DNA of 64,000 bases. Origin: Ignatzschineria larvae DSM 13226. GTDB taxonomy: Bacteria > Pseudomonadota > Gammaproteobacteria > Cardiobacteriales > Wohlfahrtiimonadaceae. The stretch is from positions 1,203,501 through 1,267,500 of the forward strand of contig NZ_CP150637.1 in the NCBI RefSeq assembly GCF_038500265.1, read 5' to 3'. This document shows positions 1-64,000 of this stretch, piece after piece (the first letter of the stretch is position 1; the number at the start of each line of letters is the position of its first letter). A program made the translations under genes and the position numbers. The notes under the pieces were generated by a model that saw nothing but the letters and a program-made list of their open reading frames with translations, had not been told where the DNA came from and made no database searches.

Positions 1-97
1 TCGGGATTTTGGTATCTAATTGGCTCATAGGACTTCCTTTGCTTGCACAAGCGGCTAGAACCGCTACAGATAACAACGTGAATAATACTTTCTTCAT
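1..97 (-). CDS. lipoprotein, 3' part beyond window edge
   Basis: Only the first 32 codons are in the window; the gene runs off the left edge. It starts at ATG 97 and begins MKKVLFTLLSVAVLAACASK, a signal peptide with a good lipobox (LAAC), so the product should be lipidated on a Cys near residue 17 and attached to a membrane. An AAGGAAC ribosome-binding site lies about 10 bases upstream. The downstream residues visible (GSPMSQLDTKIP) do not identify a family. What is seen is the signal peptide; the function is unknown. Confidence 0.75.
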   Translation of the reverse strand, partial: MKKVLFTLLSVAVLAACASKGSPMSQLDTKIP

Positions 98-231
98 TTT
101 ATAAGTTCCTTTTATTTCCAATAAATTAGATATTAATCCGCCCTATTCTATAATTATGTCCCCTTAAATAGCAATAAAATTAAGCGCCATTTCCCTTATT
201 AATCGCTGATATACTCTAGAATCAATCTTGC

Positions 232-669
232 CTAGCCCACTTTTTCTGTTGCAAGAATAATACTAGATGCTTTCACTAACCCCAAAATAGGCTTTCCTTC
301 TGCAAGCGCCATCCCTTCAACGCTTTCATTCGTCACGACTGCACAGAGTGTTAAGCCTTTACTTGTTGTGAAATGGATCGTGCTATTCACTGCCCCTTCG
401 ATCACAGAAGTAATCTTACCCTCAAATTGGTTACGTGCTGAGAACTGCCATTGACAATCAGGTGAAGCTAATATCACCCACGGTGCTTTAACAATAGCCA
501 TTACTTTTGTGCCAATAGTAATATCAAGGGTACTACAACTCTGCTTGGTAATAACGGTCACTAACTCATCACCATTATCTAAGGTAACAATTACTTCATT
601 ATTAACACTACCTTCAAAAATAGCACTCACTTTACCGACTAATTGATTACGTGCTGATACTTTTTGCAT
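232..669 (-). CDS. tandem Mop-domain molybdate-binding protein (ModG-like)
   Basis: The 145-residue protein is two copies of the Mop/TOBE molybdopterin-binding domain, residues about 4-70 and 76-142. Both start with SARNQ and carry the family pattern GKV/I-x-x-I-x-x-G-x-VN and a closing VKA-x-x-I-I-L-A. Proteins of this build (ModG, dimop) form small cytoplasmic oligomers that bind molybdate or tungstate and act in storage or homeostasis. No signal peptide is present. No modABC transporter genes are visible, so it stands apart from molybdate uptake, which is unusual but may simply reflect the window limits. The gene is divergent from the LuxR-type regulator at 1042. Confidence 0.85.
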   Translation of the reverse strand: MQKVSARNQLVGKVSAIFEGSVNNEVIVTLDNGDELVTVITKQSCSTLDITIGTKVMAIVKAPWVILASPDCQWQFSARNQFEGKITSVIEGAVNSTIHFTTSKGLTLCAVVTNESVEGMALAEGKPILGLVKASSIILATEKVG

Positions 670-1041
670 TTAAAACCCCTTTAGGATCTGGTCAATACGA
701 CCTTCATAACAAGATCACATTGATGAAATTAAATAAATAGTTATTTAGTATAATATAAAATAATAATTTATAGAATATTTACATTTTTTTTAATTTGAAA
801 TATATGTTTACAATGTATCTTTGTGAGCCAAATCGTTATAATAAGTCCCCATAATCACAAGATCTAATCATATTATCCAATATTCACTATGCAAATCTTG
901 AATTATAATGCAGTATGAAAGCAACATTCAGTTGTCTATTCTATAAGTTTCTATACATTAATCAGCCGACTCAGAGCAACCATTATCCCTGAGAACAAAT
1001 GTTACAACAGATCAAATAAAGATAGAGGATTTCCATCAATT
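670..1041. other. gene-free divergent intergenic region
   Basis: This 372-base AT-rich gap separates two divergent genes and must hold both promoters. I see TATAAT at 837-842 but no -35 element at the right spacing. An AGAGGA near 1023 is the likely ribosome-binding site of the 1042 gene. No inverted repeat convincing enough to call an operator was found. Confidence 0.5.
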
Positions 1042-1680
1042 ATGAAAGGCATACAAACATTCCGACCTAACGTTATTATCGTGGATCAAAATCGTCTATT
1101 TCGTCAAAAAATCGCCTTTCTGCTCTCACAAGAAACGCGTAATCCTTGCAATATCACCGCTAGTTATGACTCCATTCAGAGTTTACTACAAGCACAGAGA
1201 GAAGAGAGAAAGAATTCTTCGCACGCCCCTAACCTACTACTTATTGAAGCGCGTCTATTTGAAAATGATCATCATAAAGTCGCAATACGCCAATGGCTAA
1301 AGCAACATCCCCAATTAAAAATTGTGTTATTTACTGAAAATGAGAATGATCATTTATTGTCAAACTTCAATCACCAAGCGATTAAAGAGAGCATCAAGAA
1401 ACAAATTGAGACGACCTTATTCTTACAACGTATCGATCGGATTATTAAAGCAAGTGTTCAACAGAGTAAACACGATAACCCCATGCAGTTACTCACGCCC
1501 CGAGAAGAAGAGATCTTAAATTGGCTTGTGAAAGGTAGTAGTAACAAAGAAATTGCCCGAATTTTAGATATTTCCGAAAGTACGGTTAAAGTTCATGTGC
1601 AAAATATTCTTAAGAAGTTTAATGTTACCAGTCGGGTTGAAGCAGCAGTTTATGCCATTCGCCACCAATTATCTGCTTAA
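1042..1680 (+). CDS. LuxR/NarL-type response regulator with degenerate receiver
   Basis: A 212-residue DNA-binding regulator. The C-terminal LuxR helix-turn-helix (about 150-210) is intact, with LTPREEEIL, the SNKEIARIL recognition region and STVKVHVQNIL. The N-terminal 130 residues fold-match a receiver but look inactive: the acidic pair is reduced to VDQN (Asp15), the phospho-acceptor position reads LLLIEAR, with Glu69 where Asp is expected, and the conserved Lys-x-Gly region is absent. Glu at this position often mimics phosphorylation, so the protein may be constitutively active or answer to another signal (inference). No sensor kinase is adjacent. It is transcribed away from the Mop protein gene and ends at a terminator-like hairpin. 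Confidence 0.85.
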   Translation: MKGIQTFRPNVIIVDQNRLFRQKIAFLLSQETRNPCNITASYDSIQSLLQAQREERKNSSHAPNLLLIEARLFENDHHKVAIRQWLKQHPQLKIVLFTENENDHLLSNFNHQAIKESIKKQIETTLFLQRIDRIIKASVQQSKHDNPMQLLTPREEEILNWLVKGSSNKEIARILDISESTVKVHVQNILKKFNVTSRVEAAVYAIRHQLSA

Positions 1681-1756
1681 GATTTACAACAATGATTATC
1701 ACGACTCAATCACCGTCTTATTACAATCGAGAATAACTACAGCGTCATCAAAACAC

Positions 1757-1785
1757 AAAGCCACTCATCGTTGAGTGGCTTTAGT
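1757..1785 (+). terminator. hairpin after the LuxR gene
   Basis: A perfect 11-bp stem, AAAGCCACTCA/TGAGTGGCTTT with a 4-base loop, lies 77 bases after the regulator stop codon. The T-run is short, so termination strength is uncertain; the A-rich left flank could let it work in both directions. Confidence 0.65.
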
Positions 1786-1820
1786 TTATGGTTTATTTAA
1801 ATATTTCAAAATATCGGTAT

Positions 1821-1995
1821 TATAGTCAATTTGATTTAAGAAAAATGTTTTTTAGACAGCTATTTCGGGATTTTTAAAAAACAAAAAATCGTACTCAACA
1901 AGACTTGCAAGATGCCGGATAGAACAGCTTCCTTGCTTTTTACAGTTGATGCGCCGGCATTTAAATAATGCTTATTTTGAACTGATATTTCTATA
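1821..1995 (+). repeat. MITE-like repeat, copy A (full length)
   Basis: A 175-bp non-coding element that starts TATAGTCAATTTGATTTAAG and ends TGAACTGATATTTCTATA, imperfect terminal inverted repeats. The core holds GCAAGATGCCGGATAGAAC and GATGCGCCGGCATTTAAATA, which pair internally through ATGCCGG/CCGGCAT. Six more copies occur in the window. It has no open reading frame and lies between the convergent 3' ends of the LuxR gene and the PLP-enzyme gene. Confidence 0.85.
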
Positions 1996-2006
1996 GTATT
2001 GCAAGT

Positions 2007-3263
2007 CTACTTTAAGGCTTGTGCAATATCTGCTTTCAGATCCGCAACCTCTTCTAGCCCGACAGAGAGACGAATCAATGTTGGATCGATCCCCATGACT
2101 TGTTTCATCTCTTCGGTAAAAGTGCCGTAGATCGTTGATTCAGGATGGATAATCAGTGTACGATTGTCAAAAAGGTTTGTTGCTCTACGGATCAGCTGCA
2201 AGCGATCCATGAATGCAAAACAAGCCTCTCTTGATTTGAGTGAGAATGTTAACATCGCACCGGGATTGCCGTTAAAAAATTGATCACTTAAGGTTTTATA
2301 AGGGAAACTCTCGAGCTTTGGATAAGTCGCTTTTACTACCTCAGGTAATGACTCAAGGAATTGCGCTAACTCATAAGCACTCGCACTCATGCGTTCATAA
2401 CGTAATTGTAATGTTTCTAATCCTAAAATTTGTGCATAAGCACTATCAGGATCCATACAAGCACCAAAGTTACGGGCAATTTCTCGTTTAATCTTAAACA
2501 TAAAAGGCGAGAATTGGCCTGTATTAGCCACTTGTGCTAAGCGCTTATTGTGCGACCAATCAAATGTCCCATAATCTACAATCGCACCACCTAATGAGGT
2601 TGCCCCTCCCGAGACATATTTCGTTGTGGAAACCACTTCAATATCAATCCCCCAACGAAATGCCTCAAATGCGCCCCAAGGAATCACTGTCGTATCGACA
2701 ATGAGCGGGATATTATGACGTGCAAGCATTGGCTTAATTTGCGTTAAATCTGCAATTTCAAGATGAGGATTTGTCATCACTTCACAGAAAAAAGCCACGG
2801 TATTCTCATCAATCGCTGCTTCAATTTCATCAAGATGATCTGTATTCACAAACCGAACTTCAACCCCAAAAGAAGCCAGCGTAAATTGGAACAGTGCAAA
2901 GGTATTTCCAAAGAGATGGGGTGATGTCACAATATTACAACCGGCATAACAGATTGCCATAAATGTATTAGAAATCGCCGCCATTCCACTACTAAAGAGC
3001 ATTACACTCTCACCTTGCGAGATCGCTTTAATCTTATTTTCAAGCGCCTCAACCGTCGGGTTAGTAATACGTGAATAGGTATGAGAAGCAACCTCCTCTT
3101 GATTTTGAAAAGCTTTTGCGATTGCGACAGAATTAGGAAATTCAAAAGCCGCTGATCGGTATATAGGAGTATTCATTGCACCATGGATATCAGGGTGATT
3201 TTTCTCTGTACTCAAAATTTGACTCGTAAACCCTAATACTTCATTTCCTAACTTGCGTGCCAT
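2007..3263 (-). CDS. Cys/Met-metabolism PLP-dependent enzyme (trans-sulfuration family)
   Basis: A 418-residue member of the family that includes cystathionine gamma-synthase, methionine gamma-lyase and O-acetylhomoserine sulfhydrylase. The PLP lysine is Lys215 in STTKYVSGGATSLGG; the YSRITNPT phosphate-binding motif is near 63-70 and the PLP-ring Asp is in IVDTTV (about 188-193). I chose the start at 3263 (MARKLGNEVLGF) because GATAGGAT lies 8 bases upstream; a longer frame opens at 3344 without a good site. The exact reaction cannot be fixed from sequence alone, and sulfur amino-acid synthesis or breakdown are both possible. No methionine genes are adjacent. Confidence 0.8.
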   Translation of the reverse strand: MARKLGNEVLGFTSQILSTEKNHPDIHGAMNTPIYRSAAFEFPNSVAIAKAFQNQEEVASHTYSRITNPTVEALENKIKAISQGESVMLFSSGMAAISNTFMAICYAGCNIVTSPHLFGNTFALFQFTLASFGVEVRFVNTDHLDEIEAAIDENTVAFFCEVMTNPHLEIADLTQIKPMLARHNIPLIVDTTVIPWGAFEAFRWGIDIEVVSTTKYVSGGATSLGGAIVDYGTFDWSHNKRLAQVANTGQFSPFMFKIKREIARNFGACMDPDSAYAQILGLETLQLRYERMSASAYELAQFLESLPEVVKATYPKLESFPYKTLSDQFFNGNPGAMLTFSLKSREACFAFMDRLQLIRRATNLFDNRTLIIHPESTIYGTFTEEMKQVMGIDPTLIRLSVGLEEVADLKADIAQALK

Positions 3264-3531
3264 TGTTTCTATCCTATCTATTTGATAAAGCTGCAAAATA
3301 GATTGTTGAAGACCCCTCAACAAATCTCTCCCAAAATATCTCACAAAATCTATGCATTAGCATGATATCCGCTTTATCGTGAAAAAGTTATAATATTTGA
3401 TCTAACTAAAGTAAAATAAAACAGAGATAAGATCAATATTAAAGTGAAAAGTATGCAACCATCTGTAACGATTACACTTATAATAGAGAGTTTTCTTCAT
3501 TATCGTGAAGTATTTAAGTAGAGGTCTTTTT

Positions 3532-5277
3532 ATGTATCAACGCGTAATGAATCATTTTCAATCAGCTATTCTATTACCCTTTCAATGCTTCTCTTTAATG
3601 CATAGAATATATCGAACAGAGTCTATCTTAAAAAGAATACTTCTCCTAAGCTCACTAATCTTTGTCGCTTGCACGCCGGATACGGCGCCAATGGATATTC
3701 ACTCGGGTTACTATTTACCACAAAAAATATCCATTCAATTTCCACAGTCGGACTTTAATATTACACCCGATACCCCTCAGTATGAGCCATTACGATTATC
3801 TATTGAAAATAAACTCGCAGATAGCTACTTTCAGATAAATGGTAACCAAATTTACTATGTCAAAGATCAGCAAGAGATCAGTGGTATTATTACCCCAGAG
3901 CGACTAGCGCTAACAACCATTGCAACATTTGAGATCGTTCCTAAAAGTGATACAACGCTCCAATTAAAGAGTTTAGATCATGAATATTGCCCTCTTTCTG
4001 GCTGTACAATTGAATTGACCTTAAAATATATCCCTAGCAGTGATCCACTTTTACAAACGCTACAAGCAAAGCATCTTGAGAATTCAAGCAATGAAAATGC
4101 GAAGATTGATTTTTCTAAGAATGCGCAAGAAATTGCTGAAATGATCACCTCCCCTTATATCGGTATTATTCATGCAATTAGTGATCATCTCTTTCTAAAA
4201 TTAACTCCAATCCAGAGTAATGGCTTAAGCTATAGTGCTCCAACTACTACAATAATTCCACCATTTACACTTGGAAATATCCCTATTGATCCTGCTAATC
4301 CCGAGATAGAAGTGCTCTCTTTTTATGATGATGCTGCCCCAAGTCAAGAAAGAAATGGGATTGATACTATTTCTTATCTTTTTATCGTCCCAACGCTTCA
4401 TGCTCCAATATTCAATTTAGAGGCATTTGATCCACAAAATACTCGCATTTTTTCCTTAGAGAATGGCTATATCGCTAGTGACCAAGGAGGGTTTTATGCT
4501 ATTAATTACCACTATTTTCCTGAGATCGGGCAAATTGTAATTGCGTTAACTGAAGGAATCACTCTTGAACCTGTGATATCCCATTTTCAGGCTCTACAGA
4601 ATATCTCGACAGATCCTACGACTCTCTTATCCGAAGTTATTACACTGCAAGATATCACTTTACCACTTGCTGAATTAGAGACGCGATATGGGCTTACTCT
4701 TGAAGATATGTTTGCTCTTACGCCTATTTTAAATCACTACCAAAATGCCATAAAAGCACACCTAACCAGTGCGGCTCTCTTTATAGGGGAAGGTCCTAAT
4801 ATTACTAACGGTTACTTTGAACTCCCCTATAATCGCCTCGATTACCACTTCCCAGAATTACAGGTTAAGATTCATCCCCAATCATTAGATGCCGTTATAA
4901 ATCACCTATCAACACCTTCCAATGTTATAAATGCTACAGCTATTTGGGCTGATCCTATCTATATTTATAACAGTAATCCTAATATTGCCTCCGGATTAAG
5001 CTACTTTAAAGAATTACAACCCGGCATTACTCTTGAGATATTCTCCCCGCCCTATCAAGGACACACTGCCGAAAAAGTGCTATTTGGTAAACTACTTTCA
5101 CTGCTAGATCTATCCCAATTGCCGGCGATTTCGGTTGAGATGATCCCTAACATTGGCCGTTACAGCGTTGATCAAGAAGCAGAGATCGATCAACCACTGA
5201 GCCCTAAAGGGCAATATCAGTTTAAAGAAGGAATTACAGATCGATATGGGAAATTGGTGAAACCTAGAGCAAACTAG
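3532..5277 (+). CDS. large predicted lipoprotein of unknown function
   Basis: About 581 residues. A hydrophobic stretch ILLLSSLIFVAC ends in a lipobox Cys (FVAC), predicting a lipidated envelope protein, though the leader is unusually long (about 47 residues before the Cys). I preferred ATG 3532 over the GTG at 3505 because AGAGG sits 7 bases before it; ATG 3604 would give a more typical leader but has no ribosome-binding site. The mature part is rich in Pro, Ile and Asn, has few Cys, and no family was recognised. It is convergent with bioD, leaving only 34 bases between them. Role unknown. Confidence 0.65.
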   Translation: MYQRVMNHFQSAILLPFQCFSLMHRIYRTESILKRILLLSSLIFVACTPDTAPMDIHSGYYLPQKISIQFPQSDFNITPDTPQYEPLRLSIENKLADSYFQINGNQIYYVKDQQEISGIITPERLALTTIATFEIVPKSDTTLQLKSLDHEYCPLSGCTIELTLKYIPSSDPLLQTLQAKHLENSSNENAKIDFSKNAQEIAEMITSPYIGIIHAISDHLFLKLTPIQSNGLSYSAPTTTIIPPFTLGNIPIDPANPEIEVLSFYDDAAPSQERNGIDTISYLFIVPTLHAPIFNLEAFDPQNTRIFSLENGYIASDQGGFYAINYHYFPEIGQIVIALTEGITLEPVISHFQALQNISTDPTTLLSEVITLQDITLPLAELETRYGLTLEDMFALTPILNHYQNAIKAHLTSAALFIGEGPNITNGYFELPYNRLDYHFPELQVKIHPQSLDAVINHLSTPSNVINATAIWADPIYIYNSNPNIASGLSYFKELQPGITLEIFSPPYQGHTAEKVLFGKLLSLLDLSQLPAISVEMIPNIGRYSVDQEAEIDQPLSPKGQYQFKEGITDRYGKLVKPRAN

Positions 5278-5311
5278 TCTTTACCATAAACATTGAATGT
5301 GCTTGTCGATC

Positions 5312-5995
5312 TCACCCAAAATAACATAAATCAAATCGGCTCTCTTTCTGTTCAGTTTCTGCGCCTTGGTAGAAAACTTCACCAATCATAGGGATCTTTG
5401 TAAATGCTTGAATGCCGGCAATATAGTAATTCAAGCTCTCTGAATCTGACAAGTGATTAGCAATCCAGCCTGTCACTTGTAGACCTGCTCGCTCAATGGC
5501 CTCAAAAGTCAAACGCGCATGATTAATCACACCTAATTTGAGCCCCACAACAACTATCACTGGTAATTGATTCGCAATCACCCAATCACTATAGCTTTCG
5601 GTAAAACTTAACGGAGTGTACCAACCGCCTGCGCCCTCTACAAGAGTGATGCGATTCAGTGATTCTAATTGATGTAACCCCGATGTTATTTTATTTGAAT
5701 CAATGGGTTGCCCTAATTTTTCAGCAAGAATATGAGGTGCTTCCTCCTCTTCAAAAAAATAGGGATTCACCATTTCGTAACTCAAATCATCGAAAGAAGC
5801 AGTTAAATGGGCATAAGCATCCGGATTTTTAAGACCTATCGGCGTTATTGCGGCACCAGAAGCGACCGGTTTATAGCCATTTGCCGGCAATCCTGCTTGA
5901 TTCAAGGCTTGTAATAACGCTCTTGAAACATAAGTTTTACCGATTTCAGTATCCGTTCCTGTGATAAACCAGCTTTTTCCTTTTATCTGTGTCAT
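5312..5995 (-). CDS. bioD: dethiobiotin synthetase BioD
   Basis: Catalyses the ATP- and CO2-dependent closure of 7,8-diaminononanoate to dethiobiotin. The 227-residue protein has the P-loop GTDTEIGKT at 13-21, the substrate-binding GYKPVASGA segment and VEGAGGW, all diagnostic of BioD. The start at 5995 (MTQIKGK) is chosen because AAGGAG lies just upstream; an in-frame ATG at 6019 would add eight residues. It is the last gene of the minus-strand bioF-bioC-bioD run, 63 bases after the bioC stop codon. The final residues after the core are slightly shorter than in some relatives, but nothing catalytic appears missing. Confidence 0.93.
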   Translation of the reverse strand: MTQIKGKSWFITGTDTEIGKTYVSRALLQALNQAGLPANGYKPVASGAAITPIGLKNPDAYAHLTASFDDLSYEMVNPYFFEEEEAPHILAEKLGQPIDSNKITSGLHQLESLNRITLVEGAGGWYTPLSFTESYSDWVIANQLPVIVVVGLKLGVINHARLTFEAIERAGLQVTGWIANHLSDSESLNYYIAGIQAFTKIPMIGEVFYQGAETEQKESRFDLCYFG

Positions 5996-6058
5996 TCCCT
6001 CTCCTTTATTTCTAATCATTCTTATATCTCTTAACTGAATCTTGTTCCCTGTTTGATC

Positions 6059-7033
6059 TTATACCTTACCCGGTAAGGTAATATAGGCAACGCGATAGGT
6101 TAATCGATAAGACCCTAGACTCTGAAAATAAGCCTCTAACTGCTGATAAGCTGATTTCCCTAGCCAAGGGCGAATTTGATTAGGTAAGCTATTTGCGCCG
6201 ATATAACGGATACTTGCCAGCAAAGCTCTCAATGTTGGGAATTCAATAATCTCATCAACAACACTCACTTTACCCTTCAAAGCGCTTACTTCATCTTGAA
6301 TCATCGCCTCTGATACAAACGGTAAAATATGCTCAGCATTATCAATCTGTTTGAAAGCTTCCCGTAACTCTTGTAAGGTTCCGGCTGCTAACGTGGTAAT
6401 AAAGATGGAAGGTGCGCCCCAAGGTGCGACTGTTGCTACACGCTGTAATTCTGTCAATGCGCGTTTTAAATCTTGGCACCATTGTACCGCTAGACTACTG
6501 ATGACAAAGTCATATTGCCGGCTTTCAAATGGTAATGATTCAATATCCGCTTGCACATAACTATGATAAAAATCTTGATCTTTTGCAACCTGTAGCATCT
6601 CCGTAGAGATATCGAGCGCCGTTAAATTCAAATCTGTACCGAAAGCAGTTCCATATTCCGCTAATCGTTCTCCGATATATCCCGTCCCGGCACCGGCATC
6701 TAAAATGGATAATCGAATTGGATCTTTGAAGACCTCGTTTAAATTCTTGCTCAACGAACTATTCTCCGCTTGCATCAAGGTATTCATCTGTTTAATCTGT
6801 GCTAAAACGGAACAAAATTGCGTGATCAGTTGATCTGCAATCCGACGCTGTATCACCGCATATTGCCCATATTGAGCAGCTTTTTTTCCAAATTGTGTGG
6901 CAACATTCTCTTTGTTCAGCATCTTTAAGTTAGATAATTTTGAAATGGAGGATTCTGAAGTGAGTGATTCTGAAGAGAAGGATTCCGAAATCAAAGTTTC
7001 AGATACCAATGATTTTATCGCATTGATCTTCAT
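6059..7033 (-). CDS. bioC: malonyl-ACP O-methyltransferase BioC with serine-rich N-terminal extension
   Basis: BioC methylates malonyl-ACP so that fatty-acid synthesis can build the pimeloyl chain of biotin. The SAM-binding motif LDAGAGTG is at 111-118, followed by the DISTEML acidic loop and DFVISSLAVQWCQD typical of BioC. At 324 residues it is longer than the usual 250-260. The extra part is residues 1-38, which include four 5-residue units (SETLI, SESFS, SESLT, SESSI) encoded by 15-bp repeats. An alternative start at Met38 (6922) lacks a ribosome-binding site, so the extension may be real. It starts 18 bases after bioF ends, so the two are probably co-transcribed. Confidence 0.88.
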   Translation of the reverse strand: MKINAIKSLVSETLISESFSSESLTSESSISKLSNLKMLNKENVATQFGKKAAQYGQYAVIQRRIADQLITQFCSVLAQIKQMNTLMQAENSSLSKNLNEVFKDPIRLSILDAGAGTGYIGERLAEYGTAFGTDLNLTALDISTEMLQVAKDQDFYHSYVQADIESLPFESRQYDFVISSLAVQWCQDLKRALTELQRVATVAPWGAPSIFITTLAAGTLQELREAFKQIDNAEHILPFVSEAMIQDEVSALKGKVSVVDEIIEFPTLRALLASIRYIGANSLPNQIRPWLGKSAYQQLEAYFQSLGSYRLTYRVAYITLPGKV

Positions 7034-7051
7034 AAGTTAATTCATAATCCT

Positions 7052-8269
7052 TTATAAATACTCAGCATCGAATAACACCTGATACAAGGCCGCTACTAAT
7101 TGATCAATCATCGCTACCGTATGCGTTGCGGTAATCGTAATTCGAAGTCGAGCACTCTTCGGCGGGACTGTAGGTGGGCGAATCGCCGAGAGCCAAATCC
7201 CTTTCTGCTTCAAACTATCCGCCACTTTTAAAGTATCATCCGATTCACCGATAATCAGCGGTTGAATGGGCGTATCTGAAGGTAGTAATTGTAAAGAGGA
7301 TTTAAGTCGATGAGATTCAGGGATTTCTGAGAGTAAATCTTTCATTCTATCTTGAAAATAGTGAATATTTTCTCTCAATTTTTGTCGTAAAGCATCGCCG
7401 ATTTGACCACGAATCAATGTAAAAGAAGCTCGTAAAATAGCCGCTTGCATAGGAGGAATTGCCGTACTATAAATTAAAGGACGCGAATATTGAATAAAAT
7501 ACTCCGCCAATTGCGCCGATAATAGAATCGCCGCACCGCTGCAACCCACTGCTTTACCAAATGTAACCACTAATATATCTGGATGAATGCCCAACTGATC
7601 ACAAGTCCCCCGACCTTGATGACCTAAAATACCGATACCATGGGCATCATCTACCACAAAAAGTGCTTGGTCCTGTATCACATCTACAAGCGCATCGAGC
7701 GGTGCCATATCTCCATCCATACTAAAAACACCCTCTGTAATCACTATTTGTTCGGTATCTTCCGATAATAAAGATTGGGACAATAACTTCTGTAAGCTGG
7801 TAGGATCATTATGTTTAAAACGGCGTAACTCTCCCGGTGATAACATTGCCGCTTCCATGATAGAAGCATGGGACAGTTTATCTGCTAAAATACGATCTCC
7901 TTTTGCAATAAGAAGCTTGATAATTGCTTGATTAGCAGTAAAACCTGAAGGATAAACAATTGCACGCTCATAGCCCAACCAAGTGGCTAAATCTTGTTCT
8001 AATGCCGCTAAAGGCGCACTATAGCCAGTGACATGCCCAGAACCTCCACTGCCAATGCCATGCTCTCTCATCGCCTCCATCGCTGTTTGTAGCAAATCAG
8101 GATGCTGACTTAAACCGAGATAATCGTTAGAAGAGAAGTTAAGATACGATCGACCTGCCACCATCATTTCACTCTGTGGCTTTATTTCACAAACCACCCG
8201 CTGACGCTTCTGATTCTGCGATAGCGCTTGTTGTAATGCTTGATCAATACGCGCTTTCCACCCATTCAT
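7052..8269 (-). CDS. bioF: 8-amino-7-oxononanoate synthase BioF
   Basis: PLP enzyme that condenses pimeloyl-ACP with alanine to give 8-amino-7-oxononanoate, CoA/ACP and CO2. The 405-residue protein shows the alpha-oxoamine synthase features: NDYLGLS near 48-54, GSGGSGHVTG near 73-82, DDAHGIG at 207-213, and the Schiff-base Lys239 in VVTFGKAVGCSGA. Length is normal for the family. It is the first gene of the minus-strand bioF-bioC-bioD operon and is divergent from bioA across a 262-base region that presumably holds both promoters. Confidence 0.93.
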   Translation of the reverse strand: MNGWKARIDQALQQALSQNQKRQRVVCEIKPQSEMMVAGRSYLNFSSNDYLGLSQHPDLLQTAMEAMREHGIGSGGSGHVTGYSAPLAALEQDLATWLGYERAIVYPSGFTANQAIIKLLIAKGDRILADKLSHASIMEAAMLSPGELRRFKHNDPTSLQKLLSQSLLSEDTEQIVITEGVFSMDGDMAPLDALVDVIQDQALFVVDDAHGIGILGHQGRGTCDQLGIHPDILVVTFGKAVGCSGAAILLSAQLAEYFIQYSRPLIYSTAIPPMQAAILRASFTLIRGQIGDALRQKLRENIHYFQDRMKDLLSEIPESHRLKSSLQLLPSDTPIQPLIIGESDDTLKVADSLKQKGIWLSAIRPPTVPPKSARLRITITATHTVAMIDQLVAALYQVLFDAEYL

Positions 8270-8332
8270 TATTTTACTCTATCCTCTAATATTGCAATGA
8301 ATTGTCTTGTTATAACCGGTGATAAAAACAAA

Positions 8333-8357
8333 AAGTGGCGCTTTTCGCAGGCCACTT
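8333..8357. other. hairpin in the bioF/bioA divergent promoter region
   Basis: AAGTGGC at 8333-8339 pairs with GCCACTT at 8351-8357 across an 11-base loop. It lies in the 262-base gap where control of biotin synthesis would be expected. It does not resemble the BirA operator as I know it. Function is unknown. Confidence 0.35.
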
Positions 8358-8531
8358 ATCCGAAATTATAGTACCATAATCCCTCATTGAACGAGTAGAT
8401 TATCGTGCTGTAATCCTAGGAAGTATCATAGCAATATGGATATTTTTCCCCTTAGGACAGAGGGTTATATCGCTATTATTGAACTATTCTGAAACCTTCA
8501 TTCAACAATAAAAAACAAGAGTTTTATCACC

Positions 8532-9833
8532 ATGCAATCCATTGACCTGAACTTTGACCAACGCCATATTTGGCACCCCTATACTTCGATGAGTGAACCG
8601 CTTCCCTGCTATCCTGTTGTTTCTGCAGAAGGAACATCTCTATTCCTGGAAGATGGAAGAAGCTTAGTTGATGGAATGTCTTCCTGGTGGGCGGTATTAC
8701 ATGGTTATAATCATCCTGTCATTAATGCGGCCATAGAAGCACAATTACACCAAGTATCCCATGTCATGTTTGGCGGTATTACTCATCAGCCGGCAATTGA
8801 TCTTGTTAAAAAATTAGTTGATTTAACGCCGGAAGCGCTCGAGTGTGTTTTTTTAGCAGATTCCGGCTCAGTCGCTGTAGAAGTGGCCTTAAAAATGGCT
8901 TTTCAATATTGGCATGCCCGCGGTGAAAAGCGCCATCGTGTGCTCTCCCTCTCTCATGCCTATCATGGTGATACTTTTGGTGCGATGGCAGTTTGTGATC
9001 CTACTAACTCAATGCATTCGCTTTATGGAGATTATCTGCCCAATCACCTTTTTGCCGAGCCTTTTACCGTAGGCTTTGAAGATCAATGGCAAGAATCCGC
9101 AGGTGATCACTTAAAATCTCTCTTTAAAGTGCATCATCAAGAACTCTTTGCCGTTATTATTGAGCCTATTGTTCAAGGTGCCGGCGGAATGCGTTTTTAT
9201 CACCCTAATTATCTCAAGCTACTACGAGCGCTTTGTGATCAATATGAAATTCCCCTTATTGCCGATGAGATCGCAACAGGCTTTGGCCGAACAGGGCGAT
9301 TTTTTGCTTGTGAACATGCCGGAATTGTACCCGATATCCTCTGTCTTGGAAAAGCACTCACCGGCGGCTATTTAACACTTTCAGCTGTACTGACAACGCG
9401 CCATATCGCCGATACCATTAGCAATGGGGATGCAAAATGTTTTATGCATGGCCCAACCTTTATGGGTAATCCTCTAGCTTGCGCTGCGGCAAATGCCAGC
9501 CTAACATTATTAGCAGACAACGATTGGCAGACCCAAGTTTTCCATATCGAATCTGAACTAAAAACCGCGCTCTATCCGCTTAAAAACAATCCTCATATTC
9601 GAGATGTTCGAGTCTTAGGTGCAATTGGTGTGATTGAGCTACATCACCCTGTAAACCAGGCTAAAATTCAGCAATATTTTGTAGAAAAAGGTGTATGGAT
9701 TCGCCCCTTTAATCGACTAGTCTATATCATGCCACCTTTTGTAATCAGTGATGACGCCCTCGCACAATTAACTGATTCCTTAGTACAATTGCTCAATCGA
9801 GATGATTTTACCGATTTTATTAAGCCTGAATAA
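8532..9833 (+). CDS. bioA: adenosylmethionine-8-amino-7-oxononanoate aminotransferase BioA
   Basis: Transfers an amino group from S-adenosylmethionine to 8-amino-7-oxononanoate, giving 7,8-diaminononanoate for BioD. The 433-residue class III aminotransferase has the BioA-type N-terminal HIWHPYTSM, the MSSWWAVLHGYNHP segment, the PLP Asp245 in LIADEIATGFGRTG and the PLP Lys274 in CLGKALTGGY. Length and motifs match the family. It is transcribed away from bioF and followed after 115 bases by an alpha/beta hydrolase gene on the same strand, which may belong to the same pathway. Confidence 0.94.
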   Translation: MQSIDLNFDQRHIWHPYTSMSEPLPCYPVVSAEGTSLFLEDGRSLVDGMSSWWAVLHGYNHPVINAAIEAQLHQVSHVMFGGITHQPAIDLVKKLVDLTPEALECVFLADSGSVAVEVALKMAFQYWHARGEKRHRVLSLSHAYHGDTFGAMAVCDPTNSMHSLYGDYLPNHLFAEPFTVGFEDQWQESAGDHLKSLFKVHHQELFAVIIEPIVQGAGGMRFYHPNYLKLLRALCDQYEIPLIADEIATGFGRTGRFFACEHAGIVPDILCLGKALTGGYLTLSAVLTTRHIADTISNGDAKCFMHGPTFMGNPLACAAANASLTLLADNDWQTQVFHIESELKTALYPLKNNPHIRDVRVLGAIGVIELHHPVNQAKIQQYFVEKGVWIRPFNRLVYIMPPFVISDDALAQLTDSLVQLLNRDDFTDFIKPE

Positions 9834-9948
9834 AATCAACAGCTGACCTAAAGCAATCTCATAAATTCAATCAAGGCAGCCACATTCCAATTAATCTTGG
9901 TAACGTTCACTCAGCCTTGATTAAGAATATTTAAAAAGATTTCAACTT

Positions 9949-10860
9949 ATGCCCACTCAAAGCACAACAAAAACGCAGCAATTATCGATTTTGCATCGAG
10001 GTGAAGAAGTCACGCTCACCTATGATCATACGCTACCAACGTCATCACCAAGAGATAGAGAACGTCCGCGTCTTCTTTTTCTGCATGGCATCTTAGGCGA
10101 TCGGAGAACTTGGCAAGATTATCCGCAATATTTCCCAGAACATGAAATGATCGCCTTAACACAATGGGGATTTGGCAAAGGGGGAGAACGAGATCAATCC
10201 CTCGATACTCGAGAGAGTGCCGAGACATTACGCGCCTTTTGTCATGCACTGAATGAACAAGAAAATACGCCTCATCGCCCGTTTATTATCGTAGCCTGGT
10301 CTTATGCTTGTCATGTCGCACTCCTAGCAGCGTTGGAAGCTCCGACACTTTTTCAACAATTAATTCTTTATGAGCTCATCATTCCAAGCTATGGAATGGA
10401 TCAAGCGATACACACTGAATTTACTCAAGATCTCACCAAAATGATGAGCCCGATCATTCGCGCGACTCGCCGGAAAAAGAGTGCATTAGCTATTGATTAT
10501 TTTATTGCCGCTTGTAAGAATCTACCGGAAACAGATACTAAAGAACCGAGTTATGGCCTTATGGATCAATCTGAAGCCTTACAAATCATCAAGCAAGAAA
10601 ATGATTATACCCTTGCTAAATTACTCAATCAGAATGAACCACCAGAGATAAGTGCAGAATCCTTAAAAACACTTCACCAACAAGTTCCGATCACCATTCT
10701 CTGGGGCGAAAACTCCCGAGCCATTTTTCAACTAAGCTCCAAAACAGCCGCTAAAGCCATCGAACAAATCGGGGGCGAAATCCCCAATGCCGATCATCTA
10801 TTACCGGAAGAAGATGCAGTGAGGTTTAGTGAGGTTGTTAAACACTCTATTCTCGAATAA
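9949..10860 (+). CDS. alpha/beta hydrolase next to bioA (possible BioH-type esterase)
   Basis: A 303-residue alpha/beta-hydrolase fold protein with no signal peptide. The oxyanion-hole HG is in LFLHGILGDRRTW (about 43-55); the nucleophile elbow reads VAWSYAC with Ser118, so Ala replaces the first Gly of G-x-S-x-G; the catalytic His is probably His283 in NADHLL. Where the acid is usually seen after the sixth strand the sequence reads LWGENSRA, with no obvious Asp. Its place directly downstream of bioA suggests it could remove the methyl group from pimeloyl-ACP methyl ester, as BioH does. That is inference from position only; other ester substrates are equally possible. Confidence 0.7.
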   Translation: MPTQSTTKTQQLSILHRGEEVTLTYDHTLPTSSPRDRERPRLLFLHGILGDRRTWQDYPQYFPEHEMIALTQWGFGKGGERDQSLDTRESAETLRAFCHALNEQENTPHRPFIIVAWSYACHVALLAALEAPTLFQQLILYELIIPSYGMDQAIHTEFTQDLTKMMSPIIRATRRKKSALAIDYFIAACKNLPETDTKEPSYGLMDQSEALQIIKQENDYTLAKLLNQNEPPEISAESLKTLHQQVPITILWGENSRAIFQLSSKTAAKAIEQIGGEIPNADHLLPEEDAVRFSEVVKHSILE

Positions 10861-10918
10861 ATACTTTTATAATAAATTGGTCTAAGAGAAATCATTATAA
10901 GTCGCTAGTATGGGATTT

Positions 10919-11084
10919 TATAGTAAATTTGGTTTAATAAAGATGTTTTTTAAACAGCTACTATGGGGGTTTAAAAGAAGGTAAAACCGTACTAAACAAC
11001 ACTTGCAGGATGCCGGATAGAACATCGCCCTTGCCTCGATCAGCTGATGCGCCGGCATTTCAATAATCCTTATTTTGAACCGAT
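10919..11084 (+). repeat. MITE-like repeat, copy B
   Basis: Left end TATAGTAAATTTGGTTTAAT, core TGCAGGATGCCGGATAGAAC and GATGCGCCGGCATTTCAATA, then TATTTTGAACCGAT. The last ten or so bases of the right inverted repeat are missing; the copy runs straight into a terminator stem. It lies between the convergent ends of the hydrolase gene and purH. Confidence 0.8.
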
Positions 11085-11117
11085 AAAAAACCGGAGAGCC
11101 ATTCCTCTCCGGTTTTT
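11085..11117. terminator. bidirectional terminator between hydrolase gene and purH
   Basis: A-run, then CCGGAGAG at 11091-11098 pairing with CTCTCCGG at 11105-11112, then TTTTT. The symmetric A-run and T-run allow it to act on both converging transcripts. Confidence 0.8.
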
Positions 11118-11266
11118 GTTGACCTTAATTCATTCGTTGTCATTAGAGCTTACTAAAGCACCACACTATAAAGCAACATCTCAATGACGTGATGATGAAT
11201 TAAGGGTTCCTCCAAAATCGTTTTCGATTATTGAATATTTGGCTACACTAATAATGTAGTATTTAT

Positions 11267-12808
11267 TTAGTGTTTGAAATGACGTACGCCGGTGAAGACC
11301 ATTGCAATGCCATATTGATTAGCAACATCTATTGATTCTTGGTCTTTAATAGAACCGCCTGGTTGAATCACTGCTTTAATCCCTGCTTTTGCCGCATTTT
11401 CTAACGTATCTGGCATTGGGAAAAATGCATCTGATGCTAAAACATTACCTTTAGCCGCCTCACCTGCTTGATCAAGGGCAATCTGTGCAGCGCCCACGCG
11501 ATTCATCTGCCCTGCACCTACACCCAGCGTTTGTCCCTCTTTTGCCACAACAATCGCGTTTGATTTCACATGCTTCACAATTTTCCAAGCAAAGAGTAGA
11601 GCGTCCATCTCTTCAGCTGTTGGCTGACGATCAGTTACTACAGTGAAACTCTCTGGATCAATCACAGCGCGATCTAAAGTTTGGACTAATAAACCACCAT
11701 TCACTGCGGTTGTCGTGACCTTCTCTGCCATACGCTCTTCTTGAGGATTATTTTCTAATAGACGAATATTTTTCTTCGCCATGAGGATCGCTTTCGCTTC
11801 TTCTGTGAAGCTAGGTGCAATAATAATCTCTAGGAAAATCTCACTCATCTTTTCAGCGGTTGCCGCATCAACCGTCTGGTTCGTTGCAATGATGCCACCA
11901 AAGATAGAAGTGGGATCTGCTTCATACGCGCGATTCCATGCTTCTAATAAAGTTGCCCCTAAACCCACGCCGCAAGGATTCATATGTTTGACCGCCACTA
12001 CAACGGGTTCTTGGAATTCCAACATAATATTGATTGCTGCATTAGCATCTTGAATATTATTATATGAGAGTTCTTTACCATGGATTTGTGTTGCGTGTGC
12101 AAGCGAGTTATTTTGCGCAAGTGGGGTTCTATAAAAGGCCGCTTCCTGATGAGGATTTTCACCATAACGCAAACCTTGTTGTTTCTCATAAGTGAGCGTT
12201 AATTTCTCAGGAAATTGATCGCCAATTTCATTCGCAAAATATTGCGCAATGAGCGCATCATAAGCCGCAGTGGTTTGATACACTTTCAAGGCTAAACGCT
12301 GACGTGTTGCAAAAGTAGTATCACCATTCGCTTTAAGCTCAGCAAGCACAATAGCGTAATCATTAGGATCGGTGATCACTGTAACCGACTCATGATTTTT
12401 AGCCGCACTTCGTAACATTGATGGGCCACCAATATCGATATTTTCAATGGCTTCATCATAGCGCACCCCAGGTTTTGAGATGGTCTCTTTGAACGGATAG
12501 AGATTCACAACCACCATATCGATATATTCAATACCATTATCAGTCATCGCTTTGGTATGAACATCATTCCCTCGTACAGAGAGTAATCCACCATGCACCA
12601 TTGGATGCAATGTTTTCACTCGGCCATCCATAATTTCAGGAAAGCCTGTGATATCTGAAATATCTTTGACGGCAATCCCTGCATCACTAATGGCTTTTTT
12701 AGTACCACCCGTTGAGATAAGTTCAAAGCCAATTGCTACTAATTCGGCTGCAAATTCGGTAATCCCTGCTTTATCACTCACACTTAAAAGCGCGCGTCGT
12801 TTCGTCAT
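11267..12808 (-). CDS. purH: bifunctional AICAR formyltransferase/IMP cyclohydrolase PurH
   Basis: Carries out the last two steps of IMP synthesis. The 513-residue protein has the N-terminal cyclohydrolase (MGS-like) domain with [17 protein letters not shown] and [13 protein letters not shown], and the C-terminal formyltransferase domain with [27 protein letters not shown] and the C-terminal FTGVRHFKH. Length is typical. It is the last gene of the minus-strand purine run, but 296 bases separate it from purN, so it may also have its own promoter. It ends 150 bases before a bidirectional terminator. Confidence 0.95.
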
Positions 12809-13104
12809 GATCTACTCTGTCCTTTTTCATTAACAATGTTCAATAATCGCAATAACAACGACATAGTTATACTGATCCGATGAAGTGAATACCTCATCAA
12901 GACAATCTCACTATATCCTAAAGTGCTACTCTCTATTTTCACTCTCTCAAAGAGGTACTCTTTTAAAGAGTGTTTTACCTAACTCAGATCTATTTAAGAC
13001 CCTTTTAAATGATAGATATCTCTCTATACTCTCCTAGTCTCTAAAAGCTACTTCGAGAGATACCTTTTTGATCAATCTCTTAATTTGCGATGAATTCTTC
13101 AGGA

Positions 13105-13671
13105 TTAATCTGCAAATAAGAGTGCCAATGTCTGCGGGTAGAGCCGATGTTCTACATGATGAACCATCTGTAATACTTCATCTAGTTGCTCTCTACCGGT
13201 CAATTGAATCGCTTCTTGTGCAATGAGTTGTCCGGTATCCATCCCTTCATCCACATAATGAATAGAGACACCCACTTGTCGCTCACCGGCCTCAATCGCC
13301 TGCTCAACCGCATCTTTCCCTTTATAAGCCGGCAATAATGAGGGATGAATATTAATAATATGCATTGGATACGCCTCTAAAAGCGTTGAACCCAATAACC
13401 GCATATATCCGGCAAGAATCACCCACTCAACATTCGCTTGTTTGAGTTTTGATACAATCATCGATTCATAATCTGCCTTAGAAGCAAACTCTTTAGCCGT
13501 AAAAACGAAGGTTGAAATTCCTCTCTTCTCTGCCTTCTCAATGACTTTCGCGTGCTTTTGATCACACACTAGCAATTGAATTTCGGCCTTTAATCGGCCA
13601 TCATCAATGGCTTGTGCTAATGCATCAAAATTAGAACCGGTGCCAGAGGCAAAAATCGCAATTTTCTTCAT
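13105..13671 (-). CDS. purN: phosphoribosylglycinamide formyltransferase PurN
   Basis: Uses 10-formyl-tetrahydrofolate to formylate GAR, the third step of purine synthesis. The 188-residue protein has ASGTGSNFDAL at the phosphate-binding N-terminus, the catalytic NIHPSLLPAYKG (Asn and His) and HYVDEGMDTG with the catalytic Asp. Its ATG shares one base with the purM stop codon (TAATG), a sign of translational coupling. The following gap to purH is 296 bases and contains short palindromes such as ACTCTTTTAAAGAGT but no clear terminator. Confidence 0.94.
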   Translation of the reverse strand: MKKIAIFASGTGSNFDALAQAIDDGRLKAEIQLLVCDQKHAKVIEKAEKRGISTFVFTAKEFASKADYESMIVSKLKQANVEWVILAGYMRLLGSTLLEAYPMHIINIHPSLLPAYKGKDAVEQAIEAGERQVGVSIHYVDEGMDTGQLIAQEAIQLTGREQLDEVLQMVHHVEHRLYPQTLALLFAD

Positions 13672-14681
13672 TATTGAATCTCAATTTGGCCGGTTTCAGT
13701 GATTTCACCCACGAGTGAAGCATTCGGTAATAGTGCGAGTGTCGCAGCTACATCATCAGGATTAACGACAATCATATAACCAATACCCATATTAAAAACA
13801 GTGAACATCTCTTTATCAGAAATACCCGCTTTCTCTTGTAGGAATGGGAAGATTGCCGGTGGTGTCCAAGTAGATGCCTTAAATTTTGCACCCATGCCTT
13901 CCGGCAACATTCGTGGCACATTCTCGTAGAAACCACCGCCGGTAATATGTGCCATCGCATTGACTTTCACTGATTGAAGTAAGTGAAGTACCGGCGCAAC
14001 ATAGATCTCTGTAGGGGTTAATAACACTTCACCAAGTGGTTTATCAAAACCTTCATATTGTGTATGAAGATCTAAACCTTGCTCCTTGATGATATGCCGT
14101 ACAAGTGAGAACCCATTACTATGAACACCACTTGAGGGAAGTCCGATAATCTGATCTCCAACTTTAACATTAGCTTTATTCACGCGCGCATCTTTTTCAA
14201 CAACACCCACTGCAAATCCCGCAATATCATATTCACCATCTTGATAGAAGCCCGGCATTTCTGCTGTTTCTCCACCTAACAGTGCAGCACCTGATAATTT
14301 AGAACCTTCAGCAACCCCTTTTACAATCGCTTCGATTTGTGCAGGATCATTTTTACCACAGGCAATATAGTCGAGGAAGAAGAGCGGCTCAGCCCCTTGC
14401 GTTAAGATATCATTCACACACATCGCAACGGCATCGATCCCTATCGTATCGTGGATATCCATATCAAAGGCTAACTTGAGCTTAGTCCCCACACCATCAG
14501 TGCCAGAAACAAGCACCGGTTTTTGGTAGTTGAGTTCAGAGAGATCAAAAGACCCCCCAAAGTCCCCGAAAATATCCATTGCACCTAAACGCATTGTGCT
14601 CGCAACATGCTTTTTAATACGTGCTACTGATTCATAGCCAGCCTCTAAATTCACGCCGGCTTCTTTATATAATTGACTCAT
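13671..14681 (-). CDS. purM: phosphoribosylformylglycinamidine cyclo-ligase PurM
   Basis: Closes FGAM to aminoimidazole ribonucleotide with ATP. The 336-residue protein shows the PurM landmarks: [51 protein letters not shown] and [14 protein letters not shown]. It begins on the base after the purF stop codon and overlaps purN by one base, so purF-purM-purN are tightly packed and surely one transcript. Confidence 0.95.
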
Positions 14682-16082
14682 TTATGCCTCATTAAACTGA
14701 ATATTAGTTGGGTAATGGTTGGTAAAACAGCCCAAGCAAAGACCACAATTCACGCCTCGACTCTCTGAATGACCGGTTGCGCGGATGAGTCCTTCTGGAC
14801 TTAAAAATGCAAGGGAATCCACATCGATAAATTGTCGCATCTCTTCTACCGTTTGATAATGTTGTGCCAGTAGTTCCCGAGGATTAGTGGCATCCACACC
14901 ATAGTAGCAAGGGTATTTAAAAACAGGCGATGATACACGCATATGGATCTCTTTTGCCCCTGCAGTACGAAGTAATGCTGCAATACGCTTACTCGTAGTA
15001 CCTCGCACAATCGAGTCATCAATGAGAATCACGCGCTTATTCTTCACAATACTACTAATGGCCGAGATCTTCATTCGTACACCCCGTTCCCGAAGTTCTT
15101 GTGTCGGTTGAATGAAGGTACGACCAATATAGCGATTCTTAATCAAACCCATCTCATTTGGCAACCCTGAAGCCTCAGAATAACCCACTGCTGCCGAAAT
15201 ACTTGAATCAGGAACTCCGATAACAATATCTGCATCAATATGGGCTTCTTTAAAGAGCTCAACACCGCTTCTTTTACGAACCGCATGAACATTCTTCCCT
15301 TCTAAATCACTATCAGGGCGGGAGAAGTAGACATATTCCATCATACAGAGCGCATGAGTTCTCTTTGTCTCTAAAAAGCTTGAGATCACTTCATTATTCT
15401 GAATCGTAATCACTTCACCGGGTTCCACATCGCGTACAAATTCAGCACCCACAATATCAAAAGCACACGTTTCTGAGGCAAAGACATAACCACCATTAGG
15501 CATTTTACCCATTGATAGTGGGCGAATTCCATGAGGATCTCTGGCAATATAGAGGCCACTATTGTGCAAGACAGTGTAGCTATAAGCGCCTTCAATCTGC
15601 AATAAACTCGTCTTTAATCGCTCAAGGAAGCTTCCTTGGCAACGGCGTAGAAGATGCCCTAATAACTCTGTTTCACCCGATGAGTGAAATACACTTCCTT
15701 CTCGCTCTAAACGTACCTTTAATTCATCTGAATTGGTTAAAGCCCCATTAAAAGCGATCGCAATCGTTTCATCTGTCGTACTTAATACGATAGGATGGGC
15801 ATTCACAACGCCCCGAGAGCTATTTGTCGGATAACGTACATGGCCAATGGCCACACTTCCTTCTAAACTCTGTAATTTTTTGGGATCAGCAAAGACTTCT
15901 GTTAATAAGCCTTCTCCTTTTACACAGATAATGCGCTCATCCTCTGTTAAAGTGGCAATCCCGGCGCTCTCTTGGCCTCGATGCTGTAGCGCATGTAGAC
16001 CGTAATAAGTGAGGGTTGCTGCTTCACTATTACCGGAAACGGCAAATACACCACACTCTTCATTTAACTGTTTAAACCCCAT
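14682..16082 (-). CDS. purF: amidophosphoribosyltransferase PurF, Bacillus-type with Fe-S cysteines
   Basis: First committed step of purine synthesis, making phosphoribosylamine from PRPP and glutamine. The 466-residue protein begins MGFKQLNEECGVFAV, so a short propeptide precedes the nucleophile Cys10, as in the Bacillus subtilis enzyme. Four Cys match the known [4Fe-4S] ligands of that enzyme: one in HALCMMEY, one in YPCYYG and two in NCGLCLGCF. The PRPP site VILIDDSIVRGTT is intact. The usual gammaproteobacterial PurF starts directly at Met-Cys and lacks the cluster, as in E. coli. Together with the PurL type this points to a Gram-positive-like lineage for the operon (inference). Confidence 0.94.
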   Translation of the reverse strand: MGFKQLNEECGVFAVSGNSEAATLTYYGLHALQHRGQESAGIATLTEDERIICVKGEGLLTEVFADPKKLQSLEGSVAIGHVRYPTNSSRGVVNAHPIVLSTTDETIAIAFNGALTNSDELKVRLEREGSVFHSSGETELLGHLLRRCQGSFLERLKTSLLQIEGAYSYTVLHNSGLYIARDPHGIRPLSMGKMPNGGYVFASETCAFDIVGAEFVRDVEPGEVITIQNNEVISSFLETKRTHALCMMEYVYFSRPDSDLEGKNVHAVRKRSGVELFKEAHIDADIVIGVPDSSISAAVGYSEASGLPNEMGLIKNRYIGRTFIQPTQELRERGVRMKISAISSIVKNKRVILIDDSIVRGTTSKRIAALLRTAGAKEIHMRVSSPVFKYPCYYGVDATNPRELLAQHYQTVEEMRQFIDVDSLAFLSPEGLIRATGHSESRGVNCGLCLGCFTNHYPTNIQFNEA

Positions 16083-16789
16083 TACACACGATCCTTCAAA
16101 CGACGATGAATTTCCCGATACGCTTCAATCACATTACCTAAATCTTGACGGAAACGATCTTTGTCCAATTTACTATGAGTCTCTTTATCCCAGAGACGAC
16201 AAGTATCAGGGCTGATCTCATCCGCAAGCACGATCTCACCCTGTGGATTACGTCCAAACTCTACTTTAAAATCCACAAGCGTAATGCCAATCTCGTCAAA
16301 TAATTGTTTAAGTAACGTGTTAATTTTACGTGCTTCGCTTGAGATTGTTGCGATTTCAGCTTCTGTCGCTAATCCTAATGCTAAGGCATGGTCGGCATTA
16401 ATGAGTGGATCATTCAATTCATCTTTTTTGTAACAAAATTCTAAAATCGGGGGATTAAGCTCAGTTCCCTCTTTGATGCCTAAACGGCTTGTTAATGAAC
16501 CTGTTGCCACATTACGCATAATCACTTCAAGTAAGACGATATCGATTTTTTCACATAACACATCACGTTCATTCACTTGTTTAATGAGATGTGTTTTGAT
16601 CCCATTGGCGGTGAGATAATCAAAAATCATGGTAGAAATCGCGGCATTTAAGACACCCTTATCTTCAAATTGGGCTTTTTTCGCGCCATTACCTGCAGTT
16701 GCATCATCTTTATAGTGAATCAGAACCTCATTCGGATTATCTGTACTATAGATCTGTTTTGCTTTGCCTTCATAAAGTAGTGTAGACAT
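16082..16789 (-). CDS. purC: SAICAR synthase PurC
   Basis: Joins aspartate to carboxyaminoimidazole ribonucleotide using ATP. The 235-residue protein shows LLYEGKAKQIYST, the VIMRNVATGSLTSRLG segment, LVDFKVEFG and DEISPDTCRLWD. The start at 16789 (MSTLLYEG) is preferred because GAGGAG lies 7-8 bases upstream; an upstream in-frame ATG would add five residues. The residues ILEFCYKKDELNDP resemble Gram-positive PurC more than the E. coli form. Its stop codon overlaps the purF start by one base (TAATG). Confidence 0.94.
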   Translation of the reverse strand: MSTLLYEGKAKQIYSTDNPNEVLIHYKDDATAGNGAKKAQFEDKGVLNAAISTMIFDYLTANGIKTHLIKQVNERDVLCEKIDIVLLEVIMRNVATGSLTSRLGIKEGTELNPPILEFCYKKDELNDPLINADHALALGLATEAEIATISSEARKINTLLKQLFDEIGITLVDFKVEFGRNPQGEIVLADEISPDTCRLWDKETHSKLDKDRFRQDLGNVIEAYREIHRRLKDRV

Positions 16790-16816
16790 TGTGTAACTCC
16801 TCAATTTAAAGATAGA

Positions 16817-19800
16817 TTAAAGGTGCTTGCTGGTAATATGCGAAACCGCATTTTCAAAAATTGTTTGATGTTTCCGTCCTGGAATATTGAGGAACAGTCC
16901 CTCTTCATAACGCTCACTATGCGCAATTTTTCCAAGAATTTGCCCATTGGGGCTTGTGATCGCTTCAATGGCGTACTGCGACACGGCAGGATTAAAAGTC
17001 TGATCTAATGTTGCCCGCGATTTGTGATCTACATATTGTGCAGCGATCTGCCCATTGGCTTGTAATGTCTGGAAAAGTTCTTCAGAAAGCATAACACGCC
17101 CTTCAAGCGCAGCAAATGGCAGAACATGTTGATCACCACAATTTAGCGAGCTAAACCAAGGTGCTGCATTATTAACAATCTCAGTAGTCACCATTTGCGA
17201 TTTAAATTCACCGCAATGGTTGGTCATCAGATAGAGTTTTTCCTCACTTTGCTGACTCTCTTGATCCCGATACTCTCCGTACGGTAATAACCCTGTTTTT
17301 ACTAATGCATGAAAACCGGCATTAATCCCTAGGATTAATCCCCCTTTGGCAATAAAGGATTCAACGGCTTGACGAATATCCGCCCGTTGTAAGAAAAGCG
17401 CCATTGTCGAACCGGTTCCCGCCGGCTCTTCAGTGCTTGCAAAACCTGATGCAAGCGCTAAAATTTCAGCATTCTCTAAATGCGCTATTAACTGCCGCAC
17501 AGAACCGAGATAATCTGCTTCCGTTAAGAGTCGAATGGGCTGCATCAACACTGCGGCTCCCGCTTTCTCAAAAGCCCGCGCCATATCAAACTCACTATGT
17601 GTGCCTTCAAATACAGGAATCACAACCGTAGGCTTTACAGCTTCTAAGCGATTAATAATACCTTTAAGTGGCATTTTATCCACTTTAGGAATCAATCCTT
17701 CACTTTTAGCGTAAATAGGATAGATCTTCTCATAACGATCTTCCGCAGCTGCTTGTAAGGTTGAACCTAAAATAGTGGTGTGTCCATAATCAAAGCGATA
17801 CTCACTTAAGGTTGTACCAATAGCAATATAATCCTCTGATGCGGGTAATGCTCGACGAGTGGTAAATACAAAGGCACCATATTGTGGTCTAAAGAGATCA
17901 CGAGTGGATATATTCTCAATATTAGCGCCGATCCGATTACCAAAACTCATATAAGCTAGCGCTTCAGCAATGCCTCCTTGTCGTACTGACATCGCAGCGT
18001 TAATCTGATATCGCTCATTAATGGCTTGAAATTGTGTAAAATTATGGGCTATAGCTGCAAAAGGTACCTGCCCCGTAACCTCTTCTTTAACCGGCAATAC
18101 GTAGATATAATCGCCACTCTCTTTAAATTCTGACGAGATAACAGCATCTGTTTGAATAGTCGTTACGGCAAAAGAGACTAAAGTTGGAGGCACATTGATT
18201 TCATCAAAAGACCCACTCATACTATCTTTTCCGCCAATACTTGGTACATTAAATGCTTTTTGCGCTGCCAAAGCCCCTAACAAAGCGGCGACAGGCTTAC
18301 CAAATTTTTCTGGAATACCATCTAATCGCTCAAAATATTCTTGGAAAGAGAGTCTTGCTTTCTGCGGGTTGCCTCCGGTTGCGACAATACGTGCAAGCGA
18401 TTCAATGACCGCATAAGCTGCTCCATGAAAAGGCGACCATTCACCCAAATAAGGATGATAACCATGGGCTAAGATAGTCGCTGTTTTTGTCTCTCCAGAC
18501 TCTACTTGAATCTTTTGAAGCGAAACCTCGGCGGGCGTTGCCTGACATTTTCCACCAAAAGGGAGTAAAACCGTTGAGCGTCCGAGCGTAGCATCAAATT
18601 TTTGATTCAGTCCTTTTTGACTTGCAATATTCTTGTCAGCCAATAAGGTTCGCCACGCTAATTCTAAATCATCCGTATTCGGTACTTGCAATAATGGCGA
18701 AGGTAAGTTGCTATCGATAACCTTAACAGCGGCCGTTTTACGAATACCATTGGTGTCTAAGAAAGATCGGGCAATATCAACAACCTTCTCCCCTCTCCAA
18801 CTAATGACTAAGCGAGGATTTTCGGTAATTTCTGCAACAATCACTGCCTCTACAGATTCTTCTTGCGCTAATTCGATAAATCGCTTTGCATCTTTTGCGC
18901 TTACCACGACTGCCATTCGCTCTTGTGATTCTGAAATCGCTAAATCTGTCCCATTTAGACCTGAATATTTTGTGGGTACTTGATCTAAATTGACCCAAAC
19001 ACCATCGGCCAATTCCCCAATAGCAACCGAGACACCTCCAGCCCCAAAATCATTGGACTTTTTAATGAGTGTAGATGCCTCTTTTCGGCGAAATAAGCGA
19101 AGAATTTTGCGCTCTTCTGTTGCACAGCCTTTCTGTACATCTGTGCCAGCCTTCTCAAGCGTCTCTTCTGTCTGTACTTGCGATGATCCAGTAGCCGCTC
19201 CCACTCCATCTCTCCCAGTCTTAGCGCCCACTAAAAGCACTAAATCCCCCGGCATAGGCATAGCTCGCACGACATGATCTTCTTTCACCACGCCTACGAC
19301 AGCCCCTAGCTCCATGCGCTTAGCGATAAATCCCGGATGAATATATTCTCGAGCAAATGCCGTAGTTCCCCCAATTTGATTAGCGTAATCACTATTACCT
19401 TGGGCTGCAACACGACTAATGCGACGTTGTGGAATTTTGGTCGCAAGCGTCTTCTCAACAGGTTCTAAAATATTACCGGCACCTGTGATTCGCATCGCTT
19501 GATAGACATAGGCACGTCCTGATAATGGATCTCGAATAGCGCCCCCTACACAGGTATTTGCACCACCATAAGGCTCAATTTCCGTTGGGTGATTATGGGT
19601 TTCATTCTTAAACATCAATAGCCAAGATTGCGGTTCACCATCCACATCTACTTGAACTCGTACAGAACAAGCATTCACCTCATCTGATAGTTCCATATCA
19701 GCTAGTTCACCTGTTTGTCGTTGATAGCGCCCCACAATCGTCGCCATATCCATCAACGTTTCAGGCCGATCTGTAATTCCAGTGACTTCTCGTAATTGTA

Positions 19801-20575
19801 GATAAGATTCATATGCGGCTTGTAGCTGCGCTTCAAATTGACTTGCTGAGAAATCAATACTTTTAAGCATTGTCTCAAATGTGGTATGCCGGCAATGATC
19901 AGACCAATAAGTATCTAACACAAGTAACTCTGTTTCAGTCGGATTGCGTTTCTCTTCTGATTTAAAATATTTTTGAATGAAAGCAAGATCTTCAAATTCC
20001 ATCGCAAGCCCCATTAAGAGCTTTAACTCTACGAGCTTTGAGGGGGTCATATGAATAAAGTCTTTCACCTTCTCCACTTGCTTAGGATGATGATGTAAAT
20101 TCAAAACCTCTTCATTGGGTGCTAAGGATAGATCTTTGAGGTAACTATTAATGGGATTAAAGAGATATTGCTCAATTTTAGCGAGATCTTCAGCTGATAA
20201 TTCTGCATTAAAGAGATAAAGCTGTGCAGTAGTTACCGCTGTTTTCCCCCAGATTCCTGCTGTCTTAAGGGCTAATGAGATGCTATAAGCGCGCTGATCA
20301 TATTGTCCTGGCAAGCCCTCAATGGCAAAATGGGGATATTTATTCAATTCCGCTTGCATAATATCAGAACGAATTTCCTGATCTTTGCCCGCTTGTTGAA
20401 TGATTTTTTGAATTTGAGGAAGATCTTTTTCAGACAATGAAAAGAAATCATAGACTTGAATTAATCGTACAGAGGTGAGTGTAGGAACAGTCAATGCTAT
20501 TTTCAACTCATTCAATAAGGCTTTTGCCTCAGAGGAATAGAGTGGCGTACTTTCAATATAAAACCTTCTTTTCAT
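16817..20575 (-). CDS. purL: phosphoribosylformylglycinamidine synthase PurL, Clostridium/Streptococcus type
   Basis: Converts FGAR to FGAM with glutamine and ATP. At 1252 residues it is the large single-chain form. The N-terminus (KRRFYIESTPLYSSEAKALL, then VRLIQVYDFF) and blocks such as FQEYFERL, PSIGGKDSMSGSF and VPPTLVSFAV match my memory of the clostridial/streptococcal FGAM-synthase group rather than the E. coli enzyme, which starts quite differently. The ATP region holds LLVLDTYWSDHCRHTTF and MFKNETHNHPTEIEPYGGA. The C-terminal glutaminase (about 1000-1252) has an expected nucleophile region reading LILGINAGFHALVKTGLLP, in which Ala stands where the GN-x-C-Q Cys-Gln is usual. This could mean a changed nucleophile and deserves an alignment. 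Confidence 0.92.
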   Translation of the reverse strand: MKRRFYIESTPLYSSEAKALLNELKIALTVPTLTSVRLIQVYDFFSLSEKDLPQIQKIIQQAGKDQEIRSDIMQAELNKYPHFAIEGLPGQYDQRAYSISLALKTAGIWGKTAVTTAQLYLFNAELSAEDLAKIEQYLFNPINSYLKDLSLAPNEEVLNLHHHPKQVEKVKDFIHMTPSKLVELKLLMGLAMEFEDLAFIQKYFKSEEKRNPTETELLVLDTYWSDHCRHTTFETMLKSIDFSASQFEAQLQAAYESYLQLREVTGITDRPETLMDMATIVGRYQRQTGELADMELSDEVNACSVRVQVDVDGEPQSWLLMFKNETHNHPTEIEPYGGANTCVGGAIRDPLSGRAYVYQAMRITGAGNILEPVEKTLATKIPQRRISRVAAQGNSDYANQIGGTTAFAREYIHPGFIAKRMELGAVVGVVKEDHVVRAMPMPGDLVLLVGAKTGRDGVGAATGSSQVQTEETLEKAGTDVQKGCATEERKILRLFRRKEASTLIKKSNDFGAGGVSVAIGELADGVWVNLDQVPTKYSGLNGTDLAISESQERMAVVVSAKDAKRFIELAQEESVEAVIVAEITENPRLVISWRGEKVVDIARSFLDTNGIRKTAAVKVIDSNLPSPLLQVPNTDDLELAWRTLLADKNIASQKGLNQKFDATLGRSTVLLPFGGKCQATPAEVSLQKIQVESGETKTATILAHGYHPYLGEWSPFHGAAYAVIESLARIVATGGNPQKARLSFQEYFERLDGIPEKFGKPVAALLGALAAQKAFNVPSIGGKDSMSGSFDEINVPPTLVSFAVTTIQTDAVISSEFKESGDYIYVLPVKEEVTGQVPFAAIAHNFTQFQAINERYQINAAMSVRQGGIAEALAYMSFGNRIGANIENISTRDLFRPQYGAFVFTTRRALPASEDYIAIGTTLSEYRFDYGHTTILGSTLQAAAEDRYEKIYPIYAKSEGLIPKVDKMPLKGIINRLEAVKPTVVIPVFEGTHSEFDMARAFEKAGAAVLMQPIRLLTEADYLGSVRQLIAHLENAEILALASGFASTEEPAGTGSTMALFLQRADIRQAVESFIAKGGLILGINAGFHALVKTGLLPYGEYRDQESQQSEEKLYLMTNHCGEFKSQMVTTEIVNNAAPWFSSLNCGDQHVLPFAALEGRVMLSEELFQTLQANGQIAAQYVDHKSRATLDQTFNPAVSQYAIEAITSPNGQILGKIAHSERYEEGLFLNIPGRKHQTIFENAVSHITSKHL

Positions 20576-20683
20576 TAGAATCCTTACTTATCGTAATTAT
20601 AAAAGAGTCGCTTTAGAAGCAGCAAGATAGCAACGACAGAGAGACCCAATCAATCATGATGGTCTATTCTGCAAAAATTCCTT

Positions 20684-21796
20684 TTACTCTGCTAAGATCA
20701 TCTCTTCAAAAGAGCGCAATCCTTCTGATCCCGTAAAGGTGATATGTCCCATTTTACGGTTATTTTTAAATTCTTTTTTCCCATATAGATGAAGATGTGC
20801 ATCTTGTGATATTTTGGGAATATAACTCAATAATTTTTCCCGATCTTGCCCTAAAATATTAAACATCACCGTCTTTTGTAGTAATTTTGTATTGCCAAGC
20901 GGTAAACCACAAATAGCTCGAATATGTTGTTCAAACTGACTTGTTGGGCAACCCTCTATAGTAAAATGCCCGGAGTTATGCGGTCTTGGTGCTAATTCAT
21001 TAATATATACATCATCATTCACAATAAAGGCTTCCATTGCTAATGTCCCGACAATATTATGGGTTTCCATAAATGTCTGTAGCATCTGATTGAGCTTTGC
21101 CTCTAATTCTGGCGTAACTTTCTCACTACCGGCCGTAGTTTTAAAGAGAATATTATTAATATGCAAATTCTCAGCAATGGGAAAATGACGATATTCACCT
21201 GTCGTTGAACGGGTTCCTATAATCGAACACTCCCAATCATAAGGGATAAATTGCTCAGCGACACAAGGAATACCATAGAGTGTTGCAACTTTTGCAAGAT
21301 CCGCATCTGAGCGCACGACAACTTGTCCCTTGCCATCGTAACCCCCTTCTTGGGTTTTCACGACAAAAGGAAATCCTAGCTTTTGAACCGCTTCATTGAG
21401 TGTCTGTTCTGGATCTTCTAAAATCATATAAGGCGCAACAGGCAAGCCCGCTTCGGTAAGCGCAATTTTCTCACGCCGCCTATTTTGCGCTAAATAGAGC
21501 GGTAATTCGCCTTGCGGAATATTGTGATACTCACTATTAAGTCTTTTGACAAGAGAAGCATCGATATTTTCAAATTCGTAAGTGACCACGTCAGAGCGAG
21601 AGATTAGCGTTTCATAGCCCTCTTCATTGGAAAAGCTAGATACAATGTGTCCATGCGAGGCGGATACGGCTGGTGCATCTGATGCAGGATCAAGCGTAAT
21701 CACATAGTAGCCCATCCTATTTGCCGCTTCTGCTAACATTTTACCTAGTTGTCCACCACCAATAATTCCAATTGTTTTGCCAGGTAAAATGTGCAT
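20684..21796 (-). CDS. purK: N5-carboxyaminoimidazole ribonucleotide synthase PurK
   Basis: Uses ATP and bicarbonate to make N5-CAIR from AIR. The 370-residue ATP-grasp protein begins MHILPGKTIGIIGGGQLGKM, then shows VVTYEFENID, FVVKTQEGGYDGKGQ, LAMEAFIVNDDVYINELAPRPHNSGH and the C-terminal HLYGKKEFKNNRKMGH. All parts of the fold are present. It follows purE by five bases and precedes purL by 108 bases. Confidence 0.94.
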   Translation of the reverse strand: MHILPGKTIGIIGGGQLGKMLAEAANRMGYYVITLDPASDAPAVSASHGHIVSSFSNEEGYETLISRSDVVTYEFENIDASLVKRLNSEYHNIPQGELPLYLAQNRRREKIALTEAGLPVAPYMILEDPEQTLNEAVQKLGFPFVVKTQEGGYDGKGQVVVRSDADLAKVATLYGIPCVAEQFIPYDWECSIIGTRSTTGEYRHFPIAENLHINNILFKTTAGSEKVTPELEAKLNQMLQTFMETHNIVGTLAMEAFIVNDDVYINELAPRPHNSGHFTIEGCPTSQFEQHIRAICGLPLGNTKLLQKTVMFNILGQDREKLLSYIPKISQDAHLHLYGKKEFKNNRKMGHITFTGSEGLRSFEEMILAE

Positions 21797-21801
21797 GATG
21801 A

Positions 21802-22296
21802 CTACTTCTCCTCTATAGTGCTATCTGCTAGAACATTCTCAGTTTGGCACTTACGGAATGTCTTGAGCTTTTCATATAATGTCTCATTGCTCAGCGCTAA
21901 TATTTGAGCTGCAAAGAGACCGGCATTTTTGGCACCTGCATCACCTATTGCCATTGTCGCCACAGGAATACCACCTGGCATCTGCACAATGGAATAGAGA
22001 GAATCTAATCCATTCATCGTGCTACTCTTAATCGGCACGCCAATGACAGGAAGAGGTGTTAAGGAAGCGACCATGCCGGGAAGATGCGCAGCGCCCCCTG
22101 CTCCCGCAATAATCAGATCATATCCGGCATCTTTGGCATTAAGCGCAAAAGAGACCATATACTCTGGCGTGCGATGAGCAGAGACAACTTTAATATCGTA
22201 AGCAATGGAAAATTGGTTGAGAATGTCTGCAGCATTCTGCATTGTTGGCAGATCGCTTTTGCTTCCCATGATGATGGCGACTTTCTGTTTTTTCAT
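21802..22296 (-). CDS. purE: N5-carboxyaminoimidazole ribonucleotide mutase PurE
   Basis: Rearranges N5-CAIR to CAIR, working directly after PurK. The 164-residue class I PurE has [23 protein letters not shown] and [27 protein letters not shown], all core active-site segments. It is the promoter-proximal gene of the whole purine run. The upstream region carries a perfect inverted repeat (22334-22353) and a 16-bp tandem repeat that could affect expression. Confidence 0.95.
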
Positions 22297-22333
22297 TGAG
22301 AAAATTCAATCCATATATTAGATGATTGTGAAC

Positions 22334-22353
22334 CGATAAGTGAATACTTATCG
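22334..22353. promoter_or_regulatory. palindrome upstream of purE, candidate operator
   Basis: CGATAAGTGAATACTTATCG is a perfect 8-bp inverted repeat with a 4-base spacer, 38 bases before the purE start. Position suits a repressor site for the purine cluster. It is unlike the E. coli PurR operator and the Gram-positive PurBox as I recall them, and no matching site was seen before purD. Confidence 0.45.
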
Positions 22354-22524
22354 ATCTTTTGAGCTATTGATTCTAACTACAGAATTGATACAAGTCAATA
22401 CGAAATAGCGCTTATTTTTTATCACAACTATTATCAATAATGATTAACCCATTTTGCATGAAATACAAAAAACATTAACTATCCGGTTATCATAATTTAT
22501 TCAATATAAACAATTATTCACCTA

Positions 22525-22629
22525 ATCAATTATCCATGTAATCAATTATCCATGTAATCAATTATCCATGTAATCAATTATCCATGTAATCAATTATCCA
22601 TGTAATCAATTATCCATGTAATCAATTAT
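22525..22629. repeat. 16-bp tandem repeat between purE and lemA-like gene
   Basis: Six perfect units of ATCAATTATCCATGTA run from 22525 to 22620, then a partial seventh. Degenerate pieces (CAATTATTCACCTAATCAAT) flank it on the left. Such arrays change copy number by slippage; here that would alter the spacing in a divergent promoter region. Confidence 0.9.
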
Positions 22630-22649
22630 TCATTATTTTACAACTTTAT

Positions 22650-22762
22650 TATAAAATAATAACCTTACTAAACAATGCCTGCAAGATACCAGATAGAACC
22701 AGCTTCTTTGTTACTTATAATCGATTCGCCTAGATTTAGATAAGCTTATTTTGAACCGATTT
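22650..22762 (+). repeat. MITE-like repeat, copy C (degenerate)
   Basis: An eroded copy without the left inverted repeat. It keeps TGCAAGATACCAGATAGAAC, a changed CGATTCGCCTAGATTTAGAT in place of the GCGCCGGCATTTAAAT core, and AAGCTTATTTTGAACCGAT. Unlike the other six it lies between divergent genes, next to the 16-bp tandem repeat. Confidence 0.7.
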
Positions 22763-22887
22763 GACGATAATAAGATGATCGTGTAATTATTCCTAATATT
22801 TTCCATTGCAATTAAAGGGTAAGCACCCTATATTAACGAATATCCCAATCAACATCGTCATATTAACCTCTTGACAGCCTGCCAATC

Positions 22888-23409
22888 ATGACTAAGACGT
22901 TATTTACTATTATCCTTACCGTTGCGCTCTCGGCGTTCATTCTCTATCTCTTCATTCACCATTACCGCAAATTGCGGAAATATCGCCGAGTCTGTGACAG
23001 CGCGCTCGTAGATGTCCAACGTCTCCAAGCACAGCTCATTGAACGTACCGATCCGATCATTGTTATTACCCAAAAAGTTCTCCGGAATCATGATAAATTA
23101 TTCAAAGAATGGCGGGAAATTAAAGAGCAATCCGAAAGTAAGCGTGCGCAATCTGAACGTATTCATCATGTCTTACTTCTTCGCAATCATCTCAATACAC
23201 TAAAACATGAAAGCCAAACGCATGCAGAACTTAAAAACCGAGAAGATCTTGCTGAACTTTGGGTAAAAGTCGATATTACCAATCGCAACATTGATGAATC
23301 AGCCTCTTTTTATAATGATGCAGTGCATGATTACCGAGAATTGACGAGTCAATTTCCTGTTTCGATGTTAGCAGATATTTTGCAATATCCTAAGTATCAG
23401 AGGATATAA
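22888..23409 (+). CDS. LemA-family membrane protein
   Basis: A 173-residue protein with one N-terminal membrane helix (about 5-24) followed by a charged, helical domain. The C-terminal pattern, helix ending with SFYNDAVHDYRELTSQFPVSMLADIL, is the LemA signature (YN-x-x-V-x-x-YN/R-x-x-x-x-x-FP). The middle, LIERTDPIIVITQKVL, corresponds to the QRRDLIPNLV part of LemA. The family is widespread but without a settled function. It lies 39 bases before cmoM and may be co-transcribed with it. No ribosome-binding site stands out. Confidence 0.7.
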   Translation: MTKTLFTIILTVALSAFILYLFIHHYRKLRKYRRVCDSALVDVQRLQAQLIERTDPIIVITQKVLRNHDKLFKEWREIKEQSESKRAQSERIHHVLLLRNHLNTLKHESQTHAELKNREDLAELWVKVDITNRNIDESASFYNDAVHDYRELTSQFPVSMLADILQYPKYQRI

Positions 23410-23448
23410 CAGAATCTCATAGGGTTTCATAGAAATTAATAGGCTGAT

Positions 23449-24270
23449 ATGACCAATACGATTATCAATACGGCAGATACACACGATACCGCTTCAAAGA
23501 ATCCTCCACTTTCTGAATCTCAAGGCAGGCGATTTAATCAATTGAGTCCCCGCTTCACCCGTAATATCTATGACACATTCAAAGGTCGATTGCGTTTAGC
23601 TATTTTAGAACGAGACTTTACGGCACTCGGGCTACATCAATCATCACTCAATATCCTTGATATCGGTGCCGGACAAGGTCAGTTTGCACTACAGCTTGCA
23701 AGTCAAGGTCATCAACTCACTTTACTAGAACCGTCCAAAGAGATGTTAGAGCTTGCAGAATCTCGCTTCCTAGATGCGCAGTTGACGGCGACTTTTCTTC
23801 AAGCAAGTGTTGAGGCTCTTCCGCTACTTTCCCTACCGCAATATAATCTCATCACCTGTCATGCGATGATTGAATGGTTAGAAGATCCTTATCAGCTCTT
23901 TCAACTCATCAAATCCCATATTAAACCGAAGGGTATTCTCTCACTGCTCTTCTACAATCGAGAGGGTTTGATCTACCATAATTTAATTCGTGGTAATTTT
24001 CGCTATATTGAGCGTGGAAATTTTGCTGGTGAACAAGGGGGATTAACACCGATCTCCCCGATTGATTACCATGAACTTGAACAGTATTTAAATGATCACA
24101 AGATTCAGATTCTCAAAAAGAGTGGAATCCGTACATATTACGATTTTATGCAACCTGAAGCCCGTAAGCGCATCTCTGAGGCAGATCACTTAAAAATGGA
24201 ACTGCTCTACTCTGAAAATCCTAATTATCTACCACATGCTCGCTACCATCACTGGTTACTACAATTCTAA
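23449..24270 (+). CDS. cmoM: tRNA 5-carboxymethoxyuridine methyltransferase CmoM-like
   Basis: A 273-residue class I SAM methyltransferase. The SAM site LDIGAGQGQFALQLA lies near 68-82. Whole-protein features fit CmoM, the enzyme that methylates cmo5U34 in tRNA: RFTRNIYDTFKGRLRLAIL before the SAM motif, CHAMIEWLEDP, LSLLFYNREGLIYHNLIRGNF and the closing RYHHWLL. CmoM lies with other tRNA genes in some genomes; here its neighbours are a LemA-like gene upstream and a DUF481 gene downstream. Confidence 0.82.
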   Translation: MTNTIINTADTHDTASKNPPLSESQGRRFNQLSPRFTRNIYDTFKGRLRLAILERDFTALGLHQSSLNILDIGAGQGQFALQLASQGHQLTLLEPSKEMLELAESRFLDAQLTATFLQASVEALPLLSLPQYNLITCHAMIEWLEDPYQLFQLIKSHIKPKGILSLLFYNREGLIYHNLIRGNFRYIERGNFAGEQGGLTPISPIDYHELEQYLNDHKIQILKKSGIRTYYDFMQPEARKRISEADHLKMELLYSENPNYLPHARYHHWLLQF

Positions 24271-24471
24271 GTGGCGAATTATTCAGAAAAATATCGAAAA
24301 GAGATATTTTGGAAATAGAGATTGAACAGTAACAAGTCTCTTCATTTATTAGTCATTATAATCATTGATTTTGAAAATAATTCCCCCTATGCTAAACACA
24401 TTTGTGATTATTTGTATTTTTAACACAGCCTTTTAACAAAACAAAACAGACTTTTAAATGGATTTTTTATT

Positions 24472-25572
24472 GTGACACTAAATCAACCTACTCAACAGTT
24501 TATTGCCCTCCCCATTTTTCATTACAGATCTCTTATGACTATTGGCATACTATATGCAACAATTCAGGGCATCTCATGGGCCGACACGGTTTATCTGAAA
24601 AATGGGGATCGTATTAGTGGTACCATTGAAAAAATTGCCCAAAATACGCTTCATATTGCGACCGATTATTCCGGCACTATTACCATTCCTCAACAGGCTA
24701 TTCGCAGTTTCCATAGTGAACGCGCTATGATCTTAAACCCGGAACGTGCCAATGGGGAAACAACACCGATGCGGGCAGAGAAGCTTGTCTACGATACAGA
24801 TGGTAATTCTAATGCAATCTTTGCCATCAATCATGCAGAGCGATATGCCCTTGCCTTTGATGAACAATTAACGATTGATGAAAATGCCGCAGAGTTAGCC
24901 TTAGTGAATCATAATCCGGTTACTTATGAGCATTCAGGCAATGTGAAACTAGATCTTAATTTTAAAAATAATAGTTCTAAAACGCGTAATTTTCATCTGA
25001 AAGGGGGTTATGAACTCACCCATAATATTTGGCGCCACCAAATTAAAGGGGATGTTGAGCGAAAAACCGATAATGGCCAAACATCTACTTATCGTTACAA
25101 TCTCAATTATTCGCTCGATCATTTCTTCAACCCTTACTTCTTCTGGCAGACAACGAGCCATTACCAACACGATTGGGTCGAGAATATTAAGGGAAATTGG
25201 CTACTTGGAACAGGCCCTGGTTGGCAGGTTTGGAATGATGATAACTCACAACTAGCGTTGATGACCCTTCTAAACTATCAACAGTTAGAGTATCGAGATG
25301 ATCACAAAGATCGCCACCCACTCATGACCTTTAAGTGGGATTATCAGAAGAATCTCTTTGCTAATCTTCCGATTAAATTTACGACTCAAGGTTCTGTCGG
25401 GCGTAGTTTTAATAATCATGTGACGCTTGATCTCAATTTTGATACGGCGATTCAATATAAATTGACAGACCATCTCTCTATCAATACAGGCTATCACTTT
25501 GACCGCACTAAAGCGAAGAGAGGTAACTCCAAAAATAGTAATATCTTCCTTGGTATTGGTGTCGATTGGTAA
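24472..25572 (+). CDS. DUF481 outer-membrane protein (YdiY-like)
   Basis: A 366-residue exported protein. After a signal region ending near SWA, it has the short N-terminal domain ADTVYLKNGDRISGTIEKI typical of this family, then about 210 residues of alternating beta strands ending in FLGIGVDW, a beta-barrel with an aromatic C-terminus. DUF481 proteins are salt- or stress-induced outer-membrane proteins without a clear function. The start is GTG 24472; ATG 24535 is an alternative that shortens the leader. Large hairpins follow at 25579-25686, between this gene and the convergent icd. Confidence 0.78.
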   Translation: MTLNQPTQQFIALPIFHYRSLMTIGILYATIQGISWADTVYLKNGDRISGTIEKIAQNTLHIATDYSGTITIPQQAIRSFHSERAMILNPERANGETTPMRAEKLVYDTDGNSNAIFAINHAERYALAFDEQLTIDENAAELALVNHNPVTYEHSGNVKLDLNFKNNSSKTRNFHLKGGYELTHNIWRHQIKGDVERKTDNGQTSTYRYNLNYSLDHFFNPYFFWQTTSHYQHDWVENIKGNWLLGTGPGWQVWNDDNSQLALMTLLNYQQLEYRDDHKDRHPLMTFKWDYQKNLFANLPIKFTTQGSVGRSFNNHVTLDLNFDTAIQYKLTDHLSINTGYHFDRTKAKRGNSKNSNIFLGIGVDW

Positions 25573-25578
25573 AAAGAA

Positions 25579-25616
25579 TGCCTATGTTGATCCGCTTCAT
25601 AAGCTCAACATAGGCA
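25579..25616 (-). terminator. hairpin downstream of icd
   Basis: TGCCTATGTTGA at 25579-25590 pairs perfectly with TCAACATAGGCA at 25605-25616. Read on the minus strand it is followed by TTCTTTTT, a terminator for icd. Confidence 0.7.
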
Positions 25617-25620
25617 CTAT

Positions 25621-25686
25621 AGGATGAAAAGGTTATAAGGTTATAATATTGATACTATATATAACCTTATTGGATATCATCCTTTT
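25621..25686 (+). terminator. nested hairpin after DUF481 gene
   Basis: AGGATGA at 25621-25627 pairs with TCATCCT at 25677-25683, and inside it AAGGTTATA at 25637-25645 pairs with TATAACCTT at 25660-25668; TTT follows. Read on the plus strand it can end the DUF481 transcript. Confidence 0.55.
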
Positions 25687-25729
25687 CAGCTTCTTTTCAT
25701 TTTTTCAACTGATCTTACTAATTCAATTA

Positions 25730-28249
<2,520 letters not shown>

Positions 28250-29551
28250 CTATGCCACTTTTTCCGTGTCAGGAAAGTGATTATTGACTTGCTCTATAAC
28301 AATATCAATCGCCCCTTGATTCTCGATCATTGTTTGATGCGCTGCATTTCCATAAATTTCCCGCAGAGCCTTATCTTGAGATAGAGCGATAACCGTTGAC
28401 TCCAAGGCTTCGCTATCAACCTGTAAAATCGCCTTATTTTCTAAAAACTGCACTAAAGTTTCCCGATTTTCATTCATATAAGGCCCAACAATAATCGGTT
28501 TTGCAAAATAAGCAGGTTCTAAAATATTATGTCCCCCAATAGGAACAAAACTGCCACCGACTAAGGCGATATCTGCAAAAGCATAGAAAAGTAGTAATTC
28601 TCCTAATGTATCAATTAGCCAAATATCAGCTCTAGAATTTAATGCTTCGAGTGATCCATTACTTCGAATAGAGAGCACAAAATTGTGGGCATCTACATAT
28701 TCTTCAAGTAAACTCTTTACTTCCGGAAAGCGCTCAGGATGTCGTGGCGCAATAATTAACTTCAAATGAGGAGATTTTTTCCGCGCTTCAATAAAAGCTT
28801 CAATAATAATCTCTTCTTCCTCTTCATGTGTGCTTGCACCCATCCAATAGAGCGAATCAGGTAATTTTAAGGCTCTCAATTGATCCCGTTGTTCAAACAC
28901 AGAAGGATCGACTTCCAAATCATATTTGATATTACCCATCCGCTTTGTCTTCTCTGCACCCAATAACTCAAATCGTAATGAATCTTCATCTGTCTGGGTC
29001 AATACAGTAACAGGCTTAAGTAGGTTCCGAATCGTTTGCCGGATTTTCTGATAACGGTAGAAAGAGCGGTCAGAAAGGCACGCACTAATCATAATTACTT
29101 CTATATTGCGTTTCTCTGCTTGATAAAAGAGATTAGGCCAAATTTCCGTCTCCATAATGAGAATCGCTTTTGGGGATGTTCTCTTTAAAAATGAGGCAAT
29201 TGATGGACCAAAATCAAAAGGAAGATAAGTATGAAATAATCGATCTTCTGTTAATGCGCGTTTAAAAGTTCTTTGAATCTGATCACTGCCCGTTAAAGTT
29301 GTCGCTGTAAATAGAATGCGTAATGATGGCTTTTCATCTAATAATCGTTTTACCAAAGGCGTGACTGCCCGCACTTCTCCAAGGGATACAGCATGTATAA
29401 TAAGATCCACCTTCGGAAGTAATTGAAAACCAAAACGATCTTGGAAATTTTGAAGACCAAACGGTGAACGCCAATCACGCCACAAGCGTAGTACCACAAT
29501 AATAGGGAGAAGTAACCACCATAATAGCTGATAGAGTCTTAAGATTATCAT
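28250..29551 (-). CDS. waaA: 3-deoxy-D-manno-octulosonic acid transferase WaaA
   Basis: Adds Kdo sugars from CMP-Kdo to lipid A in the inner core of LPS. The 433-residue protein has an N-terminal membrane anchor (about 6-21, LYQLLWWLLLPIIVVL), the KdtA start region LRLWRDWRSPFGLQNFQDRFG, then IHAVSLGEVRAVTPLV, MGASTHEEEEEI, APRHPERFPEV and VGGSFVPIGGHNILEPA, all glycosyltransferase family 30 features. Whether it adds one or two Kdo residues cannot be told. It is followed upstream by bamD, 256 bases away, so the two are probably separate units. Confidence 0.93.
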   Translation of the reverse strand: MIILRLYQLLWWLLLPIIVVLRLWRDWRSPFGLQNFQDRFGFQLLPKVDLIIHAVSLGEVRAVTPLVKRLLDEKPSLRILFTATTLTGSDQIQRTFKRALTEDRLFHTYLPFDFGPSIASFLKRTSPKAILIMETEIWPNLFYQAEKRNIEVIMISACLSDRSFYRYQKIRQTIRNLLKPVTVLTQTDEDSLRFELLGAEKTKRMGNIKYDLEVDPSVFEQRDQLRALKLPDSLYWMGASTHEEEEEIIIEAFIEARKKSPHLKLIIAPRHPERFPEVKSLLEEYVDAHNFVLSIRSNGSLEALNSRADIWLIDTLGELLLFYAFADIALVGGSFVPIGGHNILEPAYFAKPIIVGPYMNENRETLVQFLENKAILQVDSEALESTVIALSQDKALREIYGNAAHQTMIENQGAIDIVIEQVNNHFPDTEKVA

Positions 29552-29760
29552 TTATACGCATCGCTCTTCGTTACACCAATGTCGGTAAGGTGTTTATTAT
29601 AACGCGAAAGAGATTTATTTGTCATAAGAGACAGATCACATCTTCATAACCAAATAATTGATCTTCCATCTTTTCCTATTTACCTTTATGAACTTTGAGG
29701 TGTCGAGCTTGAATTTTATTTAGATTGAGTAATATCTAAAATGGGTCAAGGTAATAATAA

Positions 29761-29790
29761 AAAAGGCATTCTCTTAGAATGCCTTTTACG
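29761..29790 (-). terminator. terminator of bamD
   Basis: AAAAGGCATTCT pairs with AGAATGCCTTTT around a 3-base loop (stem 29761-29787). On the minus strand the stem runs into a T-run, 20 bases after the bamD stop codon. Confidence 0.85.
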
Positions 29791-29806
29791 CTCTTATAAC
29801 AAAAAA

Positions 29807-30643
29807 TTATTGTTCGTATTCTACAACTTCTACAACTTCAGAATCCGCAGGAATCTCTGGCGTATTCTTGTAACCAAACTCTTTTAACCGTGCATCATAT
29901 GGGAAGTTATAACGCAAGACATCAATACTTTTTTGTGCGAGCTCCGGTAAGCCTAAAGCTTGGTAAGCTTTACCCTGAATATAGAGCGCGGTAGAAACAG
30001 AAGTCGTTGCATCATAATGATCAAGCACATATTGTGCACGATTAATGGCACCGACATAAGCATGACGATCAAGATAGAAATTTGCTTTGTGGATTTCTGC
30101 TTCCGCTAACAGATTGCGTAGATAGATAATTCTCTTCGCTGCATCTTCTGCATATTCACCATCGGGGTATTTTTCCACGATTACCAAAAAGGAAGCTAAG
30201 GAATCCCGCATCTGCTTTTGATCTACTTTTGAACGGTCTGGCGGCAGGATTTTATCTAAGATAGATCGTGCCCGATCGAAATTAATTAAACCTTGAATAT
30301 AGTAGAGATAATCTATATTCTCATGGTTTGGGTAGAGGCGAATAAACTCATCAATTCCCTTAAGCGCTTGATCAAATTGTCGGTCATGATAATTAGCATA
30401 AATCTTATTTAATTTAGCCTGTTGTGCTAACCTTGTATGGGGAAAACGCGCTTCAATCGCTTCATAATGTTGAACCGCAATTTCATAACTCGCACCTTCA
30501 AGGTTTTTATTCCCTTCATCGAGAAGTTGCTGCCCTGTCATACCATAGTACTTATCATCTTTTGTTGCAGATGAAGAACCACAGGCAGTGAGCACCCCTG
30601 CAACTGCTAGCACCATAAAAATTTTTAGTCTTTTCGCTTTCAT
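29807..30643 (-). CDS. bamD: outer-membrane assembly lipoprotein BamD
   Basis: Essential partner of BamA in inserting beta-barrel proteins in the outer membrane. The 278-residue lipoprotein has a signal peptide with lipobox LTAC (Cys21), then tetratricopeptide-type repeats with YGMTGQQLLDEGNKNLEGASYEIAVQ, EARFPHTRLAQQAKLN, DQALKGIDEFIRLYPNHENIDYLYYIQGL and DSLASFLVIVEKYPDGEYAEDAAKR. (These are quoted from consecutive repeats.) It is divergent from rluD with only 57 bases between, the same bamD/rluD arrangement seen in many gammaproteobacteria. Confidence 0.94.
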   Translation of the reverse strand: MKAKRLKIFMVLAVAGVLTACGSSSATKDDKYYGMTGQQLLDEGNKNLEGASYEIAVQHYEAIEARFPHTRLAQQAKLNKIYANYHDRQFDQALKGIDEFIRLYPNHENIDYLYYIQGLINFDRARSILDKILPPDRSKVDQKQMRDSLASFLVIVEKYPDGEYAEDAAKRIIYLRNLLAEAEIHKANFYLDRHAYVGAINRAQYVLDHYDATTSVSTALYIQGKAYQALGLPELAQKSIDVLRYNFPYDARLKEFGYKNTPEIPADSEVVEVVEYEQ

Positions 30644-30700
30644 TTTATTACTATAGATCCAACAAATTGAATTAATTCCTCGAGATTATACAGACAAATT

Positions 30701-31693
30701 ATGAAATATTCAGAAACTTTTACCATTTCCATTCCAAATCATCTAGATAACCAACGCATTGATGCAACTCTCCCTATCCTACAGGAAAATCTTTCCCGTA
30801 GCCAAGTGCAAAAACTGATAAAAAGTGGTCAGGTATTGTTAAATGGTGAAGTCCCAAAACCGAAAGATCCTGTTTCTGTCGGCGATACCATTACTATTAC
30901 CATAGAGCATTCGCCAGAAGAAGATAAATTAATTCCTGAAAAAATTGCGCTTGATATCCTTTATGAAGATGATGACTTAATGGTCATTAATAAACCTGCC
31001 GGTATGGTCGTCCATCCCGGTGCAGGTAATAATCAAGGTACATTAGCTAATGCCCTACTTCATCATGCGCCGAAGCTTGCAGAGTTATCCCGCGCCGGTA
31101 TTGTCCATCGTCTTGATAAAGAGACCTCAGGACTGCTTTTAATTGCGAAAACAATGGAAGCTGAAGAGAACCTAATCAATCAGTTTAAAGAGCGTACACC
31201 GACCAAAATTTATCACGCTTTAGTCATTGGAGAACTCATTTCAGGGCGCACCATTGATGCACCCATTGGTCGCAACCCTTATCGCCGGAAGCATATGTGG
31301 GTACCAGAACCCGATGAAGATGGCAATGTGGATGGTAAAGATGCGATTACCCATATTCGTGTTAAAGAACGTTTTCGCGCCCATACGTTAGTGGAAGCGA
31401 ATATTGAAACAGGTCGTACTCATCAAATTCGTGTCCATATGCAACATATTAATTACCCGATCGTAGGGGATAGTGATTATGGTGCTCGCCTAAAACTCCC
31501 CAAAAAATTTGGTCAACATGCAGAAAATGTTCTTCGGGGCTTTAAACGCCAAGCGCTTCACGCTTTCTCTATTCGATTTAACCATCCAAGAACAGGCGAA
31601 GAACTCTATTTTGAACAAGCCTACCCCAATGATATGACCCAACTCATCGATGCTATTCGAGAGGAGAGCCAACAATATGAGCAGAATCATTAA
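30701..31693 (+). CDS. rluD: 23S rRNA pseudouridine synthase RluD
   Basis: Makes pseudouridines at positions 1911, 1915 and 1917 of helix 69 in 23S rRNA. The 330-residue protein has an N-terminal S4 RNA-binding domain (LSRSQVQKLIKSGQVLLNGE, about 31-50) and the RluA-type catalytic domain, with INKPAGMVVHPG and the nucleophile Asp139 in HRLDKETSGLLLIAK, then GRTHQIRVHMQ. It overlaps the next gene, pgeF, by 17 bases; the rluD-pgeF pair is common in gammaproteobacteria. Confidence 0.94.
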   Translation: MKYSETFTISIPNHLDNQRIDATLPILQENLSRSQVQKLIKSGQVLLNGEVPKPKDPVSVGDTITITIEHSPEEDKLIPEKIALDILYEDDDLMVINKPAGMVVHPGAGNNQGTLANALLHHAPKLAELSRAGIVHRLDKETSGLLLIAKTMEAEENLINQFKERTPTKIYHALVIGELISGRTIDAPIGRNPYRRKHMWVPEPDEDGNVDGKDAITHIRVKERFRAHTLVEANIETGRTHQIRVHMQHINYPIVGDSDYGARLKLPKKFGQHAENVLRGFKRQALHAFSIRFNHPRTGEELYFEQAYPNDMTQLIDAIREESQQYEQNH

Positions 31694-32588
31694 GATTACG
31701 CCGAAAGATTCATTCAAAGACCCATTCAAAAAACCATTAAACGCCCCCTTAGAAAATCAATCAAACAATTCGATCGAGATCGTCACACCTCATTGGCCGA
31801 TTTCATCGCGTATTACGGCTTTCACAACGACCCGTAAAGGGGGCGTAAGCGAAGGCGATTTTAGGGGACTGAATATGGGATTGAGTACTGCCGATGATCC
31901 GCGTAGTGTAATGGCAAACCGTCAATTGCTACAGGAAGTACTGACTATTCCGGCCTCAGACTTTCATCTGACTCAGATTCATTCAAACCTTTGCGTGCCT
32001 GTTGATGAAAAATGGGCGGGAATTGGGGCTGATGCCTGCTATACCGATCAAGCGAATCTACCGGCAATGATTTTAACGGCGGATTGCTTACCCATCTTAA
32101 TTGCAAATAGGGCGGAAAATCGGGTTATAGCAATTCATGCAGGTTGGCGCTCGCTTTTGATGGATATTATTGAAAATAGTATTCGCAATCTCACTGCGCT
32201 TGGTGAAAAACCGGAAGATCTATTTGTCTGGCTTGGGCCTGCTATTTCGCAAAAAGCCTTTGAAGTCGGTAATGAAGTGCGACAAGCCTTTCTCTATCGT
32301 AATACGCTACTCGAGAATATCCTTATCGATACTTCTGGTAATCCGATTAAAGACAAGACTGTTGCAAATGATGAAAATCCTCTTTTTATCCCATCTAGTA
32401 ATGAGGGAAGATATTATGCGGATATCTATCAACTCGCTAAATTACGTCTCTATAACCTCGGGATTCCGACCACTCAAATTTATGGGGGTGATCTCTGCAC
32501 TTATAGTATGCCGGAATATTTCTACTCTTATCGCCGAGATGGCGCTAAATCTGGCAGAATGGCGAGTTGTATCTGGATTAATAGTTAA
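31677..32588 (+). CDS. pgeF: laccase-domain protein PgeF (YfiH family)
   Basis: YfiH-type proteins act as peptidoglycan-editing enzymes in E. coli and have been linked to purine nucleoside metabolism in other bacteria. The 303-residue protein has the metal-site motifs: HLTQIHSN, LTADCLPILI and IAIHAGWRSLL (His-Cys-His), then WLGPAISQKAFEVG, IYGGDLCTY and FYSYRRDGAKSGRMAS. I chose the start at 31677 because GAGGAG lies 10 bases upstream; an earlier ATG at 31650 would add nine residues. The N-terminal 35 residues (KDSFKDPFKKPLN) are an extra charged stretch. Translational coupling with rluD is likely. Confidence 0.9.
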   Translation: MSRIIKITPKDSFKDPFKKPLNAPLENQSNNSIEIVTPHWPISSRITAFTTTRKGGVSEGDFRGLNMGLSTADDPRSVMANRQLLQEVLTIPASDFHLTQIHSNLCVPVDEKWAGIGADACYTDQANLPAMILTADCLPILIANRAENRVIAIHAGWRSLLMDIIENSIRNLTALGEKPEDLFVWLGPAISQKAFEVGNEVRQAFLYRNTLLENILIDTSGNPIKDKTVANDENPLFIPSSNEGRYYADIYQLAKLRLYNLGIPTTQIYGGDLCTYSMPEYFYSYRRDGAKSGRMASCIWINS

Positions 32589-32728
32589 TAATTAGAATAG
32601 CTAGACTTAATAACTAAGATTCTGTGCATTAGAAAGATACATAAAGTAACCTGAAAGCGATCCAAAAATGCGGTAGAATAGCTACAATTTTTTAGTCAAT
32701 TTTAACCTGTGAGATATCTATAATTAAT

Positions 32729-34072
32729 ATGGCAACAGCACAATATAAGAACTTCTATATCCAGACGCAAGGCTGTCAAATGAACGAGTATGACTCGAAA
32801 AAAATGGCAGATTCACTCAAAGCATTTTGTAACTTAGAGCGAACTGAAAACCTTGAAGAGGCGGATGTTTTTATCCTGAATACCTGCTCTATTCGGGAAA
32901 AAGCGCAAGAAAAAGTCTTCTCAGAATTAGGACGTTGGCGAAAGTTTAAAGAAGAAAATCCTCATATCGTTATTGCGGTCGGTGGATGTGTTGCCTCACA
33001 AGAAGGGGAAGCGATTAAAAAGCGCGCGCCTTTTGTCGATATTATCTTTGGCCCACAAACGCTTCATCGTCTTCCTAAAATGTTACACGATGTTTGGCAA
33101 GGAAGTGGCACACAGGTGGATGTCTCTTTCCCTGAAATTGAAAAATTTGACCACTTACCAAAACCGAGAGCAGAAGGCGTCACAGCATTTGTCTCAATTA
33201 TGGAAGGCTGCAATAAGTATTGTTCATTCTGTATCGTGCCTTACACTCGGGGTGAAGAGATTTCTCGCCCTTTTATTGATGTGATTGGTGAAATTGCCGA
33301 ACTCGCTGAACAAGGGGTTCGGGAAGTGACACTTCTTGGGCAAAATGTGAATGATTACCAAGGCGAAATGCCAGATGGTCAAATTGGGGATCTCGCACTT
33401 CTCATTGAGTATGTCGCAGAGATTGAAGGTATTGAACGGATTCGTTATACCACATCTCACCCTATCGCTTTCTCAGATCGCTTAATCGAAGCTTATGCGC
33501 GTGTACCAAAACTCGTCTCACACCTTCATTTACCGGTGCAGTCAGGTTCTGACCACATCCTGATGATGATGAAACGTAACCATACCGTTCTAGAGTATAA
33601 AGCGAAGATTAAGAAATTGCGGGAAATTCGTCCTGATATTTCCATTTCAACGGATATTATCGTGGGCTTCCCTGGAGAAAGTGCTGAGGACTTTGAGGCG
33701 ACGATGAAACTGGTCGAAGATATTCATTACGACTTTTCATTTAGCTTCATCTACTCTGCTCGCCCAGGAACGCCTGCTGCAAACTTACCGGATAATGTGC
33801 CTATGGAAGAGAAGAAAGAGCGTCTTGCAAGATTGCAAGCTAAATTAACAGAACAAGCTAATGCAATTTCACAAAGTATGGTGGGGACAACGCAACGCAT
33901 TTTAGTGGATCGCCCTTCTCGGCATAATCCTAAAGAGCTTGCCGGTCGGACCGAGAACAATCGAGTAGTTAACTTTGAAGCGCCTTCCTCGCTCATCGGT
34001 CACTTCTGTGATGTCGTCATTACAGAAGCCCTACCAAACTCGTTAAGAGGCCGTTTAGCCGTAGAACAGTAA
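32729..34072 (+). CDS. miaB: tRNA-2-methylthio-N6-dimethylallyladenosine synthase MiaB
   Basis: Radical-SAM enzyme that adds a methylthio group to i6A37 of tRNAs. The 447-residue protein has the N-terminal methylthiotransferase cysteines in [20 protein letters not shown] and GGCVASQEG, the radical-SAM C-x3-C-x2-C in [25 protein letters not shown] and a C-terminal TRAM domain (about 385-445). The two Fe-S clusters are therefore complete. It is a single gene with its own terminator just after the stop codon. Confidence 0.96.
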
Positions 34073-34087
34073 AACAAAAAATAGCTC

Positions 34088-34117
34088 AAAAAAGATCGAC
34101 ATTTGTTGATCTTTTTT
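34088..34117 (+). terminator. terminator of miaB
   Basis: AAAAAAGATC pairs with GATCTTTTTT (34088-34097 with 34108-34117), 15 bases after the miaB stop codon, with the T-run inside the 3' arm. Confidence 0.85.
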
Positions 34118-34226
34118 ACTATCAGTTCCCAAAAGTAAAGATTTTTGTAGTAGAGTAGTAGTGTCATTAATTCTGTAAGTCTCCCGATAACAATAGTAGC
34201 TAATAGAGTGATTAAGGTAATGATAA

Positions 34227-34240
34227 CTGATATAAATCAG
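34227..34240. promoter_or_regulatory. palindrome CTGAT-ATAA-ATCAG, FNR-like
   Basis: A perfect inverted repeat in the miaB-pepA gap, 232 bases before pepA. The TGAT-N4-ATCA centre matches the FNR/CRP half-site spacing, but its outer bases are C/G rather than T/A, and the distance to pepA is long. A weak candidate. Confidence 0.3.
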
Positions 34241-34392
34241 GTTCTAGATCTAATCCCTACTTTAAATAGCGCCCATTCCTTGAATTTCAATGAAATGGAT
34301 CTAAGTTGTTATAAAGGATTATGACTCATATTACTCATTTTAATGATCACTATGGCAATGTGGTCACTTTATGAATAAGCTTTGCAGAATGA

Positions 34393-34432
34393 ATTAATTT
34401 AAGTAATTTAAGTAATTTAAGTAATTTAAGTA
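34393..34432. repeat. 9-bp tandem repeat upstream of pepA
   Basis: The unit AAGTAATTT occurs three times perfectly from 34401 to 34427, with partial units on both sides. It ends 40 bases before the pepA start, so it lies in or near the promoter and copy-number change could alter expression. The rest of the 399-base miaB-pepA gap holds the miaB terminator and one palindrome. Confidence 0.8.
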
Positions 34433-34471
34433 ATAACACGCTAAATAAATCACGCAATTAAAGGAAACAAA

Positions 34472-35965
34472 ATGAAACTCAATCAAATCCATTTTGATCT
34501 TGCAAAAGAGCAATTACATCAACATCAAAGTGATTGTCTTGTCATCGGTGCTTTCGAGGGAAAACTAACCGTTAGCAGTGAAAAAGTTGATCAGGCACTG
34601 AAGGGGTTGCTCTCCGATTTAGTAAAAAGTGGAGATATTACTGGCAAAGTGGGTGATGTATTACCATTAGTGATAACTGAAGGGATTGGTAGCAAACGCC
34701 TGCTGATCGTTGGCTTAGGAAAAGAGGATGAATTCTCCGTTGACCACCTTCGTAAAGCCGTTATGAGTGCCACTAGAGTTGCCAAATCATCACCTGCCAA
34801 ATCACTCTCGTTTGCGCTTCTTGAACAGTGCAAAAATAAAGGGAAATCAATTCCAATATTGATTCAAGCAGTCGCTGATGTACTTTATCAATTTAATGCG
34901 CCTCGCAAAGAAGCGGTTAAAGCGCAGCAGTTAACACAAATTCGTATTGTCGATGAAAAAGGCAATAGTGAAGTGACTAAAGCTGTTGCGTATGGCCAAG
35001 CCTTGGTCAATGGTATGGCCTTCACCAAAGATTTGGCGAATATGCCGGCAAATATAATGACACCAAGTGATTTAGGAGATGCAGCACTTGCGCTTGCGAA
35101 GAAATTCCCTAACGTCAAAGCGACAGTACTTGGCAAAACAGAGATTAAAAAACTTGGCATGGGTGCATTTTTAGCCGTTGCACAAGGTTCGGCAGAAAAA
35201 CCACGCTTTATCGTTTTAGAATATCGTCATGACAAAGCTAAAGATGAAGCCCCGATTGCACTAGTCGGTAAAGGTGTAACCTTTGATACCGGCGGTATTT
35301 CTCTTAAACCTGGTGCGGCGATGGATGAGATGAAATATGATATGGGCGGCGCTGCTTCTGTCCTCGGAACATTCAGAGCATTGGCAGAATTAAATCTTGA
35401 GACACACGTTATTGGTCTTATTCCTGCCACTGAAAATATGCCTTCCGGCGAAGCGGTAAAACCTGGAGATGTAATTACATCTATGTCCGGTCAAACCATT
35501 GAAGTGCTCAATACTGATGCAGAGGGTCGCCTTATTCTCTGTGATGCACTGACTTATGCCACCCACTTTAAGCCAAAAGCAATTGTAGATATTGCTACAT
35601 TAACAGGCGCCATCATTATTGCGCTAGGTCATGAAGTTTCAGGATTATTTAGTAATAATGAAGATTTAACCGCAAAACTCAAAGCATCTAGCGAAAAGAC
35701 TCGCGATCACGTTTGGCAGTTCCCTATTTGGAAAGATATTTACCAACCAATGCTCGATTCTAATTTTGCCGATATGGGTAATATTAGCGCCGGTCGTGGC
35801 GCTGGTTCGATTACTGCGGCCTGCTTCCTTGAACGTTTCGTAGAGGAGTATCCATGGGCGCATTTAGATGTCGCAGGTACCGCTTGGACATCGGGTAAAG
35901 AGAAAGGCTCGACAGCTCGCCCTGTCCCTCTTCTACTTGATTTTATTAATAGTTTTCATTCATAA
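34472..35965 (+). CDS. pepA: leucyl aminopeptidase PepA
   Basis: Cytoplasmic M17 metallopeptidase that removes N-terminal residues; in E. coli it also acts as a DNA-binding accessory protein. The 497-residue protein has the N-terminal regulatory domain, then the catalytic part: VTFDTGGISLKPG with the metal ligand Asp and catalytic Lys, KYDMGGAASVLG, and the family signature NTDAEGRLIL near residue 347. All ligands are present. AAAGGAAAC precedes the ATG. It appears monocistronic and is followed by gapA after 132 bases. Confidence 0.95.
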   Translation: MKLNQIHFDLAKEQLHQHQSDCLVIGAFEGKLTVSSEKVDQALKGLLSDLVKSGDITGKVGDVLPLVITEGIGSKRLLIVGLGKEDEFSVDHLRKAVMSATRVAKSSPAKSLSFALLEQCKNKGKSIPILIQAVADVLYQFNAPRKEAVKAQQLTQIRIVDEKGNSEVTKAVAYGQALVNGMAFTKDLANMPANIMTPSDLGDAALALAKKFPNVKATVLGKTEIKKLGMGAFLAVAQGSAEKPRFIVLEYRHDKAKDEAPIALVGKGVTFDTGGISLKPGAAMDEMKYDMGGAASVLGTFRALAELNLETHVIGLIPATENMPSGEAVKPGDVITSMSGQTIEVLNTDAEGRLILCDALTYATHFKPKAIVDIATLTGAIIIALGHEVSGLFSNNEDLTAKLKASSEKTRDHVWQFPIWKDIYQPMLDSNFADMGNISAGRGAGSITAACFLERFVEEYPWAHLDVAGTAWTSGKEKGSTARPVPLLLDFINSFHS

Positions 35966-36079
35966 TGTTACAGCGTAATGTAATTTTGTAACGCGATTTA
36001 TAACCGCAATTGTAACTTATGGCATTTTTACATTTCATCTCTTACAAGCAGATTTTGCCTCTGTAAGAACCCACTCTGA

Positions 36080-37093
<1,014 letters not shown>

Positions 37094-37180
37094 ATTGAGA
37101 AATAACTTGAGAAAATAAAGTACAACTTAACATCTCATAACTCATTGATTCTCTAATGAAAAGAGTCAATGATAAAAATA

Positions 37181-37211
37181 GACCCCAATAAATTCTACTT
37201 ATTGGGGTTTA
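37181..37211 (+). terminator. terminator of gapA
   Basis: ACCCCAATA (37182-37190) pairs with TATTGGGGT (37200-37208), followed by TT. It lies 88 bases after the gapA stop codon; nothing else was found in the 301-base gap before the uspA gene. Confidence 0.8.
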
Positions 37212-37394
37212 TGCTAAGTAAGTTCGATATTTTCCTCCTAGTTTAATTCCGTTGATTGTGTTATCAATATATAGAGTAATATCAATAAATGTAAAAGTTA
37301 AACCTGAAAGGTGATAGCGAGGGTTGAAAAGTGTAAATATTCCACTGCACAGATGAATATATAATCCCGATACTATTTTCAAAGGAGAAAATCT

Positions 37395-37829
37395 ATGAGT
37401 CTTCCATATAAAATAATTCTAGTACCTGTTGATGGCTCTGAAGCCTCCATTAAAGCACTTGATAGAGCGATTGAGTTAACTAAATTTTATAGTAGTAAGT
37501 TAATTATCGCCCACGTCATCGATGTTCGTTCTTACTCACTAGCGATTGCTTATCGTGAACCGCTTGAGCAATATGCGGAAGATAATGCGAAGAAAATCCT
37601 AACGGATGCAGAAAATAGAGCCAAAGAAGCAGGCTTAACTGATATAGCAACCGTCAAAAAAGAGGGATCACCTCGTTCTGTCATTGCTAAGAAGATTGCT
37701 CCTGAAGTAAATGCTGATTTGATCGTCATGGGTGCAACGGGCTATGGAATGGTTGAAAGAATGTTCGTAGGTTCCGTATCAGAAAGCACCGTTCGTCATT
37801 CTCATTGTGATATCATGATTGTTCGTTAA
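37395..37829 (+). CDS. universal stress protein UspA family
   Basis: A 144-residue single-domain Usp protein. It has the opening KIILVPVDGSEASIKALDRA, the ATP-binding pattern GATGYGMVERMFVGSVSE (G-x2-G-x9-GS) and the closing CDIMIVR. ATP-binding Usp proteins of this kind help cells survive starvation and oxidative or envelope stress. AAAGGAG lies 8 bases before the ATG. Monocistronic, with a terminator at 37922. Confidence 0.9.
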   Translation: MSLPYKIILVPVDGSEASIKALDRAIELTKFYSSKLIIAHVIDVRSYSLAIAYREPLEQYAEDNAKKILTDAENRAKEAGLTDIATVKKEGSPRSVIAKKIAPEVNADLIVMGATGYGMVERMFVGSVSESTVRHSHCDIMIVR

Positions 37830-37921
37830 TTCAATGCTTACAAGCTACAACTTGAATTAATTTATCTCATTTAGTTTGTAAGTAATTGATAAACAACTCA
37901 ACAATCACTGTTAATATCAAT

Positions 37922-37947
37922 AAAGCCTGTTATTTTGCAGGCTTTTA
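37922..37947 (+). terminator. terminator between uspA and yaiI
   Basis: AAAGCCTG (37922-37929) pairs with CAGGCTTT (37938-37945), then T. It ends 25 bases before the yaiI start. Confidence 0.85.
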
Positions 37948-37971
37948 TCCTTTTGTAGAGAAATCAAATCT

Positions 37972-38427
37972 ATGCCCAAAATTTTAGTCGATGCTGATGC
38001 GATTCCCAATCTCCTTAAAGAGATTCTCTGCCGCGTTGCGGTTCGAGAGAAGATCAAAGTGACTTTTATTGCCAATCAGCGTATTCAACTTCCCCGCTCG
38101 CCTTTTATTCAATCGATTCAAGTTCTCTCAGGGTTTGATGTTGCGGATCAGCGTATTGTCGATTTAACAGAAAAAAATGATCTGATTATTACAGCAGATA
38201 TCCCCCTTGCGAAAGATATCCTCAATAAAGCAGGTAAAGCACTCAACCCTCGTGGATATTTTTACGATCAAGGCACCATTGATGCCAAATTGACGATGCG
38301 GGATTTTAATGATGCCCTACGCGGTAGCGGGATTCAAACTAAAGGCCCTTCACCATTGACACAACGGGATCGACAACTCTTCACAAATAACCTCGATCTT
38401 TGGTTACGGGATTATCATCGGCTTTAA
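37972..38427 (+). CDS. yaiI: YaiI/YqxD family protein (DUF188)
   Basis: A 151-residue protein of the UPF0178 family, a PIN-like fold without a settled function. Visible family features are ILVDADAIPNLLKEIL at the start (acidic cluster), TFIANQRI, FDVADQRIVDLTEKNDLIITADIPLA and LNPRGYFYDQGTID. The conserved Asp residues suggest metal binding. No signal peptide. It is preceded by a terminator and ends 211 bases before a glutaredoxin gene. Confidence 0.88.
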   Translation: MPKILVDADAIPNLLKEILCRVAVREKIKVTFIANQRIQLPRSPFIQSIQVLSGFDVADQRIVDLTEKNDLIITADIPLAKDILNKAGKALNPRGYFYDQGTIDAKLTMRDFNDALRGSGIQTKGPSPLTQRDRQLFTNNLDLWLRDYHRL

Positions 38428-38638
38428 ATGAAACCAGTTTGATATTAGTAGGAAATTGCTAGAACATATCGTTTTATTGCCATTTAAGGTACAATGGTAG
38501 ACATTACTTCAATATATTTTTATGAACAATTTTATTTAAAATTCGTTTAATATCCATTTAATATTCATTTCATTAAATTGACAATCAGTTGATTCTATCA
38601 CCTGAGCGTCCATTTATTTTGCAACTAAAGGTTACTAT

Positions 38639-39016
38639 ATGAAACTCATTCGTAATATTCTCGGCAAGGCTATTATCTTTTTTGATGAAAAATTTGCCCC
38701 TACACCGACTAAACGTACGCCGGAAGCACAAGCCGTTATCAATGAAAAGACTAAAAAATTAGCGCTCTATCAATATCATATGTGCCCTTTTTGCGTTAAA
38801 GTACGCCGTACTATCAAACGGTTAAACCTCAACATTGAGTTAAGAGATGCAAAAGAAGAACCCTATGGCAGTGAATTAGAGAAAGAGGGGGGTAAGAAAC
38901 AAGTACCCTGCCTTAAAATCATCAATAGCGATGGCTCTGTGAATTGGATGTATGAATCTGATCTTATCAATCAATATCTTGAAAAATTAGTTCACGAAGC
39001 ACAAACCGCTGAATAA
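38639..39016 (+). CDS. glutaredoxin-domain protein
   Basis: A 125-residue protein with a thioredoxin fold. The redox motif C-x2-C is in YHMCPFCVKVRRTI (Cys near 51 and 54), followed by the cis-Pro in KKQVPCLKI and WMYESDLINQYLE, as in single-domain glutaredoxins/GST N-terminal domains. About 45 residues precede the fold and include a hydrophobic helix (about 7-16), so membrane association is possible. The substrate is unknown. A hairpin at 39047 probably ends the transcript. Confidence 0.8.
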   Translation: MKLIRNILGKAIIFFDEKFAPTPTKRTPEAQAVINEKTKKLALYQYHMCPFCVKVRRTIKRLNLNIELRDAKEEPYGSELEKEGGKKQVPCLKIINSDGSVNWMYESDLINQYLEKLVHEAQTAE

Positions 39017-39046
39017 TAAGTTCTATTCATAATAGTCTCTATTGAT

Positions 39047-39075
39047 TAATGCGCGATATCAATTGCGCATTATTT
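39047..39075 (+). terminator. hairpin after glutaredoxin gene
   Basis: TAATGCGC pairs with GCGCATTA around a 10-base loop, 31 bases after the stop codon, followed by TTT. Confidence 0.65.
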
Positions 39076-39251
39076 CCATCCTTGACTAGCTAGTACTATC
39101 TTGTACTTAGCGCTATAAGCGTCAGTTTCTTTCAATAAAAGATACTCAACTGCTTTGTCTATTTTTAGTCGTATTTACATTTTGATACTTAACCTATGAT
39201 AAAACTATCCTCTTTATGTTACTTCTCCGGGTTATTTTCAAAAGTAAAGTT

Positions 39252-40775
39252 ATGTCTAAACAGTTTATCTCCACTATTCGTCAAGAATGGTTCTCTAACG
39301 TCCCTAAAGATCTTATTTCAGGGCTGATTGTTGCCCTTGCGCTTATTCCTGAAGCTATTGCTTTCTCTATTATTGCCGGCGTTGATCCTAAAATCGGGCT
39401 CTATGCTTCTTTCTCAATGGCGGTTGTGATTGCTTTTGCCGGGGGACGACCTGCGATGATTTCAGCAGCTACCGGGGCTATGGCGCTCTTAATGGTTTCC
39501 CTCGTTAAAAATCACGGGCTTGAATATCTCCTTGCTGCCACTATTCTCACCGGGGTTTTGCAAGTAATTGCGGGATATATCAAACTCGGTGCGTTAATGC
39601 GCTTTGTCCCTAACTCTGTTGTGATAGGATTCGTTAATGCGCTCGCTATTTTGATCTTTATGGCACAATTACCGGAACTGACAAATGTCCATTGGGCCGT
39701 TTATCCGTTAGTGCTTGCCGGACTTGCGATTATCTACCTCTTTCCTTACATTCCGGTCATTGGTAAGATGCTCCCTTCGCCATTAATCTGTATTGTTATT
39801 TTGACCTTATTTGTCTTTATCACCGGCATTGATATTCGGACTGTAGGCGATATGGGAGAACTCCCTGATACACTTCCTACCTTTTTAATCCCTAATATTC
39901 CTTTTAACCTCGAAACGCTCTCGATTATTTTCCCCTATTCCATTGCGCTTATGATCGTAGGTCTCTTGGAATCGATGATGACTGCTGCGATTGTGGATGA
40001 TTTCACAGAAACTACAAGTGATAAAAACCGGGAATGTAAAGGCCAAGGATTAGCGAATATTGTGACCGGTTTTTTAGGCGGAATGGCGGGCTGTGCGATG
40101 ATTGGTCAATCAGTCATTAACGTCAAATCAGGAGGACGTACTCGACTTTCTACATTCTGTGCAGGGATTTTCCTACTCATTTTAGTAGTCTTTATGTCGG
40201 ATCTGATTCGGATTATTCCTATGGCTGCGCTTGTAGCAGTGATGATTATGGTCTCCATAGGAACCTTTGATTGGGGATCAATTCGTCATTTCCATAAGAT
40301 GCCTATTTATACCAATATCGTAATGCTCGTCACTGTTGCCGTTGTGGTTTACACCCATAACCTCGCTTTTGGTGTTATTACCGGCGTGTTGCTTTCAATG
40401 GCTTTCTTTGCCTATAAGGTAGAGCAATATCTTGAGATTGAAGCCCATTCTACGCTTGAGAATAATCATCGAACTTACTATGTTAATGGTCAGCTCTTCT
40501 TTAGCTCGGCGCATAAACTCAATAATGCGTTCGATTTTAAAGAACGAGTAAAACGCATTACCTTAGATCTTAGCAAAGCTACCATTTGGGATCTCACAGC
40601 CGTTAGTACCATTGATAAAATCATTCTTAAATATATTCGTGAGGGAATGGACATAGATGTGAGCGGACTCAATGCACAAACAGCGAAAATGATGCAGCAA
40701 TATAGTATCCATAAAACCACTATTTTTGCACCCTCGATAGAGAATAAAGCATCCTCTTCTCTCACTATCGAATAA
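39252..40775 (+). CDS. SulP-family anion permease with STAS domain
   Basis: Inner-membrane transporter of the SLC26/SulP family, likely for sulfate, bicarbonate or another anion. The 507-residue protein has about 10-14 membrane segments; landmarks are [29 protein letters not shown], the [17 protein letters not shown] loop and [22 protein letters not shown]. The last 90 residues are a STAS domain ([20 protein letters not shown] to the end). The start at 39252 avoids 12 extra residues opened by an ATG at 39216; neither has a strong ribosome-binding site. No carbonic anhydrase or sulfur genes are adjacent to settle the substrate. Confidence 0.88.
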
Positions 40776-40783
40776 TGATTTAA

Positions 40784-40869
40784 TATAGTAATATCAGTTC
40801 AAAATAAGCTTATTTATAGTAAGATCGGTTCAAAAGAAGCTTGTTAAAATGCCGGCGCATCGGCTGATC
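40784..40869 (-). repeat. MITE-like repeat, copy D (half element with doubled end)
   Basis: A reversed, truncated copy. Two right-end inverted repeats follow each other, TATAGTAATATCAGTTCAAA at 40784 and TATAGTAAGATCGGTTCAAA at 40815, then AAATGCCGGCGCATCGGCTG. The rest of the element, including GATGCCGGATAGAAC, is absent. It lies between the convergent ends of the SulP and autotransporter genes. Confidence 0.8.
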
Positions 40870-40884
40870 CACTAATCGATAAAC

Positions 40885-40917
40885 AAAAGGCGCTGTGAAT
40901 AATCACAACGCCTTTTT
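40885..40917. terminator. bidirectional terminator, SulP gene/autotransporter
   Basis: AAAGGCGCTGTGA pairs with TCACAACGCCTTT (one mismatched position), flanked by an A-run and TTTTT. It serves both converging genes. Confidence 0.8.
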
Positions 40918-40966
40918 GCTCACTAATAGCTTAAAAATTTTTAATAATTTTCAACTTTAATCAAAA

Positions 40967-43900
40967 TTAGAAATCGTAACGGAAATCCATTTTTATACGA
41001 CCATTTTTATAGCTATCTTTCCCTTTCGTCATCGAAACTGATCCAGAGGTTGCCCAATGGCGATTTTGCTTCATCTGTATCCCTAACTCTACTTGATAGA
41101 GATTGCGGCTTCCAGCAGCTTCAACGCGAGTTTGATTCAACTCTCCTTGTAGCTTAATACGATAAGGCTTGCTGTTGTGAGTATAGTTCACTTCTGCAAA
41201 TGGTTGGAAACGGATGCCTTGATAAGTTAAACGAGCACCAAAACGAGTTTGCAAATTGCCACTTTCACTCGATACTTTAGTGCCATCCATCATCGTGTGA
41301 TTACGATCTTTGACATTAAACCAAGTCAATTGTCCTTGTGGTTGCAGTGTCACTTTCTCACTCAGATTGAGCTCATAACCCGCTTCAATAGAGGCAATCC
41401 AACCCCGAGCACGATAACTATCTGTTGATTGATCTTGACCCGTCACACGATTATGAGTCGTCACATATTGTGCCCACAAATCGATATAACGTTGATTATG
41501 CCCATCAAATTGATAATGACCATAAGCACCTAAGGCAAAACCTGTGGAACGATGATCTGCTTTTTTACCTGTATAATGATTTTGACTGCTACCGTTACTA
41601 TAACCGTAGGCGGCCATTACACCGGCGATAAATTGATCTTGTTGCCAAATATCCTTGCCGATATGAAGCGTAAAGCTTTTGAAATCAGATTTCAGGCTAC
41701 GATCTTCCGCCGTTTTATAAGAACCAAACGTGGCTTTAGCGCTCATCCAAATATCTTCATATCCATCTACATATTGACGATCGTGATATTTAAACGAGAA
41801 CATCTCATTACTCAAGATCAGATTTGTCAAATAACTTGCAGATTCAGGAGCTAAGATAATCGATTTAGGATTCTCAGGTGCAAGATCCTTATTATCAGAT
41901 ACCTGTTGTTCCTCTTCTTCTTGAGCTTCGTTCTCTGCTTGTTCTTGATCTTCTGCTTGAACTTCGTCTTCTTCTTGAGCTTCGTTCTCTGCTTGAACTT
42001 GATCTTCTGCTTGAACTTGATCTTCTGCTTGAACTTGATCTTCTGCTTGAACTTGATCTTCTGCTTGAACTTGATCTTCTGCTTGAACTTGATCTTCTGC
42101 TTGAACTTGATCTTCTGCTTGAACTTGATCTTCTGCTTGAACTTGATCTTCTGCTTGAACTTGATCTTCTGCTTGAACTTCGTCTTCTACTTGAACTTCA
42201 ACTTCTACTTGAGCCTCATCTTCTGCAGGCATTTCGTCTTCAACAATGACTTCATCATTTGCTGGCGTTTCGTCTTCAATCTCATCTTCTTTTAGAAAAA
42301 CATCTCCAATTGAAGAAAAATCATCTTCTGGAATGTCATATTCCACATCATCATCTTCCTGATCCCCGGGGATCTGCTCAATCGGTTGATTGTCTCCACT
42401 CAAATCTTCCGAGTCTATGGCAGGACTATCCACATCAGGCTCTTTGATGGATAAATCAGATCCAACATCCTGATGATCCCCAGGGATCTCAACAATGGGT
42501 TGCTCTGTTTGATCATTTTGATCTAAATCTTCATCTACTGGTGTTTCAACTGGATTCTCAGCAGGGATTTCTACTGGTGGCTCAGCTGGTGTTTCAACTG
42601 GACTTTCAGCAGGGATTTCTACTGGTGGCTCAGCTGGAGTTTCAACTGGACTTTCAGCAAGGATTTCTACTGGTGGCTCAGCTGGAGTTTCAACTGGATT
42701 TTCAGTAGGGATTTCTGCTGGTGGCTCAGCTGGTGTTTCAACTGGATTTTCAGCAGGGATTTCTACTGGAGGTTCAGCTGGATTCTCAGCAGGGATTTCT
42801 ACTGGTGGCTCAGCTGGTGTTTCAACTGGACTTTCAGCAGGGATTTCTACTGGTGGCTCAGCTGGAGTTTCAACTGGACTTTCAGCAAGGATTTCTACTG
42901 GTGGCTCAGCTGGAGTTTCAACTGGGTTCTCAGTAGGAACTTCCTTCACATTGCTGAGATACCAGTTATTTTGACCTTCCACTAAATCAGGATCATTGAA
43001 TTCAGCACGACCTACAAGTAGGTATTCTGTTCCACCATCTGTGACACGTTGCCCGGGTAGAAAGGATAAAATGAGATCAGATTCTCCTTCAATATGCGCA
43101 AGTAAAATGCCCTTTTTCGTCAATTGACCTAGATCTTTAATCTTGCCATTAATAGCAACATAACTCTCACCACTTGCCTGACCTTTAACCCAGAGCAGAT
43201 CTTTATGACCGGCCACTAGTGGATTTTTGGGATCTTCCTCTGTCACAGCAATATTACCAAAATGCAGCGTACTCCCTTTTTCACCGGTATAATCGCCATT
43301 AACCACTAACATTCCATTGCGGTTTTGACTGAGATCGGTTGCACTACCAATAAAGATATCACCGGCGTTATGCAGATCTTGCAGATGATTATTGCCAGAG
43401 GCTAGCAAGCTTGTACCTTGCCCAACATTCAGATTGGCTACCCCTAAATCCCTGTCATTGAGCGCTAAAGTTGTACCGGCATTTTGTAAGAAAATCGTAC
43501 CAGCAATATAAGATTGATCTTGAGTAATAACCGTATTACCGCCTCTAAAGATCAATTTCTGACCGGCATCAATACTCATTTCACCGGCAATATTACTGCC
43601 CTTTTGGATAATGACATCCCCATCATTAACTGTAAATTTCCCACCTTTAGAGAGATCTAAATGCCCTAAAAGCGCCATCTCTCCCTCAACAAGTCCTGCA
43701 GAATTTTTACGATTAATCACAAATTCTGCCATCGGTGCAACAAAAAGCCCACCCTCTACTTCAACAGTGCCCACTGCGTCATAAAGCGCTTCTTCTTTGA
43801 GCGTGAGATCCCCGAAAATAGTCAAGCTCCCTGCTTTAACAATATCGTAGAATAGCGGTGTACTTTCTTCTGATAAGTCTGCATCTGATGACTCATTAGA

Positions 43901-45691
43901 ATTGCGACCTTTCATCACGTTAAGATATTCATCATACGTTAAGCCGTGATGCGCATAATCGTTGGCAAAATGTAACCGAGCCACTTTCTCATCACCATTA
44001 GGGAGTAACAGTGTTTCCCCATCCGCATAAGTTGCATCTAACCAGGCACTCTTTTCGCCTAGCGTCATATTGCGATCTACGAGAATCTGATTGCTTCCAG
44101 AGAATACAAGGCTTTCATCACCGATAGTCCACTCAGATAAGCCCATTTTAGTCGCTAATAAGACGGCATCACTTTTCGCCCCTAATACAAATCCTTGATC
44201 GCCTTTGACATTGATATTACCGGATAATGCATTGACTTTTAAACCATCATTAGCAAGCAGATTTTCACTAACCAGTAATTGACTACCGGTTACATTGAGC
44301 CGATTATCACTACCTTTGAAGATAATATTGTGCTTTGAGCTCACCATTGCCGACATTTTGCTAAAGTATGATTGTAAACCATCGACAGGTTGATTCGGTT
44401 GACGTTGATGATCAGGGAACCCGCTATTATGGCGGAATTCATTACCATCATTAATGTTGAGTTCTCCTCGTTCAATAATCGCTTCTTGATGCAGTTCTAA
44501 TTCAGAACCGGTTTTCACTGTAAAATAGCCATAACCATTATTCTCGAGACTATTGCCCTTCTCTAATGTGCCTTTTACTTCTAATTTAGAATGATTCGTT
44601 AATGAAAGCCCTGAGTTATGCCCTGAGAATTGTACATTTTTCTCGGCAACACCTTGGCTATTGTTATTCAGATAGATATTACCGCGATCAAATATTGCCT
44701 CTTGTTTAAGATCAAGCTTCGCATCATAAGCACTAATGGCAACATTGAACGCATTATTTCCGGCAAAGGTTGTTTCACCATTGACCACTAAACTTGATTT
44801 AGGCGTCAAATGAACGACTCCACCTTGTGGTGTATTGGGAATATGGTAAAAACGAACTCCCTCTTCTGCACCTGTTTGCTCAATTTCAGCAAAGAAATAG
44901 CGGTCAGGATCTTGCCTATCACGGGATAATCTTGCACTATCGCCGGCGATAAAGCGTAATTGATTGACCACTTCTTGGCTATAAATACCAACAACAGAGA
45001 AATCACTAATCGTCAGATCATTATTATGACCTAAGAGAGAGTGATCTTTCTCGGCATCTTGCCCAACATAGAGATAGGCGCTGTTTTTAACATAAGTCGT
45101 ACCGACATAATCATTGGCATCTTGGCCTTTGAGGAAGATTTTCCGGCCATATCGGTCATCTTGTCCGGTATTGAATAAGATTCCATCACCATAGTCATTG
45201 ATTTTTAAACCTAAACTATCGAGGCTATATCTGATGCTTTCAGGCACATCATACAATCCAACCTGAATTGCGGAACGCACTCGAGTACTGTTCAATTTGG
45301 CATTCGGCGCTTCAAAGATCACATCCTGTTGCCCTGTCAACGATGAGTCAAAAGTACTCCCATTAATCCCATCTTTTACCCAAACACTACCTGAAAAAAC
45401 ATCATTCTCTTGGGTTTGATCCTGACCTATTGCAGCATTTTGATGGCGAATCACAAAGTTAGGATTTTGCGCCATTGCAATATTAATACTGCTGCCACTC
45501 AAACCTAAAAAGGTCGCTAATGCTAATAATTTATATTTGGCTCCGTTGGTATTAGGCGCTACTGTCAACTCATCCACTGCATTCGCAGTTTGCTGGCAAT
45601 TTTTTACCTTACCACTTCTGCACGCAAGCTCCGATGTTACGACCCAATGACCGAGGATTCCATTCCACACAACCTTATAAATCTTATTCAT
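40967..45691 (-). CDS. autotransporter adhesin-like protein with two repeat tracts
   Basis: A 1574-residue type Va secreted protein. It starts with an extended signal peptide (MNKIYKVVWNGILGHWVVTS, then a hydrophobic core, cleavage probably after AMA at 74). Residues about 75-915 are a Gly/Asn-rich beta-helix type passenger. Residues 923-1051 are eight Pro/Glu units (PVETPAEPPVEIPAES type), and about 1168-1233 are AEDQVQ repeats. The beta-barrel translocator is about 1297-1574 and ends in FRYDF, the expected C-terminal aromatic. The acidic, proline-rich linker would hold the passenger away from the surface. It lacks recognisable protease motifs, so adhesion is the likelier role (inference). 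An FNR-like site lies upstream. Confidence 0.9.
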   Translation of the reverse strand: MNKIYKVVWNGILGHWVVTSELACRSGKVKNCQQTANAVDELTVAPNTNGAKYKLLALATFLGLSGSSINIAMAQNPNFVIRHQNAAIGQDQTQENDVFSGSVWVKDGINGSTFDSSLTGQQDVIFEAPNAKLNSTRVRSAIQVGLYDVPESIRYSLDSLGLKINDYGDGILFNTGQDDRYGRKIFLKGQDANDYVGTTYVKNSAYLYVGQDAEKDHSLLGHNNDLTISDFSVVGIYSQEVVNQLRFIAGDSARLSRDRQDPDRYFFAEIEQTGAEEGVRFYHIPNTPQGGVVHLTPKSSLVVNGETTFAGNNAFNVAISAYDAKLDLKQEAIFDRGNIYLNNNSQGVAEKNVQFSGHNSGLSLTNHSKLEVKGTLEKGNSLENNGYGYFTVKTGSELELHQEAIIERGELNINDGNEFRHNSGFPDHQRQPNQPVDGLQSYFSKMSAMVSSKHNIIFKGSDNRLNVTGSQLLVSENLLANDGLKVNALSGNINVKGDQGFVLGAKSDAVLLATKMGLSEWTIGDESLVFSGSNQILVDRNMTLGEKSAWLDATYADGETLLLPNGDEKVARLHFANDYAHHGLTYDEYLNVMKGRNSNESSDADLSEESTPLFYDIVKAGSLTIFGDLTLKEEALYDAVGTVEVEGGLFVAPMAEFVINRKNSAGLVEGEMALLGHLDLSKGGKFTVNDGDVIIQKGSNIAGEMSIDAGQKLIFRGGNTVITQDQSYIAGTIFLQNAGTTLALNDRDLGVANLNVGQGTSLLASGNNHLQDLHNAGDIFIGSATDLSQNRNGMLVVNGDYTGEKGSTLHFGNIAVTEEDPKNPLVAGHKDLLWVKGQASGESYVAINGKIKDLGQLTKKGILLAHIEGESDLILSFLPGQRVTDGGTEYLLVGRAEFNDPDLVEGQNNWYLSNVKEVPTENPVETPAEPPVEILAESPVETPAEPPVEIPAESPVETPAEPPVEIPAENPAEPPVEIPAENPVETPAEPPAEIPTENPVETPAEPPVEILAESPVETPAEPPVEIPAESPVETPAEPPVEIPAENPVETPVDEDLDQNDQTEQPIVEIPGDHQDVGSDLSIKEPDVDSPAIDSEDLSGDNQPIEQIPGDQEDDDVEYDIPEDDFSSIGDVFLKEDEIEDETPANDEVIVEDEMPAEDEAQVEVEVQVEDEVQAEDQVQAEDQVQAEDQVQAEDQVQAEDQVQAEDQVQAEDQVQAEDQVQAEDQVQAEDQVQAENEAQEEDEVQAEDQEQAENEAQEEEEQQVSDNKDLAPENPKSIILAPESASYLTNLILSNEMFSFKYHDRQYVDGYEDIWMSAKATFGSYKTAEDRSLKSDFKSFTLHIGKDIWQQDQFIAGVMAAYGYSNGSSQNHYTGKKADHRSTGFALGAYGHYQFDGHNQRYIDLWAQYVTTHNRVTGQDQSTDSYRARGWIASIEAGYELNLSEKVTLQPQGQLTWFNVKDRNHTMMDGTKVSSESGNLQTRFGARLTYQGIRFQPFAEVNYTHNSKPYRIKLQGELNQTRVEAAGSRNLYQVELGIQMKQNRHWATSGSVSMTKGKDSYKNGRIKMDFRYDF
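41991..42188. repeat. 18-bp tandem repeat inside the autotransporter gene
   Basis: Ten identical units of GCTTGAACTTGATCTTCT from 41991 to 42170 and one variant to 42188, with decayed units on both sides. Read on the coding strand each unit gives AEDQVQ, so gain or loss of units changes protein length but keeps the frame. Confidence 0.95.
42539..42925. repeat. 48-bp tandem repeat inside the autotransporter gene
   Basis: Seven 48-bp units and one 36-bp unit encode PVETPAEPPVEI followed by LAES, PAES, PAEN or PTEN-type ends. The order ILAES, IPAES, IPAEN occurs twice, which shows that a three-unit block was duplicated. The tract ends in PVETPVDED. Confidence 0.93.
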
Positions 45692-45738
45692 TTCTTAACC
45701 ATTTTTATCTAACAAAAAATAACAACGGCGAGTATATA

Positions 45739-45752
45739 TTGACCTAGATCAA
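45739..45752. promoter_or_regulatory. FNR/ANR-like site upstream of the autotransporter
   Basis: TTGACCTAGATCAA differs from the FNR consensus TTGAT-N4-ATCAA at one position and lies about 50 bases before the autotransporter start. This suggests control by oxygen; a CRP-family relative could bind instead. Confidence 0.5.
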
Positions 45753-46210
45753 TTTACAACTATTGACAATTAAAAATAGTAAAAGATCTTTTATAAAGTT
45801 TTTTATTAAATTTTAGCTCATAAGCAATAGATTACGATCCAAATATTGTAAGTATTTTGATAAATTTATGTAAATTTGATAATAAAATTCATTTGACAAA
45901 ATATGTGAATTTTACTGATTATATCGAGCTTACAAGCAAATTGAATGAGGCTTTCACCCTAAATCAATAAGATAGAATGACTTTTTAGATGAGCAATAAT
46001 TGTTTAGCTTTTAATTACATAAAAGCACATTATTTCCTTAATTTTTAATATAGAATTCAATAAAATGATCATTTTTTATACTATTTTTGCCTATTTTATA
46101 ATCAATTTTGAGGGGGGAATCCCATTTTCCGCTCTACTTTTCTTCAACTTTTTCATAAAGTTATTTTTAAAATGAGTTCCTACAAACGATTCACTTTACT
46201 TTTTTGAGAC

Positions 46211-46249
46211 ATAAAAAAACACTCTACGAACAACTGTTCATAGAGTGCT
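46211..46249 (-). terminator. terminator of htpG
   Basis: CACTCTA (46220-46226) pairs with TAGAGTG (46241-46247), with an inner GAAC/GTTC pairing. On the minus strand it is followed by seven T. It lies about 125 bases beyond the htpG stop codon. Confidence 0.8.
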
Positions 46250-46373
46250 TCCCTGCTTTAGGTCACTAATGTTAAGAATCTACAACTTGATCATTGACAA
46301 GTTGATGAATGCTTTAAGAATTTCTCCTACAAAGATCCCATCTTCTCAGATGCGACGTTCTCAGATATGACTA

Positions 46374-48284
46374 TTAAGCAATCTTCTCTTTCATTAATCG
46401 ATTGAGACGCGCTACAAATTCTGATGGATTATCTAATTGCGCACCTTCAAGCAACAGTGCTTCTTCATAGATTAACATTGCAATATCTTCCGCTTCACTA
46501 CTATTTTTATCAGCTGCTAATGCTTTTAAGAGCGGATGTTTGGGATTGATCTCAAGCCAAGGTTTCATTGTGGGAACATCGTGCCCAGCTTCCCGTAACA
46601 TCTTCTCAAAGTGCCCACTTAATGCGTGTTCATTGCGTACAAGTACCGAAGCTGAGTCCGTTAGACGTTTGGAAATTTTAACGCTCTCAACACGATCACC
46701 TAACACCTCTTTCACCCGATCCACCAATTTTTGATCTGCTTCCGAGAGATCTTCTTTTTGATCTTTCTCTTCTGCAGTTTCACCGTCGAGTTTTACATCC
46801 CCTTTGGCAACATTGACCATCTCTGTGCCGTCAAATTCGTGTAAGAATCCGGTCATCCAATCATCAATCACATCGGTCATTAAGAGCACTTCAATCCCTT
46901 TCGATTTGAAGATTTCAAGATGAGGACTATTCTTCGCCGTATTGAGGGAATCAGCAGTAATGTAGTAGATCTTATCTTGCCCCTCCTGCATCCGCTCTTT
47001 ATAAGCTTTGAGCGATACGACTTCTTCATCTGTTACTGTAGAGGCGAAACGTAAGAGCGAAGCAATTTTTTCACGATTACTGAAATCTTCCCCTAATCCC
47101 TCTTTAATCACTCGACCAAATTGCTTCCAGAATGTCTGATATTTAGTTTCATCTTGGGTCAATGACTCAAGCATTGTCAATGAACGGCGAGTGAGACCTT
47201 GTCGAATTGTATCGATGGTTTTGGAGCTTTGTAAAATTTCCCGCGAGATATTGAGCGGTAAATCTTGCGTATCCACAACCCCTTGCATAAAGCGTAAATA
47301 GCGAGGAATCAATTTGTCAGAGCCTTCCATAATAAAGACACGCTGAACATAGAGATCAATACCATATTTCACTTCTTGATCCCACAATCCTCTCGGCGCG
47401 ACCGCCGGCACATAGAGTAATGAGGTATAAGAGGTATTACCCTCTACACGATTATGGCTCCACGTCAGTGGGTCAGTATAATCATTCGTTAATTCCTTAT
47501 AGAAGGCAATATACTCCTCATCGCTCACCTCTGAACGTTCCCGTTGCCAGAGAGATTCTGCTGAGTTGATCTGCTCAATAACCCGCTCAGTTTTGAGTTC
47601 GCTCTCCTCTTCACCCTCTTTAGGCATAATCGGCTTTTCAACAGCCATCATAATGGGATAAGCGATATGATCGGAATATTTCTTCACAATATCCTTAATC
47701 GACCATTCATTTAAGAGATCGACATCCTCATCTCGCATATGAAGTGTTACCGTTGTCCCCGCTTTTTCCCGATTGGTTGGCGCAATGGTAAACTCCCCTT
47801 GCCCTTCAGAACGCCAATAAGTAGCGCTATCTGCAGGCTCTCCTGCCCGGCGCGTGGTTAATTCAATCTCTTTGGCAACGATAAAGGCGGAATAGAAACC
47901 CACCCCAAATTGTCCGATTAATTGAGAAGCATTTTTCTGATCCGCTTCTAATTTCTCTAAGAATGCTTTAGTGCCCGATTTTGCGATTGTACCGATATTT
48001 TCGATCACATCTTCCCGAGTCATCCCGATCCCATTATCAGTGATCGTTAAGGTTTTCGCTTCCGGATCAAAGGCAATCTCAATTTCAGGATTACCCTGTC
48101 CTTCAATTAATAGAGGATCAGTCAATCCAGCAAAACGGCGCTTATCCAATGCATCTGACGCATTTGAAATCAACTCCCGAAGAAATATCTCTCTATTCGA
48201 ATAGAGGGAATGAATCATCAGGTTTAAAAGCTGATTTACTTCTGTCTGAAACTGCATAGTCTCTGCACGTGTTTGATCTGTCAT
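46374..48284 (-). CDS. htpG: chaperone HtpG (Hsp90)
   Basis: ATP-dependent cytosolic chaperone. The 636-residue protein has the GHKL ATPase N-terminal domain with MIHSLYSNREIFLRELISNA, ITDNGIGMTREDVIENIGTIAKSGTKAF and IGQFGVGFYSAFIVA, a middle domain with EYIAFYKELTNDY and LYVQRVFIMEGSDKLIP, and a C-terminal dimerisation region. Length is typical for HtpG. Codons and length show no truncation. It is monocistronic, with its terminator near 46211. Confidence 0.97.
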   Translation of the reverse strand: MTDQTRAETMQFQTEVNQLLNLMIHSLYSNREIFLRELISNASDALDKRRFAGLTDPLLIEGQGNPEIEIAFDPEAKTLTITDNGIGMTREDVIENIGTIAKSGTKAFLEKLEADQKNASQLIGQFGVGFYSAFIVAKEIELTTRRAGEPADSATYWRSEGQGEFTIAPTNREKAGTTVTLHMRDEDVDLLNEWSIKDIVKKYSDHIAYPIMMAVEKPIMPKEGEEESELKTERVIEQINSAESLWQRERSEVSDEEYIAFYKELTNDYTDPLTWSHNRVEGNTSYTSLLYVPAVAPRGLWDQEVKYGIDLYVQRVFIMEGSDKLIPRYLRFMQGVVDTQDLPLNISREILQSSKTIDTIRQGLTRRSLTMLESLTQDETKYQTFWKQFGRVIKEGLGEDFSNREKIASLLRFASTVTDEEVVSLKAYKERMQEGQDKIYYITADSLNTAKNSPHLEIFKSKGIEVLLMTDVIDDWMTGFLHEFDGTEMVNVAKGDVKLDGETAEEKDQKEDLSEADQKLVDRVKEVLGDRVESVKISKRLTDSASVLVRNEHALSGHFEKMLREAGHDVPTMKPWLEINPKHPLLKALAADKNSSEAEDIAMLIYEEALLLEGAQLDNPSEFVARLNRLMKEKIA

Positions 48285-48525
48285 AATCTCCTAACTCCTA
48301 ATTTTCAATCTGTTTCTGCACTATTATGAATAAATTATAAATATTGAATTTTGATGTAAGTCGCTCACTGTGGAACAAACTCCATCGACTTCTTCTAATT
48401 GTCTTAATTAATAGTGCTCATTTTCCAAATTTCAAGTCAGAGAGATTCGCTGAATTAAAAATAATCAACTCCATTCATCCTCAATTTTAACAACTACTAC
48501 ATTAATCACGCTCTTGACCACAATG

Positions 48526-49560
48526 CTATGCTAATGCATTAATAAACCACTTAGAAAACTGTGAGAGCTCAGATGCATATTGCGGGAATTGAACTTCTAA
48601 AGCGGTCACTGATGTTTGAATATCATTTACATGATAACGTTGACCTAACAACATTTCTGTAAGCTGTTCAAATGGCTCGACAAATAAGCTATCCGTAAAG
48701 ATCTTGGCATCTTCAATAATACCGCCTCGCACCACATCTAGATGAATTTCAATGCCCCCCCAAGGAAAGCGCTCTGAGAGCTCATGGCTAAATTGCAAGG
48801 CTTGTCCAAAATTCCACTCCCAACTCTTCTGCTTTTCATAACGCTCTGCAAATTCAGGGATTTTTGGGGGATTCGCTTCTGAAATAAACTCCGGAATAAC
48901 CGTTTCACCCTCGGCAACTTCATCTGCAAACTGTTGAAAAAAGGCTTTCTCTATCGCATCACACAGCACTTCATGGGTTAAACTTGGCACAAACTCTTTC
49001 AGATTTGCTACGCGAGAGCGCACAGAAGTAATCCCTTTCGCCGCTAATTTTTTGGGATCAGGATTGAGGTAATTACTAAGTTTCGTAAAGTCCACATCAA
49101 TTAGTAACGTTCCATGATGAAATCCACGATCTGCAGTTTCCCGATATGCCGATCCTGAAATTTTACGTTGCTCGCCGTTTTGCAAGACAATTAGATCATT
49201 GCGCCCTGAGGCTTTCGCATCAATGCCTAAGGATTGTAATGCCGAGAGAATAATAGCGGTAGATACAGATTTATCATAGTCAGGTTTACCGGCCATATAG
49301 GTAAAATTACTATTTCCTAAATCATGAAATACTGCACCGCCCCCACTACTTCTGCGAGCTAAAATGATGCCATCATCCGCCATCTTCTTAGTATTGCACT
49401 CTTTCCAAGGATTTTGTCCACGGCCAATAACCACCGTATTATCGTTACGCCAAAGAAAGAGCACTTTATGGGCAGGATCCATACTTTTAAAAATAGCCTC
49501 TTCTACCGCTAGATTAAAATGCGGATTATGACTCTCTGAAATCAATAATCTTATTGCCAC
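48526..49560 (-). CDS. lplA: lipoate-protein ligase LplA
   Basis: Attaches free lipoate, through lipoyl-AMP, to the E2 and H proteins of 2-oxoacid dehydrogenases and the glycine system. The 344-residue protein has the ligase features [47 protein letters not shown] and the lysine motif KISGSAYRE, followed by [14 protein letters not shown]. The C-terminal third is the accessory domain of bacterial LplA. The octanoyl-transfer genes lipA and lipB are not in this window. Confidence 0.93.
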
Positions 49561-49717
49561 GAAACACTCCTATTAGTTCAATTACACTCTATCTAATCAT
49601 ATTCTACCCTCAATCGGCAAACTATCATTCTATGGGATTTTCCCCTATTATTCGCCTATTATTCACCTATTCGTGGTAATATTACTCTCTAAATCTAATA
49701 AGAATATGGAGTGTTTC

Positions 49718-50320
49718 ATGAAAAAAGTTGTCCTCTTCTTAGCATTAAGTAGCGTATTAGTCATTAATCATGCTTTCGCTAAAACCCCCGTTATTACAAC
49801 GCCTAATATGAATGATCAAGAGTACGCGCAAGCACTTGGATTTGAACTTCAGCCAGAAGTCGCAGCTGATAGTGATACTAAAACAGAGGATAAGAAGGAA
49901 TCTGACTCAAAGGTTAAAACTGATGCGAATAAAACAGATGATAAAAATAGTACCGCATCAAATGAAAAACCACGTCCTATTGTGAAGAAGAAAGATCTTG
50001 TTTACCGTTGTGATATCTCCCTTTCTCAGCCTTTTGCCGTTGAAACTCAGCAGAAAAAAATTGAACTTGCGCTTGGCGTAGGTCAAAAAGAAGATTCTAT
50101 GGTGATCAAATTGCAAAATAAACCAGTGGTCGTCAAACGTACTCACTACGATCCTGATCATCTTCACATTTGGAGTAATCCTGATGAAGTAGTTATTATG
50201 ACGCTCGATGTGGATGAGGTTTATAAAGATAATTTTGTTGCCCTACAATCAGGCACGTTAACGGTATTAACGCCTGAAGTAAAAGAGGAATATAAAGCCG
50301 TATTAACTTGTAAGCCATAA
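49718..50320 (+). CDS. predicted periplasmic protein of unknown function
   Basis: About 200 residues. The start at 49718 (MKKVVLFLALSSVLVINHAF) is chosen for its GGAG at the correct distance and classic signal peptide, cleaved after AFA; a longer frame opens at 49673. The mature protein has a charged, Lys/Asp-rich linker (about 45-85) and a compact C-terminal domain from KKKDLVYRCDISLS to LTCKP, with one Cys near each end that could form a disulfide. The family was not recognised. A strong terminator follows at 50390, then repeat copy E. Confidence 0.7.
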   Translation: MKKVVLFLALSSVLVINHAFAKTPVITTPNMNDQEYAQALGFELQPEVAADSDTKTEDKKESDSKVKTDANKTDDKNSTASNEKPRPIVKKKDLVYRCDISLSQPFAVETQQKKIELALGVGQKEDSMVIKLQNKPVVVKRTHYDPDHLHIWSNPDEVVIMTLDVDEVYKDNFVALQSGTLTVLTPEVKEEYKAVLTCKP

Positions 50321-50389
50321 TCTTACGATCGATCACGACTCATAATACGCAGCGACTAGAAATATCTAGCAGTTATATATCAAAAACAG

Positions 50390-50421
50390 AAGCGCAAGCC
50401 CTCAAGACTTGCGCTTTTTTA
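50390..50421 (+). terminator. terminator after the 49718 gene
   Basis: AAGCGCAAG pairs with CTTGCGCTT around a 9-base loop, followed by a T-run. Confidence 0.85.
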
Positions 50422-50446
50422 TGTTTCTCATTTGCCCTATCAATTT

Positions 50447-50577
50447 TATAGTCAATTTGGTTTAAGAAAAATGGTTTTAAACAACACTTGCAAGATGCCG
50501 GATAGAACGGCTTCCTTACTTATTACAACCGATGTGCCGGCATTTAAACAAGCTTATTTCGAACCGATATTACTATA
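50447..50577 (+). repeat. MITE-like repeat, copy E (internally deleted)
   Basis: A 131-bp copy with both ends intact: TATAGTCAATTTGGTTTAAG at the left and TTCGAACCGATATTACTATA at the right. About 45 bases found in copies A, B, F and G between the left end and the CACTTGCAAGATGCCGGATA core are missing. It lies between convergent genes. Confidence 0.88.
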
Positions 50578-50648
50578 TATTGATCAGTTTTAACTTTCTG
50601 TGTTACTCAGTTTACCATCCGACAAGATAGAAGAGAGCTCGAAGAGCA

Positions 50649-51095
50649 TTATTGTTCCCAACGCATCACCCATTCATCCGCCCCGGTTTCAGAATCCACT
50701 TGCTCAGAAATTTTCTGAAACCCATGTTTCTCATAAAAATGAATACTCCGCTGATTTTCGCTATATACAGTTAGAGTTAATGGATTTTGATGCTTCATTG
50801 CATACTCTAGTAGCGCTGAACCTATCCCCTCTCCTTGCACTTCCGGCTTTACAAAAAGTGCCGATAACTGCGCCCCATTTAAAGCATAAAAGCCACATAC
50901 TTTCTGATCTCGCACCGCTAAATAGAGATCCGATGAAGGCAGATAGATATTACACATATCCGCTACTTTCGATTCCCAAAAGCTAGCAGGAATAAAATCA
51001 TGCGCCTCAATAGAAGCCTCTAACCAGATATTAATAATATCCTGAAAATCTTCAGGTCGACTTAAAGGGCGAATAAGAATGGCTGAGTGGGTCAT
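50649..51095 (-). CDS. GNAT acetyltransferase, YjaB-like
   Basis: A 148-residue acetyl-CoA-dependent N-acetyltransferase. The acetyl-CoA loop is ALFVKPEVQGEGIGSALLEYA (R/Q-x-x-G-x-G/A), followed by LTVYSENQRSIHFYEKHGFQ. The front segment IWLEASIEAHDFIPASFW resembles E. coli YjaB. The start at 51095 (MTHSAILIRPL) is preferred to ATG 51164. The substrate is unknown. The gene is convergent with the 49718 gene. Confidence 0.85.
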   Translation of the reverse strand: MTHSAILIRPLSRPEDFQDIINIWLEASIEAHDFIPASFWESKVADMCNIYLPSSDLYLAVRDQKVCGFYALNGAQLSALFVKPEVQGEGIGSALLEYAMKHQNPLTLTVYSENQRSIHFYEKHGFQKISEQVDSETGADEWVMRWEQ

Positions 51096-51413
51096 AGGGA
51101 TCTCTTTCTCTTCTCTGTAATAAAGATTATTCAATAATGCTTGAACAATCATAATCGGGGGCAATAATTTGAGCGAACCATCTCATTATCATAACACGCC
51201 CCCTGAAAGTCTTGTATTGAGTACCCGCTGTTGTCTATTATACAGGCAAATTTTTACGGATATTTACGGTTTTATTTATACTATTAGCCTATGATTATCA
51301 ATTTAGGGAAAAGATCCCAAAGTTTGAACATCTCCATCAAGAGATCAAACAATACAAGAGGCATAGATTTAATAACCTCGACTAATGAGGGATAAAACAG
51401 AAGGATCAATATT

Positions 51414-52694
51414 GTGGATTGGCAAGATTGGAAATTAAAAAATCGAGAGAAAATCAAACATATCGTTGGATATGAAGAGAAGTTTGTTGATGAAATTTTA
51501 AGTAAAATCCCAGAGATCACTCCATCAGATCTCTTTGCGCAATTTCCCTTTAAAGATCATAGAGGTCATAACCGATATATCGATTTTATGATCTTCAACC
51601 GGGAAAAGGGCTATCAACTTCCTATTGAGCTTGACGGCTACTCGAAGATTAATAATAAAGAGTATCGCGTCTTCAATGATTTCTTAGAACGGCAAAATGA
51701 TCTCATTCAACAATTTGGTATCGTGCTACGCTATACCAATAAAAAAGCCTTCAGACATCAAGACGAAGTCAGAAAAGAGATTCGAAATGCCCTTCGATTA
51801 CAAGCTAATCGACAAGTTACCGAGCAACTTAAACAGACTCAAATCCAAGCATTAATTGATGAGTATGAAGCTAAAATTGCCCAATATGAATCGCAACAAA
51901 CCGCTGAAGTAAATAACAACGATCAGGAATCTTCAGAACATCTTAAAGAACAGCAACAAGAGATCGCTCTCGTCAAACAAAGCTTATCTCTCTTTAAACA
52001 GAATCATCTGCATGAGCTTGAAAGCATGCAACAAGCGCTCTCTAACCTTAAAAATTGGCAAAACTCAGAGCTTGGTTCTGTGACAACGGAAATAAAAAAG
52101 ACGCTCTATATCGGCATCGCAGTCATTGCTATTTTACTTATCATTGGATTTCTATTTTTTAGCACTGATAAATCTAATCAGAGTAACTCTGCTGCTAACA
52201 ATATAGAGATAGCAGCGGCTAATTCTCCGATCAATGAGCCTTCAGCAATGCTTCAATCTTCTGAAACGATCAATAACCAGGGCAACCTGCAAAAAGCGGA
52301 TCCGCCTAGTAATGATTCTATCTCTAACAAACAAGCCTTATCACATAATGAGATAGCGCCTCATAAACAAAATGTGGCCATTTCATCCAACGACGCAACA
52401 ACTTCTCCTAGCTATATTACGGCGCAAGAAGCATCTCAATATATCGGCCAATCAAAATTAGTCTGCGGTAATATCGTCGAAGAAAAGACTTTTGCAAAAG
52501 GGATATTCCTCAATTTTGACCGCCCTTATCCTAATACACCATTAACGATTGTACTTTGGGATAATAAAAATAGTGATAGTGCGCAATTACAAGCAAAAGC
52601 CACTGAGAAAAGATGGCTTTGTATTGAAGGGAAAATAGAATCTTACAAGAATAAACCTCGCATTAACTTACGCTCTTTAGAACAAATTCATTAA
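51414..52694 (+). CDS. membrane-anchored DUF559/VSR-like nuclease with C-terminal OB-like domain
   Basis: A 426-residue three-part protein. Residues about 15-130 look like a restriction-endonuclease fold of the DUF559/VSR type: RYIDFMI (Asp57), PIELDGYSK (Glu72, Asp74), ERQNDLIQQFGIVLRYT. A coiled coil (about 135-225) and one membrane helix (231-249) follow, then a Ser/Asn-rich linker and a domain from about 334 to 426 with Cys351 and Cys403, FLNFDRPYP, LTIVLWDN. The second gene encodes a secreted relative of this last domain. Start is GTG 51414, preceded by AAGGAT. If the N-terminus is cytoplasmic the OB-like part is periplasmic. No known defence genes adjoin it. Confidence 0.72.
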   Translation: MDWQDWKLKNREKIKHIVGYEEKFVDEILSKIPEITPSDLFAQFPFKDHRGHNRYIDFMIFNREKGYQLPIELDGYSKINNKEYRVFNDFLERQNDLIQQFGIVLRYTNKKAFRHQDEVRKEIRNALRLQANRQVTEQLKQTQIQALIDEYEAKIAQYESQQTAEVNNNDQESSEHLKEQQQEIALVKQSLSLFKQNHLHELESMQQALSNLKNWQNSELGSVTTEIKKTLYIGIAVIAILLIIGFLFFSTDKSNQSNSAANNIEIAAANSPINEPSAMLQSSETINNQGNLQKADPPSNDSISNKQALSHNEIAPHKQNVAISSNDATTSPSYITAQEASQYIGQSKLVCGNIVEEKTFAKGIFLNFDRPYPNTPLTIVLWDNKNSDSAQLQAKATEKRWLCIEGKIESYKNKPRINLRSLEQIH

Positions 52695-52730
52695 TCCTAT
52701 TAATAACAGGTTCCTTATAGGCGATTATCT

Positions 52731-53102
52731 ATGTGTAAAAAAATCATTTGTATTGTTTTTAGTCTGCTCTGCTTAAGCGCCATTGCAAGCGCTAATGAGA
52801 CCAAAATTGAGGCTTTCAAAGCGCCGTTTTATCTTAATCAATCGGTATTGGCTTGCGGAAAGTTAGCAGAAATTAAACATTTCAAGAATCGCCATTATCT
52901 TAATCTCGATGCACCTTTCCCCAAACAGACGCTAACTTTATTAATATGGGATAATCACTATCCTCAATTTGAAGAGAAATTGGGTAAACTCGACCAATAT
53001 CTTAATCGCCGATTTTGTGCTCTAGGCGTTATTGAACAATATAATGATCAATTACAAATTAAATTGAGCAATCCTCATTTCCTACGCTTAATGACTCCAT
53101 AA
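52731..53102 (+). CDS. secreted OB-like protein, paralogue of upstream C-terminal domain
   Basis: A 123-residue protein with a signal peptide (MCKKIICIVFSLLCLSAIAS, cleavage near ANA/ANE). The mature part matches the last 93 residues of the upstream nuclease: LACGKL/LVCGNI, HYLNLDAPFP/FLNFDRPYP, LTLLIWDN/LTIVLWDN, RFCALGVIEQY/WLCIEGKIESY, with two Cys conserved (42 and 96), plausibly a periplasmic disulfide. It starts 36 bases after the nuclease gene and is probably in one operon with it. Function unknown; binding nucleic acid or a partner protein is inference from the likely OB fold. Confidence 0.72.
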   Translation: MCKKIICIVFSLLCLSAIASANETKIEAFKAPFYLNQSVLACGKLAEIKHFKNRHYLNLDAPFPKQTLTLLIWDNHYPQFEEKLGKLDQYLNRRFCALGVIEQYNDQLQIKLSNPHFLRLMTP

Positions 53103-53108
53103 AGCATA

Positions 53109-53143
53109 AAAAAACCTGAGTAGATTTTAATCTGCACTCAGGT
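53109..53143. terminator. bidirectional terminator between OB gene and adh
   Basis: ACCTGAGTAGATT pairs with AATCTGCACTCAGGT (two unpaired bases), stem 53114-53143. On the minus strand seven T follow, so it is mainly the terminator of the alcohol dehydrogenase gene. Confidence 0.82.
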
Positions 53144-53189
53144 ATCTATGATTCATTACAATTTTTAATTGCGAGTTAGAGCTAATTCA

Positions 53190-54239
53190 TTATTTAAAAT
53201 CAGCCACATCAATCACAAAACGATATTTCACATCGCTTTTTTGCATCCTCTCATAAGCTTCATTGATCTCTTCCATTTTAATCACTTCCACATCTGCAGT
53301 GATATTATGCTGACCGCAGAAATCTAATAGTTCTTGGGTCTCTTGAATACCACCAATCACAGAGCCGGCAATAGTGCGTCTTCCGAGAATCAATGGCACT
53401 GTATTGACTTCATCAAGATTCCCTAAATAGCCCACCAATACCAATGTTCCATTCAATGTTAACGTAGGGATATACGGCGAAAGATCATGGTTGTTAGGTA
53501 CAGTGTCGATAATGAGATCAAACTGATTAGCAACAGCTTCCATTGCCTTTTCGTCTGTTGACAAGACAATATGGTGCGCACCTAATCGCTTTGCATCTTC
53601 CACTTTATTTAAAGAACGCGTAAAAAGTGTCACATCCGCCCCTAATGCATTCGCTAATTTAAGCGCCATATGCCCAAGCCCACCTAATCCTACAACAGCC
53701 ACCTTACTACCTTTACCGACATTCCAATGACGAAGCGGTGACCAAGTGGTAATCCCGGCGCAGACAATCGGTGGCGTACTTTTAAGATCGAGATTCTCCG
53801 GCACTTTTAATACAAAATCTTCTGTACAGATCATCACTTTTGAGTAACCACCATAGGTTGGTCGATGATCATGCCGATCGACATCGCTATAGGTGCTAAC
53901 ATTGCCCTCTTCACAATATTGCTCTAATCCTGCTTGGCAAGGATTACAAGTCCGGCAAGAATCCACCATACAGCCGACAGCGACAAGATCTCCTACTTGA
54001 AATTTTGTAACCTCACTACCCACTTCCGTCACTCGCCCGACAACCTCGTGTCCCGGTACGATAGGATAAGTCGAATCGCCCCAATCGTTTTCTACTTGAT
54101 GCAGATCAGAATGGCAGACACCGCAATAGAGTACATCAAACACCACATCATCCGGCCGAGGATCCCGACGCTCAAAAGTGTAAGGTCTCAGTGCATCTTT
54201 CGCCTCATACGCTGCAAAACCATTGACCGTTCTAGCCAT
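53190..54239 (-). CDS. zinc-dependent alcohol/aldehyde dehydrogenase, YahK-like
   Basis: A 349-residue medium-chain dehydrogenase that reduces aldehydes with NADPH in the characterised relatives. The catalytic zinc site shows Cys42 and His64 (GVCHSD, PGHEVVG), and the structural zinc Cys are 95, 98, 101 and 109. The nucleotide-binding motif VVGLGGLGHMALKLA is present. The start at 54239 (MARTVNGFAAYEAKD) follows AAGGAG; the longer frame from 54266 is not needed. The YahK/cinnamyl-alcohol dehydrogenase group fits best. Substrate not predictable. Confidence 0.9.
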   Translation of the reverse strand: MARTVNGFAAYEAKDALRPYTFERRDPRPDDVVFDVLYCGVCHSDLHQVENDWGDSTYPIVPGHEVVGRVTEVGSEVTKFQVGDLVAVGCMVDSCRTCNPCQAGLEQYCEEGNVSTYSDVDRHDHRPTYGGYSKVMICTEDFVLKVPENLDLKSTPPIVCAGITTWSPLRHWNVGKGSKVAVVGLGGLGHMALKLANALGADVTLFTRSLNKVEDAKRLGAHHIVLSTDEKAMEAVANQFDLIIDTVPNNHDLSPYIPTLTLNGTLVLVGYLGNLDEVNTVPLILGRRTIAGSVIGGIQETQELLDFCGQHNITADVEVIKMEEINEAYERMQKSDVKYRFVIDVADFK

Positions 54240-54316
54240 AACAAAACTCCTTGTGAATAGTGACAATAATTCCTAAATAGGAGTATTTATTGTAGCATTT
54301 TCAAATTGACCTGTTA

Positions 54317-55061
54317 TTACTTGCTATCATTACTCTTAGATTTATTTTGCCTATTTTCTTTAGGAATCCATATAAGATCCTTTTTGGGACTTTGGAGTCC
54401 ATCGATATGTTCAAATAACTCTGGATTAATATCAATACCCATCGGATCTAATATAAAGTCAATCCCTTCCCTTCTAGCTAATTTTGCAGCAGGTACAAAA
54501 TCTGCATCGCCTGCAATCAAAATTATTTGTTTAACAAGCTTTTTCAAGGTTAATGATGATATATCGATTCCAATTTTCATATCGACACCTTTTTGTCTAA
54601 AAGATGGCTCTACGTCATTTTCAGTAATATCTTCTAGTTTTTTTCTTCCTTTTAAGAGATCTTGAATAACTCTATTTTTGTAGGTCCAACTAGTATTCGT
54701 AATTTTTCCAAATCGTAAAGCTACTTTTCTCAATTTTTTAAGCTCAATATGTAATGCTGTTCTAAATAGATATTCTTTAGTCTTGGTTGAATCATAAGCA
54801 ACTTTAGAAATTGGGTTATGTCCTTTATATTGAGCAGGAGGGCAATCATAAAAGAAAATTCTATAGAGATCTCTCTTTCTGCTATTTCCTTTCGCATTCA
54901 AATGAGACAAAGCATATTCAAAAATAAAAGTTGCTACTTTTTTAGAATCATAACAAATATCATCTACTTCTTGTTGGGATAATCCTTTAGGATATTTGTT
55001 GCTTAAATAACGAGATCTTTTTATCAAAAAAGCACCATCAATTCATATGGCTGTTGGCATT
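54317..55061 (-). pseudogene. NYN-domain nuclease gene with in-frame TGA at codon 6
   Basis: The natural start is ATG 55061, with GAGG 9 bases upstream. The reading is Met-Pro-Thr-Ala-Ile, then TGA (55044-55046), then IDGAFLIKRSRYLSNKYP and on to residue 236 counted from a TTG at 55027. IDGAFLIKR is the conserved first strand of NYN nucleases and carries a metal-binding Asp, so the frame is clearly continuous across the stop. The rest is intact: RIFFYDCPPAQ, RQKGVDMKIGIDI (Asp149, Asp155), IAGDADFVPAAKLA. Restart at TTG would lose the first Asp and has no ribosome-binding site. So it is a broken gene, a sequencing error or a recoded stop. Its base composition is more AT-rich than its neighbours, suggesting transfer. 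Confidence 0.8.
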
Positions 55062-55072
55062 TAATATTACCT

Positions 55073-55148
55073 CAAAAAAAACAAAAGCCCGGTGGTTCGG
55101 CACTACCTTAAATAGAGTGGTAGGCTTACTGCAACCGGGCATATAATG
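55073..55148 (-). ncRNA. candidate structured small RNA upstream of the NYN gene
   Basis: A compact unit on the minus strand: a promoter (55155-55183), then a hairpin with outer stem GCCCGGT/ACCGGGC (55087-55093 with 55134-55140) and inner stem CTACC/GGTAG (55103-55107 with 55119-55123), then TTTTGTTTTTTTT, then the NYN gene's ribosome-binding site. The two strands of the internal loop are alike (GCAGTAAGCC and GCCGAACC). Transcripts should end at the T-run or read through to the nuclease gene. Start and end are estimates. I do not know its family. Confidence 0.55.
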
Positions 55149-55154
55149 ATTTAT

Positions 55155-55183
55155 ATGTTACTTATCTACATAAATATTGTCAA
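55155..55183 (-). promoter_or_regulatory. promoter of the small RNA / NYN nuclease unit
   Basis: Read on the minus strand: TTGACA at 55178-55183, 17 bases, then TAACAT at 55155-55160. The -35 is consensus and the -10 matches 4 of 6. This is the best promoter in the region. Confidence 0.55.
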
Positions 55184-55337
55184 AATATTTATAAGCTTAT
55201 GCTGCCCGTTCGTGGTTACCTAGAAGGAATTTACTGTAAATCTAACTATCATCTTAAATTTCAAGATTTTGTGTTCTCTTACCTTTATTTTTCAGTCAGA
55301 TTCAACTCATTGAATTTATGCAAATTTTTAAAGAGCA

Positions 55338-55372
55338 AAAAAATAGGGTTTCGATACAAAACACCCTATATA
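55338..55372 (-). terminator. orphan terminator on the minus strand
   Basis: ATAGGGT (55343-55349) pairs with ACCCTAT (55363-55369). On the minus strand it is followed by seven T. The only upstream candidate is the small open reading frame at 55420-55524, so it marks an unknown short transcript. Confidence 0.55.
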
Positions 55373-55419
55373 AAAATATAGTATATTATTATAGCAATAT
55401 TAATTTTTTTAATTATTAA

Positions 55420-55524
55420 TTAAAAATCAAAACAAAGTGTATTATCAAGCATAAGTATCTGAAATCCATAAGGTTGTTCATGACACTGGCTCTCTTTACT
55501 GATAAATGCCCGCTTTTCACCCAT
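55420..55524 (-). CDS. possible small protein, 34 residues
   Basis: A small minus-strand frame, MGEKRAFISKESQCHEQPYG and 14 more residues. TAGG lies 6 bases before the ATG, and a terminator with seven T lies about 50 bases beyond the stop codon. No family recognised. It could be chance; the terminator is the main reason to list it. Confidence 0.2.
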   Translation of the reverse strand: MGEKRAFISKESQCHEQPYGFQILMLDNTLCFDF

Positions 55525-55586
55525 AATAACCTACTTTTTTACAGTACAATGATGCCTTTCATTATTATTCGATATTATAAAATATT

Positions 55587-56435
55587 ATGGCTAAAAAAAG
55601 ACGTACCAATAAAAATCAGAAACAAGTTGCTAATATTGCAAACAAATTCTTTCAGAAGAAGAATCCCATTTATTGGCTTTTAGGCATTATCGTGCTCATG
55701 GTGGGGGCTTATTTTACCGACTTTGATATTCGCCAATTTGAATTCCCCAAAGATCAAGAAGCTCGGCAACGGGTTATCTCTGAACAGAATTTTAATAAGG
55801 CTAAAACTGAACTTATCAAAATCTACAAAGCGCATCCTGAACAGAAAGAGTTCTATTGTGGTTGTGATTTCTCTTGGGAAGGTCGTAAGGGGATTGTTGA
55901 TCTGAAAAGCTGTGGTTATAAAGTTCGTAAAAATGAGGTACGCGCCAACCGAATTGAATGGGAACATGTGATGCCAGCCCATGCTTTTGGTAATCAACTT
56001 CAATGCTGGCAAAATGGAGGGCGAAAGGCTTGTCAGTCGGAACCTCACTATAGTGTAAAATTTAATACAATGGAAGGCGATATGCATAATCTCCAGCCCG
56101 CTGTAGGGGAGGTCAATGCGGATCGTTCTAATTTTGGTTTTAATGAGTTCACGAAAACTTTTAATCAATATGGCCAATGTCAATTTGCAACCGATTTTAA
56201 AAATCGTCAGGTACAACCCCGTAATGAGATTAAAGGGATGATTGCTAGAACTTACCTCTATATGGCTGATCGCTATGGATTAAATCTCTCCAAGAATGAA
56301 AAACGTCTAATGAGCGCTTGGAATAAGAGTTATCCCGTACAAAGATGGGAATGTGAGCGTAATCGGATTATTGAATCGGTACAAGGCAATGATAATCCCT
56401 TTATTACTCAGCAATGCCAAGCACGAGGACTTTAA
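55587..56435 (+). CDS. endonuclease I (EndA-like), membrane-anchored
   Basis: A 282-residue nonspecific DNase of the endonuclease I/beta-beta-alpha-metal family. The active-site segment is RIEWEHVMPAH (Glu126, His127, His132), followed by GDMHNLQPAVGEVNADRSNFGF with the Asn ligand. Instead of a cleaved signal peptide it has a basic N-terminus (MAKKRRTNKN) and one membrane helix at about 27-43, so the nuclease part is tethered in the periplasm. Several Cys pairs (CGC, C109, C140, C148) may form disulfides. E. coli EndA and Vibrio Dns are released from a signal peptide; the anchor is unusual. Confidence 0.88.
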   Translation: MAKKRRTNKNQKQVANIANKFFQKKNPIYWLLGIIVLMVGAYFTDFDIRQFEFPKDQEARQRVISEQNFNKAKTELIKIYKAHPEQKEFYCGCDFSWEGRKGIVDLKSCGYKVRKNEVRANRIEWEHVMPAHAFGNQLQCWQNGGRKACQSEPHYSVKFNTMEGDMHNLQPAVGEVNADRSNFGFNEFTKTFNQYGQCQFATDFKNRQVQPRNEIKGMIARTYLYMADRYGLNLSKNEKRLMSAWNKSYPVQRWECERNRIIESVQGNDNPFITQQCQARGL

Positions 56436-56445
56436 TTCAATTAGT

Positions 56446-56617
56446 TATGGTAAATTTGGTGTAAAAAATGGTTTTGAGCAGAGAATAAGTGGTTTTAAAA
56501 AAAGATAAAACCTTACACAACAACGCTTGCAAGATGCCGGATAGAATAGTTTCCTTGCCTCGATCAGCCGATGCGCCGGCATTTAAATAATGCTTATTAT
56601 GAACTGATCTTACTCTA
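56446..56617 (+). repeat. MITE-like repeat, copy F
   Basis: About 172 bp, from TATGGTAAATTTGGTGTAAA to GAACTGATCTTACTCTA, with core TTGCAAGATGCCGGATAGAA and GATGCGCCGGCATTTAAATA. The terminal inverted repeats carry a few substitutions. It lies between the convergent ends of endA and the copZ-like gene. Confidence 0.85.
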
Positions 56618-56743
56618 CATCAATTCACTTCCTCGAATAATCATTCAATAGCAAATAGCAGATCATCGAGAGGCCATCGTCGTGACAGGATGGCCTTTCC
56701 TTTTGATGAGGAATAGATTCCATTCCTCTACTTGTCAATTCGG

Positions 56744-56962
56744 TTATTCTCCAACAACCGTTGCGGCAAAACCAATATCATCAATGACCTCGATAATAGC
56801 GCCGATCGAGATGATCTTCTCTTCAAATTCAACTTCTGTCTCTTTCTTATCAACACTAGAAGTCGCGCTAATCACGCCATCTAACTCATTTAACGCGCCA
56901 TCAATGCTAGAGGTGCAATGACCACAACTAATTTCAGGGATACTTAATACGACTTTTTTCAT
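56744..56962 (-). CDS. heavy-metal-associated domain protein (CopZ-like)
   Basis: A 72-residue single HMA domain. The metal site is ISCGHCTSSI with Cys13 and Cys16; the remaining pattern (ALNELDGVISATSSVDKKET) is the usual beta-alpha-beta fold. Such proteins carry Cu(I) or a related ion to P-type ATPases, but no ATPase gene is adjacent. The start at 56962 is set by AGGAG upstream; a frame from 56998 would add 12 residues. Confidence 0.85.
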   Translation of the reverse strand: MKKVVLSIPEISCGHCTSSIDGALNELDGVISATSSVDKKETEVEFEEKIISIGAIIEVIDDIGFAATVVGE

Positions 56963-57179
56963 GGAAATACTCCTATTTGAGTTTATGATATTAATCATTC
57001 TCTTGAGGCTTTCAGATCGCTATACGAATCGAAAGCACAATGATGTTATACCTGGTACCATATCTAGTCTATCAAACTTTAACCGAAGACGTTTGCCCCA
57101 TTTGCCGGCAATACATAATGCAATGTACCTCCCCTAATTCATTGCACCCACCTTGATTCTCTACTATTGTGAGCTAATT

Positions 57180-58139
57180 ATGCCCCAATCATCTAATCAT
57201 TCTCCGCAAAACTTAGTTTCCCTAATGAACAGCAAAATCACCATCATCGGTGCTGGTTGGTTGGGCTCCGCTCTAGCGCTTAGCTTAGCAGAAGCGGGTG
57301 TAGATGTAATTGCGACCAAACGACCAATGATCGATCATCAAATGATCATTGCCAATAGTCAAATTCGCTATTACCCATTTCAAATACAAGATATGGCTAA
57401 TCTTAATCTAGAGAATTTAAGCCTTGAGCAAAAAGCCTATTTTGCTGAGTTGTTTAACGATCGAACGGTGATTTTTACACTGCCACCGAGTGCATTTCAG
57501 CAACAAAAAGCAAAATCTGCCCCTCAAGAAAATCGACTAACATCAAAGAAATTAACACAGGAACAGTTTAAAGAGATAGAAAATACCATTCAATCATTTC
57601 TCTCAATCGCCTTAAAATTTGGCGTAAAAAAATTATTCTATACAAGTTCAACATCTGTATATGGCAATAGTAGCGGTATTATTAATGAAGCATTGCCGGC
57701 AATCCCCCAAACGGAATCTGCACAGATTTGCCGATTGTTAGAAACTGCCTTTATTGCAAGCCCAATTCCGGCAACTATTCTTCGTCTTGCCGGGCTTATT
57801 GGCCCTAATCGCCATCCGGTCTATCATCTGAGCGGCAGAAGCAATATCGTAAGCCCTTACCAACTGATTAATTTAGTACATCAAACAGATGTCATTACCG
57901 CAATCTCGATGTTGATTACTCGAACCACTCCTGAACAAAATGAGATATACAACATCGTTTCACCCTGCCAGCCTACTCGTATTTGCTACTATGAAGCCGT
58001 CGCACGGCGCTTGCAACTTCCATTGCCACAATTTGCAGATGCGATGCCGGAACTTAAAAAGATCATTGATGGTAGCCGTATTACTGAAAATGGTGATTTT
58101 AGTTATCAGCAATTAGATTTAGTCAATGCGCCTTTATAG
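57180..58139 (+). CDS. NAD(P)-binding epimerase-like protein (YeeZ-like)
   Basis: A 319-residue Rossmann-fold protein. The dinucleotide site is ITIIGAGWLGSALALSLAEAG, followed later by LFYTSSTSVYGN, with the Y of a YGN instead of the usual extended-SDR YxxxK, and LRLAGLIGPNRHP. This fits YeeZ-type proteins, whose substrate is unknown. The start at 57180 is preferred; ATG 57225 (MNSKITIIGAGWLG) is possible and would give a shorter N-terminus. No functional partners adjoin. Confidence 0.75.
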   Translation: MPQSSNHSPQNLVSLMNSKITIIGAGWLGSALALSLAEAGVDVIATKRPMIDHQMIIANSQIRYYPFQIQDMANLNLENLSLEQKAYFAELFNDRTVIFTLPPSAFQQQKAKSAPQENRLTSKKLTQEQFKEIENTIQSFLSIALKFGVKKLFYTSSTSVYGNSSGIINEALPAIPQTESAQICRLLETAFIASPIPATILRLAGLIGPNRHPVYHLSGRSNIVSPYQLINLVHQTDVITAISMLITRTTPEQNEIYNIVSPCQPTRICYYEAVARRLQLPLPQFADAMPELKKIIDGSRITENGDFSYQQLDLVNAPL

Positions 58140-58394
58140 AGCATCTACTTATTTTTATCTCGTTCAATTTAAATAGGTTATTTCATATAAACTATCTATT
58201 TATTAGATGTTTATTATCGATATTTATTGATGATTATTAATAATTAGGCATATCGTATTTGAAATATCCTTATAATTATTTAAGCTAGTTATTGAAGCTA
58301 GTTATTTGAGCTCATCATTAATTGACTATTGTGAGGTATTTACAGAAAGCTCACGATACTATTCCCTATAATCAAAAAGGATTAACTCACGATT

Positions 58395-59396
58395 ATGAAC
58401 TTATTTCATATTCAACGCGGCTACTTTAAAGATAGCTTTGTTTTCTTAGGAAGTATGATTCTCAGTGCGTTGATTGCCGCCCAATTTATGGGATTGCGAG
58501 GCGCGATTGTTTGGACCTCTTTCTCTGTGCTTTGTACTTATTCGCTCTATAACGCTAAGCCCGATCGCTCGAATTACCTCTATCTTATTCTCTGGATGGC
58601 ATTAGTGCTTGGAAGTGCTTATGTTGGGCAGATGCTCCATTTGACTTGGTGGTTTTATCTCTATCTCTTTATTTTAAGCTATTTCTACTACTATCTCTTT
58701 GGACGAGATCCTGTTTTTGACCGTGCGATGCGCTTCGCCATTATTCTATCAACCATAGGAACCGCATTACCTAAAATTACCGATGGCTTACCGATAGGCT
58801 CGGCAATTGGTACAATCTCGGCGCTCATTGTTTGCCACATTTTATTGCGCAAAAATATGGATCTTGAAGCCTTTAAACAAGGGGTTTTTAGTCAAGATCT
58901 CTTTCGGCTACAAACCCATCTGATTCCACGCGCCCTTATTTATAGCCTTGGAATGTTCCTAACTCTACTTATTCCTCATTATCTCGGCATTGAGAAAAAT
59001 TATTGGGCAACCATTACCTTTGTCATGGTGATGCCACCGAAAGCCTCAACCGTTTTCCATAACTCTCTCCTTCGTTTCTTAGGAAGTATTGTGGCAGTAC
59101 TTGCACTCTTTCTATTATTCCAAGTTCCACAATATCTACCGCAGATGAATGAGACTTACTATATGATTGGGCTGCTCTTTATTTTCTCTTTTATCTTGCC
59201 CTTGAGCTTTACAAAGGGATTCACGACAGTAACGTTCTGGGTCACCTGTTATAGTTTAGTGATGGTAGAACTAGGAATGTATTGGAATCACCCTGTTTTA
59301 GCGCTATTAACTGATCGTATTGTAGAAACGGCTCTTGGCGGGATTATCGCGATTATTACTAGCTGGATTCTAAAGATTATGCGTCAACAGGATTAA
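58395..59396 (+). CDS. FUSC-type membrane protein
   Basis: A 333-residue inner-membrane protein with roughly ten hydrophobic segments in two groups (about 15-150 and 175-325). The second group has NYWATITFVMVMPPKAS, FTTVTFWVTCYSLVM and the closing DRIVETALGGIIAIITS, the FUSC/aromatic-acid-exporter signature. The family exports aromatic or other organic acids in E. coli (AaeB) but it lacks the large soluble domain of AaeB. The substrate is unknown and no partner (periplasmic adaptor) gene is adjacent. Confidence 0.75.
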   Translation: MNLFHIQRGYFKDSFVFLGSMILSALIAAQFMGLRGAIVWTSFSVLCTYSLYNAKPDRSNYLYLILWMALVLGSAYVGQMLHLTWWFYLYLFILSYFYYYLFGRDPVFDRAMRFAIILSTIGTALPKITDGLPIGSAIGTISALIVCHILLRKNMDLEAFKQGVFSQDLFRLQTHLIPRALIYSLGMFLTLLIPHYLGIEKNYWATITFVMVMPPKASTVFHNSLLRFLGSIVAVLALFLLFQVPQYLPQMNETYYMIGLLFIFSFILPLSFTKGFTTVTFWVTCYSLVMVELGMYWNHPVLALLTDRIVETALGGIIAIITSWILKIMRQQD

Positions 59397-59462
59397 CGAA
59401 TGAAGGTGTGAATGAATCAACTTAGATTGAACATACGACTTCAACATGCATGAATCAATGAA

Positions 59463-59630
59463 CAGATCAGTTCAAAATAAGCTTATTTAAATGCCGGCGC
59501 ATCGGTTGTACAAAACAAGGAAGCTGTTCTATCCGGCACCTTGCAAGTGTTGTTGAGTAAGGTTTTATCTTCTTGTAAAATCAAATACTAGCTGCTTAAA
59601 AACCATTTTTCTTAAACCAACTTTACTATA
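59463..59630 (-). repeat. MITE-like repeat, copy G
   Basis: A reversed copy of about 168 bp. Read on the minus strand it starts TATAGTAAAGTTGGTTTAAG, has TGCAAGGTGCCGGATAGAAC and GATGCGCCGGCATTTAAATA, and ends AAGCTTATTTTGAACTGATC, its right inverted repeat eroded. It lies between the convergent ends of the FUSC-type gene and the BCCT gene. Confidence 0.85.
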
Positions 59631-59674
59631 ATTTAAGGGCCTGACATAGATAAGATGATTCTCTAAGAATAACA

Positions 59675-59710
59675 AAAAGCCAAGATCCTTGTTAGACCTT
59701 GGCTTTTCTT
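59675..59710. terminator. bidirectional terminator, FUSC gene/BCCT gene
   Basis: AAAAGCCAAG pairs with CTTGGCTTTT around a 13-base loop, A-rich on the left and T-rich on the right, 38 bases from the end of the BCCT gene. Confidence 0.8.
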
Positions 59711-59745
59711 TATCTCAATACTTTAATGACTATTACGTCAATTGA

Positions 59746-61887
59746 TTACTCATTCGGATTAGAACCGACCTCATAATCAGAACGCATTTCAAAGTTTTGG
59801 ATGAAGTAATGGTGACTTGTGTATTGATCCACAATATCATTCATCACATTATCTTTGGTATATCCCATAATGTCATAACCTTTACTACCATCATCGAGAT
59901 AGACCTCTGCACGGAAGTATTTTTGATCTTCCTGATCTGTCTCTTCATCCATCAATGTGAAGCTTGGTTTGAGATAATGCTTCGCTTTAACACGATAGAT
60001 AAAGTTTGCATTCTCACCATGATCTACTTCAAAGATAATATCATCATCTTGCTCAGTATTAATGTTGACGGTTAAGCCCTGTTTGACAAATTCCGCTTTT
60101 ACTTCCTCAAATGCCGGAACCACTACCGCTTCCATAAATTTGATTACATTGCCACGACGAGGATAAACCATCACATTACGAAGACGTTTCTGCCAACCGC
60201 CAGAATCAACCGTACTTGGCTGCACATACATATTTGCTTTACTCCGAATATCGATCTTACCAATATCCATTCTAAGCGCTTTAATAAGCCCGTAGATTGA
60301 GATTAAGATTACGATACTAAAAGGAAATGCCGTTGTTGTAGAGACTGCCTGTAATGAGCCAAGGCCACCATTTAACAGTAATACAATCGCAATCACACCG
60401 GTAATCGAACCCCAGAAGATCCGTTGCCAAAGTGGTGTGACTTCCACATCTTTCTTACTTGAAAGCATATCCATCACAAGCGCACCAGAGTCCGCACTTG
60501 TCACAAAGAAGACTGCAACCATCACCACTGATATGAAGGAGATTGCACCGCGAATCCATTCAGCAGGAATAAAGTTCTGTACTGTTTCCGCTACTGGGAA
60601 ATGGCTTATAAATGCGAAAAGAGCCTTAGAACTACCATCTGGTCCTAGAAGCGTCTCTTTAAGCGACAAGATATTATCTGTTTCAATCATATCAATCGCT
60701 GAGTTTCCAAAGACAGTCATCCAGAAGAAAGTAAAGCCGGCAGGAATTAAGAGGACGCCACCAACGAAGTTACGAATGGTACGACCACGAGAGATCTTAG
60801 CAATAAACATCCCTACAAACGGTGACCAAGCAATCCACCAACCCCAATATGAGATCGTCCAACCACCTAACCAACTATCAATACTCTGCTTTAATTCAGG
60901 AGAAGAAGCTGCCTCATAGCTATACATATTAAAGGTACTATTGAAGATACTTGAGAAATAGTTACCAATATTTTGCATTAATACTTCAAGCAAGAAGAGT
61001 ACTTTTCCGCCAAAAAGGAAGACAAAAAGCACTAATGCGAAAGCTAAGATCAAATTGAGTTCTGATAGAAATTTAATCCCTTTATCAAGCCCCATACTGA
61101 CCGAAAGCGTCGCACAAGCAGTCGTGACAATAATGAGAATCACCTGCGTAGTAGAAGCGACCGGAATCGAAGGGAAAAGAACATTCAGACCGGTATTAAT
61201 CTGCATCACCCCAAAACCGAGCGTCGTTGCCACCCCGAATACGGTACCAATAACCGCAAAAGTATCGATCGCATCGCCCCAGCGGCCATAGATACGATCC
61301 CCAATCATCGGATAGAGTGCTGATCTGAGCGCAAGCGGAAGATTCATACGGAAGCTAAAGTAAGCAAGAATTAAACCCACGATACCGTATATCGCCCAAG
61401 CATGTAATCCCCAATGGAAAAAGGTAATATTCATTGCAGATTTCGCAGCTTCAATCGTCTCACCCTGACCTATCGGTGGAAGTAAGTAATGAAGTAAAGG
61501 TTCTGCCACGCCGAAGAACATGATTCCGATCCCCATCCCCGTGGAGAAGAGCATCGCAAACCAACTCTTATCACTATAAGCTGGTTCCGAATGATCTGGG
61601 CCAAGTTTAATCGTTCCAAATCGGCTTAATGCTACATAGATAAAAGAGATCAGAATGATCCCCACTGCTAGTAGATAGTACCAACCAAGATTTTCAGTAA
61701 TCCAAGCTAAAAGTCCAGAAAAGAAATCCGGCGCATCAGGATGGAATATTGCAATTGCGATAATTGCAAAAATAATAACATTTGCACTAATAAAAACGGG
61801 AAGATGCAAGGAAGAGAATAAGCCACCTTCAGCTTTTTTCTCCGACTCATTCTCTGGCAAATTCCCTTTAATATTTGTTGCCACCAT
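59746..61887 (-). CDS. BCCT-family choline/betaine transporter
   Basis: A 713-residue transporter with 12 membrane segments. Diagnostic parts are PVFISANVIIFAIIAIAIF at the first helix, FAMLFSTGMGIGIMFFGVAEPL, HWGLHAWAIYGIVGL and WWIAWSPFVGMFIAKISRGR. The last 190 residues (from about 525) are a cytoplasmic domain, as in BetT-type carriers, where it acts as an osmosensor. Choline, betaine or carnitine is the likely substrate, driven by protons or sodium. Betaine-synthesis genes are not in the window. A perfect palindrome lies upstream at 61963. Confidence 0.9.
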   Translation of the reverse strand: MVATNIKGNLPENESEKKAEGGLFSSLHLPVFISANVIIFAIIAIAIFHPDAPDFFSGLLAWITENLGWYYLLAVGIILISFIYVALSRFGTIKLGPDHSEPAYSDKSWFAMLFSTGMGIGIMFFGVAEPLLHYLLPPIGQGETIEAAKSAMNITFFHWGLHAWAIYGIVGLILAYFSFRMNLPLALRSALYPMIGDRIYGRWGDAIDTFAVIGTVFGVATTLGFGVMQINTGLNVLFPSIPVASTTQVILIIVTTACATLSVSMGLDKGIKFLSELNLILAFALVLFVFLFGGKVLFLLEVLMQNIGNYFSSIFNSTFNMYSYEAASSPELKQSIDSWLGGWTISYWGWWIAWSPFVGMFIAKISRGRTIRNFVGGVLLIPAGFTFFWMTVFGNSAIDMIETDNILSLKETLLGPDGSSKALFAFISHFPVAETVQNFIPAEWIRGAISFISVVMVAVFFVTSADSGALVMDMLSSKKDVEVTPLWQRIFWGSITGVIAIVLLLNGGLGSLQAVSTTTAFPFSIVILISIYGLIKALRMDIGKIDIRSKANMYVQPSTVDSGGWQKRLRNVMVYPRRGNVIKFMEAVVVPAFEEVKAEFVKQGLTVNINTEQDDDIIFEVDHGENANFIYRVKAKHYLKPSFTLMDEETDQEDQKYFRAEVYLDDGSKGYDIMGYTKDNVMNDIVDQYTSHHYFIQNFEMRSDYEVGSNPNE

Positions 61888-62301
61888 AGTTAATAATCCT
61901 TTCTCAACTGTTGTTAGTGAGATAAATTTTAAGATGAAGGCCCCATGCCTTCCTCTATTCTCGATCTAACTAGATCAGAAAATACTGCAAAATAATAGCA
62001 CAATATCAATTAGTTCTCATGTTTACCCTTTACAATATTAGTAAATTTTCATTATTTTTTATTAATTTCAATCGTCATTATCAACCCTTCATTGGCAAAA
62101 TGTTCGCCTAGAGAACACTGGGCATTTTATTACCGCTATCATCTTTTAATACTAAAAATCTTATAGTTAGAGGTGACAATAGAAAGAAGAAATAGGGATT
62201 ATTACTAAATTTTACTAATATTTTACGGTTACTACTTACAGATAAACGTTCCCTATAAAAAATAGGCAAAAATTATACAATTGCTTGACACAATTCTATA
62301 T
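61888..62301. other. BCCT gene promoter region
   Basis: A non-coding stretch with the candidate operator at 61963 and AT-rich sequence. A TTGACA at 62285 points to the right but is followed by no gene. No open reading frame is supported. Confidence 0.5.
61963..61976. promoter_or_regulatory. palindrome GATCTA-AC-TAGATC upstream of the BCCT gene
   Basis: A perfect 6-bp inverted repeat with 2-base spacer, 75 bases before the transporter start. The position suits a regulator (BetI-like or other), but the regulator is not in the window. Confidence 0.4.
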
Positions 62302-62330
62302 AAAAAAGCCCTATCATTGATAAGGGCTTC
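62302..62330 (-). terminator. terminator of purD
   Basis: GCCCTATCA pairs with TGATAAGGGC (one bulge). On the minus strand a T-run follows, about 80 bases beyond the purD stop codon. Confidence 0.8.
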
Positions 62331-62408
62331 TAACAGTCTACTCAATTGTAGCTAAAATCGTCGTTACTATAATCGCTATCAATAATCGCAATATATCCCT
62401 GTTATTCA

Positions 62409-63683
62409 TTAACGCTTAAATTGCTTGTGACCAATATCGCTACGATAGAATGTATGGGGTACTTTTAAAGCCACCATAGTACGATAAACCTTGTCATAAG
62501 CGGATTTAAAGTCATTGGCAATAGCGACATTTAACAAAATTCGTCCACCATTACTTAAGAGCACTTCATTATCTCCGCTCTTCTTCGCTTTAACGCCAGC
62601 ATAGAAGACTAATTCATCAACACCATTCATCAGCGGTGTATTAAGCGGATAACCCAATTGTGGCGCATCAGGATAACCTTCAGCAGCTAAAACAACACCT
62701 ATAGCATATTGATCATGCCATTCGATTGTCGGTACTGCTTTACCGGTTAATAATCCATGAATAATCTCGATAAAGTCAGTCTTGAGAAGAGGCAAAATAA
62801 TCTGCGCTTCAGGATCGCCAAAACGCGCATTAAACTCAATAACTTTGAAGCCTTCCGCTGTTAAGAATAGACCACCATAGAGAAATCCAGTGTAAGGCAT
62901 CCCTTCTTGTGCTAAACCATCAACAATTGGCTGCATAATCGTCTTCACTGCCGTTGCAACTTCATTACTATCTGCCTTAAAGGTCGGTGCATAAGCACCC
63001 ATGCCACCAGTATTGGGACCTTCATCATTATCATAAGCCCGTTTATGATCTTGAGCCATGACCATAGGAATCACTTGACCATTATGGACAAAACACATCA
63101 ATGAGAACTCTTCTCCGACTAACATCTCTTCGATTAAGATACACGCGCCGGCCTCTCCAAAACGATTTCCCTCAAGCATATCCTCAATCGTCGCAAAAGC
63201 TTCTACGAGTGTTTCAGGAATCACAACGCCTTTCCCAGCGGCTAAGCCATCGGCTTTAATCACAATCGGTAGGCCAATTTCACCCACATAGGCTTTAGCC
63301 ATTTGGCTATTGGTAAAACTTTGAGAATGCGCGGTTGGCGCACCATATTTAACCATCATCTGTTTTGAGAAATCTTTACTACTCTCAATCTGTGCAGCTT
63401 TAGCACTTGGCCCCCAAACTAGCAGATTCCGGCGATTAAACTCATCAGCAACACCGGCAACTAAACTCGCCTCAGGGCCAATAATCGTCACATCAATATC
63501 ATTGGCTTCCGCCCAATCGGCGAGTGCCACCGCATCTGTTTCAGAAATATCCACTAGCGTTGCATCCTGCACCATTCCGGCATTTCCCGGCGCAACAAAG
63601 ACCTCTGATACTAATGAACTTTGGGCACTTTTCCAAGCAAGGGCATGTTCCCTGCCCCCTTTTCCGACAATTAAAACTTTCAT
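62409..63683 (-). CDS. purD: phosphoribosylamine-glycine ligase PurD
   Basis: Joins phosphoribosylamine to glycine with ATP, the second step of purine synthesis. The 424-residue ATP-grasp protein begins MKVLIVGKGGREHALAWKSA, and has PIVIKADGLAAGKGVVI, QDHKRAYDNDEGPNTGGMGAYAP and KVIEFNARFGDPE. The start at 63683 is set by the family N-terminus; an upstream frame from 63803 would add 40 unrelated residues. It is the only purine gene outside the 11-22 kb cluster and is monocistronic, with a terminator at 62302. Confidence 0.94.
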   Translation of the reverse strand: MKVLIVGKGGREHALAWKSAQSSLVSEVFVAPGNAGMVQDATLVDISETDAVALADWAEANDIDVTIIGPEASLVAGVADEFNRRNLLVWGPSAKAAQIESSKDFSKQMMVKYGAPTAHSQSFTNSQMAKAYVGEIGLPIVIKADGLAAGKGVVIPETLVEAFATIEDMLEGNRFGEAGACILIEEMLVGEEFSLMCFVHNGQVIPMVMAQDHKRAYDNDEGPNTGGMGAYAPTFKADSNEVATAVKTIMQPIVDGLAQEGMPYTGFLYGGLFLTAEGFKVIEFNARFGDPEAQIILPLLKTDFIEIIHGLLTGKAVPTIEWHDQYAIGVVLAAEGYPDAPQLGYPLNTPLMNGVDELVFYAGVKAKKSGDNEVLLSNGGRILLNVAIANDFKSAYDKVYRTMVALKVPHTFYRSDIGHKQFKR

Positions 63684-64000
63684 CCGATCATTCCATCCCG
63701 ATTGATTGATTATAAAAAATGAGGTGTGGTGCTTTGTTACACGAAAATAGCGCTCAACTGTGCAAAATAGTAAGCATTTTTTCTCGCTTTGAAAGTATAG
63801 CAATATTATTATGCGGCTGTCAGCCTTTCCCTACTTTTCATTCTCAATCTCCAAAAAGTGACAAACATAAGATCAATAGTCTATTTTGATAACACAATAG
63901 TTGAAAAAAGGAATGAAGCCCTTACTATAAAGAAATAGCTCTTAAATTATCCATTGAGTATGAGTATATCTATTATGTATTCATTACGTATTCAGTAATT
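63684..64000. other. purD upstream region
   Basis: A 317-base AT-rich region reaching the window edge. It must hold the purD promoter. I see no gene, and no copy of the palindrome found before purE. Confidence 0.45.

Follow-up and report, generated by a model that had tools for sequence, protein, structure and literature searches.

Only a handful of systems, namely Zorya, Kiwa, and SNIPE, are known to target DNA during its entry into the cell. SNIPE (PD-lambda-1) is a nuclease bound to the membrane, where it cuts phage DNA as this is being injected; released from its tether, it becomes toxic unless it is catalytically dead, and it combines a membrane helix at the N-terminus with DUF4041 and GIY-YIG (PMC13190303). 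Zorya and Kiwa are inner-membrane systems thought to act where the phage injects (PMC12904381). DNases that prevent transformation are encoded by an ICE of Vibrio cholerae and a prophage of Campylobacter jejuni (PMC11472951). Here, we present a computational analysis of two adjacent genes of Ignatzschineria larvae, which encode a predicted membrane-anchored nuclease with an OB-like domain (gene 1) and a secreted OB-like protein (gene 2, OB-S). We suggest, with a probability of roughly 0.4, that this module is an accessory, horizontally spread nuclease stationed at the gate of DNA entry, where it would cut DNA that crosses the inner membrane, with phage DNA at injection being the likeliest target.

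SNIPE is the closest precedent. Like SNIPE, gene 1 would cross the inner membrane once, keep its nuclease in the cytoplasm, act by its location at DNA entry, and be a defence gene of patchy distribution (PMC13190303). By contrast, the nuclease of gene 1 is of the DUF559/Vsr type and N-terminal with the helix following it, and the module includes an OB-like domain predicted to be periplasmic and, usually, a secreted partner. Neither GIY-YIG nor DUF4041 gave a Pfam match to the window proteins at E<=1, and in place of the N-terminal membrane helix with a cytoplasmic remainder found in SNIPE, gene 1 has its helix at residues 231-249 and the OB-like domain beyond it. With GIY-YIG, DUF4041, and the N-terminal helix all absent, the module falls outside SNIPE. 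The proposed site of action at the inner membrane is shared with Zorya and Kiwa; however, the module has no motor or ATPase and combines nuclease and putative sensor in one chain, and PADLOC returned no relatives of ZorA/B/C/D or KwaA/B for the window proteins at E<=1. Transformation-blocking DNases of mobile genetic elements are free nucleases, whereas the nuclease of the module is tethered and probably cytoplasmic. The likeness to these DNases is that a nuclease on a mobile element could bar incoming DNA (PMC11472951). In line with the expectation of the sequence-only reading, we found no description of this layout in a literature search that covered mainly open-access articles. Altogether, we regard the module as a variant among entry-localised nucleases, with a moderate chance that it forms a class of its own.

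The window, i.e., the whole stretch of 64,000 nucleotides that was analysed (G000:C1:1203501-1267500 of a 2.56-Mb genome), contains the two-gene module proposed in the sequence-only reading, and both ORFs were recovered on the forward strand (Table 1). A local profile together with hydropathy bears out the layout proposed for gene 1, which from the N to the C terminus comprises the nuclease domain, the coiled coil, a single membrane helix, a linker, and the OB-like domain with two Cys; the profile delimits the latter to residues 322-426. The coiled-coil character was judged by eye, and the topology of the gene 1 proteins was read from hydropathy or by eye. Of 19 membrane helices, 13 show a positive-inside charge bias, 3 are ties, and 3 have the opposite bias. 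We propose that the nuclease would be cytoplasmic and the OB-like domain periplasmic. A Bestrophin-like Pfam match to the coiled coil and helix (3.6e-07, below the cut-off) was rejected as compositional.

Table 1. Features of the module, its associated endonuclease gene, and prophage-type relatives. Positions without a locus name are those of the window.
Feature	Position	Strand	Basis or remark
RBS-like AGAAGGA 5' of gene 1	51399..51405	+	read in sequence
Gene 1, 426 aa, GTG start	51414..52694	+	ORF reading, domain profile, alignments
Likely PD-(D/E)XK (DUF559/Vsr-type) nuclease domain, residues 1-135 (local profile: 1-134)	51414..51818	+	
Predicted coiled coil, residues 136-228	51819..52097	+	helical in both AF2 models
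Membrane helix, residues 231-249	52104..52160	+	hydropathy
Q/N/S-rich low-complexity linker, residues about 250-332	52161..52409	+	weakly constrained (dN/dS)
OB-like domain with C351 and C403, predicted periplasmic	52410..52691	+	
Gene 2 (OB-S), secreted OB-like protein, 123 aa, ATG start, two Cys, C-terminal FLRLM signature	52731..53102	+	
Endonuclease I (EndA-like), associated gene outside the operon	55587..56435	+	Pfam Endonuclease_1, 1.8e-44
Prophage-type stretch with a nuclease-TM gene without OB	L056 7597-9550		
Prophage-type stretch with a nuclease-TM gene without OB	L057 531-2484		
Prophage-type stretch with a nuclease-TM gene without OB	L058 901-2854		

Both genes are, to judge from their conservation, real genes and not chance ORFs, because the genome of I. 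ureiclastica keeps both of them (92% and 98% amino acid identity for gene 1 and gene 2, respectively) and because dN/dS between the two Ignatzschineria species is low in the nuclease domain (0.024) and the OB-like domain (0.026). It is similarly low in the coiled coil (0.028), 0.069 for gene 2, and 0.395 in the linker (residues 253-332). This combination of tight folded parts and a free tether is the pattern expected of real proteins. The I. ureiclastica orthologue of gene 1 starts at the equivalent place with TTG as its codon, and I. ureiclastica was the only species returned by a contig scan of genomes with a single-protein query.

Several lines of evidence point to a nuclease of the Vsr/EDxHD type, in agreement with the VSR/DUF559-like nuclease of the sequence-only reading. 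The gene 1 family carries the acidic motif D-x(14)-E-x-D with a following polar residue, which is that of the Vsr/EDxHD branch of PD-(D/E)XK nucleases. Among the 24 aligned copies, of which one is broken, the putative catalytic residues D57, E72, and Q94 are kept in all 23 intact domains; at position 74, 22 of these have D and one has E. The latter copy (G694; L050 5341-6339) has the same nuclease domain with C-terminal membrane helices and without an OB-like domain. The window protein itself has only a weak Pfam match to MTES_1575 (0.0094, below the cut-off) and no match to DUF559 (PF04480) at E<=1; its Vibrio and Polaromonas relatives (P0007, 23.1 bits; P0010, 28.6 bits) pass the DUF559 gathering score of 20.6 bits, and the P0001, P0004, G025, and G862 copies score below it. 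A profile of the nuclease domain aligned with PDB entry 3hrl, annotated as 'Endonuclease-Like Protein', with IVDF...VEADG...VLRF at the same positions (E 0.064). Both AF2 models of gene 1 were poor, with a mean pLDDT of 47 from the single sequence and 45 from a seven-row alignment; the seven-row model, usable as a hint to secondary structure only, has the order helix-strand-strand-strand-helix-strand across the motif. With VIA-align, the N-terminal part of this low-confidence model was matched to the catalytic domain of the homing endonuclease I-Bth0305I (3r3p_B; Z 8.2, 98 aligned, 3.3 A), Bax1 in the XPB complex (6p4w_B; Z 8.2, 97 aligned, 2.6 A), and Cdn1 (8z4i_A; Z 8.0, 111 aligned, 3.2 A), a Z of about 8 being a level at which, according to the tool's warning, matches may arise by chance. 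Because these low-Z matches agree with the sequence evidence, we consider it likely that the N-terminal domain is a Vsr/EDxHD-type nuclease with D57, E72, and Q94 as putative catalytic residues.

I-Bth0305I is related to Vsr, and gene 1 has in common with the DUF559 (PF04480), REase_MTES_1575 (PF18741), Vsr, and EDxHD (I-Bth0305I) nucleases the D...ExD motif, the order of helices and strands in the low-confidence model, and relatives above the DUF559 cut-off; unlike them, it is a membrane-anchored fusion with a coiled coil and an OB-like domain. I-Bth0305I belongs to the EDxHD enzymes, and its site resembles that of restriction enzymes (PMC3943268); in our own comparison of residues, gene 1 has Q94 where the EDxHD enzymes have His-Asp. 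Other structural matches were discarded: Foldseek of the seven-row model returned nothing at E<=0.001, and entries among its top rows (R2 retrotransposon, Can2, and DrdV) were set aside as non-significant; what VIA-align aligned to the coiled coil, including PI3K and Vipp1, was dismissed as long-helix matches; and PDB profile matches to the designed repeat proteins 5k7v and 6vfh were taken as chance repeat matches. Searched singly with phmmer, neither the nuclease nor the OB-like domain matched an entry in the PDB.

Gene 2 starts 36 bp downstream of gene 1 and, as had been read from the sequence before, consists of a single OB-like domain after an N-terminal stretch that, by eye, looks like a signal peptide (MCKKIICIVFSLLCLSAIASA). 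Both OB copies of the window have two Cys. All 14 OB-S proteins encoded next to gene 1 have the C-terminal FLRLM motif and two Cys in the mature part, and exactly two Cys are present in 18 of 19 gene 1 OB domains, the Polaromonas copy having one. These cysteines may form a disulfide in the oxidising periplasm. The OB assignment is based on the strand pattern and on sub-threshold matches of related domains to the Pfam OB families tRNA_anti_2 and tRNA_anti-codon (P0002, 21.6 bits against a cut-off of 27; P0013, 22.9; P0008, 18.9); the window proteins did not match the Pfam OB families, nor did an OB-S profile match the PDB. In a midpoint-rooted FastTree, the OB-S proteins and the gene 1 OB-like domains each group in a clade of their own, whatever the host, and the OB of an Acinetobacter middle gene (see below) groups with the gene 1 type. 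The duplication is therefore older than the spread of the module, and on this tree the two OB types are an ancient co-inherited pair and not the product of a recent duplication. We correct the sequence-only reading in two respects: the duplicate is old, and a third, unlinked paralogue is present in the genome.

That the two genes belong together held up in a survey of gene pairs. We identified 19 intact nuclease-TM-OB genes and a broken one (G1031) in Cardiobacteriales-type genomes, a Moraxellaceae-like family, and plasmids of Vibrio, Acinetobacter, Roseomonas, and Polaromonas. OB-S is adjacent and on the same strand in 14 of the 19 loci, downstream of gene 1 in 13 of these (gaps of 3-873 bp) and upstream in one (3-bp gap); the broken locus has it as well. 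In these 14 pairs, the distances between nuclease domains and between OB-S proteins co-vary (mirror-tree r 0.69, reached in 0 of 5000 permutations), a comparison in which shared host ancestry is ignored. Neither of the outcomes that the sequence-only reading named as speaking against it, a predicted fold unlike a nuclease or unlinked homologues, was encountered. Because the remaining 5 of 19 loci (L021, L022, L032, L034, and L097) have no OB-S, gene 1 is probably able to act without its secreted partner. A third gene lies in the middle of the set in 10 of 20 loci and encodes a hairpin of a TM, a charged helix, and a second TM. The hairpin protein has 103-117 aa in L049, L091, L092, L093, L094, and L098, is frameshifted in L095, and is extended at the C terminus by a further OB-like domain in L031, L089, and L090. 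Nuclease genes without OB (L050 and L056-L058) are outside the 19, as is a second Roseomonas plasmid (H3), which has the same match statistics as the first (H2) and was left out of the counts.

The distribution of the module is uneven. Gene 1 is present in 2 of 9 genomes of the genus; the flanking lplA is present in 9/9, and the gene on the other flank (ADH) in 2/9, and with synteny breaking at once, a clean insertion boundary was not apparent. Any match was found in 7 of 32 genomes of the order (five with the nuclease part), in one of 369 in the class sample, which is the source genome itself, and in 10 of 398 in the phylum sample at 1e-10 (three with the nuclease part). In family f11, taken to be Moraxellaceae because of the Acinetobacter plasmid copy, 17 of 299 genomes match, 11 of them with the nuclease part. 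Six of 72,556 plasmid records match, five with the nuclease, together with three IMG/VR contigs and none of 50,697 phage records. The nuclease domain of the window is 74% identical to that of the Acinetobacter indicus plasmid copy and 53% identical to that of G010 from the same order, which speaks for horizontal transfer. Its relatives show the two- or three-gene set to be a real module that is both patchy and mobile.

Some copies lie among defence genes. On the A. indicus plasmid p80-1-2-tetX3, the module is located between hsdS and hsdR, and the ORFs of G1015 read in the same order. With only these 2 of 20 loci so placed, the module lacks the fixed position that an accessory gene of type I restriction-modification would have. 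On the Polaromonas plasmid pPNAP01, gmtY, a VPA1269-family gene, and gmtX, which form a gamma-mobile-trio element, precede gene 1, and AbiE genes are nearby. Pfam searches of 107 neighbours of the Moraxellaceae-like copies gave GmrSD_N (3), ResIII (3), EcoR124_C (2), and phage integrases (3). None of these is in the list for 128 control ORFs, which names 25 families and is thus too short for a rigorous comparison. With PADLOC, 217 families gave matches across these neighbours and 29 across the control ORFs (top 25 families listed), a weak comparison since the 217 are inflated by many redundant GajB models matching two helicases. For either window protein, PADLOC returned no family at E<=1. The context is uneven, L020, L022, and L092 having ordinary chromosomal neighbours. 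Sel1-repeat proteins recur near the Moraxellaceae-like loci L091-L094 (7 of 107 neighbours), and in the window itself an NYN-domain gene (54317-55027, 236 aa), represented by two shorter ORFs in G008 (L025 7723-8360), lies downstream.

The three IMG/VR contigs encode a 371-aa nuclease-coiled coil-TM protein without OB, and their terminase is ~60% identical to those of N4-like phages (the N4 label being read from phage names). The nuclease gene is preceded by one whose product is small, secreted, and weakly matched by Adhesin_E, and the two could possibly function in superinfection exclusion. The G010 copy of gene 1 (L020 5649-7352) is alone in having an extra N-terminal membrane helix, and it has a short helix for which a pairwise search gave similarity to a portion of the prophage protein L056 9089-9550 (E 1e-05, 40% over 35 aa).

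A notable feature of the module is its neighbourhood of secreted nucleases, a gene for a periplasmic or secreted nuclease lying <3 kb away in 8 of 20 loci. Endonuclease I is ~2.9 kb from gene 1 in the window and in G008; that of the window is perhaps membrane-anchored in the periplasm because of a membrane-helix-like stretch at its N-terminus. The Polaromonas plasmid encodes an endonuclease I ~100 bp away that is 45% identical to that of the window. The distance of Endonuclease_NS from gene 1 is 616 bp in Roseomonas, 890 bp in Vibrio, 979 bp in Polaromonas, 1188 bp in G943, and 841 bp in G1031, and in G862 it lies at the gene's end; in G943, an SNase gene follows OB-S after 5 bp. The G862 copy (L097 7337-8383), which has a CNNC...CFNC zinc-ribbon-like N-terminal extension and no OB-S, is situated between two Endonuclease_NS copies. 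Endonuclease I matched in 9/9 Ignatzschineria genomes and Endonuclease_NS is present in 59 of 60 genomes of genus g487; since both are core genes, the module in these genera sits beside a resident gene. The three g487 loci have a kup neighbourhood in common and may be non-independent, and one control stretch (L129), from a contig already known to hold Endonuclease_NS, is uninformative for this family. Among plasmids, a tblastn search with the Vibrio Endonuclease_NS found relatives in 237 of 72,556 records, and the gene lies <1 kb from gene 1 on 3 of 4 distinct module plasmids.

We suggest that the module works as follows. The coiled coil and single membrane helix would anchor the nuclease to the inner membrane from the cytoplasmic side and keep it away from the chromosome, with the OB-like domain of gene 1 exposed in the periplasm. 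OB-S and, in the Moraxellaceae-like relatives, the hairpin protein would probably complete an envelope complex that touches DNA, or the machine carrying it, during passage through the periplasm, and this contact would place or activate the nuclease such that DNA is cut on arrival in the cytoplasm. This proposal builds on the invariant D57, E72, and Q94 and the relatives that reach the DUF559 score, the linkage of OB-S and its co-variation with the nuclease, mobility, the company of hsdS/hsdR, gmtX/gmtY/AbiE, and GmrSD_N/ResIII/EcoR124_C, carriage on N4-like prophages, the nearby secreted nucleases, and the precedent of SNIPE. Against it count the lack of a PADLOC model and of relatives in phage records, the loci without OB-S, the prophage version without OB, the uneven defence context, the poor AF2 models, the mixed charge bias, and the sub-threshold OB assignment. 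Overall, the interpretation offered in the sequence-only reading is partly supported: the nuclease type and the linkage and co-variation of the genes agree with it, whereas an interaction of the two proteins across the inner membrane, DNA binding by the OB-like domain, and the sensing or cutting of incoming DNA are proposals. It did not include the hairpin gene of the Moraxellaceae-like relatives, the nearby secreted nucleases, or the prophage version. A bolder version is rather unlikely in our estimate, namely a two-sided gate. In this version, a periplasmic OB complex (membrane OB, OB-S, and hairpin) would catch DNA on its way in, still outside the inner membrane, and would signal through one membrane helix to the inner Vsr-type nuclease, in cooperation with periplasmic nucleases. 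If it were true, foreign DNA would be recognised by location before it enters the cell, and the module would form a class of its own within entry immunity, one that uses a soluble sensor in the periplasm.

The same module could instead act as a barrier to transformation. Together with the neighbouring periplasmic nucleases, it would degrade transforming DNA both in the periplasm and on its exit from ComEC, which would spare mobile elements from being recombined out. Acinetobacter (a genus inferred here) and Vibrio are naturally competent, and the module is carried on plasmids and at patchy chromosomal sites. ComEC is present in the source genome; however, it is widespread, occurring in 10 of 14 control genomes. 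Such a barrier would fit the position of Endonuclease_NS, which is no more than 1.2 kb away in three loci on plasmids and three on g487 chromosomes, and that of EndA, which is close by in Ignatzschineria and Polaromonas; the DNases of V. cholerae and C. jejuni set an example for it (PMC11472951). However, because the nearby nucleases are core in both chromosomal groups, they did not arrive there with the module, and the defence-type neighbours point equally to phage. We consider this explanation doubtful, although the most plausible of the rivals.

Alternatively, OB-S might bind and restrain a periplasmic or effector nuclease (Endonuclease_NS, EndA, or SNase), with gene 1 in the same regulation. 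The repeated proximity to Endonuclease_NS and EndA and the SNase gene of G943 would agree with this; nevertheless, L032, L034, and L097 have Endonuclease_NS beside gene 1 yet lack OB-S, and many OB-S loci have no secreted nuclease nearby, which makes such a control function very unlikely. Slightly less probable still is the scavenging of external DNA as a nutrient by envelope DNA-binding proteins and nucleases. While secreted nucleases and OB-like proteins would fit nucleotide uptake, a nutritional system would not be expected to be patchy, to be carried on plasmids and prophages, or to lie in a type I RM context, and we noticed no phosphatase or nucleoside transporter neighbour in the loci read. 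Vsr-type domains work in mismatch repair elsewhere, and purifying selection on gene 1 is strong, as would be expected of a housekeeping protein for repair or the envelope with an OB-like part that is structural only. However, the source genome is the only one of the class sample with a match, and 3 of the 398 genomes from the phylum have the nuclease part; with the membrane anchoring and the mobile context, this makes a housekeeping role the least probable explanation that we considered.

A nuclease acting at DNA entry would add to the few systems of this kind an unrelated nuclease in a reversed layout with unusual, dedicated periplasmic parts. Its presence on Acinetobacter and Vibrio plasmids places it in hosts in which transformation and phage both matter, and the question behind the module is whether foreign DNA is already sensed by bacteria while still outside the cytoplasm.

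OB-like proteins related to those of the module also occur by themselves. OB-only loci outside the 19 include L051, L052, L099-L104, G026, G029, G710, G043, G661, G195, and G770, among others. The third, unlinked paralogue of the source genome, which is secreted and OB-only, is located at G000:C1:1324623-1324928 (L002 1483-1857, minus strand). Solo secreted proteins with a VCG motif, read in their sequence starts, adjoin a sec215 neighbour in G001 (L149 6254-6658) and G005 (L151 427-831). Together with the third paralogue, these proteins suggest a vertically inherited relative.

Follow-up and report, generated by a model that had tools for sequence, protein, structure and literature searches.

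A covarying terminator hairpin directly upstream of NYN-domain nuclease genes: a candidate type III-like toxin–antitoxin unit in Ignatzschineria larvae and its relatives in several phyla

A small structured RNA, predicted to double as an intrinsic terminator, lies directly upstream of a gene for an NYN-domain nuclease in Ignatzschineria larvae and belongs to an RNA family conserved in front of NYN genes in several phyla. The window, i.e., the whole 64-kb stretch of I. larvae DNA that was analysed, probably contains a remnant of this unit, with the RNA intact and the nuclease gene interrupted. Because of the layout of the unit, the dependence of NYN genes on the RNA, the discrete transcript known from a relative and the mobile setting, we cautiously favour its interpretation as a type III-like module of an RNA antitoxin and an RNase toxin; the toxicity and its neutralisation are what we infer.

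Organisation of the locus and the NYN protein

The features of the locus in the window are as follows:

55183–55155, minus strand: sigma-70-like promoter, TTGACA-17-TAACAT, with 10 of 12 consensus matches (promoter scan)
55142–55083, minus strand: structured RNA, the 60-nt family unit, also the intrinsic terminator (covariance model, folding)
55140–55087, minus strand: two-stem hairpin of 54 nt within the 60-nt unit
55086–55074, minus strand: T-rich run of the terminator, ttttgtttttttt, 13 nt
55073–55070, minus strand: ribosome-binding site GAGG
55060–54317, minus strand: NYN-domain nuclease gene of 247 codons, start ATG 55060 (PF01936)
55045–55043, minus strand: in-frame TGA, codon 6 of the NYN frame, where relatives have a near-invariant leucine
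54508–54500, minus strand: GDADF catalytic motif (D185, D187), invariant columns in 70 homologues

Promoter, two-stem hairpin, T-run, ribosome-binding site and NYN gene follow one another on the minus strand just where the first-pass annotation had placed them. The RNA is composed of an outer stem, an AGUAA/GAA internal loop and an inner stem with a bulged U. The promoter scan of the entire window showed no excess of sites (10 found vs. 8.4 in shuffled sequences); at homologous loci, a sigma-70-like site occupies the matching position in 21 of 68 cases vs. 1.3 in shuffles. The 60-nt unit alone folds at −21 kcal/mol (z = −2.5, with 2 of 200 shuffles equally stable), and single-sequence folding is weak evidence, because z drops to only −1.2 when the AT-rich flanks are included. 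An element of about 170 nt is repeated in the window (positions 1819–2001, 10918–11085, 56436–56620 and 59464–59633) and also found at related Ignatzschineria loci; it looks like a miniature mobile repeat or a repeat family.

The NYN frame starts at 55060 but is not open throughout. The TGA at codon 6 falls just before the first catalytic Asp and breaks the frame, and for this reason the mechanically listed ORF starts at TTG 55027 and comprises the open part only, without that residue. A recoded TGA was rejected, since a near-invariant sense codon occupies this site in relatives. Judging from the sequence, the NYN gene is probably dead in the window strain, and the window copy therefore probably does not constitute a working pair.

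The read-through frame scored 32.5 bits against the Pfam NYN family PF01936 (cut-off 24.2), and D8, D160, D185, D187 and D205 are among the residues invariant in the 70 homologues. An AlphaFold model of the same frame reached a pLDDT of 92. Its best structural matches, found with VIA-align and far above others, were the NYN domain of MARF1 and VPA0982, with Z = 15.1 each; the plain Foldseek list held no significant match, the NYN domains being recovered in this second look, and a sequence search of the PDB gave no match. The Pfam score, the modelled fold and the conserved acids of the read-through frame thus assign the predicted protein to the NYN-domain RNase family. PHROGs assigned it to phrog_5783, a group of unknown function. 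The dN/dS value between the window frame and an intact relative with 85% identity was 0.046, which indicates that the protein has long been under selection and that the window stop is recent (or an error). As dN/dS stays low, the NYN lesions of Ignatzschineria could be recent or, in part, sequencing errors.

Conservation, covariation and classes of the RNA

The hairpin was found directly 5′ of NYN genes at about 40–57% protein identity on chromosomes, plasmids and prophages of Proteobacteria, Acidobacteria, Lentisphaerae, Bacteroidota, Deinococcota and Bacillota. With one genome scanned per species, 80 loci with NYN relatives were obtained, spanning beta-, gamma- and alphaproteobacteria, Acidobacteria, Lentisphaerae and Bacteroidota, and nearly all of them carry the hairpin and T-run just 5′ of the gene. 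Plasmid and phage relatives with the hairpin, some in a variant form, come from Thermus, Xanthomonas, Campylobacter, Moraxella, Dorea, Streptococcus, Lactococcus, Proteus and E. coli. Among 55 NYN prophage contigs, about 38 have the RNA immediately 5′ at the sensitivity of the covariance model, and several of the remaining ones have visible divergent hairpins. A recognised hairpin was absent from distant NYN relatives (31–39% identity).

The covariation alignment and the covariance model were built from 37 other loci, with the window left out. The covariation score of this alignment was 0.456 vs. 0.181 in shuffled controls and 0.06–0.16 in slid controls, and two-sided changes were present in 15 of the 17 base pairs. 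Searched with the model, both the 64-kb window (47.4 bits, E = 4 × 10−12) and the 2.56-Mb genome (E = 1.6 × 10−10) yielded the window hairpin as the only match. The window hairpin belongs to a conserved RNA family, and it is the conservation that is decisive; the first-pass annotation had staked its proposal on conservation of the leader before NYN genes, and the hairpin does recur across phyla with covariation. Sequence conservation is strongest in the internal loop, AGUA(A/C)GC facing GCCGA, which may resemble the loop-E/sarcin-ricin motif. The earlier description of this loop as “near-symmetric” was too simple, and is replaced by a conserved AGUA(A/C)/GA motif.

At the gathering score, no Rfam family, TEG147 (RF03535) included, matched anywhere in the window, and low-score matches there (snoRNA etc.) were rejected as chance. 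Firmicutes-type loci do match TEG147, with 80.9 bits at L165 and 56.3 bits at L150 (cut-off 56.1); both lie on prophage contigs, with the match directly 5′ of the NYN gene, and weaker matches occur in further loci. A pattern match at L186 is located inside coding sequence and was dismissed as fortuitous. On the basis of these sequence matches, TEG147 can be taken as the Bacillota branch of the RNA family, sharing the AGUA/GAA loop with the window RNA, whereas the Rfam model represents this branch and leaves the window and proteobacterial RNAs unmatched. Teg147 was identified by RNA-seq as a bona fide 60-nt sRNA of Staphylococcus aureus (PMC5826253), so that a relative of the window RNA is known as a discrete transcript. 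It sits on an S. aureus genomic island (PMC3053349), and the literature found names no partner protein or function for it.

In lambdoid coliphages, in Proteus and in some Pseudomonas, the NYN genes are preceded by a second class of hairpin, in which the apical loop CAAUUGUUA is conserved and which has covariation of its own. In the NYN tree, the second RNA class and the Bacillota class each correspond to one well-supported group, and the RNA classes track the NYN clades (co-diversification). At locus L143 (3943–3999), a second TEG147-like RNA stands directly 5′ of an apparent phage integrase gene, identified from the N-terminal sequence of its product, and not of an NYN gene.

Genomic setting, asymmetric loss and possible roles of the RNA

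The chromosomal neighbours of the RNA–NYN unit are diverse and not all are mobile or defence genes; no third conserved gene was found among the neighbours compared. On prophage contigs, the adjoining genes most often encode integrases and repressor-type HTH proteins. Lambdoid phages carry the unit between the repressor and N, a usual site of lysogen-expressed accessory genes. On a Thermus plasmid (L084), RNA and NYN have a large helicase-related gene on one side and an N-6 DNA methylase gene on the other, in a defence-like cluster. The prophage, plasmid and genomic-island copies support a mobile setting; the AT content, from which the first-pass annotation had argued for a mobile origin, does not provide the support.

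Linkage was examined in several genome sets. The RNA is present in six of the 274 genomes of a class sample, each time directly 5′ of an NYN gene (6/6), and the four additional NYN matches are all more distant. Of 299 Pseudomonas genomes, 16 carry the first RNA class, accompanied by an intact NYN gene in seven and without one in nine; the second class is likewise present in 16, ten of them with NYN. The RNA precedes 10 of 10 NYN genes of the second-class clade, and next to the six second-class RNAs without NYN the gene is deleted, shortened or filled with stops. For Pseudomonas as a whole, the RNA is found at 17/17 NYN genes, while intact NYN is missing at 15/32 RNAs, through about 10 independent events as judged from the junctions. 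RNA and NYN are present in essentially full length in 73 of 5,426 E. coli genomes, and about 200 more matched genomes, mostly O157 among the matches listed, keep the RNA with a truncated NYN. One Ignatzschineria species has an intact pair; at another RNA of this genus, with the same promoter, NYN is cleanly deleted; one species carries two orphan RNAs, located within or next to Mu-like prophage genes; and in I. ureiclastica the RNA is 100% identical to that of the window and the NYN frame shows independent disruptions.

Several individual loci can be added. Two near-identical 308-bp orphan-RNA segments (L187:8974–9281 and L188:9462–9768) occur in one Ignatzschineria genome, one of them behind MuA/MuB-like and gp16-like genes. 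At L189/L100 (G004), an orphan RNA with an intact promoter stands between Abi_2-like and DarG-like (macrodomain) genes, a repeat apparently taking the place of NYN. The RNA region is kept and the NYN frame is shortened or disrupted at L005, L008, L056, L172, L173 and L177; some loci with disrupted frames are from MAGs, where errors are possible, and the L177 match is near a contig end.

The type III-like reading is preferred because the retention of the RNA after NYN loss, the terminator and the location in lysogeny modules fit it best. The constitutive promoter would yield mostly a short, stable hairpin RNA of about 60–70 nt ending at its own terminator, and occasional read-through would supply the mRNA of the NYN RNase. 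The RNA would bind the nuclease via the conserved internal loop and keep it inactive. Loss of the RNA or a block of its synthesis (phage takeover, loss of the element) would free the nuclease to cut RNA, and prophages and plasmids may carry the unit as an immunity or maintenance gene.

The main rival is a cis-acting attenuator or autoregulatory leader, which we regard as unlikely. The hairpin would then be the leader terminator of the NYN mRNA only, and would be bound or cut, whether by the NYN protein itself or by a phage factor, to set expression; it would have no role in trans, and the orphans would be remnants. It is consistent with this that the RNA lies immediately 5′ and in the sense direction wherever NYN is intact, that it terminates in a U-run and that Rfam lists TEG147 under cis-reg. 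Target size also predicts more NYN than RNA losses, the gene having about 12 times the length of the RNA, and the conservation of orphan RNAs is not significant (variation of 3/59 in four Pseudomonas species with a shared deletion vs. about 13% in the flanks; p = 0.07–0.15). However, orphan RNAs with intact promoters are found in several genera, also beside Mu-like prophage genes, and the bona fide class in which Teg147 is placed was defined so as to exclude premature-termination transcripts (PMC5826253). Furthermore, no intact clade member without the RNA was seen, though loss of an attenuator should be tolerated.

The RNA might instead be a cofactor or specificity subunit that positions or activates the enzyme, hairpin and NYN forming an active ribonucleoprotein nuclease. 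The joint diversification of the RNA classes and the NYN clades agrees with such a role, as does the presence of the RNA wherever NYN is intact, but the RNA persists after NYN loss, its apical loop is short and lacks guide-like variability, and the terminator layout would give a large excess of RNA, all of which makes this reading improbable. Least probable are phage-borne decoys. Orphan copies, for instance those that another Ignatzschineria has in its Mu-like prophage region, would in this case silence a host NYN system as counter-defence. The pair of orphan RNAs in a single genome, one with a near-consensus promoter behind the MuA/MuB- and gp16-like genes, and an orphan TEG147-like RNA within a mobile element point this way, but the cases are few and could also be remnants of lost NYN genes.

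The type III-like reading can be widened to a pan-bacterial toxin–antitoxin class in which the terminator hairpin itself would be the antitoxin, holding the NYN RNase with its loop-E-like AGUA/GAA loop. This would explain Teg147 and make the phage and host orphan copies stand-alone antitoxins or decoys; we put it forward tentatively and with some doubt. No report of an NYN toxin–antitoxin or an NYN defence RNA was found in the literature searched. If the type III-like reading is true, a widespread RNA-antitoxin system that has a new toxin fold would join those known, and a known, unexplained S. aureus sRNA would gain a partner. It would also suggest an anti-phage or element-maintenance role for the phrog_5783 nucleases of lambdoid prophages, conjugative plasmids and genomic islands, and the many genomes that contain the RNA without the nuclease make a stand-alone antitoxin function directly testable.

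Comparison with known RNA–protein systems

The NYN RNases MARF1 and LabA-like VPA0982 have the same fold (Z = 15.1) and acidic active site as the modelled window protein, but a conserved partner RNA like the one described here is not known to us for either.

Type III toxin–antitoxin loci are ordered as promoter, RNA, intrinsic terminator and endoribonuclease gene (PMC5086642). The likeness to this order, pointed out in the first-pass annotation, was found again across phyla, the RNA–NYN loci having promoter, RNA, Rho-independent terminator and nuclease gene in the same succession as ToxIN, CptIN and TenpIN. The RNA–NYN unit is nevertheless not a member of these families. Its protein is an NYN/PIN-like nuclease with no homology to ToxN, CptN or TenpN, and a single RNA unit stands before each NYN gene, whereas their antitoxins are tandem repeats; the annotation was right in both respects in setting the single-hairpin RNA and the nuclease family apart from known type III systems. 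In addition, the NYN-linked RNA doubles as the terminator. It forms a covarying nested two-stem hairpin in which no pseudoknot, the fold of the ToxIN, CptIN and TenpIN antitoxins, is evident, though one may be present.

The nearest experimental precedent is AbiF/RCd22 of the Clostridioides difficile prophage phi027, where a terminated ncRNA on the 5′ side neutralises a toxic protein in trans and the protein is expressed by read-through of the terminator of this upstream ncRNA (PMC12373285). It differs in that the protein belongs to the Abi_2 family and not to NYN, and in that RCd22 has two abiF motifs apart from the terminator; the abiF motif (RF03085) had no match in Rfam scans of the NYN-linked RNA. 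The two systems have in common a structured ncRNA with a terminator placed directly before a protein gene, and a prophage setting.
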